From contig NC_054877.1 of the NCBI RefSeq assembly GCF_018320785.1, positions 36,354,151 through 36,418,150 of the forward strand: 64,000 nucleotides of DNA. The letters are read 5' to 3'. Shown in pieces: positions 1-64,000 of the stretch (its first letter is position 1; each line of letters begins with the position of its first letter). Both the position numbers and the translations under genes were made by a program. The notes beneath the pieces were generated by a model. The model was not told the DNA's origin, ran no database searches, and worked only from the letters and a program-made list of their open reading frames with translations. Source of the stretch: Cheilinus undulatus. Its lineage: Eukaryota; Chordata; Actinopteri; Labriformes; Labridae.

Positions 1-2360
1 AGTAAAGCATTTCCCATATGCAAGTGACTTTTAAGAACTAAATGCCCTACGTTTTAAAAGTCCATGCTAAGTTCATAAAGCAGATCCCTTTAAACATTTA
101 GCATTTTTACAGTCTGATGTTAATGCTGTCTCCTTTTAACTCGCCTAAAAAGAGGCTTGTGAAAGACAGGAAATGTTTTCTTAACAATAGTTGGAACGTC
201 CCTAATTAAAATACTTAGTAGGTACTTTGAGTTCATACATGTGCAAAGTGCATTCACACTAAGAAGTATACTCAAATAAATTATACCACTGGCACACTCA
301 AAACCATCCAAATATTGAGTGTGGAATAATTGACTCTTAACATCATCACAATGCTATATAGGTGTTGTAGCAGATACAGTTCTGTTAGCATGTTAGCAAC
401 AGCAGCACAATTTTAATCGACACAAGGGCATTTAAGGCAAAATAAATTTGTTTCTTTCTTAAGCAAAAAAATGTTAACATAAAATGCAAGTTAAAAGAAT
501 TCAATAGTGAGTGAAAATATTGAGTGAAATGCATTACTAATGGCAAACTAAAAATCATCCAAATATTGAGTTTGGAACAATTGACTCTTAGCACTATCAC
601 AATGCTATTAAAGGTGTTGTAGCAGATATTGTTCTGTTAGCATGCTGGCGCACAAGCTAATGTTAGCATCCACTAGCTGGCTAATGTGCTTTTAGCAACA
701 GCAGCACAATTTTAACCCCTAAGAACCCACTGTGACACGGGTGTCACACAATATTTAATGTTCCATCACTTTCTTTGTAAATCTTCATTTTTGATTTTTA
801 AATCATGAAGTCCCCACATAACACCTAATGAACATCCGGCCGGTCATGTGACAGACCGTGTGATTTTATGTTTCCAAAGCATCACTTCCAAGATGTCTGT
901 GTGCCAGGTTGACACATTTCACTGAACTCGCACATTTTCAAAAGCTTCTTTTTCAATGCCAAAGGTAAGATTTAAGGCATTTAACAGTTCTAATTGAAAC
1001 AAGGCATTCTTTCGTACATTTAAGCTGTTGGAAACACAGCTATTTTGAGTTAAATCGCAATCAAACATTTGAATCTTTTGGCAGCCCTAGGTTAAACGTA
1101 ACCTCTCACCACACATAGACATCACATCTGGAACGATGAGGACATTCTCAAAAAAAAAAAAAAAAAAAAAAAAAAATCAGTGTTGTCTGGAAGCTGGTTC
1201 AACTTGGTCTAATTTGATGCCAGACTTTTGAGTTGGATCAGCTGAGCAGAGCCTGTTTTTGGTGAACTGTGAACTGATCAGTTCATTTTTCTAAATATAA
1301 ATGCCAGCTGAATGTCGTGCAGTCTGAAGAACATCCATTCATTGCAGTGTGCAGCTGACAAATCTGCACTCCCACGCTCCCTAAAGAAGTCCTGCAAGGG
1401 TAAAGTCCTGGTCCACTGTCACACAGCCAGGACGGATTCTGCATTGTTCCTCCTGAATCTGAGGTTCCACAATCTGCCAGAGCCTCCTTTTCAGCATCCA
1501 CAAGTAAACTTTAAGGTAGGCCATATTTGCTTTGACTTACTTAAAAGAGGATTTATTTTTGTCTGGACTTCCCAGATGAATGTGACTTATAATACATTAA
1601 ATTAGTTTTTTTGGGACAAGAAAATAGACAAGTACATGCTTTGGTTAGAGTTTTTGCAGTGTAAAAGCAGCTGCTGAATTTCAGCTTCAGGAAGCAGCTG
1701 TCCTGCACTACTCAAAGTCTTTAACCTTCTGTTACCAATTTAAGTGATGATAAAATTTAAACAAGAAATGTTTAAAAGCTCCTCATCTTTTCTTTCCCTA
1801 AGCTCTTTAACCCTCCATGTGCATCTTGAGATCAATGAATACTAAAATAACCCATGAAAAGGATTTGTGCTTAAAAATAGAACTAATGGCTACAAAGAGC
1901 GCCCATCCCTGTCAGGGATCCACAAAAACTCCCATTTTACCAAAGCATGCAGAGCTGAGAACACAACACAGCAAAGGCTGTTGTGAAATTTTATTGGGAT
2001 ACTTAAGCAAAATCAGCAATTACAGTGTGAAGTGTAGACATGGAACAAACATCCTGTACAATATTCTCACACATGCTCAGGCAGATTTATAAACTCATAC
2101 ATAATTCACAGTTCTACTAATCTATAAACAACCATTTGATAAATATTGGAAATATTGTAGGTTCATTATAAAAGATATCGAGGAAGACAGGAATATTTGC
2201 TATTAGGAATCAATATGAAAGGCTTATTTTGCAACTTTTAGAGGAGATTTTCAGACCAAAACAAATGTTAGTCTGTTAGTCTCAAATCTATTTGGAAACA
2301 TCTCTTTCATTTCTCAGCTCTGCCCTCACCCTCCTACCTCCACACCTTCCTTGCCCCTCT
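1..2360. other. repeat-rich non-coding DNA, no gene recognised
   Basis: No open reading frame here resembles a known family or shows flanking splice signals that make a coherent gene. What can be seen is a duplicated segment (listed separately), a 27-base adenine run at 1150-1176, and AT-rich sequence. The longest plus-strand frame (1312-1605) is low in recognisable content and is not called as a gene. Confidence 0.6.
301..715. repeat. direct duplication, two diverged copies
   Basis: Two copies of one segment lie at about 301-416 and 550-715. Shared words include ccaaatattgag, ttgactctta and agcagcacaattttaa. The second copy carries about 45 extra bases, near 640-690, that include several gttagca/gctaat words. 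This looks like a local tandem duplication followed by an insertion or deletion. No coding content is seen. Confidence 0.7.
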
Positions 2361-2369
2361 GTCCTAACC

Positions 2370-2900
2370 TTACAAAGCAGATGGATACGCCCATTTCCTT
2401 GTTTTTCACTGGCGAATCCATCTTGCAAAACTCCCATCTGAACCGTTTGTGCCTGTTAGAAAGTGACAGGACCAATCAGCAACGAGGGGCAGTACTTTCA
2501 GGCACGGCAGAGTCGTGACGTAAACGAGCAGCAGCAAGACGCTGGTGCAATTATGGCAGAGGAGCTTAGCATGGACGCTGCCAAAGCTTAAGTTTTATCA
2601 GAACTTGACAGCATTTCTTTGTTAAAAGAAGAACAAAGAACAGCAGTGAGTTGGTTTCTTTTCAAAAATGACAGAGGTCGAGTACTTACATGTCTATAGT
2701 TGCCATGTTTCGCGTTATTCCCCGTAGCTGTGCACGCGCAGCTCTATAGCTACTACGTCACATTTTGTTGCTCTGATTGGCCCGTAGAGTTGTGACAGAC
2801 AAAACGTTCATCCAATCACACTCTGAGTTTTTTTCAAAGCCTCTGCCTTTTCTCAAATGTTTCCTATTGAAGCTTTCCCAAATGGATGTGTGAAACACAT
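2370..2900 (+). repeat. interspersed repeat with decayed helicase-like reading frame
   Basis: This segment belongs to a dispersed family with relatives at 10790-11420, 17900-18250 and (minus strand) 32060-32390. Shared marks are a ccaatcag word, a stretch encoding a peptide like VLSELDSI followed by LLKEEQRTA (about 2593-2650), and a downstream block around tccaatcacactctgag (2811-2827). In the other copies the same frame continues into a peptide resembling the ALLPTGFG Walker-A region of RecQ-type helicases. Here an in-frame stop (near 2590) and drift disrupt it, so it is a relic. The helicase link is an inference from a short motif. Confidence 0.5.
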
Positions 2901-2971
2901 CCATCTGGTGTGTCAGGTTACCTCAGTCCCTGTTTCAACAGCAAACGTCTGTGAGACAGAAGCTGCAGACT

Positions 2972-4519
2972 GAAGTTGGGTTGTATAAGATACAGTGCCT
3001 ATAAAAAGTATTAACCCCCTTGGATGTTTTATCTTTGATGACTTTATAAGATACAGTCATGGTCAGTATAATCTGGCTTTTGACAAAAAAAACTACTCAA
3101 CTTAATGTCAAAGTGAAAACAGAATTCTGTTTGGAAGGCCAAGTTAGTATTCCTGGCTACAATTACACCATAAAGAACAAAAGAATACTCCAAGACACTC
3201 AGAGAAAAGGTTACTGAAAAGTATAAGTCAGGGAATGGAAATAAAAAACTACAAGACACTGAACATCCCCTGTAGTAAATCATCAAAAAATGGAAGAAAT
3301 ATGGCACATGTGTAAATTTGCGTCGATCTGGCTGTCCTCAAAAGTGAGTGGCCATGCAAGAAGGAGACTAGGGAAGACACCTATGACTATCTGTAGGAGT
3401 TCCAAGCTTCAGCAGCTGAGATGGGAGAGACTCTCCGTACAAAAACTTTTGCTAGTGTTCTTCACAAGTCAAAGCTTTATTGGAGAGTGGCAAAGGTAAA
3501 GCCACTGTTGGAGAAAACTCAGATTAAATCTCAACTAGAGTTGGCCAAAGGCATGTGGGTGACTCCATGGTCAAGTGAAAGAAAGTTCTTTGGTCTGATG
3601 AGACAAAATAGTGCTTTTTGGCCATCAGACAATATGCTATGTTTGGTGGACACCAAGCACATCACTACAAACATACCATCCCCACTGTGAAGCATCATGC
3701 CGTGGGGATGCTTCTGGGCAGGTAAAATGGATGAGACAAAATGCAGGAAAATCCTCAAGGACAATCTTATTCAGTCTGCAAAAGAACAACAGCTTGGGAG
3801 GCAATTTATTTCCACGCATGACTATGACCTGAAGCAAACACTGAAAGCTACACAGAAATGGTTTAATGACAACCACAATGAATGTTACAGTGGCCAAGTC
3901 AAAGCCCAGACCTCAATCCAATAGAGAATGTGTGGCTAGACTTGAAAATGGCTGTTCACGTCTGATTCCTGTGCAATCTGACAGAGCTTGAGCAGTTTTT
4001 GCAAAGAAGAGTGGAGTAAAACTGAAGCGTCCAGATGTGCAAGCCCGATTGAGACTTTTTAAAGGCACTGTACTTGGCAAAAGTAGTGGCATTGACCTAC
4101 AGATATTTCAGTGAGCACTGTCCCTTTAAGAAAAGCGTGCTGAGGGCATCTGCCTGGAAGCAAGGCTGTACAACGCTGCAGACGGGTCCGGTGTGGTGAA
4201 ATAGCATGTAACCAAAAGGTTGCTTGCAAAATAGTGGCAAACACAGAGACTTTCCGGATGAAAAATAAAATGCTTCAACAATTTTTTTAACAAGGCGTAC
4301 AACAGAGCCAACACTGGTTTTTGGCTCATTTTCACATAAAACTCACTAAATTACATGGAGTGACTGTACCCATCTGTTGTGCTATATAGCCTAGCTTCCT
4401 GGCAGGTGCCCCCAGCATGATCTGCTTAAAGGGACAGCACGCACTAAAATTATTGGAGGGTAATTCTGTTACTGTTGTAACCTCATACAACCCAACTTAA
4501 AAATTATCAAAATATCCCT
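2972..4519. mobile_element. TTAA-type miniature transposon split by a Tc1 insertion
   Basis: The outer parts (2972-2992 and 4071-4519) match the complete miniature element at 7372-8019. Both have the arm ending gttgggttgtata, a central pair of inverted arms (cctggaagcaaggctgtac against gcctagcttcctggcaggt), and a right end reading aaatatcccttta. The left terminal repeat is missing, so the copy is 5' truncated. A Tc1 element (2993-4070) sits in the left arm. The right flank has drifted from TTAA to TTAG. Confidence 0.75.
2993..4070 (+). mobile_element. Tc1/mariner transposon, inactive copy
   Basis: The terminal repeats are cagtgcctataaaaagtatt at the left and its imperfect inverse (right end aaaggcactg), each bordered by a TA dinucleotide at 2991-2992 and 4071-4072. 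That is the classic Tc1 target duplication. The 1078-base interior holds a broken transposase frame on the plus strand: stretches resembling SSERKFFGLMRQ near 3573-3610 and an N-terminal helix-turn-helix segment near 3190-3430 are separated by stops and frameshifts. A sister copy begins at 26930 and a third terminal fragment lies at 30756-30890. Confidence 0.88.
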
Positions 4520-5122
4520 TTAGGTATCTATAAGCATCTAAATTTGCTCTCTGTTTGTTTCATAAGACCAAAGAAATCTTTTCTTTTATTTGAAAAGTTC
4601 TCATTCAGTAGTACCCCTTTGACCACACTCCATCATAACACCCCTAGACACAGTGTCCCTGATTGGATGGGGCCATCACTCTTCTTCCACCTGATAACAA
4701 GGAAAGTGTGAGCGCAGAGCTGAGAAAACAAACTCAGAGGGAGTCTGACCTCTCTTATTAGGAAGACGTTACTCCACAATATATTTACATATGGTGTGAC
4801 TGATTTTTGCGCTATCAGCATTCAGAATGTTGCATATTAAGCCTTTAAGAACAGTAAAGACTTTGTGGACAGAGAGGTGTAGATGTAGGATAAATATGCA
4901 GCAGTAAAGGCTGTAACTGTAATTCTAGCTCTATTTTTCTCGGTTCGTGCTCTGAGAATATGGCGTGATGCTGCTGAGGTTTGTATTAACACCTGTGCTC
5001 TGAGAGGAGGCTCTAACATTAAATCCTTACCCTGTTAATGTTGCCAGGGTGAAGATAAAAGCTGGACATTAAAGAAAAAAACTCTCATCAGCACTCCTTG
5101 TGCATTTCTTTTGGCCTGAGTT

Positions 5123-20055
<14,933 letters not shown>

Positions 20056-21455
20056 CTTGCAGGCTGCTTGGGATCACTCGGCGGGACGGTGGAAAGTGCA
20101 GGAGCGAAGTGCTGTCGGGAGCGCGCGGCACTGAGTGCACCAGTGATTCCTTTTTTTTCTCCACGAGGCGGTCTGGAGCCTGGCATGCACGCGCCGATAG
20201 ATTATAAAGGATTATACGGTCGATTATATTTAATTCTACGTTTGTTTGTAACAATAAACTTTGTTGTGTTGCCATCAGCGTCTCTTCTCTAATCTGTTCA
20301 TGTTGTTTTTAATAGCTTCATGCAATCGATTATTCCTGATGAAAGAGGGCACAAAACTTCGAATATTTAAAGGAACATACAAGTAGTTTAATATCATGGT
20401 AGGTCCAAGTGAAAAAAAAAAATACCCCCTAACATTAGAAAAGTTTTTATAGGACATAATATAATATAATGTGACTTAACTGAATTGAGCAATGTCCACA
20501 ATATCATAACAAATTTCACATACAATATTATATTTCACTTGTAGTATTCATAACATTAGCAGAACTGTTAAAATCTTTTTACTGTGACTAATCTCAGAAT
20601 TAATGGAGTTAATCACGATAAATCTCAGCGTTTTATGAATTTTACACTATTTTGCATTCAAAACCGTTTTTGTTTCTTTTGAAATATAATATAATTCAAT
20701 ATACTATAATATGATATTATATTATATTATATTATATTATATTATATTATATTATATTATATAACATAATATAATATAATATAATATATTAAGATTTTCA
20801 ATTAATTCGAATTTCAGTCATGATTAATCTCATTATTTCTTTTGTAATCACAATTTACTAAAGAAATTTTGAAATTCCATAATCACATTGCAATCAATGT
20901 ATTGATTTTCAAAGCCCTAGAAATATAATATAATATAATATAATATAATATATATCCATAAATAAGTGTAAAGATATATAAATAAAAATCATTCTGAGAC
21001 GGTTAAATGTTCATTTAAATAACAGCAACATAGAGCATGTTATTTTTAAAAAGGCTTACATAGGCTATAGGTAATAGACTATTGTCTATGATTTTAAAAA
21101 GTGTGTTTATATGATGTAAAAATCCCCACTACCTAAATGAAATAGAATAGATTATTAAATTATTATCTTGCCACATCTATAATACAAACATAGGCTGATC
21201 TATCTATTTCAACCGATAAATGAAATCAGAAACACAGATGTCTTCTTTAAAGTGCCTCTGCTCAAGATAACACACTTTAATTTTGTAACTTTTTAAAAAA
21301 CAAAACATTGTGTGTAGTGATTCGCAGTACTGTAGGCCATGGTGAACAGTTTACAAAGAGCACGGTCTATTGTTGACATAACCTAACAGCACATGCACTG
21401 ATTCCGCTAGAAAAGTCAATGACAGATGTTTGTCCATCACAGGCTACCATAGTAT

Positions 21456-21463
21456 CCGGAAGT
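21456..21463 (+). promoter_or_regulatory. ETS-type motif at the presumed ints15 start region
   Basis: CCGGAAGT, the consensus of ETS/GABP-type factors, lies about 80 bases upstream of the donor of the presumed non-coding first exon. Such sites are common just upstream of transcription starts of housekeeping genes. Binding is inferred, not shown. Confidence 0.45.
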
Positions 21464-21469
21464 GGCTTA

Positions 21470-21540
21470 TCTTCGCATTGAGGCTGTTCACTTGACTGAT
21501 ACTCGATTAGTTTCTAAAGAATCGGAAGCTTTCTCCAGGG
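21470..21540 (+). other. ints15: probable non-coding first exon of ints15
   Basis: A strong donor (aggg followed by gtaagag) ends at 21540. The coding exon at 22121 is preceded by an acceptor (tgtttctcttaag at about 22103-22115), so an intron of about 575 bases in the 5' leader is likely. The 5' limit is approximate. The acceptor lacks a CAG, which lowers confidence. Confidence 0.45.
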
Positions 21541-22120
21541 GTAAGAGTTTGTTTAAACGTTTATTTCGTTTGAATGTCCACAATGACAGCACGCGCTCAT
21601 AAGATGCCTAGCAAAATAGAAAAAGTCCACTAAGCTAATGTTGCTAATGCTAACTGTAGCAGGATGGAGGAGACCGACTCACTGAAGCTGGTTCACTAGA
21701 GAAGTGTTAAGCGTTGAGCCCAAGACATACAAGACTGCCTGTAAAAATACAGCACTAAATATAGACTTACGTTGTTCCTTGTGTCAGCTTTCTGTCAGTT
21801 GTTTTCTCCGTTCGTACTTAAACATGTACGAATGGAGGACAGGTACATTGTTTTGTTGTAGCTTAACGTTTTTTATTTGTTCTACTAGGTGTTCTCTTCT
21901 GTGAATACATGAACAGTTTTTTTCATTCATTGAACATTTTTTTCATTTCAATAATTTACCACTTCTATAGCCAAGTCTAATACATCCTTTTCACGTGTTG
22001 TGAATAAAATAGACGCATAGAATATCACCTTTCTGAATCAATTTTAACACTCTTGAACCATAAACACAAAACATCCGTTTTTGAGGTTAGCTGTTTTGTT
22101 TGTGTTTCTCTTAAGTGGTG

Positions 22121-25100
22121 ATGGGTGACATCCGTCAGTCGTTGCTGCCTCGTGATGTCCTGAGTGCAGCCAAGGAGCTGCTGTATCACCTGGACATCTA
22201 CATCTGTAACCTGGTGCAGTCAGGGAGGCAGCCTCCTCAGGTCGACTCAAAAACCCTAGAGCTGGTGGAGGAGTTTATCCTACATGCCCCGAAAGACAGA
22301 AACACCCCAGCCAGGGTAAGACATGACCTTGACGTGCTTTACCACTAATACCTTGATACATGCACAAATGTGTACAGCTAATACATTGTGTTTTTCTTTC
22401 AGAGGATGAGTGCTCTGCAGGAGCTCCAGCTGTTGGAGATCATGTGCAGCTGTTTCCAGGAACAGAGCCGGGACACCGTGCGGCAGCTCATGTTCTCAGC
22501 CCTGTTCAGTCTCCAAGGAAACCAGGCAGATGAAAGTCGGATGGCACTGTTAGGGAAGCTGGTCTCCATGGCGGTTGCTGTGGGCAGGGTGCCTATCTTG
22601 GAGTGTGCTGCTACCTGGTTACAGGTGAGGGTTTTTACACATACAACTCAAATAGCGTTCAAACTTGAGTTTTATTCTGCTCTGTACAATTCAGATCCTA
22701 GACCAAATCTGCATATTTTTTGTGTAAAATGTATTAGCTTTATTTAATTTGTGGAAACAGGTTTTAGTATTTTTTTTAAATGTACCTCTGAGTAGGGTGC
22801 TGGTGTAGCTCAGTGGGTTGAGCAGGCGCCCATAAGCATACACTAAAGTCCTCTATGCACTGGGATTGATTGGCACATGTTTGGTGTCTGTCTTCCTCCA
22901 TTATAGGCAAAATGCCTTTAAAATAAGATCTTGGCAAAAATCCAAGTCCTTAGGTATATCTATGTATTTTCAAACAAGATACAGGGTAAGATAATATCAT
23001 TTATATAGTTGATGTTGAGGCATTGAAAACAAGATGCCAGGCTTAATTCTCATTGAAAATATAGTTTAAAGTAAGAACAACTAACCATATTTGTTAATTT
23101 ACCTTAAGAACATTTACCGTATATAATGACTGAAAAAAAATAATACAGATACTTGTTTGATAACACAGCAACAAATAGGAAATAGACAAAAATAGAAGTC
23201 CTATGCACTCATACTTTTTTTTTATAATTTAGGAATTTTAATCATCAAAAATTGATTAAGAACTCCTGCACATTGACTGAATATCCTCAGTGCATCAGCA
23301 ATGTTTGTAAAAGTGAGTGGACTGAAGAGTGAGGGAAACCCCTTAAACTTTAGATTTGCCTTTCGGTGGTTCATAGTGTAGCTACCTGCACAGAGGAAGC
23401 AGAAAAACAAAACATGCAGATGCCTCAGGGATTTCCTTTTTGTGGCAAAAGGGGATGCAGCATTTTCCCTTGATGGTAGATAACTTTAAAGAAAAAGATA
23501 CTACAAGCATATAACTTGAATTTTGGAACAAATGTGTTTTAATCACTGGCTACAGCAAAGAACGTTATATGAGGCTTCTGTAACAGTTTACTTTGAGATG
23601 TAAATTGGTTATGTTTTTCTGCAGAGAACCCACAGAGTGTACTGCGTACGTCTGGCACAGGTGCTTGTAGACGACTACTGTAGTTTAGTGCCAGGCTCTG
23701 TGTCCACACTTCAAAACATCCACAGTGCCAGCCCACGCTTCTGCTGCCAGTTCATCACTGCAGTCACCACCCTCTATGACCTCACCTCAGGTACTTGGGG
23801 AAAACAAAAAAAGTAAAGTTGTATTAAAAAGTTAAATTTGAGAACAAGGTAAATATTATGTCATTATGTTAACTTGAGATGTTTGGTGTCATTTTAAACA
23901 TTATTTTATGTGTTTAGAGGAGCTCACTCCTCCTCTAGAACTTCTCCAGATGATTGTGTCATGGATCCAGGACGACCCTCGTCTGGTCCTCATCACCTTC
24001 CTGAACTCACCCCTCTCTGGCAGCCAGCCAATCAGCTCACTGGATGTCACACCATTAGGCGGGTTAGTGCGCTGGTGCGTCAAAGCACCGCTGGCCTACA
24101 GAAAGGAAAAAAAGCAGGCCTTAACCAATGGCACCGCTGAGAGTGAGACAGAAGTTGGGCCACTTTTCTCAGGCCTCCATCTGAGTGTCCTTCAGGTGAG
24201 CATTTACGTACTTATATACAACGAAGAATACCTAATAAATCCAGTTTTAACAGCAAAGATAATCTACCTATTTAACATTGTCTCCCACATTCAGGTCTTC
24301 ATGCTCTTGCCTAGTATACTAAATGAGAAGGGGCTGTTTGGTCGTCTGGCACTGCTCCAGGTTGAGTCCCTGGCTGCTCTGACTTCAGACCTCTCCAGGT
24401 TGTTGGACCAGGCTGACAAACATACTCATACATCATCTGCAGATGCACACTCGCTGTCCCAGCTGACCCTGGACCGGCTAGCACAGGCCCTGCAGGTGGC
24501 AATGGCAAATGGAGCTTTGCTCTGCTCGAGAGGTAAGATTGTTAAAAAAAGAACAACTAACAGTATTTCAGTGCAGAGGTAAGAAAAATGGATAGAAGAG
24601 GAGAGAAACATTTCTATTTAGGAAAACCTTAGCTGTGTTATTGAGTCTGGGATTTTGACTCTAATCACTTGTCATATGGTTTATCTGCTGATGCTACAAC
24701 AGTATTTGAGGTCTTTTCTCATGCTTCCTTACAGAGGACCTGCGAGCCATCTGTTCCCGCCTCCCACACAACAAGTAAGAACTGTTTACTATACACTAAC
24801 ATGGTCACTATTCCCCCTTTAACTTAATTACAGCTGGAAAACTATGACTACAACTTATAGAGTACAGCTTCAATATGCTCTTTATACTCTTGTAACAACT
24901 TATAAACATCTAGTGGGGCCATAATGTTTTGGATGGGGAGTATTGTGTTATGTGGCGCAATCCCAAAGTACCCATTTCAAGACAGACTTTGGGAACAGAG
25001 AGCAAAAATAAGTCTTGTTACTGAGTCACAGAGCAAAGACTAACTTCCAGCACTTTTTATTCATGTGAAAATTTTTAGTCATAATTTTAGTCTACAGAAT

Positions 25101-26185
25101 AAACACTGACTAGGTGTAAAGTCCTTGGTAAAATAAGATTGTCATGCTGATAGTTTTGAGAGGTTGGATAGCTCTGAAGATGATGAGGAGCTAATTGCAC
25201 CAGGCAATTTGGTGTCGGCAGTGAGCAATTACACTTTTGTCTTCCATGAGCGGAGTTAATTTTGGCCTCCACCATTATTTACATTTTCCATACATAATGT
25301 TATGGTTGTTTTTTTTTAAATGGCTCTAGGTTTATGCTGTAGGCTTTGGTAATCACCTATGCAAAATGCTTTGTCATATTGTTCATACACTTTTGGCGCT
25401 GTTTGAGGATTAAAGGCTGTTAGCTTAAGTTATTACCACCAGTTTGCATGTTAGGATACAGTTGGGTATGAAGGGCAGCGCTGTAAAAAACACTGGGTTA
25501 AAGATGCTTTTCCCTGATTGGTTAAATAAAATCAAAACGTCCTATCCGTGACAATATTTCAGTTAGTTTGGACGTAAATCTCTCCTAGGTAAGATGAACC
25601 TTGCGTCTCTGTGGTGCAAACTAACAATGACACAACTTACAACTTCACTATTGCTGTCGTAGTGTTTAGTGTGGATTCTATGCCATATCTTAAGACAGAT
25701 TTCACTCAGCCGCTGCAGCAGGCGGTACAAGTGTAACCCAGTTTTGAATTAGAAAAAGATATATATTTTTAGATGAGAAAGAGGCGTGCAGTGTTAATAT
25801 CTGCTGATTGTGTGGTAGCTGTGCCTCAGCTCCCAGCTTTGTCTTTTAATATACAAGATATGAAAATCAGATTCATTTTTTGCTTCACTCTAACATTTCT
25901 CTTCTCTCCTCTTTGTCATTTTTTCGTTTTCCTCTCTCCAGTTTGCTTCAGCTGGTGCTGTCAGGCCCGGTGATGTACTACAATAACATCCACACTCCTC
26001 CTCTGGCCTTCAGCCCACACGCTGCTCACTCCCCCATCGCCTCACATCCCACTCACTCTCCTCACCCTGCACACCCCACTCACCCCACGCACACACCACT
26101 GGCCCCCCACCCCTCTTCTCATGCTCAGTATCCTGGTCAGCCGTTCATGACGGGGATGCCGTTCCCCTACAGACCCAGCCACTAA
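22121..26185 (+). CDS. ints15: Integrator complex subunit 15
   Basis: INTS15 (human C7orf26) is a subunit of the nuclear Integrator complex, which cleaves snRNA and other RNA polymerase II transcripts. Seven coding exons join with matching phases: 22121-22315, 22403-22624, 23625-23790, 23918-24195, 24295-24532, 24735-24774 and 25942-26185, giving 460 residues; the human protein is 449. The start MGDIRQSLLPRDVLSAAKEL matches the human N-terminus in register. Other recognised blocks are LQELQLLEIMC, LLGKLVSMAVAVGR, VYCVRLAQVLVDDYC, SPRFCCQFIT, LVRWCVKAPLAY, LDRLAQALQVAMANGALLC and SRLPHNNLLQLVLSGPV. The family is a helical-repeat protein with no catalytic site. The last exon encodes a His/Pro-rich tail, longer than the human one, ending in FPYRPSH. 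The reading frame is intact. It is transcribed divergently from rgs11. Confidence 0.96.
22794..22925 (+). mobile_element. tRNA-derived SINE, degraded
   Basis: Contains an A-box-like tRNA head (tgtagctcagtgggttgagc) followed by the fish SINE body (actaaagtcctctatgcac, then gtctgtcttcctccattata and ggcaaaatgcc). The B box is decayed. It lies in ints15 intron 2. Ends are approximate and I could not define a target duplication. Confidence 0.75.
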
Positions 26186-26264
26186 AAGTGACCCAACATG
26201 TCTGCAGATGTGAAGCTGTCTGTTAATGTAAGTGTGTGAATGTTGTTGTCAGTTTGTATGTTTG

Positions 26265-26346
26265 AATAAATGGTTGATGAGTGTTGTTAATGAGCACATT
26301 TTCTGTAGCTATAATAGTCTGTGTGGCTGACGTATTGTCCAATAAA
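26265..26346 (+). terminator. ints15: polyadenylation signals of ints15
   Basis: AATAAA occurs at 26265-26270 and again at 26341-26346, 80 and 156 bases after the stop codon. The second is followed by a T-rich and GT-rich stretch (tttttttacc, then ttggtgttgttcc) that fits a cleavage downstream element. Which is used cannot be told from sequence. Confidence 0.6.
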
Positions 26347-26929
26347 TATTTTTTTACCTCATTCTTGGTGTTGTTCCTGATTTCACCACTTGTGGTCACT
26401 GTTGATCTACTCACAGCTGCAGATATCCAGTTAGATCAGCTCTCAAATGACCAAACAGACATTCATTTTAGGGCTTCTTTTTCCTTCTTTTAGTCCAGAA
26501 TGTACAAAAGCCTGCCAGAGGCTTTATTATACCTCATGAAGACTAAAAGAGTGCAGATGTATGATTTAAATGTAGTTTATTTTAGATTTTTCTGATCCAA
26601 GTTGACAAAACATTACAACCACAAGAAAGCAAAGGATCCAAGCTAAAAGACAGAGTATGAAAATTGAAAAGAAACATCTGCCAAGCATCAAAAGTTATGC
26701 CGTATGCTCACAACAGGTGTTTTTTTTTCCCAAATAGTCCAAGGAACAAACCCATACCTCCAAAAAACCTCTGTCTGAATCAGACCTCTGAAACTGTAGC
26801 CCTTTCTTTTGAGCTGCAGCAACTGTTTCACATGGAACTCTCTGTCAAATGTAAGAACAAGAGCCTTTTCACAGTAAAAGTCTGGATGGGTTGAAACAGA
26901 AAAATACGTTGTGGAATATAACAAACTTA

Positions 26930-27691
26930 CAGTGCCTATAAAAAAGTATTAATCCCCTTGGACGTTCATCCTTGTAATTGATTTTATAATTCAGCCATGA
27001 TCAATGTAATTTGGCTTTTTTGAACCCAAAAATTCATGAAAACCTCTTTAATGTCAAAGTGAAAACTGATTCCTACAAAATCATTTCAATTATATTAAAA
27101 AAATACTAGGTTAAATAAGTGATTGCATAATCATTGAAGTGACTGACGTAATTCAATAGAGGTCCAGCCAATCGATGCTAGTAGTCTCACAGTTAGTGAA
27201 ACTGGGATCACCTGAGTGCAATGAATGTCTCTTAAGTGATTGTAATATAAAGACACTTGTGTCTGGAAGGTCCAGTCACTAATTTATTAGTATTCTTGGC
27301 TACCATTACAGCATGAAGACAAAAGAACACCTCAAGAAACTCAGAGAAAATGTTATTGAAAAGTTTAAGTCAGGGGATGGATACAAAAAAAAATTCCAAG
27401 AGACCCTGAGGTCAGCTTAATCCATCATCAAGAAATGAAAGGAATATGGCACATATGTAAATCTGCCTTGATCAGGCTGTCCTCACAAACTGAGTGACTG
27501 TGCAAGAAGGAGACCGGTGAGAGAGGCCACCAACCTATGACTCTGAAGGAGCTACAAGCTTCAGCAGCTGAGATGGGAGAGACTCTGCATACAACAACTG
27601 CTGCTCAGGTTCTTCACCAGTCAAAGGCATGTCGGAGACTCCATGGTCAAGTTGGAGAGAGTTCTTTGGTCTGATGAGACCAAAATGGTGC
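26930..27691 (+). mobile_element. Tc1/mariner copy, 3' truncated
   Basis: Begins with cagtgcctataaaaaagtat after a TA at 26928-26929, the same terminal repeat as the element at 2993. A broken plus-strand transposase frame starts near 27313 (KEHLKKLREN-like) and continues with several stops to the LWSDETK-like segment at about 27660-27690. The copy stops abruptly there and the sequence changes to an antisense fragment of another Tc1-like family. The catalytic domain is therefore missing. Confidence 0.8.
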
Positions 27692-27875
27692 TTTTATTAC
27701 TTTCTTCAGATTCAGTTTGCATACACTTCCTTACTATTTGGTAGCATTGCCTTTAAACTGTATGACTTCGGTCAAATGTTTTGGGTATCCTCCCTCAAAC
27801 TTCTCACAAGAGTTTGCTGGAATTGTGTCCCATTCCTCCTGACAGAACTGGTGTAACTGAGTCAGGTTTCTGGGA
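27692..27875 (-). mobile_element. Sleeping-Beauty-like Tc1 transposon fragment
   Basis: In antisense it carries the typical C-terminal part of salmonid-type Tc1 transposase DNA (words tttgcatacacttccttact, ggtagcattgcctttaaact and cattcctcctgacagaactg). It abuts the truncated Tc1 at 26930-27691. A second fragment of the same kind of element lies at 29990-30500. Confidence 0.7.
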
Positions 27876-28112
27876 AAGACCGATGTTTGAATGCTTGGCA
27901 GACCAAAATATCAAAAATACAAAGATATTAAAATAAAAATGCTTAAAAACGAAACATATATGTTTGAAAATATTGTCAAAATGATTTTTTTTCTGTGTGG
28001 GGGTCCATGGAATAAATTATTTTCTCTTGGGGGAGGCTCACTTTCCACACTTTGAAAAACACCTGCTCTACGACGTTTAAAACCTCATTCACCTCCACCT
28101 TTCAGGGCCTGA

Positions 28113-28438
28113 CTATATTTCCTGCTTCTTGTCAGAGGGGTAGAGCTTCACTGTCAGCACATACAGGGTGATCCAGTCAGAGATGTGGGTTCCCTTTAAC
28201 AGGCTGTGGAAAGCAATGATGGCTAACTCGATGTTGGCAAAGGACAGGAAGATACCACTGGTGCAAAAGATCACACAGGAGCCAGCTGAAGAGACAAAGA
28301 TGGGTAAAGGAAACAACAAACAGTGATGTTTGGCTAAAAGAGAAAGCAGAATAAAGACTGGCATTAGCAGGGATCTGAAGTTACAACAGTTAGGAGAATA
28401 ATAGATACTCACGGAGATGATAAATCCAGTTGTCAAAG
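28113..28438 (-). CDS. possible 3' end of an unidentified multi-pass membrane protein gene
   Basis: I do not recognise this gene. A minus-strand exon at 28113-28285 opens after a good acceptor (tctcttcag) and ends in a stop at 28113-28115. It would encode a hydrophobic segment (SCVIFCTSGIFLSFANIELA) and a second one, then the polar tail KLYPSDKKQEI. A tiny exon at 28413-28438 with acceptor and GTGAGT donor joins in phase and adds FDNWIYHL. Together they give 66 residues with one or two membrane helices. Upstream exons were not found with confidence; candidates lie near 28578-28626 and 31140-31230. It could be a pseudogene, since the surroundings are all transposon debris. Confidence 0.35.
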
Positions 28439-28726
28439 CTGTGTAAGACATGCTTGCACATTTAAACCTCATGTGGTGCAAAGAAACATCTTATAATAGC
28501 TATAAAATATGTTATAATATCTTTAAAAATGAAGAAAAATAGGTACAAAATGACATATGTAAAGATTTCTTACTTAAAAGTTTTCCATTTATGCAACAAG
28601 AACATGAAATCTCTTCTTCTGTGAAAACATAACGAACAAAGCACTTTTATTTCCTTTCAATCCATTTTTCTTACTCTGTCAACAATTCAGACTAGGGCTG
28701 AACAATTTGTAAAAATGATCTACAGG

Positions 28727-29985
28727 TACATCTAAAAAAAAAAGAGTAGAATATCATGAAAAATTCAATATTTTTTGTCACTCTTTTCTGAAAGTGAAAA
28801 TCATATATTAAATAGACTTGTTACACATAGAGTGAAATATTTCAAGCCTTTATTTCTTGAAATGTTGATGATTATGGCTAATAGACAAGAAAACCCAAAA
28901 TTCAGTGTCTCAAAAAAATTAGAATATTACATAAGATCAATAAAAAAAGGATATCTTAAAAAGAAATGTCAGGCTTCCGAAAAGTATGTTCATTTCTATG
29001 CAATCAATTCTCAGTTGGGCCTCCTTTTGCATGAATTACTGCATCAGTGCAGCGTGGCATGGAGGCGATCAGCTTGTGGCACTGCTCGGGTGTAATGGAA
29101 GCCCAGGTTGCTGTGATAGCGGCCTTCAGGTCTGGCCAGTTTTCTGGCCAATCAAGCACAGTAACACCATGGTCATTGAACCAGCTTTTGGTACCTTTGG
29201 CAGTGTAGGCAGGTGCCAAGTCCTGCTGGAAAATGAAATCAGCATCTCCATGAAGCTTGTCAGCAGAAGGAAGCATGAAGTGCTCTAAAATGTCCTGGTA
29301 GATGGCTGTGTTGACTGTGGACTTCAGAAAACACAGTGGACCAACACCAGCTGATGCTATGGCGACCCAAATCATCACTGACTGTGGAAACTTCACACTG
29401 GACTTCAAGCAGCATGGATTCTGTACCTCTCCACTCTTCCTTCAGACTCTCAGACCTTGACTTCCAAATGACATGCAAAATATACTTTCATCTGAGAAGA
29501 GGACTTTGGACCACTGAGCAACAGTCCAGTTTTTTCCTCCACAGCTGCGGTTATCCCTTATGCTGATGCACTTTTTCCTACCACACTTTTTCCTTCCACT
29601 CAACTTTCTATGAATATGCTTGGATGCAATGACCTTTTGTGGCTTACCCTCCTTGTGGAGGGTGTCAACGACTATCTTCTGGACATCTGTCAAGTCTGCA
29701 GTCTTCCCCATGATTGTGTAGCCTACTAACCCAGACTGAGAGACCATTTAAAGGCTCTGGAAACCTTTGCTGGTGTTTGGAGTTGATTAGCTGATTAGGG
29801 TGTGACACCATGACTTTCCAATAATGAACTTCTTCACAATATTCTAATTTTCTGAGACACTGAATTTTGGGTTTTCATTATCTGTAGGCCATAATCATCA
29901 ACATTTCAAGAAATAAAGGCTTGAAATATTTCACTTTATGTGTAATGAGTCTATAATATATGGGTTTCAATTTCTGAAATGAGTG
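28727..29985 (-). mobile_element. Tc1-like transposon with long terminal inverted repeats, internally deleted
   Basis: The outer 150-200 bases are inverted copies: gtgaaatatttcaagccttt (about 28831) against the inverse aaaggcttgaaatatttcac (about 29915), and a ccaaaattcagtgtctca block against its inverse. The minus-strand transposase survives in two frames: N-terminal 29442-29747 (MGKTADLTDVQKIVVDTLHK, then NWTVAQWSKVLFSDES) and C-terminal 29004-29408 (DLAPAYTAKGTKSWFNDHG, then ITPEQCHKLIASMPR). Comparison with the usual Tc1 layout shows missing blocks, including the NPIEN-type region after WPENWPD that carries the last catalytic acidic residue. It cannot be autonomous. Confidence 0.85.
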
Positions 29986-29989
29986 GTAT

Positions 29990-30500
29990 GATGGCTGGAC
30001 ACTCCTATGGTGTTTATACATGCGTATAATGGTTTAAAGAGATGAACGTGGCACCTTCAGACATCTGGAAATTGTACCAAAGATGAACCAGACTAGTGGA
30101 GGTCCAGAATTCTCTTACTGATATCTTGGCTGATTTCTTTAGATTTCCCCATGATGGAACACAAGGAAGCAGTGTGTTTGAGGTGTACCTTAAAATACAT
30201 CCACAAGTGTGCCTCCAGTTAACTCAGATGTTGTCAATGAACCTCTCAGAAGCTTCCATGCTGTCATCATTTGGGCTTTCCCAAATTGTTTTAAGGCATA
30301 GTAATCTTAGTATATGAAAACTTCTGACTTTGAGAAAAGTACTTAAAACACTTTCTCTCAATATTCTGGCATTTAGCATATAGAAATAATCTTGGTAATC
30401 CTAAATGACTTAAAACAAGAAAAGTTTAGTCTGATTTAATGACAGACATTGAGAAAAAAAAGGGTTTATACAGTGTATGTAAACCTCCAGTTTCAACTGT
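29990..30500 (-). mobile_element. Sleeping-Beauty-like Tc1 5' end fragment
   Basis: Antisense match to the N-terminal transposase region and outer repeat of salmonid-type Tc1 elements (words atggtgtttatacatgcgta, gatgaacgtggcaccttcag and tggctgatttctttagattt). The right end reads gtatgtaaacctccagtttcaactg, an imperfect form of that family's terminal repeat. Decayed; no intact frame. Confidence 0.75.
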
Positions 30501-30639
30501 CAACAACGGCAACAACTGACCAATACTGATATGGCTAGAGTTGTTTTTTTATGGACTACATATTTTGCAGGACAGATTAGAAAGTACAAACAAGAATTGT
30601 GTGATTATAGTTTTGAGAACCACATGGTTCCGGTTGACC

Positions 30640-30890
30640 TTCAATAACCCCAGTGCCACGGACAAATTGGCAACATCCTGCTGCTGCTCACCTTGAAATG
30701 AGAACAAACCAACGATACCAGTCTGCCTGTGTTACCTTTCAGACCCAAGCCTGTTTTCATTGACATTTTAGAGGTTTTTATTTTTTAATCATAAAAGCCT
30801 AATTATTTTGACCATGTTTGATTTACAATATCAGTAAAAGGGTAAACATCCCAGGGACTGAATACTTTTTATAGGCTCTGTTTTACTAGT
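30640..30890 (-). mobile_element. Tc1 terminal fragment joined to an inverted-duplicate segment
   Basis: 30756-30890 read on the minus strand starts cctataaaaagtattcagtc and continues like the left end of the copies at 2993 and 26930, so it is a Tc1 end in opposite orientation. The adjoining 30640-30755 (with homology extending to about 30520) is a diverged inverted copy of 38806-39090. Shared words on the minus strand are tctgaaaggtaac, ggcagactggtat and ttggtttgttctcatttcaa. Confidence 0.6.
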
Positions 30891-32059
30891 ATAAGAAAAC
30901 TTGTCCTATACATTTGAATTGGAAAAATATCTGAATAAAAATGGGGAGGATACAGGAAAACTTAACCAATGATTGCGTAGATATATGAACTGCCAGAGGC
31001 TCCCTGAGATCTATTACCTAAAGGTACACAGTCCACCTCTGTGTAAAACCATCAGGGGTTGTTACATAACCAAAAATGTCAGAGTCTTTTAGAGCCAAAC
31101 CCTGAGCGTACACGCTTGTCCCTGCTGCCCGTCAGATATCATATCACTTAGCTGCAGCACAGCAAAATGACCCTCCCTAGGACCCCTGCTGGCCTCATCC
31201 TGGATGAGAGTTGCATCAGCCATTGTTGCATCTGCACATGTAAAATTCAGCATTTAGATATTTAAAACAGAAACCTATTAATATTTAAAGCAGTCTTACT
31301 TTACTTTTATTATGTTTATATTCCTACTTACCTGACTTCCTTATCCTGTTATGCAGAATTCTCTCTTACCTGCCGAGAAGGAAATAAACACTGAAATTCC
31401 TGTGTGTACTACTGAGTAGTCACTATAATTAGCAGTTGCTTCTGAGTTCCTGGTTTGTTTTTGTTTTTACAATGAATTTTTCACAGGCATGCAGCTGGAA
31501 TTTTAACCAGAACTTCTGCTGTTTATCCTGCAGCCTTGTGAAATCCCACAGAAATGTCAGACTGTCTCTCACAATACTGAAGTTGATTGTGATTAAAGGT
31601 GGGATTAAAGGAGGGACTGTTGCAACTTGATAATAATGTGCTTACATACTGAAGGTTGTCACTGGTTTCCCTTCTACAGAGTTAAAGGGTGAGGCAGTGA
31701 TAAGGATATTGTTTCTAGGGAAATGATTCAGAGCTGTTAGTCTAGTCAAAGGTGGCGGCAGATAATATTCGAGCAAAAGAGGCGGGATTGCAGATAGTAC
31801 GTATATTTAAAAGTGTGTGCTGCTGTAAGCCAGGCAGAGTCTAGTTTGTTGGCTTGACATGACATCCAGGCTCTGTATAGTTGAGTCACCATTGACAAGT
31901 AGTTTAATAATTAGCCTTAACTCATTCATTCAAGCATTTTTATGCCCTGTTGTCATAAATGAGCTTTCCCTCATTTGCAACAATGTCAGGCTTTAATGTA
32001 GATCTGCTGGTGTTAAATATTAATATTCAAAACATCCTCTGTAGGTAATTGGTGGAACG

Positions 32060-32390
32060 GTCTGTATGTCACTTTCATGATGGGCCAATCAGAGCGACAA
32101 GACAAAATTATGTCGTACGCTCAGTTCTCTTGAGCTGACAGGCTAGCGCTGCTGTAGATTGTTGATGGCAGAGCTTCTCTGTGAATAAAATTGATGCCAA
32201 AGCCGGTCAGTGGACATGCAAAACCATCTTCTCTGCCAAGACAAGCTTTTTTAGTGTGACTCTATGCCCTTGTTTTTTAAAGAAATGTGGTCCTGTTCCG
32301 ATTAAACTGCCACTTTCCTACTGCTACGTCCGAGCTAACAGTTACTGTGGCAGCAGCCATTGGATACACCCTCAAACCTCACCTCATAGT
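32060..32390 (-). repeat. member of the helicase-relic repeat family, minus strand
   Basis: Shares the gggccaatcagagcgaca block with other copies. On the minus strand near 32170-32255 it encodes a peptide like ACLGREDGFACPLTGFGINF, which keeps a TGFG core where helicases have TGFGKS. The lysine of the P-loop is lost. Non-functional. Confidence 0.45.
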
Positions 32391-32559
32391 TGAACACAGT
32401 CATGCACATTAAAGAAAACCATTTGCAGACTTAATTTTAAGGATTTTTTAAACATTACTTTGATTAGAGCACAAATCTCACAAAATGAACAAGATTTCAT
32501 TTTACACTTATCTTATTTTAAGCACATTTATTTATAGAAATGGGTAAAATATAGCTTCA

Positions 32560-32652
32560 TTTATAACTTTATTTTTTGGAAGGCATCTGGAGACCATCTC
32601 TCATTGTCTCGTGACCTCCAAGGGGGTCCCGACTCCCAGGCTGGGAACCACT
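32560..32652. mobile_element. end of a hAT-type (Charlie-like) element
   Basis: Ends in gggtcccgactcccaggctg then ggaaccactgg, the common right end of vertebrate hAT miniature elements. The other end was not located, so the extent is uncertain. Confidence 0.5.
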
Positions 32653-33052
32653 GGACATGGGTATCATTTGAGCATTTATTTAGGGAGCCACGAGAGCCTG
32701 GTCATGCTGTGGATGACCCAATAAGTGCAAGAAAACCACCAGCGATCTCTGGATGTACTACCAGGAGTGAAAAAGTCAGCACAAGTGCTGAGCTTGACTC
32801 TGGTTGCCCCTCGCCAGCCCCAGGTAATGGGGCATCAGGCTGAATGATGAGTCCTGTAAGTAAATAGGTTTAAAAAAATGGCAAACTAAATTCCAAAATA
32901 AATTGAATACGTTAAATCAGTGGTCACTCGGAAGGTTAAATAGCCTAAATACAATTGAATTCAAGAAATGAGTATAAATGATTGAACTTTTACAGAGGTT
33001 GCAGTGGATATAAATGTTTCAAATGTTTTAAGAGCACAAAAGGGCTTGTAGG

Positions 33053-33229
33053 TTTTTTTAAAGATTTATTTTTGGCCCTTTTGCCTTTATTAGATAGGAC
33101 AGAAGATAGAGTCGGTAACAGGGAAGAGAGCGGGGAGAGACATGCAGGAAATAGAGCCATGGGCTGGATTTGAACCTGGGTTGCCTGTGTACATGGCATG
33201 CACCTCAACCGCTCGACTACCAGCGCGCC
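33053..33229 (-). mobile_element. tRNA-derived SINE with direct repeats
   Basis: On the minus strand there is a tRNA-like head with a B-box-like ggatttgaacc inverse (about 33166-33176), followed by a body word ctctcttccctgttaccg and a tail with agataggacag on the plus strand. It is flanked by 11-base direct repeats gggcttgtagg at 33042-33052 and 33230-33240. It is the same family as the SINE at 34460, in opposite orientation and more diverged. Confidence 0.85.
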
Positions 33230-34459
33230 GGGCTTGTAGGCTGTTAAGAGTTGGCAAACGGACATATTATAGTACATCATCTGCATAAGGGTAGATCGTA
33301 CATTAAAAAACACATCTTCAATTTAAAAATAAATAAGATAGGACCCAGAATTGATCATTATTGTACACCTTTTCCTTGTGTTTCTCTTTATGTGGCATCC
33401 CTAGCTATGCATTTGAACTGAGGGTGTCTGAATAGTAATACACAGATTAAGGCCCTAAAAGTGTTTGGCATTGCTGGTGCAGAGTTGTGGAAATTTTGCT
33501 GCCCTTTTTTATTGGTGTCTAAAAGAACCTCTGTGTGGTCTGGTTCCTCTCTACCCTTGCAGGTGTGCTCTGTGGTTGTGTGGGACTGTCTATGTTTGCA
33601 GCTGCAAAATCATATTTTTCATGAAGGGAACAACCACAACCAAGAATCATATTTGGGTCACAAAAAAGTTTCCCTTTCAAGCTAACCACAAACCAGAAAA
33701 ATGAACATGAATGTCTGCAAAGTATTAAATGAATTTGCTGTTAGCTTGGAAAATATCAACTCTGCTTTGAGTTTTATCACAAGAATGTTTCAAGCTTGAG
33801 AGCAGAAATAACAAAGAGAAGTGATCTTCATAAGCTTCTGCCTCCACTCATTGGGAATCTGCATTCTTACGTTGCAGGTGTTTGGGGGTTGATCTACTCA
33901 CACATCCTCTTTTCTCAATCAGTCCACAAGAAAAGACTAAAAAAATCACACAAAGTTTCATAATGAATGAAACCTGCACTTTAAATAGTTCTTTTTTTTT
34001 GCATAATGAGAGAACATAAAAACATCATTTGAGGTTGAGAGGAGAGAAAAACAAATCTGTGTTCATTTTATTGACAGCATCCTGTGGATGAAGAAGACTA
34101 CAGTGAGGTATCATTAACCAGCTGTAGTCAGATCCTACAACACAGGACTTGATCTGTAACAGATTACAAATTCAGCTGTGGTTGATGTGACTCTGCGCTC
34201 ACAGGCTTTTCTTAAAGAAAGAATCTGAGTTTACATCCTGCGAAGCCTGATCCTATAATTGAAACAAACAGATCATAGTTCTATAGGACTCAAAGCAGTG
34301 TTTTAATGGGATTTAGAGGTGGTTTTAGTGGTGTTATGAGAAAGTGAAGACATTTCTTTCTCATACGGTCATGAGCTCCTCTACTAGCTGAAAAGAATTA
34401 TGCAGCATAATGGCCAAGCTAATCTTGGTTTTAAAAATGTAGAAGAAAATCAGTCTATT

Positions 34460-34644
34460 GGGGGGCGCAGGTGGCCGAGTGGTTGAGGCGCGCCCATGTA
34501 TGCGGACGGCCCGGGGTTCGAATCTGGCCTGAGGTCCTTTACCGCATGTCTCTCCCCTGCTCTCGTCCCTGTTTCTGACATTATCCACTGTCCTCCTCTA
34601 TCAAATAAAGGCACAAAATGCCCAAATTAAACCTTTAAAAAAAG
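34460..34644 (+). mobile_element. tRNA-derived SINE, young copy with 19-base target duplication
   Basis: The head has a Leu/Ser-tRNA-type A box (ggtggccgagtggttgaggc) and a perfect B box (ggttcgaatc) near 34513-34523. The body has the gcatgtctctcccctgctct block and the 3' end caaataaaggcacaaaatgc followed by an A-rich tail. A perfect 19-base direct repeat (starting agaagaaaatc) lies at 34441-34459 and 34645-34663. The direct repeat and A-rich end indicate LINE-mediated insertion. Confidence 0.93.
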
Positions 34645-34811
34645 AGAAGAAAATCAGTCTATTAAGTAGAGTGCAGTGAAACGAGCCTAGTTTATGATGT
34701 GTTCACTTTTGGGTGTCAAGTGACAACATAGCAGGCTAGTAGGCTTAAAAAGACAAGGCTAGAAGGCTCATAAACATTGCATAGGCCTATTATTCACTAT
34801 TCAAGTACAAT

Positions 34812-34985
34812 AACAAAAAAGTTGGGGCAGTGTGTAAAATGTAAATAACGATACGTAAGGATTTTCAAATCTCATAAACCCACATTTTATTCACAACTGA
34901 GACATCATATGTAAATAACAGCTCATTTTGAATTTGATGGCAGCAACACATCTCAAAAAAAGTAGGGACAGGGCAACAAAAGACA
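34812..34985 (+). repeat. interspersed repeat of unassigned class
   Basis: Contains words seen widely in fish genomes (caaatctcataaacccacat, tcattttgaatttgatggca, then gcaacacatctcaaaaaaag and gggacagggcaacaaaag), probably part of a DNA transposon. No terminal repeats or frame were resolved. It directly precedes the LINE fragment. Confidence 0.5.
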
Positions 34986-34989
34986 TCTA

Positions 34990-35178
34990 ACTGCAAATCT
35001 CCACCACCTCCATCACCACAGACACACACTCCACATTAACAAACTGCCTATCTGAAATAAAAACCTGGGTGAACATCAATTTCCTTTCTCTAAACTACAA
35101 TAAATCTGAACTCTTGATCATTGGCCCCGAATCTCTCACCAAATCCATCCATAACTTCAGCCTCCAAATTGACACCTT

Positions 35179-35213
<35 letters not shown>

Positions 35214-35856
35214 TCAGTAGTCACCTCTCCTTTGATCAACACCCTGCTCACAAAAAATGCCTTTTTTCACCCATAGCATCCTTTATGGCACATCCTCAAC
35301 AGTCCTCAATAAACTTCAATACATCCAGAACTCTACAGCGCGTCTCCTGACCCACACCCACTCCCATGACCACACACCCCTGTCCTCCAATACCTCCACT
35401 GGCTCCCTGTCCCCTACCGCATCGATTCAAAATCATCCTCCTCACCCACAAAGCCCCATACCAGCAGCTGACTTACTGACCTCCTACACCATCACACCCC
35501 CTCCCGTAATCTCCACTCTTCAATCCTCAATGTCCTCTCTCCACCAGGTAGAACCAAGCACCGGATCTTGGGCAACAGAGCCTTCTCCATAGCCGACCCC
35601 TCCCTCTGGAACTCAGTCCCTAAACATATCCAAGACTGTACGGACTCATCCACATTCAAATCACTGCTCAAAACTCACCTTTTTAAACTGGCTTTTAATG
35701 TTTGATTCTGTTGTTGTCTTGCCACTTTGATTGCTTGCTTGCTTGTTTTCTCTGTTTGATTGTGATATTGTCCTGTTTTGGCTTTTTTTGTGTAATGTAT
35801 TTTATTATTTTTGTAAAGTATCTTTGAGCTTTTGAAAAGCACTTTATAAATGGAAT

Positions 35857-35892
<36 letters not shown>
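34990..35892 (+). mobile_element. L2/CR1-type LINE 3' fragment
   Basis: Encodes, across two shifted frames, the end of a non-LTR reverse transcriptase. It includes a LNINFLSLNYNKSELLI-like segment (about 35065-35120), then LYGTSSTVLNKLQYIQNSTA (about 35281-35340), then a stretch corresponding to the LHWLPV/RI-F-KIL region (about 35395-35430). The 3' end shows the typical gagcttttgaaaagcacttt followed by an (ATT)n tail at 35859-35891. A (CA)n tract at about 35182-35211 interrupts the coding part. It is 5' truncated and inactive. Confidence 0.85.
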
Positions 35893-35893
<1 letters not shown>

Positions 35894-36934
35894 AAACTTG
35901 AAAAGTCATACAAATAAAAACAGCTGAAGGAGCATTTGGCAACTAATGAGGTTTACTTTGTGATATTTTGTTCAAATCAGAATATCAACTTTCTACCCCT
36001 GACAGTACAACACAATCAGTGCGGCTTTATTTCCTTGTATTGTGTGTTTAATTTTACATAACTGAAGCTGTAGTTGATGATGATGTTGTACTGGAGTGCA
36101 CTGATAAAGAGAAGTTAATGTGTAGATAAAATACAAGTAAGAAGGAAGTCAGGGACTCAGCTTAACATCCTCATAGATGTTTAAGGTTAACATGCTGATC
36201 TGTTATCTAACGTCTTTTGTCCTCTAACAGGATATGATTGGTTAAATCCTCACATGTGTAAATTTACTGTGCTTGACAGGACAGTTCTACATCTGTTAAA
36301 ATTACTGTGATTGTTTCTTTCAACGTTATTGATCGTGCAAAACTAGAACTACCACCTGATGGTGACATTCCTCTCTTATGGTTACATGCGCTGCCCTCTC
36401 TGGACACTGTTACACTTGTCAGTGGATTCCTTCCCCCAGGAACATTTGAAAATACCTGGTGAGCTGGCAAATTTTCATTTTATTGGCCTCGGTGAATAAC
36501 TGCAAATCTCTACAAACCTATTGAAAATAGCTCAAAATATTACCAATGTTAGATGCTAGTGATGTAGGCTTATAATAGCGGTCCTTCCTAGTTTGCTAGC
36601 TGCCTTGCCTCCACTGACTTACCTCTGGACTCAGTCAGCAATTGTTCCTGGAGCTAGAGGTCTGAAAATTCTCTCTGTCACCATCAGGGCCTTCTTGATT
36701 TGTACATAATATGACATTCAACAACACTGATTAGAGCATAATCCCTTGCAATGTACATGGGAAATGCTCTTAAGATTTTTCTTTTTTTTAGAGATATAAA
36801 GTTATCCTGATACAGTGTCATGTGTCTTTGTCTTTATACTTTCACTCCATTGTATCAATTATATGTAACTTAAACCAATTTAAATGATAGGATATTCATT
36901 GTTTTAATCAGTAACGAACCCAGCAAGTAGACTT

Positions 36935-37112
36935 TCATCCATCCATGAATCCATCCATGAATCCATCCATCCATCCATCCATCCGTCCGTCTGTCCATCT
37001 GTCTTTCCAGCCAGCCGGCTGTCCATCCATGAATCCATGAATCCATCCATCCATCTTTTCATCCATCCATCTGTCCATCCATCCATCTTTCCATCCATCC
37101 ATCCATCCATTT
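36935..37112 (+). repeat. (CATC)n tetranucleotide minisatellite
   Basis: Runs of ccatccatccatccatc with interspersed gtccgt, ctgtctttcc and ccatgaatc variants. Long Trp/Met/Asp/Gly-rich frames on the minus strand are products of the repeat. Confidence 0.95.
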
Positions 37113-37129
37113 TTCAAAATCTAAAAAGT

Positions 37130-37567
37130 TTATTCTGGAGTGTTGGTGAACATTTTTGCAAAGTTTAAAGAAAATTCCTCAAAGCAGTCTTGAGATACTG
37201 AGTTATCAAGCAAGGGATGGAGATAAGACCCAATGACCTTGACCTCTGACCTATAAACTCTGAAATCAAATAAGTTCTTGAGTAAGAATGGACATATTTG
37301 TAAAGTCTGGAGACAATCCCCTAAAAGACTCCTAAGATCCTGCAGGCACAGGATGAACATAAGATCAAATGACATGGACTATTGACCTCAAAAATGGAGG
37401 GGGCATTTGTGTAGGGTTTAAAGAAAGTCCCTTAAGTGTCCTTGAGGTATCGTATTCATGAGACCAAATGACCTCGAGCTTTGACCTGTGACCTTTAAAA
37501 TCAAATCAGATTATCCTTGAGTCAGAGTGGACGTTCTTGCAAAGTTTGAAAAGGATCCTTTAAAGAG
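37130..37567 (+). repeat. tandem repeat of about 115-145 bases with TGACCT half-sites
   Basis: About three and a half diverged units are marked by gcaaagtttaaagaaaattc (37157), gtaaagtctggagacaatcc (37300), tagggtttaaagaaagtccc (37415) and gcaaagtttgaaaaggatcc (37538). Each full unit also holds an aaatgacct/caatgacctt block. Unit 1 has TGACCT at 37234, 37240 and 37247. Unit 3 has it at 37469, 37482 and 37489. The 1-base-spaced pairs match a DR1 nuclear receptor element. The frame on the minus strand is not gene-like. Confidence 0.75.
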
Positions 37568-38805
37568 GAGCGGCCCAGTAAAAGGCGTAAAAGGTCCAGA
37601 CTTTTCCAGTTAACTCTGAAAACCTGCTCCCTCTCTCATCATTGTTATTTTTACTGAGAAAAGATTTCCTGGACTGTTTTCACACAGCATGACTGGTGAG
37701 GTGATTGTCAGTGTGGAAAAGTGTCAGCTTGCTGTGCAGAGAGTTAACAATTGAACCTAACAACACAGGATGAGGCGATATTACCTGTTGCTTAACACCA
37801 GCCGAGACCTTAACAGAGTGTCAGGTAATGATTTCACAGACTAAAAGAGACAATGGAATCAGCTGACAGTCTCCATGGTGCCTTTGCATTCTTGGACTCT
37901 TCCTGCATGATACTACAACAACCACTTGTTAAAAAAAAATGCTGCTGAACTTTAAAACTACAAATCTTGGGCAGTGATACTGCTCTTTGTAAAGGATGGA
38001 GATAAATTCTCATTATGCCCGCTCTGTAGACGATATATAGCTGTTTTAAAGGGTAATCCTTAAGGTGGTGGTAGGAATAAAGCTCTCCTGAGTTCAAATA
38101 AATAGATAGTGAGCTAAAATGTAGGAAAATGATGCTGTGGGAAAAAAATATTAAAACCTTAGCTCGGACCACCCAATGACTGCTCTGCACAAAATAACAG
38201 TTAGCAGCTCTGCAGCAGCCATAAACATGTAATTACTGCAGATACCCAAAAGAGCAATTATAAGAATGCTTGCAAAACATCACTGACGCTGTTTTAGTCC
38301 AGAAATCAATCATTAAAAGTGATGGTAAATATGGGATTGCAAAATGTGTAAATAAAAAAATAGAAAGAACCATCATGTTGACAAAGATTTACAAATAATT
38401 TACCTCCTGTGGGGACAGGATTTGTCATGCCCACCATGAGTGTCCAATCACAGGGCAGCATGTCTGTATGAACATAACCTTGGGTGATTTAATAACAGAA
38501 CATCAATAATGAGATCAAATAAAACATTGGACTTAATATTTTATCATTATTGGTTTATATGGCACAAGAAATGCAGTGGTTTTCTAAATATTGCATTTAT
38601 AGCTTCTATTGTGAGAAAAAGCATGACCACTCTGTGTTTTAAAAAAGAACCTATTCCAGATGACTGAACTGGAAAAAATCAGCACGTCTGACTGAGTCAG
38701 CAGACTGAAGACTAAGCTAAATAGGCTCCAAGTCTTTCCTTTCCTAGAGCTGATATTTTCACAGCTGCAGCATAAAAATAAATGCTTTTCTGTGGACTCT
38801 GGTGT

Positions 38806-39090
38806 CTGAAAGGTAACATGGGCAGACTGGTATTATTGGTTTGTTCTCATTTCAAGGTGAGCTTCAGCAGGATGTCGCCAATTTGTCTGTGGCACACTGA
38901 GGGATTTTAAGGTCACCAAGAACCATGTGATTCTTCCTTATATAAAATAAGCATGCAATAGAAAAAAATACCAGTGATAAGCTGTGATTACACAACACTT
39001 GCTTTTGTTTTAATTTCCTTTACTTACTTTGCTCACCATTAATTCAGTCCATAAAACTCTATCACAGTATTTGGTCTGTATTGCCCACTG
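38806..39090 (+). repeat. diverged inverted duplicate of 30520-30755
   Basis: Plus-strand words ctgaaaggtaacatgggcag, ggtttgttctcatttcaagg and gccaatttgtctgtggcac match the minus strand of the segment near 30640-30755. Weaker similarity (ccataaaactctatcacagt) continues to about 39090. The copies are about 8 kb apart in opposite orientation. Part of the shared region is open in one frame, but no gene could be assigned. Confidence 0.55.
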
Positions 39091-39429
39091 TTTTTGTGGG
39101 TCAACTATTGCTAATGCTATGTTGACATATAAATGATTAATATTTTCAGTGGATTAAAGATGAATTCAGTATTTCTTGTAATGAATAAGACAAATTTCAG
39201 TGTTACACATATGGAAAAACGCTTACTTAACAGACTACCACCATCTTACTTTTGGACTTGTTTTTTATTATTGATTGCATTCTGTAAATGACATCCTTCA
39301 TAATAGGAAAAACCCCTAGAAAATGTATTTCATAGGAAAGGTGAAGGAGGATAATTTATCAAAACACCTTTCACAGAACATCACAAAGTGCTTCACAACA
39401 GTTGGAATAAAATTACAAAGAAATGGTCT

Positions 39430-39730
39430 TTTTTTCCCCACTTTTAACCGATTCGTGCTGCTATATTCTATTTTGGCTTCTTTTTGCCACTTTAAATCAA
39501 CTTTGCCATTTTTCACCTTTTTTTTGCTACTTTCAATTTTTGTTTTTACAACTTTTAACCCACGTGCAGCATTTACCACTTTTACTTTTTATCAGGTTTT
39601 TGCCCATTTTTTTTTTTTGCCAATTTCTTACCTATTTTTGTGGCTTTTTGCCAATGTTTTTTAACCACTTTGAACCCATTTTTGCCACTATCAACCAATT
39701 GTTTTTGCCTCTCTTCACAAACATTTATTG
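39430..39730 (+). repeat. degenerate T-rich tandem repeat
   Basis: Irregular repetition of tttttgccac, cttttaaccca and ttttgccaatt words on a strongly pyrimidine-rich plus strand. It explains the long Phe/Leu-rich frames here. Confidence 0.7.
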
Positions 39731-40209
39731 TTTTCCATTAAAGTTGTCCCAGTTTCTTCGACTTTATTTTCTGGTATCCTGACATTTGTGCACATCATGG
39801 CTTAGCTCTGAAATCTAACATTACTTTCCCAATCATTTAGTTCAGTGTGCCATTCTGTTTTAAGAAGAGGGTTACATTTTTTAAGAGCTGATATTGTGAC
39901 ACAGCATAAATAGTGAGAGTGGTGTTATCCATTTTAAAAATAAAATATGGTTACTTTACGATGAACCGTGATTTTGCTGACCCCCAAAGCCTCCCTTATG
40001 AATGCCCCTGTTACTAAATGTGAGCGTTTGAATGAGAAATGTTGACCACAGTTTCAAGAAATAGCCTTTTTAAGTTAAAAATGTTATTACGGTTTCTGTA
40101 GAAACAAATAACATATTATTCCACGGTTAGGCATAATCTCTAAAAGCATGGTCTGTCTATGACAGCGGAATTTTCAAATAAAAAAACCTAAACTGTGAAA
40201 AGTAAAATC

Positions 40210-40488
40210 CAAACACACGTGCTGCCTCTACCAGTGTACAAATCCAAAACTCGCGATAGCTGGTTTTGGCCTTTGGCGCGGAGGAGACCGGTGGGGAAGT
40301 GACGTTCGTCTTACGTCTCCAGCCCCCGTAAGCGTGCCTCTCTCATAGATAAAACTGAATGCAGCATGGTCAAGGGCACCGGCTGAAAGAAGCAGATAGA
40401 AAGCAGAAAGCACCCAGGAGGAGAGGAACCTCGTGTTAAGAGCTGTCAGAGGAGAAGTCAGTCAGTTTTGAGCCGTTTAGAAGACACG
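40210..40488 (+). promoter_or_regulatory. tfrc: probable transferrin receptor promoter and non-coding first exon
   Basis: A locally GC- and CpG-richer stretch (for example ggcgcggaggagaccggtgg) interrupts AT-rich DNA. It contains a CACGTG E-box at about 40217-40222 and a CRE/AP-1-like gtgacgttcgtc at about 40299-40310. It ends in a strong donor (gacacg followed by gtgagagc, exon end 40488). The next plausible exon in the same direction is the coding exon at 50888-50937, so intron 1 would be about 10.4 kb. The start of transcription is not determined. Confidence 0.55.
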
Positions 40489-43400
40489 GTGAGAGCTTTA
40501 ACCGTCATTCACTACAAGCTTAAATTGATCATACTTAGCCGTTAAAGATGCTAAATCCTAATGTAGCTTTATCATTATTTTAAAGCTTTTACCACGAATC
40601 TCATACTATGAATGTGAAAATTAATAGCTGCTTATTTGATTAATTTGAATGTCCTTATGAAGACTAAGTGAATGTGTATGTACATATTATGACCGTTTAT
40701 TTTCATATGGAGTTAACTCTGTAACGTCTGTCATCCTCTTCAGTGCTAACGTGTCCTAGCATGTTTATCAAAGCCAACTGCAGGACTCCACCTGTCACTT
40801 AATAAGAGACATTCTGCTTTATTATTGTGCTGATATTAATTTTTTCACGCGGTTTGCTGTCATGTTGCCAGTTCACCAAAGACGCCATAATGAGGAGAGC
40901 CTGTAGTCACGTCTAGCAAGTCCCATTGAGCTCTGTAATCTGCACTGTGCTGTGTTAGATACAGCTAGCTTCCTTGAATGACCCTCTTGCTCGGGGCTAA
41001 CCGTGTCAGTAGGTAGACATTACACTGTCCCTGTTTACTGACCTTGACAGGCAGCAGAAGGGTTCTGCACAGATACGTTATCTTTACTACGATAAGATTC
41101 ACAGCTATAAACGTGAGTCTAGACTGCTTATTGATAAACACGTGCTGCATTTATTCATTTCTATTATACATTTATGCACTCAAAGGCTTCTCTCATATGA
41201 TCTGTTAACATATGGTAGGCCAGGAACTAGATTTGGTCATTTGTGAGGTGTCTTTTAGGAGCTATTGTGTGTGGCTCATGATTGAGGCATTCATTACACA
41301 GTTTAGACTAGCAGCAGGTGAATTTGACAAGCCTAACTGTTGGCTGAAGCTCTATTTTCACTGAAAAGGGCATTTTGGCCTTTTCTGTTAGTGCATTTGA
41401 AATACAGATGTAATCAGTTGGAAAATTTGAGAAGCAAAGTGATATTGTGGAGAAGAGACAGCACAGTTTTGCAGTAACTGCAGTAATATTACTCTTAAGG
41501 TGAGTCTTACTGCCTTAAAATGTCTTGACCCTTTGCACTCTTGCATGCTGAAAGCATGGTGCCCCCTGGTGGGACCTGTATGTATGTAGGTTGCAGGTAG
41601 GACTAACTGTTGCAAAAGTTACCAGCAATACCTGCATTATAGTAAAATTAAACAAACAAACAGAAGTATTGCTTGAAAACAGAGGACAAGTGGTCATTGT
41701 TTCATCTACATGGAACACAACAGCATCCTGTGTTGCTGCCCTTGTCTATAATTCACAATGTGCTGCTGTTTTAAGATTACTTGTGCAAGCCTAATAAATG
41801 GGATTTGCCTGCATCACCGTTCTGCTTCATTTTCCCATGAGCTAGTCAGAGCTTTGCCCCAGTGTGACTCTCACATGATAAGCCACTGCACAATGACTCC
41901 AATGCACCCCTGACCCCTCTATCCCTCACCTCCTCCTCTCCTCTTCTGTTCCTCCCCCATCATTTCTTTCTCCTTTTTTCTCCCCCTTCCTTTGGTCTCC
42001 CACATTAATGTTTCCTACAACAATTGCTATGTCTCTTGATCAGCCTCTATCCTCTTTTTATTCAGTTGAAGATGCTGATCTAGTGGTTGTAGGTTCGGGC
42101 TAGGATTTCTTAGAGTTTGATCAGACTAGAACAAGAGAGAAAAATATTTCGCACATGTATTTATGTCCCCTTTTTTTAGTAAATTTAATAATAAAATGGT
42201 AATCAAAATCACTACAGTAACATATCAGAGGTTAATCTGGTGTTATGACTTCTTTGGTTAACTGAGCTGTTAGGTGAGTAGTATTTAATGCCGTATGTTA
42301 TTAAGCGCCTTGTATGATGCAATCGCATGTGTCTCCTGAAATGTTATTCCTGTAAACAACTATGAAGATAACTATTGGTGGTTTTCATTAGAAAAACCAG
42401 TATGGGAGTCGAGTAATCATGGGCTAAATGTATCTTTATTAGAAAAAAAAACATATTTCATAGATTTGTTTTCTCAGCTCCTTCAATCTCACACATAAGA
42501 GCATTGTTTTCTCAGAAAAAAAATGGCTTTCTTCTTTTCTTGGTTCATGATTCCTGTAAAGATCAACAAACTTGTTGAACAGGACTGTCTCTTGATCACT
42601 TGTTTTATTTGTTTGGCTCCTGGTAGGCGTCAGAGCTCTAACGGTTGCAGGGTTTCTTTAAACACTTGCCAGTGATGTTTCGATCGAAGGTGCGTTCATT
42701 AAAAGACCTTCATACCCTTATATGAACCGTGATTAAAGATTTTTGTCTGGCATGACTTCAGGTGCTGCTGCTGCAATGCCAGATCAAATTGCAGTTTGTC
42801 TTTTTGACCTTTTGAGTTCTGCAGAAACACAAACATGATGTTCAGCATTTAAAGCACTCATATGCTTGGCCTTTAACACCATAATAATAGTTATTATGAT
42901 GCACTAACAGGTAATAATTGTGATGTTGTGTTTTTAAAGTGAGAGCTAAGCTGAGCATGTCAGCAGTCTAACATAAATGCATGTTCACTCTTGTCCCGTT
43001 GGCTCTAGTCAGTAGATTTAGTGAATGTGTGATTTATATAATTGAGGTGTTTTCGCCTCTGGTTTTCTGCCTCTTCGTTCCCCAGTGACTCTCAGCAGAG
43101 TTCACAGAAGCAATGTGGTAATGTTGCAATCTTGTTGCCACAGCATCTCATGGAGCAATCACTTCTTTCTTGTTAAAAAGGAATGATTGTTTCTCAACAA
43201 ATAAAGAGTAAACTGCTGTAATGACATGTTTCATCTGGAAAGGGCAGGGAAAGTCATCCTGTCGCTTCTACAGTGATATTTAATCCATCTGCAGAGCAAT
43301 GCAGTTTTAAAGCTGAATCATGCTTCATTAAAATGAATGCAATCTTGTATGTAGCGTTTCCTTATTGGGAAATTGCTTGCTGTTCCATATTCCTACTTTT

Positions 43401-45065
43401 TGTGGCTAGGCCTGTAACTTTGACAATAAAATTAAATTATATTGAAACATGTTTTAATACATCATCAAGTCTTAGGTACCTGTGTTGGGAAGCTTCTTAT
43501 TTTATGTGCAAAAAATGCAAGCAAACTCCTGCATACGGTCTAAATTGCACAAATATGTGAGCAATGTCAGCACCGAAATATTGCAAACTTATTTGTACAA
43601 ATTTGTCAGCTCTCTCTCTCTCTCTTTTGGTTAAAAATCTTACTGAAAATTGGAGGTTTTCTTGAAGCTTTGGTCCTTTTTGATACTATGAACCATTAGA
43701 ATAGCAGAGAAGGTATCATTTTAACATGTAACACCGGGTATCAAAAAGTACCTAAAAGTCCCAACCTTGCAATGATCTCTATTAAAGTAAGTGGAACCAT
43801 GCTTTCCAACCCTCATTGACTGAGTCTATCATACTACAACTACTAGAGCGGTTCTCAAAAGGGTGTGACTCAACTTTGCTCTCACTATCTCTTGCACACA
43901 CGTGTCTGAAAGTCATTCAGATACCTCAGTCATTCCTCAGTCAAAGTCAGATACTGCTCTAAGCAAATGGCTGCCTTCAAGGGCACTAAGAACATGCTGC
44001 CACTTTTTACCAGAGTTTTCCCTTTTATTTTGCTTATATCCATAGATCTTTAGACTGAAAGAGTAGCTAATCTGATTAAAGTATTAAAGCGCAGCTTGGT
44101 ATTTTTGGTATGTAAGATTATAGACATAGTTCTGCCACGTTAGAGAGCAATTAGCTTTACAAAGCGGCTTAGACCGTTCTGATAGCAATTTAAAATCCGT
44201 ATTTGCTCATTTTATTCAGGTTGTGTTACAAGCAAAGCTCTCTCAGAAAAAGGTTGAAGCTGAATATGTTTTATTCTCCTCTTTGTGGTAAAGTTCTCTG
44301 ATGTATAGTGTTTATTGGGGGTCCTTAGGTTGTTTAAGGTCATGCCATTATCTAAAGTTAGCTGTACTTCTTAGCACCTAGAATAGTGAGCATGTTTGTG
44401 TTATTGCATGACCCTCTACTAGCATGTCTGCACCCTCACTGGCCTTGTTGAAATGCACTCAGTACAAGGTTAGGCTTTTTATCTATGCTGTCTTGGAGCC
44501 TGATGTAGGAGTTTAGTGAGGCCATGCCTTGGCGTTGCAAATTAGAGCGGACAGGCCTGCCAGCCCAGTCGTTAGTGTCCCACTGGCTTTCTCCCAAACC
44601 AACTCTCCTCACGCAATGTCCAGTTTGGGATCTCCTTCCAGTGGAGCTTGTAAATTTGCCCTTTAGTCATTAGAAGTTGATCATAACCTGCCGAGGCAAG
44701 CTCAGTATCTAGTAGCTACAGTTTGAAATTGTTTCCTGTTATTGATCTGTTTGCACTGAAAAGGCAGTCCCAGGATACTCTGAAATAACCGTGCACAAAT
44801 AAATGTGCAAACTGCATGGGGTTGGCTGTTTGTGATTGAACGTTCTGTCAGCACAGCAGTGTTTTCAGTGTTTTATTAAGTCCAGAGTTTGTTCAGTGTG
44901 TGGAGACAGTTTAATCCCTGAGGCCGTATACTTCTCACATATAGGCTGGGAATAAGATAACCCTGACTTGTTTGGGTGTTTTGTCTTTACTTCTCTGAAG
45001 GACAGGCAGAATGGGAAAGGTGATATCAGCAAGACAGCTCACTAGACAGGGCCAACAGTTTGCTT

Positions 45066-45659
45066 TAGGGCTGCAACTAATTATTATTTTTATGTTGACT
45101 AATTTATCAATTATTTTTGCGATTAGTCGATTAATCACAGGTATCTGGTGTACTATTTTGAATCCCCGTTTTACCTAAATAGTAGCAATTTAAATAGTAG
45201 CAGTTCACCTGCCTTGCAGGTTACAAATAACTAAAGGATGGCTTTCTTTAAAGTGACTGGTATGTCCATAAAAATAAATAAAGAAAATATCCCATCCAAG
45301 TTCAAAGGTACAAATAAAGCTTAATGTAAACAGATCAAACTTCCAGCCCAAGTGACTGAACAATAGATTATAATTTCTTTAAACTGCAGTGCAGGAACGT
45401 GAGCATATCAACATGTTCTGGTGTGAGGCTGGCTCTCTTCTTTGAGGCGATGTTTCTGGCTGCTGAGAAGAGACAGAAGGCGTAGAAGTAGCCACCACTT
45501 CCTGTAGTGAACTGCAAGTACAGATGAGTTTTTACCAGCCGGTTTTTTATTTTACCAATATCAAAAACAATAATACTAAGTGTTGACACTTGAATTTCCG
45601 CGTCGACTAACTTTTATAGTCGACATAAACAATTATGGCGACTAATCGTTGCAGCCCTA
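45066..45659 (-). mobile_element. hAT transposon deletion derivative with 8-base target duplication
   Basis: The ends are tagggctgcaactaatta and its inverse (ttgcagccctа-type end at 45649-45659). The identical 8-base flanks gtttgctt lie at 45058-45065 and 45660-45667. The minus-strand frame 45368-45589 retains a peptide FSAARNIASKKRASLTPEHV followed by DMLTFLH, typical of the C-terminal dimerisation region of hAT transposases. The rest of the transposase is gone. It lies in transferrin receptor intron 1. Confidence 0.88.
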
Positions 45660-47415
45660 GTTTGCTTTGCTTATTACTCAAGATACTGGCTGCTTCAATG
45701 TAGATCTGTGTGTTAAATTTACATGTTTACCTACAAGAATAATCTGAAAATGCCTTGTGATGGAGACAAGACACAAAAGACCTTTTGTTGATGCCCTGTT
45801 AACTATTTATCAGCCTGTCTCCGCTCTGTTTGCATTTTCTACAGTTATATTGTTCCTCACTGTGCTTTGTTTTTACATTGTGTAACTTTGTACTTCTCCC
45901 GTTGTCAGGATCCTTGCATTGTATGAGCTACATAAACAGAAAAACACCTGGGCAGCATAGTGCTTTTGTTCTGCATGAGGAAGTGATGCCACAGTTATTT
46001 TTGTAGAAGTCATGTTAATGTGGTAACATCCAAAAGGAGGAAATATCATTGCGGTCAACAGGTACATGTGCATGTACAGGAGGGCTGTACCAGTAAGTAA
46101 AAATCAGTAGATCATACTGGAGAAATGTCTACATAAAGTGCTGATGGTGTAGATCAATAGTTCCCAAACTTTCCATGCCGCACACTTGTATCTAAGACTT
46201 GAGTCTAAGACAAGCTGAGCCTTCTGAAAAATGTCTCTATGATAGAGCTGAGCAGTTAATTTTAATTTAGATTAAACTGCAATATGGCCTGCTGCAATTT
46301 TCAAATCTCAGATTTCTTTAACTTGAAATGTGTGTCAAAGCACTAGTTTAAAACTTTTTTGCAGCAGAGATATTATGCCATACACACATCTCAATATTCA
46401 GTGATTGTTAGCAGCTAAAAAGATGTATATTAAAACGTTTTTATCCTGAAAAGTGTTTCTGGTTGATATTTAAGTTCTTCTTCTGTCCACAACCTCCGAA
46501 GCACAAAGCCCTCACTTTGAAAAAACACTATCATTCAGCCTAAAACACACTTTAATTAGACAAATAATTTGCACTATTTTGTCCAGAATAGTTTACCAGT
46601 TTACCACATGATCTTCCTCTATGACAGTCTATAGTGGCCTCACTCTTCATGCTTGAAAAAGCGTATCCAGCTAGCTAAACAATCAAACATGCTCAGAGAA
46701 GACTCTCGGAACAAAGAAGTTGCGTTGTCTTTGAATTAACTGAGGGACATGACTTGACTGTGAAACTGTAATACAAACAATACAGAAATAGCAGTAAATG
46801 TAGGCTCTTCAACATAGTTTTACAACCAAATTCTCATTTTACAGGTTAAGGTAAGTATTTACTATGCACACACTATGCACATTCTCACACAATGCACATG
46901 AACAAATATGCAATAAGTGCTAAAGAAATACTTGAGTATGTACAAAACAACAAAATCCTGCACATCTTTCAGGCTAATGACACAAGCTAGCTTCGAAACA
47001 AACACATCTATCTTATTCTAAAATTTTCTGTATATATACATTGAATAGTTTCGAGTAATGAGAAAATAAATAACCATCATAAAATTTGCCAATATGGCTT
47101 TTGATAGCTTCAGAAACATAAAATATTCCTTCCACAGGGTGCAGGAGATAAGACTGCACAAGAGCACTTACCGTGTGCTCTTTTAGCATAAATGGAAGTG
47201 AAACTTAGCTTAAAACTACAGCCCCATTGTTACTCTGTGCCACTAGGCGGCAGTGTTGCACTAAGAAAACAGAAAAAACTGATTTATCTGCTAGGACATG
47301 GCACAGTCCATGACACAATCCCTTTGCCCTGCTCTACCTCCTCAGACACAGTGCTAGCTAACCAAAACAGTCGCCACCAAATCAACTTAAACAAATCTGA
47401 AGGCAGTATCCATAC

Positions 47416-47560
47416 CAGTGGTTCTTAACTGGTCAGTTACTGGTCTGACCTCAGGACCCATCCCCACCTTTATGATGACAAAACATGACACTGATTTTTA
47501 AAACATTCAATCATCTAAATTTATATAAAGAACAGTGATGCAGTTTGGACACGAGAAGTA
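47416..47560 (+). mobile_element. hAT-type miniature element, left part
   Basis: Left end cagtggttcttaactggt followed by caggacccatccccaccttt, related to the element at 6952-7290. The right end was not found, so this is a fragment. Confidence 0.5.
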
Positions 47561-47673
47561 CAAAAACATGACTATAAGCCCTCTCAGTGGCCTCACAGCT
47601 CATCATAATCCCTTTGTCCCAAAAGAGCAGCCATATTTTATGTATTTTGTGCCATAAATACATCTCGCTTTGC

Positions 47674-48454
47674 TCAGACAAATTCAACTAATTGGATAGA
47701 TATTTGTATCTCTCATATGTATATTGAGCAAAAAAAAAACCTCACTAGATATCTGCATTTTGAGTAAATTTTCCTATGCAGTAACCGGTCATTTCAGACT
47801 GGCAGCATGCTTTGCTGCTTGAATCTGCTGCACGTGCTGCTATGGCACGCACCATGACAGCTTTCAAAGTATTCAAAGTATTATGTTCCACCAAAGGGAG
47901 TTTCTCCAAAAAAATGCTAAAGCGGACTTTTACTTTGAAAAGCGCAAACCAGAAGTGTTTTTGTACTGTGTTTTTCTTTACCTGCAACGTTTTGTACCGT
48001 GTGGAATCAGAAAGTTTCATAAACATTTCGTGGCCTTCATCAGGGTCATAAAGAAACAGACTCTAGCAGTGTGGATGAACATATTTGCTACAGCAAGGTA
48101 ACATGACTCTGTACTCATAAATTTCCTGTCTGTATTGACGCTAGCCGCGTGTGGTGTGCAGAAACAAAAGACGAAACCTCAAATCTCAAAATTCTCCATG
48201 CGGGAGAGGTGCAGTGTCTCGACGGCATGTGAGATGCAGCCATCACACTGGCTGCCAGTCTGAATCAGGCGGTTAAAGCATAGTAACAGCAAGTAGCGCT
48301 CTGGCCAAGTGATGTCACACTACCAGTGTGTTCCGAAACATGGTGGCCTGATGAGTTTATAAGCTCAAATTTACTCAAAATACAGATATCTAGTGAGTTT
48401 TCTGTTCAATATAAAAATGAGAGATACAAATATCTATCCAGTGAATTTGTCTGA
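47674..48454. mobile_element. foldback element with terminal inverted repeats near 90 bases
   Basis: The left arm 47674-47771 (ggatagatatttgtatctct, then ctcactagatatctgcattt) is matched by the inverse of 48368-48454. The arms start at tcagacaa. The interior also has partial pairing (ggtcatttcagactggcagc against the inverse of ggctgccagtctgaatcagg). No transposase frame is evident. It is a non-autonomous DNA element in transferrin receptor intron 1; superfamily not assigned. Confidence 0.75.
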
Positions 48455-50887
48455 TCATGCTGGGTTCCTTTTAAGTTCAGCAAGCAAGCAAGCTGACATA
48501 TAAGAATGGTGTTGGAGTTAAACATTTACAGCCAGATTATTATCAACACATGCTTGTGCAGGTATAGTATGTTTTGAGAAAAGATAAGCTGCTTACTTGT
48601 TGTCTGATTAGTTCTGACGATTATGCTCTCATTACAGACTTCTTTTCCTGCCTACATACGACCTCACTCTCACAGTATTTTTCAGTCCCTCTTGACCCAG
48701 TAAAGCTAGGATTCATCTGTAAGAATTTATTTACATTAAAGAGGGGCGCAAAATGGTAGGGCATGTGTTTTAGTGGCGTTCACTTTGTAAAATTTGTGAG
48801 CCTTATCACAAAAATGGGCTCTTTTTAGAGATTTGTAAAGTCCATCTTCTCCTGACTTCTTGATGATTACAGTCCATTCACCTTTCACTTCTGAACCACA
48901 GCTCAGTCTGTGAAGATTCAATATGATTGAATCATACTTGTCTACTTATGTTTTGGGGAATGTTGTTAATCAGTTTGTAATGTCAGTTGGATTCACAGAA
49001 TTGTAACCACTGTTAGTCAAAAGCCGTTTACAGCCAGGAGTGAAATATAGCAGAGGAGGGTGATGCAGTGTTCAAGTTTCAAATATCTTTAAATCAACAG
49101 GAAACTTGCTGAGTTGTTGGAAATTTTTGATTGTATCGTTGCCTCTCTAAATCACCAGAGTGCATGTACCAATAGAAAGATGTTTCCTCTGATTTGTGGG
49201 TGGAAACGAGTATGAAACTGAAGCAGAAAAGTATGCTGTTTGGAAGAACAATGCTCCATATTACCATATTTGCTGTAAAAGGGGCTGTTTCAACTGTATC
49301 TAAAATGTTGGCTGTGTCCAACTAAAAGGGGCGATGCATATAGTGGTCTAAAATCTTTATCTTGTACTGGTATTTCAGAAGTTCATGAGACCGAAAACCA
49401 ATAATTGGAACAGATAGGAATTTATTATGACATGCATACATACATACATACATTTATTGTATTTAATGTGATAAAACTAAAACTGCATGATCAAAAAAGG
49501 AAGGAAAATAGAAAATTTAGCCCTGTCAGAATGAGGAACGGCACAGAGAAGCACAGTAGAAGCAGAAAACAGGAATTGATGCCAACATGCTGTAAGCTCA
49601 CTTTATCAGTGGCACCCAGGCTTTAGTGGTGATTGGCTAGTACTCACATGACATATAGCTAATCAGACTATCTTGTATTCTGGACATTTGGGGAGACTGT
49701 AGAGAGTGAATATAAAGCCAAAGTGAAAAGTGGAAGTACACTTTTTTATTTATTGATATTACCGTTTACCGTTAAGATAAAATGCTGATGCCACTTTTCC
49801 GCCAAATGCCAATATGGGCATCAACAAATCACCCAGATCAATAATTGGTTACCCCTAGTCATGACTGCCAGTGCACCTGCAACCAGTAAAACAGAAATCA
49901 CCTTGCGCTGAGCTCAACAACCATACCCAGGAAAACTAAAGTCCTAACAGAACTACACTACTGCACACAGAAAAAGGGTAAAATGACGAGAAAATAGTTC
50001 TTTACTGATCCAAGTCAGAAAGCCGGGAAAGTTTACATTGATTTTAATGTGTGATGCATTTCTTTCAATGAAAATGTGTTGTAATAATTTGTACACACAT
50101 TTTATTGGTGTATATATTGTTGTCAACCTATTTTCCTGTGGCTGACCCCCCCAAAACGGACTGCTTCTTATATTCCAGTTTAAACTTTATTCTAGATGTT
50201 ACATGAGATGAGATGGGAAACTCATCTGACCTTCCATAGCTGAGGCACCTTGCAGAGCGGTCCTCTCTCCTAAAGATGATCACATGTTCTCTTATTTCAC
50301 TGGTATTTCATGACAGTATTTAAGATAATATAAGCAAGGCTTGAATTTCAAGTCTTGTTCCTATGTTAAATGGAAACCTGCTTTGTTTGGCTTGTCTTTT
50401 CAATCAAAGCTAGTGGGAAGCTGGTTATTCTGTTATTGTATTCTTCTGGCAAAAGAGTTCACATGGAGGCATGGAGACTGTGTTGTCCTGTACTGGACAC
50501 TGGTCTTTTGTGCTGAGAAACAGTGCTGCCTTTCTAGTTAGCAGCAAAGGAAACCCCATGGATGTTTGGACAAGAGGTGGGATGTGTTCTTTGGACACCC
50601 CATTATTCCCAGGAATGATACAGTAGGGCACTGTGAACACAGGAAAGATACCTTTAAGTGTATTACAATCTAAATATTGTTTAAATACAAATGATTGTGG
50701 ACTTGAAAGGTTAACATTTTTCAAAGGTATCTTATTTATAGCTAAAAGGTCTAGAGGGAATAATTATTTGATAATTGAGTTTGGTGGAAGTTAGTTTTTA
50801 AAATGTTAGAAACTGAGAGCAAGACAATAGCTACAACTCACCTTAAATTCTGAATTTTCACCTCACTTATTTGTTTCCTGTTTTTAG

Positions 50888-50904
50888 ATTCCAGTGAAGC
50901 ATCA
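50888..50904 (+). other. tfrc: end of 5' leader in transferrin receptor exon 2
   Basis: The acceptor gtttttag ends at 50887 and 17 untranslated bases precede the ATG at 50905. The context before it (agcatcaATGG) has A at -3-like position and G at +4, a fair Kozak match. Confidence 0.7.
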
Positions 50905-53900
50905 ATGGACCAGGCAAGGTCAACAATTTCCAAAATTGTGAGTATGTGTGCCCTTATAATGGCGCCTTAATCCTAAAATAACAAGCCTTGCCATAAGAAA
51001 TTATCCACTTAAGATTTAAGTCTGAGTATAACTCTACTTGAAGTGTAATGAATGATTTTCCTATTTTCATCTTTGGGAACAAATACTTATTACTGTGCAT
51101 TTCATCACCACCACACTGAAGGATTATGGAGAATTTGAGCAGGAAAATATTTTAAGTCGATGTTAAATATTATTTTAGCGCTGTGGGTTGATCTTAAGAT
51201 TTAGTCATGGTTGTTTAGTAATGAGACAAAAGCTGCACCACTTAGATACACTTGAAAAGACTAGTAACCATTACAATTACCACAGTTATTGGAAAAGGCT
51301 TCGCTTTTGTGTTTTTTACTTATTTGGTAGCAGTGTATTTCTGACCAGTCAGTAAACAGATGTGGAACATCTTGATCAAATTCTTGTAATAGTGCTCTGT
51401 TAGTTTTGAATGCGGACTTTTAAAGCTGTTTCAATTGAATCCTGTTATGTCGAAGACTTAAATTGTATATAAGTGCAGGCTTTATAGCTCACCAAGCTAT
51501 TTAAAAACCTCTGATTATTACCACATAGAGATATGCAGCCATAACTAGGAATGCATATGAAGAAGAAACGACGTACTGTGTCTGTCTGGTCTTTACGATT
51601 TAACTGCCTTTACAGTTTAATGGAGAGCCCCACTCCTACACCCGCTTCAACTTGACACGAAACATGGAAGGTGATAACAGCCAGGTGGAGATGAAGCTGT
51701 CGTCCGACATGGATGAAGACGTCGGGGGAAATGGCGTTGGAGAACACCTTAACCACAACTCAAACCGCAGACCTTACGTGGCTAATAAGTTTGGGCGCAC
51801 CCCCAAGAACCTCTGCTTCATGGCAGCCACCGTCCTTCTCATCTTCATCATAGGTAAGAGGCAGGTGTTGGTAAACAATCAACAGAACAGAGTATTCATC
51901 AGTAAAAATTATTTGTGTAGTTCCTCAAGGATCAATACTGGGGTCACTATTTTTTAAATATCTGATGTGTTTTTTCACACATGCAGACAGTGAAAATTGT
52001 GACATATTCTTTGCTGATAATTTTTTATTTGACTTTACATCTACTTCCAGGGTACTTGATTGGCTTCTTAGTTCATCGAAAGAAGGATGCATCCCCTGTC
52101 TGTGCAACCTCTGCTCTGCCTTTAGAAAGAGAATTCATTCCCCATGAGACTGGTGCTGCCCCGCTCATGGACTGGGGCATTGTCAAAAAGCTCCTCAAAC
52201 AGAAAGTGTCTGCAGAAAAATTTGGGCCTGTTTTGAGGTAAATGTTAAGCTCTCAAACTAGTGGTGGTAATTGAATGAAGCTGAAACGAATCTTACTTTT
52301 TTATGACCAAGTATCTGCCTTCACCAGCACACATTTAAAAATAAGGAAGAACAGGTTGTTCTCATTTACATGCTCTTTCTGTCTATTCTTTTTAACATTA
52401 TTTTTTATGTTAAAGTCAACATAAAATCCTAAAATATGTATCAGTCTAATCCCTAAATTCCACTAGATGTGTGTTCAAGTTTCTGCTCCATCATGGCAAT
52501 GGAGCTGACAGGTTTCAGTTTTAGTCTAAGAGAGTCTCTGCTCCATCACGGCTCCGGCAGCCTGGAGCCTTCTGCAGCAGATACTCAGGACTTCTACTTC
52601 TGCAGGATGCCAGACCATTATGCATCCATTTAGCACAGAGAAGATCAAGCAAGGCAGGAAGTTTCACCAAAATCGGTTTAGTTTCAGAGTAAAATACTCC
52701 ATGTTGATGTCAGATAAATGCCAGATTGTATTCTACTTTACATCATCAACAAAACGTTACAATGGGATCTAGCCGAGCAAGGATTCAACAGGTCAGAGGG
52801 ACAAGAAGGGTAGGTAAAGTTTATTGAAATTGTACTTCTCAAACAGATTATAGTAAACTGATTAAGTTTTATATATGAAAAGGTTACTTACCTATGGTAG
52901 AAGCACAAAAATCCAAATGAAGGACAGAAAAGAGACAAATCCAAGCAAGTTTACCCTTCATCAACTCCTGCAGTTTAAAACACTAGCTTCACATGTGGGT
53001 GTTATGTTTGTATAGCTCTTCAGTAGTATGTTAATGCACGGCCAGGCAGGATTCTGTAAGATTACATATTTTGGCTGCACACGGTGGGTGTTAATAGATG
53101 TCGTCAACTCTCTACTTTAGACTCTTTAAAGTGCTTTTTTCCCCTGCCTGAGAATAAAGATCAATGACCTGTTTCCTGCACCTGTTTTGTCACTTATCAC
53201 AACACAGCATGCTAGTGTCAAACTCAGTAAAGGACAACATAACAGCTTCAGAAATATGTAGCTGAAATATCTCGGTCGCCCCCTTGTGGCTGGCTGCATT
53301 ATAGGTGATGCAGATGAATCACATTGGTGAAGGCAATAAACTAAACACTGTATGTTTTGGAAGAAAATAAAGATATACATACCAAAATTTATATATAGTT
53401 TTCAAATAATGAAATTTGGCCCTCACAGCATCAGTCAATCAAAAAGCTGTCGCTTGTACAAATGTAGTTGACAGCCCCTGTGATATCATACAATATAAGA
53501 TACAGTACGATGTAATGCAGTACAATACAATGATATCAAAAGTGTCATGAAACAGTGTTTCCCCAGCAATTGCAAAACATTTATATAATGATACATCAAG
53601 ATATCTGAATAAATAAAGAGTGCAAAATGTCACTGCAAAGGTAAGGTGCAAGGTTTATGTGGTCATTCATCACAAACTAGGGCCAGTTTCACTTCTTTTA
53701 AAGTGTTCATTACTTCTTTTCACCTAGGTCGGTCTTTATTCACCTAATTTCTTCTTTAATCCTGCCACCAACTTCTTCTTTAGTGATTAAAGTGTAGATG
53801 GAGTAAGCCGCCAGTCTTATCAAACTTTAAAAATACATCTATGTATTTGTAATTCCTTTTTTCTTTCTTTACTCCAGTCAGTTTTCTAGGGATGAACACC

Positions 53901-56900
53901 GTGCTGGTTCACCAGGAGATGAAGCTTTGGGAAACAAGGTGCTTGACAAGTTTAAAGAGTATGGCATGAAAACTTGGACCGATGAGCACTTTGTGAAGGT
54001 TCAGGACCCCCCAGCTTCTGGATTCAATGTATTTGTTTTCAAGAACGGGACAGCTCAGAGGCTGGAAGGATTCTTATCCTACAGCAAAACTGGAAAAGCA
54101 ACAGTGAGTGACCTGCAGGCCTAACTTAGTGCTGCAAATTTAAAGTACTGAATGGAAATGGATGTAGACATTTTTGTGCATTATTTTTTTTGCCAAGGGG
54201 TCCGTCTTGTACGCGCATTACGGGCAGGAAAGTGACTTCGGGATCCTGCACGACAGAGGCATCAACACGACTGGAAGAGTCATGCTGATCAGGGCTGGAA
54301 AGATTAGCTATGCTGAGAAGGTGGTAGTTTTTTTTTTTTATCAGAAATTAAATGTAATTGTAAATAATAATCAACTATCTTTTTACCTACAGTGCTTAAC
54401 AAAATTCTTAGACCACCTGTCATATTTGTCTCAGAGACCATCCAGCATCATGGAGTGCTTTAATGCAGACTCTTTTATTTTCAGTGAGCTCTCCATGTTT
54501 TACCATTTTGAACAGGAATGAGGAATTTCAAACTGAATTCACCTTTTTATACCCAAATTTGAGCCGGCTCACTGGGCTTCTCTGAGAAGTCAGAAAGTAA
54601 TCAAGCATAACTTTCAACCACTAAAACTAATTTTTCTGTTCAGGAATGCAAGTAAATAACTATAATTTGACATATTAATCAAGAAATAATAATGTGCTTC
54701 ACTATTTTTTCAGTTTTTTTGTAAATCGGTAAATTTGAAAATTCATTGATAACAATAATAATTATATTTTAGCATTAAAAATATCATTTCTGTTAAAGAG
54801 CTTCAACATATTAGTGTATTAACCATTGCAGAAACATTAAAAATGATTTTGGTAATTACCAATGCTGTTAATTTAGGGCAACTGTGGCATAAACCTTACT
54901 TTAGTTGGTGGTCTAATAAATTCGTTAAGCACTGTACCTTGTAACTTATTTTTTTCTATCTTGTTTTTTGTTTACTGTCAGTGATTAAAGAAACTAAACC
55001 ATCATGCTTTACTATTATTTATTTGTGTTTTTAGGTTGCCAATGCTGCCAGCATGAAAGCTGCTGCTGTGTTAATCTACCCAGACTCCACAAGTTACTCC
55101 ACTCCTCTGTTTGGACATGTGAGTACAGGCAGATAAGAAGTAGAAGGGCCGGTGTCGCTTGTGGCTTTTTTTTTTTTTCCCCACTGATGATGCTCCCACC
55201 CTAAAGGCCCCACCTGCTCTTACTATTGCTAACTCATGAATGTTGGGTCTGACTACTTATGCTCTGTCTTAAATTTGTTTTTGTCTAAAGTATAAGCTTT
55301 TTTCAGGGAAATTCACTTTTGAGAAGATGAAACTAATTTTCTCCTTTAACATCAATGTAGACAAAGCTGACCTCAAATTCAACTAACTAGAGCCCTGTGC
55401 AGGATGCTTCCTTTTTTTTTTTTTAACTAAGACTGGTTTAACTAGCTGGTTAAAGGTGACCTTTGGCAACAGTAACCTTAACCAAGCATTTCTGGTAGCT
55501 GCCATCAGACCAGAACAACGTTCAGGAGGAATTTTAGACCAGTCATCCCAACAGACCTGCTTCAGCTCATCCATATTCGTAGGTTGTCTGGTGGAAACAG
55601 CTCCCTTGAGGTCATCCCACAGCATCTCTGCTGTAATAGAAACTTTAGTGATGCTCTTGTTTGTGTTTGTCATGTTTCCTCTCACTGTTTCTCTTTTACT
55701 TGGCATCAACAAAACTGATATTTGTGGCATATTACATATTTTATAATATCCAATAACAATTAAAAAACTTAAATTTAAATTAGCCAGATTACATCATGAC
55801 TGGGTTTGTCAAAATATTACTTAATGTACCTTTAATATATTTTGATTCATGTTCCATCTGTGAACTTGAAGAAGGCAGGGTCTGTGGCCTGTGATCAATT
55901 TTCAAAGAGACTCAATCAAAAGGCAACAAAGTTGCTAATCTTACTTCCTTTTCCCTTCGTGTCCTACAGGTCCACATGGGCTCAGGAGATCCCTATACCC
56001 CAGGCTTCCCCTCCTTCAACCACACCCAGTTTCCACCAGTCCAGTCTTCAGGCCTTCCACAAATCTTGGCACAGACCATCTCCAAGTCTCAGGCTACAAA
56101 TATTTTAGAGTAAGCCTCTAAAAGACACTTAAAAAGAGAACTGATTAGAGATAGCAGGGGGCCTCATTTAGACCAGCTGTTTGTTTGGCATCATAGTTTA
56201 CTCTCTGCATCCACAGTGAACTGGGCGGTCAGGCTATGCCTGAGGGATGGGGGATGATGAACAAACTGGGAGGAGATAGCGACATTATTACCGTGGAGGT
56301 CAACAATGTTCTTACAGAGAAGAGGATAAACAACATCTTTGGGGTCATCAAAGGCTTTGTGGATTCAGGTACAACCAGGTTTTTATTTGATGTAGACAAA
56401 ATCTATCCATGAATTTCTACTCATCATTTTTTTCTGCCTTAAATTTTAGACCGCTATGTGGTTATTGGTGCCCAGAGGGATGCATGGGGTCCAGGTTTCG
56501 CTGCATCTACTGTTGGCACCAGCATCCTTGTTGAGCTGGCGCGATCAATCTCAGACATGGTTGAGAGCGGTAAGAGTGGCCTCAGCGGCTTTTTTATTTA
56601 GTTTCTTAGACAAAAATAGTGCTGAATTGTATAAAAAAGACGTTCCCTTCATGTTAGATCTTCTTTACGTTACCACACTGAAAAAAACTCAGATCTAAGC
56701 AACAAGATTTGTCTAATCATGGTAAAGAATGTCACATTATGTTTACTTTATGCAACATTTACAACATAAAAAGAGCAAAATAAGGCCTGAATTGCTTTTG
56801 ATAATTAAAATGATTAATTATTAATATTAGGGCTGGGCATTGTTAAGAACATCACGATTCAATTCGATTTTGATTCTTTAGGTTGCGATTCGATTCGATT

Positions 56901-59900
56901 TCGATTCGATATTGATTTAAGTGCTTCAATGTCAATTCAGTAAGAAGTAGAAATACACAAATAACCTGTTGACAATTTTTTAATAATTATTTTCATGCCC
57001 ATGTGAACATATTTGGTACGTCACCTCACATTTTTGAGCAATAAAACATCTGAAAATAAACATTTGCAAAATAATAACTTAGTTGTGCAGATGGAGTACA
57101 AAAGTAAAAAACATGACAGTTCTGTATAAACACTGAAAAAGTAAAGTGCATGTAAACTTAAAGACTATTTCTGTCCTCTTGGAAATTGTGATAAACCTCA
57201 CATGACATGGTTATGGTTGGTTGTTGTTGTTTGGTCGAGCGCGGCCTTCGTCCATACAATGCGTATCACACGCACAGCGACCCCCACTGGCCAGGAGGTG
57301 AATCGATTCTGAGGATTTGCTGAATCGATATTGAATTGGGGGAGGAAATATCGTGATGCATCGATTAAGCGATATTTTTACCCACCCCTAATTAATATAC
57401 TTTACAGTGTAATATTAGGCTGTACATTTGTCCGTCGTGTTCAGCAGCTTTGCAGGGTGCAGAAAGTCATCTAACCCAATTTATGTTTTAGGTTTGCATA
57501 CATATAAATAAATCCAACTTACACCAGAGAGTTATCTATAATTTTTTTGATCTTTAAGTTAGCTTTATGAATTAGGAACCGCACAAACCATGTCATATTT
57601 GCAGAAAATCTGGTAATAATACTTTAACTTGTTAGTCAACATGATTTTTTTGGCTTTTTGTGATGTCTTTGCTGAATTTGCCAACCTTTTTTCCTTCAAA
57701 AATGTACATAGCTGATGGCAATTGGGGGTGGGGGATCAAATTCATTTTCTTTATTTATCTTGAAATAAGGTGTACTGTTAATCTCGTCATTTAATTGAAG
57801 CTTATAGTAAACGAGGAGGAGATATTCTTGATTACAAATTGGACAATCCACTAGCAAAGATTTGAGTATATGGGCAGCTGAAGAAATGTGATAGGAAAGG
57901 AATGTTGAATAAGTTTTTTTATTGAGCCAAGGTCCTGTTTGTTTAAACTAATCAGACTTTGTGTTCTCCTCACAGATGGATTCAAACCAAGAAGAAGTAT
58001 TGTGTTTGCAAGCTGGAGTGGTGGAGAATATGGGAACATTGGTGCCACCGAGTGGTTGGAGGTGAGAGCTGCAATTAATTTTATACGACATGCTTTCTGA
58101 ACGGCATTTTTATTTATTGTTTTGTTTTTGCTAAAGTGGTGTTTATCTGTGCATGAACTCTTCTTTGATGCTGTTTGTATTTTGGTTGATCCAGGGTTAT
58201 CTCTCATCTCTGAGCAGCAAAGCCTTCGCCTACATCAACCTGGATGCTGTGGTAACAGGTGTGTAGTTTATCATGCTTTTAACCACCAAACCCTGAGTTA
58301 CTGTGTGATAATTAAAGTAAATTAAAACAGCTGGATGTGTCTTTTTTTGCAGGTCAAGCTGGATTCAAAGTAGCAGCGAGTCCTTTGATGCACAATCTGG
58401 TCCTGAGTGCTATGAAGGAGGTGAGTCAATGCTGGAGAAATGTCAGTGAATTATCTGTTCTTTTTCTGTAATGTTCAGAGGTGCAGTAAATTTGACCTTT
58501 TATACATATCATAGATTTTTTTATATAGTGCTTTTATTTTTGTTGTGTTTTTTTCAGATGGGTTGCAAAACAAGAAATTCAAATTCTGATATGATTCACT
58601 GAAAAATCAAGTAATATTGATTCCCTGTTTCCATACCATGTAGACAAAATAAAAGCCCCAGACAACAGTCACTGGGTAATTTGTTACTTTTGATCACAAA
58701 AAAAAAAATGCAAAGCAAACTCCAGCACATGGTCTAAATTCTACAAATAAGTCTGCAGTGGTTTGTTACTGAACATTTTCAGCAATTTTGGGCAATTAAA
58801 AAGTAGTGTTAGGCTTTGTTGAAATAAAACCAAAAGTCTGTAGTTTTTTTACAACTTTATCTGGATTCTGTTGATCATTGAAATTTTTATGTTTTTCATA
58901 TCAAACACGTTGTTGAAAAACATGAAAGAATGGTAAAGTTTATTGATTTTATGATCTTGTCCTGCCAGATGAGCCATCCAGTTTAATTCTGTCACCCACT
59001 AAAGTAGCGGTTTGGTCGTTATGTGGAGTTAATATGAAATAAACTTAAAACAACCTTCTTCTCCTCAGGTGAACTTCACCAACGCGGGAACTATCTTTTC
59101 TAATTTTGGAAAAGGCAACTGGGAAACAGATGTGTAAGTTTGACTAGACCATTAGTCTGGTCACATCCTCACTCACCTTACTACCTGCAGTAAAAGCCTG
59201 ATCACACAAAAGCTGAGCTTTTTTCTAGCAAATTTTGTGTCGCCGATCCCGATCTGATACTCATATTTGCCTGGATTAGAGTTTTAATGGTTTTTGTGTA
59301 CAGAATGAATTTATTAAACAGAATAATTACTAGATGTCTCAAGCATATTCCATTTAACGTAGTACAGCTAACAGTGTCTAAAACACTCAAAATCAAGTTT
59401 CTACTCAGGTGGTGTAATAGCTGTTTCACTTTAAATTAGTCAAAAAATAAAGTTGCATATTCGCCTAGTGCAGTGTTTGAATTAAATTGGACAAGAATCA
59501 AAAATCCACTTTAACAGCTGAGCAGTCAAAAGCCAGACATGAATGAAACAGTGAATAAAAATAACCTCAGCTCAACTTAAAAGTGGTGTAAACAGTTTAA
59601 GTAGTCACAATAACTAATACATTCAATAAGTGAATTTGAAATATTAGAATCCCATGTAAAAATGGTTCAATTAGCTTGACTTCAGTAGTCACAACAGAAA
59701 CTAAACTCAAAAAATTACTTCAGAAAACCCCAAATCCACTTTAAGGTGGTGTCAACAGTTTGACTTGAATAGGTACAAGATCAAAAACAAATGAATAATA
59801 CAGATTCAAAACAAAAATCCCTGTTAAAATGTAGCAGCTTAGTCTGAGATATGAACCCTATATGAACACTAACATTGCAGTAACACCTGAGGATCAAATA

Positions 59901-62900
59901 CATGGTGCTCTTATTATCACAGTGACATTTCTAAAGTGCAGCTGGAGCAGCTACAGAACTTTTTACTCTTCACTCTTATTTCTTTACCCACCTTGGGTAA
60001 AGAAGGTATTTGTCTCTCTTAAAGTCCAGAGTTTGTTGCTTCAGTGTAGCAGCGGTCTTGTTACAGATGCTTCAAGTGGCTAATGAACTGTTTTCATTCT
60101 CAAGCTTGAAGTATTTCCATAACATTTTAGCCACAGGATTGCTAATGTTGCTGCTGCTGCTCTGTTGCCTTACTTTAGTCATATCCCATGCCGTTTATGA
60201 ATCAGTCCTCAGTTGAACCGGAAGTAGTTTCTGATCCACCATCTTAAGGCCTGTTCCAAAGACCCTTAGCTGGACCGAAGACTGATGACTAAGATTTGAA
60301 GACCGATGAGCAGAGACACATGAGAGTAGGCTCTCTCAGACTCTTTTTACTCAAAAACACGCCCCCTTATTGGATATCATTCTCTAATTGGATGCTGCTT
60401 CGCAGTGGACATCAGTGCAACTTCACAGCACCAGCAGAGATAAATAATAGAGGAGAAATGGAGTTTATAAAAGATGATAAACTGACAAAACTAAATGTAA
60501 ATAGAACAGAGCACCAGCAGTTTTAAAAGACTCAATAACTCATGGGCTGGGATTTAAAGAGTGTTTGAAATAAGCATTTATAGTGAAATATTGAGAATAC
60601 ATTTAATAAAATAAATATTTAAGAGTGAATCAGTATGGAGTTCAATGTTTGATTTGTTTTCTGATTCACCTTCAAACATAAAACAAGCTAAAATTCATAA
60701 AATCAGAAGATTCAGGTTTAAATCTTTCCTTTTCTAGTTGGTTATTTATGTTTATTAGTTCATGAAGAGAATTAAAGTCTAACAAAGCAGCAGTCTGTCT
60801 GTCAGTAAGAAACACATTTTAAATCCATCCCGGGGTCAATAAAGTTTCGATCAGTACATTGTAAATAAATATTTATCTGTATTACATGAAACCAAAACTA
60901 AAGCTAAATCCTTCCTGTTTAATTTCCAGGCTTCAATCTTTGATGATGAACGATGCTGCGTATCCATTTGTCGCCTTTTCTGGCATTCCCTCGCTTTCAT
61001 TCAGGTTCAAGTCGGACACAGAAGTAAGTCGTCTGCTCTTGATATTCACTGTACCAAAGTTTTTCATTCTGGATGCATATTGACGTTCCGGTTTTTCCTC
61101 TCAGGAATACCCGTTCTTCGGCACAGCACTGGACACCCAGGGGAATCTGAACAGGGCCACCAGAAGTTTGGTTCCTCAGCTGACTGAAGCGGCGGCCAAG
61201 TTTGCCGGTCACATAGTGTTGAGGCTTGTGCACGATCACCTGCTGCGCTTTGACGTGAAGAAGTACGACAAGATCATACGCGCTCAAGTGGTTAAGATCA
61301 ATGCAAAAGTCATGAAATTGCGAAGGGTGAGAATACTTATGTTTTTCTGCTGACTTTTTTTGACCTTTCTCGATAGTCGAATTGGCTGTGAAGACTTTGG
61401 TCTGAATAGAGAAGAAGATGGAAGCTGTACCCTTTTTGTAACCTCTTTTTAAGTTTAAAAAGGCCAATTTAATCATCAGTGCCTTTTAATGACGTTTTAT
61501 GCACATTTTCCTCTAGTTGTTTGATTAAGAACCCAACCTGGCTTAGGAAATGATCTATTTGACTTGTTATCCATAAACACTAAACTACTGCTGTGATTGT
61601 GTTTCCAGCTGCAGCCCCAGAAGCTGCCCAAGGCCCTGACGGTGCAGTGGCTGATTTCAGCCCAAGGCTCCTACAGCCGTGCCTCTGACAGCCTGATGAC
61701 AGACATCCAGAAAAGCAACCTGGACGACATCGAGTTGTGCCGAATCATTAATGATCGTATCATGGCTGTAAGACTTCTCTTCTACAATATTTATCTTTTT
61801 AATAATCCAAAAATGAAATAATTGTTGCACACAGCTTTACAAAGGAAAAACCCATTGTTTTATTGAATTGTAGTTGTACAGTATGAATTGCTAGTTAAAC
61901 TGTTGATTATTTTTAAGAAACTCTGACCTAGGTGCCAATGTCAGTCAAAGTGTAAGCTACTGTATATTTGGCATTTTTAGCACTTTTTTTTACCACCTGA
62001 AAACCTGAGTTTGGTACACTGCAAAGAACTCAGATCAAAGCAGGCGTACAGCCATCATAAAACAGAAACATTTAAGAAATCCTTCAAAAAACAGTTTAAA
62101 ACGAAAAATGTTTTGTTATATATTTGGCAAACTGAAACAACTAAATACTTGTCACACATAATAACTAGTAAAGAGTCATGTTTTATCTGGCCTCATTTGG
62201 CCTCGATAACAGCATGTATTTTTGATGGCATTGTTTTTTATGAACTTTTCCACAGTCTCTTTTTTTATTGAGTCCTTAATAGTCTCTAGCTCCTCCCACA
62301 GACTTGCTTTAGATTAAACTTGTGCATGATCAATCTTTCAATCCACTAAATCCTTAATTTGTTCAATAAGATTCAAATCTGCACTTTGGCTTGGCCAGTC
62401 CACTATCCAGATTTCTTTTTCTTGGTCATATAGTCTCTGCTGTCACAGCTTCAAGTCTGCTGGGGGTCATTGTCTTGGTATATGAACCCATGACCAATCA
62501 GATTCAGTCTAGAAGGGATTCCATGATGCACTAAGATGTTGTGGTAGACGTTCTTGTTCAAGATACCGTCAATTTTGACTCATTTGCCCACGCTGTTTCC
62601 ACACATGGAACCCCATTCCATAATGGAATCTCCGCTGTGTTCCACTGTGGGTGCATCTGGCATCAAAACGTTTTCCAGCTTTTCTGCAGACAGCACAACA
62701 ATTCTGACTGAAGGGTGCAAACTTGGACTCGTCCATCTAGAGTACCTTCTTCCAGTCATTAGCAGTCCAGTGTTTGTGCTCCCTGGCAAATCTGAGGGTT
62801 TCTGGATGTTTGCAAGCCTCAGTAATGGCTTCTTAGCAGCTATTCTTCCCTTTAAGCCTTGTTCCATCAGTTGTCTGCTTATAGTCATTCTGGAGACTTT

Positions 62901-64000
62901 CTCAGACTCTGCTTAAAGATCAGCAATAGTCTTCCTTCTCTCTCTAGTACTTAAAATCTTGAGGTGCCTGACATCTGCTTTAGTTAACTTTCGTTTCCTG
63001 CCTCGTCCTTGATGCATGTTGTTAGTACTGGTCTCAGGTATTGACTCCAAAGCATACTTGACCACACTGTAAGAGTTCTTTGTCTTTCCCTATTTGTCTC
63101 AGAGACCGTCCAGGATCATGAAGTGCTTTAATTTGGACTCTTTCATTTTTAGTAGCTCTACACATTTTACTGTTTTGAACAGGAATGAGAATTTCACCTT
63201 TTTATACCCAAATTTAAGCCGGCTCACTGGGCTTCTCTGAGAAGTCCAAAATTAATCAAGCTTAACATTCAACCACTAAAACTACTTTTTCTGTTCAGGT
63301 GAATAACTGTCCCTCGTGTAGGGGCATATTTATTGTGCAGTAACTTAAAAAATATTCCCTTTACATTGAGTGATTATGAGAGTTGTTGCTATTAAAAAAA
63401 GATGCGTTGTCTCCTCTGGTTGCAGCGGTGTGAACTGGTTGGCTTTTAGTCCCAGAGTTGCCAGTCGCAAGTAGCTGCAAGTGTCAACCCATCTCATCGT
63501 GAATCTTTGGTCTGACCTGGGCTAGAGAAACGTTGATTTTGAAACAACATAGAAATGTTTTCACTGACACACAAGGTCACACTTTGAGCTCAGATTTAAA
63601 ATGTTAAGCTGAGCTGATGATCATTCCTCTTTCTGATGACTAGAGATGATTAAAGTTAATCTCAATCACCTCAATCAGCTGTTATTGTCAAAACAGTACA
63701 AATATCCAATGACCTGATGAGGCTGTGAAGTTAATCCTCCCACCCATCATCACTCCTTCTCCTCTTGTTTCTGCAGGTTGAGAGGAACTTACTGTCCCCG
63801 TATCTGTCTCCCAGTGAAAGTCCTTTCCGTCACATCCTGCTGGGATCGGGCCCTCACACTCTCAGGGGTCTGTCCAACCACCTTGAAGCCATCAGAGACA
63901 ACCCCAACATGGACGCCGACGAGTTCCGCAACCAGTTTGCCCTTGCTACCTGGACCCTCCAAGGTTGTGCTAACTCACTCGCAGGAGACATCTGGGCCTT
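50905..64000 (+). CDS. tfrc: transferrin receptor 1 (C-terminus cut by window edge)
   Basis: A type II membrane glycoprotein that takes up iron-loaded transferrin by endocytosis. Coding exons: 50905-50937, 51616-51853, 52051-52237, 53878-54103, 54198-54320, 55035-55118, 55970-56109, 56217-56368, 56450-56569, 57976-58061, 58195-58258, 58353-58420, 59069-59133, 60930-61023, 61105-61326, 61609-61767 and 63777-64000. Phases agree throughout; about 761 residues are visible against 760 in human. The start [11 protein letters not shown] matches the family. The cytoplasmic endocytosis signal YTRF is at 19-22 and the membrane helix at about 77-98. A single stalk cysteine is at 108. Protease-like, apical and helical domains follow, with [57 protein letters not shown] and FRNQ-type blocks. 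N-glycosylation sequons occur at 251, 314 and 509. The RGD of the mammalian receptor is replaced by QGS at 653-655. Teleosts have duplicate receptors; which copy this is cannot be decided here. Confidence 0.96.
54390..54934. mobile_element. non-autonomous Tc1-like element in transferrin receptor intron 6
   Basis: The ends are cagtgcttaacaaaattctt and the inverse of aataaattcgttaagcactg, flanked by TA at 54388-54389 and 54935-54936. The element is 545 bases with no transposase. Its left third (about 54423-54650) matches about 63090-63300 in intron 17 (words tttgtctcagagaccatcca and gagccggctcactgggcttc). It therefore looks like an internal-deletion derivative of that family. Confidence 0.88.
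55390..55745 (-). mobile_element. DNA transposon fragment, probably Tc1-like
   Basis: Antisense frame 55383-55730 encodes a peptide with a [20 protein letters not shown] segment followed by [13 protein letters not shown], the usual layout of the C-terminal part of Tc1-type transposases (order of blocks reminiscent of LKxA.W..IPxE.C..L). Flanks were not resolved. It lies in transferrin receptor intron 7, about 220 bases upstream of the next exon. Confidence 0.6.
56828..57390. mobile_element. hAT miniature transposon with perfect 8-base target duplication
   Basis: Left end tagggctgggcattgtta, right end tttttacccacccctа-type (57374-57390), imperfect inverses. Identical flanks attaatat at 56820-56827 and 57391-57398. 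The subterminal regions are packed with attcgat/atcgatt words (left 56870-56915, right 57301-57370), which may be transposase binding sites. 563 bases, no frame. Transferrin receptor intron 10. Confidence 0.9.
62130..63300 (-). mobile_element. Tc1-like transposon, degraded, in transferrin receptor intron 17
   Basis: The minus-strand frame 62580-62888 encodes [20 protein letters not shown] followed by LLRLANIQK, then a decayed [11 protein letters not shown] segment and [12 protein letters not shown], the canonical order of Tc1 transposase. Additional antisense similarity extends from about 62170 to 63060. Frameshifts and stops make it inactive. The part near 63090-63300 matches the miniature element in intron 6. 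Left end is approximate. Confidence 0.8.

Follow-up and report, generated by a model that had tools for sequence, protein, structure and literature searches.

The receptor gene modelled from position 50905 of the window, the 64,000-nucleotide stretch of fish DNA analysed here, raises the question of how a transferrin receptor would take up iron when the motif linked to transferrin binding in humans is replaced. PMC4595017 treats the RGD at residues 646-648 of human TfR1 as indispensable for binding transferrin, and reports that the R646H/G647A mutant loses most transferrin uptake but keeps H-ferritin. In the window gene these three positions read QGS, in the exon at 61609-61767, and since R646H/G647A cuts transferrin uptake in the human receptor, the absence of Arg at 646 might make binding weaker in the fish as well. 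A first-pass annotation of the sequence had offered two readings, namely that this copy may differ in how it recognises a diverged fish transferrin, or that it may be a paralogue with another ligand.

We modelled the receptor gene as 17 coding exons in an open frame from 50905 onward. The 15 exons from 52051 form a single open frame with 670 residues inside the window; AG precedes each of them, and GT follows all 14 that are not cut by the window end. The exons are the following:

50905..50937, + strand: coding exon 1, 11 residues and then a GT donor, placed by position and phase alone
51616..51853, + strand: coding exon 2, cytoplasmic tail, including the endocytosis motif YTRF, and the beginning of the membrane helix; joins in phase
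52051..52237, + strand: coding exon 3, remainder of the membrane helix, stalk and start of the protease-like domain, including human contacts 122-125
53878-54103, 54198-54320, 55035-55118 and 55970-56109, + strand: coding exons 4-7, protease-like and apical domains (PA by Pfam)
56217-56368, 56450-56569, 57976-58061 and 58195-58258, + strand: coding exons 8-11, which together with exons 12-15 encode the protease-like domain and the start of the helical domain
58353-58420, 59069-59133, 60930-61023 and 61105-61326, + strand: coding exons 12-15 (exons 8-15 are Peptidase_M28 by Pfam)
61609..61767, + strand: coding exon 16, transferrin-facing helix, in which human WLYSARGDFFRAT is replaced
63777..64000, + strand: coding exon 17, truncated where the window stops; in the continuing DNA (L004) the exon runs to DIWALDNEI and a stop

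Upstream of the receptor, exons of INTS15 (Integrator subunit 15) occupy 22382-24579 (+), and a Tc3/Tc1-type transposase remnant (PF01498) lies at 62583-62912 (-), in the receptor's final intron, between coding exons 16 and 17.

The nearest solved protein is human TfR1 (E 2.5e-183), with NAALADase and GCPII types reaching 6.5e-59 at best, a comparison that separates TfR1 from the GCPII types and in which the matched PDB molecules include no TfR2. PA, Peptidase_M28 and TFR_dimer are all recognised by Pfam on the window protein, and a YxRF endocytosis motif and a single membrane helix are present near the N-terminus; the first-pass description of an intact YTRF, an intact membrane helix and an open frame was borne out over the modelled exons. 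Human TFRC carries IREs in its 3'UTR, and the 3'UTR of the window gene holds four IRE_II above the Rfam gathering score (L004 1958-2421), which points to an iron-regulated TfR1. TfR2 has no 3'UTR iron-responsive element according to PMC12045970. The best reading of the gene is that it is an intact, ordinary, iron-regulated teleost TfR1, not a broken copy. Two scans of the prokaryote and viral collections matched a pattern in 8 and 15 stretches, none of them coding for a relative. The stalk cysteines at human 89 and 98 align to R and S (exon 52051-52237), and with these changed and one cysteine left nearby, the dimer disulfides may differ.

Exon 16 itself translates free of stops on the + strand and is bounded by AG and GT, and as a 53-residue query it aligns to the human stretch named above with an E of 0.0017. 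In the pairwise alignment with human TfR1 it shows Y643I, R646Q, D648S, F649Y and F650S, with G647 and R651 unchanged, and seven additional residues sit between helix 1 and QWLI. The annotated changes at 643, 646, 648 and 650 and the kept arginine at 651 are correct at each named residue, both in the translation and in the human alignment.

The same type of replacement recurs elsewhere in the genome, which comprises 1.17 Gb in 46 contigs and in which the window gene lies on contig C13. With the window protein as query, 42 exon matches were obtained, consisting of the C13 gene itself, two copies on C19 and weaker matches on C2, C5, C7 and C22. At C19:39092928-39123567 a second TfR1-type gene is duplicated tail-to-tail, the copies facing each other, and aligned blocks of their DNA are 81-100% identical. 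The pair (copies A and B) has WLNQAHGSFQRAA and WLIQAYGSFQRAA in exons bounded by AG and GT, carries HGS and YGS with G647 and R651 retained, and shows 2 and 1 IRE_II matches in the 3'UTRs. They resemble the window gene in W641, L642, A645, G647, S648, R651, A652 and the 3'UTR IREs, but have N or I at 643, H or Y at 646 and Q at 650. From each other they differ at 14 of 196 aligned C-terminal residues, including human 618, 619, 643, 646, 661, 663 and 667. Among the listed positions of the four-way alignment, human TfR1 and the three fish genes agree at W641, L642, A645, G647, R651 and A652, and the fish genes have S648 in common.

All three TfR1-type genes found in the genome thus have x-G-S in place of R-G-D, and the change therefore looks normal here and not a property of one odd copy, as the first-pass annotation had implied; comparison with further copies, its own proposed check, found GS with G647 and R651 kept in the C19 pair too. 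Of the refuting outcome that it had named, QGS as the general teleost state with normal transferrin binding, the first half finds support, as GS, in the three copies of this genome. The GS state looks like the normal one in this fish, with any teleost-wide generality resting on one genome.

Genome searches with the window protein, a human TfR1 stretch and a human TfR2 stretch reported no RGD-bearing TfR exon; since they score the best candidates only and the human TfR1 search missed the matching exon of C19 copy B, the absence of such an exon is not proven. The human TfR1 stretch gave 8 genome matches, with position 646-648 spanned by the window exon and C19 copy A and with weak matches on C9 and C4 (E 1.0 and 7.4), and the human TfR2 stretch gave 7, with that position spanned by the window exon. 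A PF04253 match on C2 was discarded, as the fetched stretch had no match to the window protein; two weak matches lie further along C2. The C5 stretch with a PF04253 match contains an exon that we take to be GCPII-like, and C7:42894873 is presumably a NAALADL2 exon. A lone exon at C22:36758277-36758516 resembles the last TfR2 exon, with no other TfR2 exon reported, and a 68-base tandem repeat forms a long array ahead of it. The exon could be a relic or belong to a gene that the repeat has split.

PMC9957567 gives the transferrin contacts on TfR as 122-125, 662, 664, 619, 623, 629, 640, 643, 646, 650 and 651. The pairwise alignment has the human residue at 3 of the 14 (W124, Q640 and R651), and the four-way alignment at 4, with R629 added by gap placement; contacts outside the exon at 61609-61767 are altered as well. 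Across the ectodomain, 3/14 contacts are kept vs 288/625 other positions (P 0.056; with 4/14, P 0.15), and in the helical domain 3/10 vs 63/143 (P 0.30). On this contact list, changes at the contacts do not clearly appear to exceed the general divergence from human (P 0.06 to 0.30).

On the ligand side, a gene for serum-type transferrin is located near 19.86 Mb on C13, and its exon pieces have ovotransferrins as best solved relatives, followed by serum transferrins. The human transferrin residues were checked against PDB, and residue 369 was excluded from the 19 given in the review, being printed there as Glu where the protein, like that of the fish, has Val. The C13 gene keeps 4 of the remaining 18 receptor-facing residues (L72, H349, D356 and E367), a count that shows change, not excess, and in which the four residues of the 142-145 loop, differing in length, were scored as not kept by eye. 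The comparison covered the C13 gene; other transferrin genes lie on C3 and C18. A further transferrin gene, at 13.17 Mb on C7, was rejected as the serum-type partner, being melanotransferrin-like. Fish transferrin can evolve fast, with a dN/dS of 5.8 given for cod Tf1 in PMC3125230.

Our reading, to which we assign a probability of about 0.78, is that the window gene encodes an intact, iron-regulated teleost TfR1 which would bind the fish's own serum transferrin through a remodelled helical-domain surface anchored on G647 and R651. Iron would be taken up via this transferrin, docked at the usual place on the helical domain. G647 and R651, two residues that do not vary between the human receptor and the three fish copies, would have been retained as anchors, and the surface around them would have been remodelled, with Ser for Asp at 648 and with 619, 643, 646 and 650 varying among the copies. 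The receptor and transferrin faces would have changed together. The human RGD requirement marks the human binding site rather than the gene family, because all three TfR1-type genes found here are without RGD. A literature search on RGD in teleost TfR returned matches that were off topic by their titles and abstract openings. A broader and decidedly tentative proposal, which on these sequences we consider possible and not probable, is that teleost TfR1 binds transferrin without RGD on the G647 and R651 anchors, with the other contacts re-sorted between paralogues and each copy tuned to a fast-changing transferrin. A normal, iron-regulated receptor family lacking RGD would mean that the motif is required in the mammalian pair but not by TfR1 in general. 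Caution is also suggested when this fish is probed with human transferrin.

Among the alternatives, the one that survives best, though we judge it unlikely, is that positive selection, driven by fast-changing transferrin, diversifies those positions of the three receptors that face transferrin and has split the C19 pair, an idea that is compatible with binding through a remodelled surface and goes beyond it. Over the listed contacts, the C19 copies differ at 3/10 helical contacts (619, 643 and 646) vs 10/134 other helical positions (P 0.048, uncorrected), and the window gene is identical to C19 copy A at 1/10 contacts vs 67/134 others (P 0.014, uncorrected). These are, however, two of six overlapping contact comparisons below 0.05 without correction, with the window gene against C19 copy B at P 0.20 and the three human comparisons at P 0.20, 0.30 and 0.39. 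The dN/dS contrast over the helical domain that the first-pass annotation had proposed also speaks against selection as far as it reaches, namely to the C19 pair counted over eight exon pieces: the helical exons give a dN/dS of 0.53 and the remaining pieces 0.40, amino-acid changes are not enriched in the helical exons (Fisher P 1.0), and no positive selection was seen between the two copies. We treat the apparent differences between copies at contact positions as a lead.

The possibility that this copy no longer binds transferrin and has a different ligand, for example ferritin taken up through the apical domain, in the manner of human R646H/G647A, draws on the 10 or 11 of 14 listed transferrin contacts that are altered, and we nevertheless consider it very improbable. 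Of the 14 H-ferritin contacts of TfR1 listed in PMC6408514, which prints E at position 197 where the human sequence used has Q, 1 is kept, in an alignment with gaps nearby, and a switch to H-ferritin is thus not supported. The IREs are retained in the window gene, and with GS in all three TfR1-type genes there is no RGD-type TfR1 among those found. The interpretation in the first-pass annotation was supported in part: different binding of a diverged transferrin fits with GS in three genes and with a transferrin that differs at 14 of the 18 receptor-facing residues, and a paralogue with another ligand is not supported, in view of the TfR1-type IREs, the changed H-ferritin contacts and the searches that, among their best candidates, reported no RGD-bearing TfR exon. 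A sequencing, assembly or annotation error in this exon, or a dying gene, found no support and can be set aside as barely credible, given clean splice sites, an open frame, the GS state repeated in two other genes, and no RGD-bearing alternative exon seen on the + strand from 61327 to 63776.

Among known systems, human TFRC (PDB 7zqs_B, 1cx8_A and 3s9l_A) shares with the window gene the domain order, YTRF, the membrane helix, G647 and R651, and 334 of 748 aligned residues are identical. The window gene is unlike it in reading QGS for RGD, in changes at 619, 643 and 650 and, within the contact list, at the N-lobe contacts 122, 123, 125, 662 and 664, in the seven extra residues before QWLI, and in the single H-ferritin contact kept. 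Among fishes, the TfR1 of grass carp promotes the accumulation of labile iron (PMC6929055). For zebrafish, PMC3944790 gives TFR1 identities to human of 44 and 39%, which we take to refer to Tfr1a and Tfr1b respectively. It also describes tfr1a as needed to load erythrocytes with circulating iron, which mutant erythrocytes cannot use. The human-identity figure of the window gene agrees with that of Tfr1a but separates the copies poorly. Over five shared stretches, the window gene matches human at 107/167 and C19 copy A at 106/167, and the two differ only over the helical domain, with 66/153 and 57/144. As the two are level against human in the five stretches, the label tfr1a is a guess, and the window gene is perhaps its orthologue. 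Tfr1a and Tfr1b, as described in that paper, represent two TfR1 types in one fish, as here, with the second type doubled in this genome, unlike in zebrafish.
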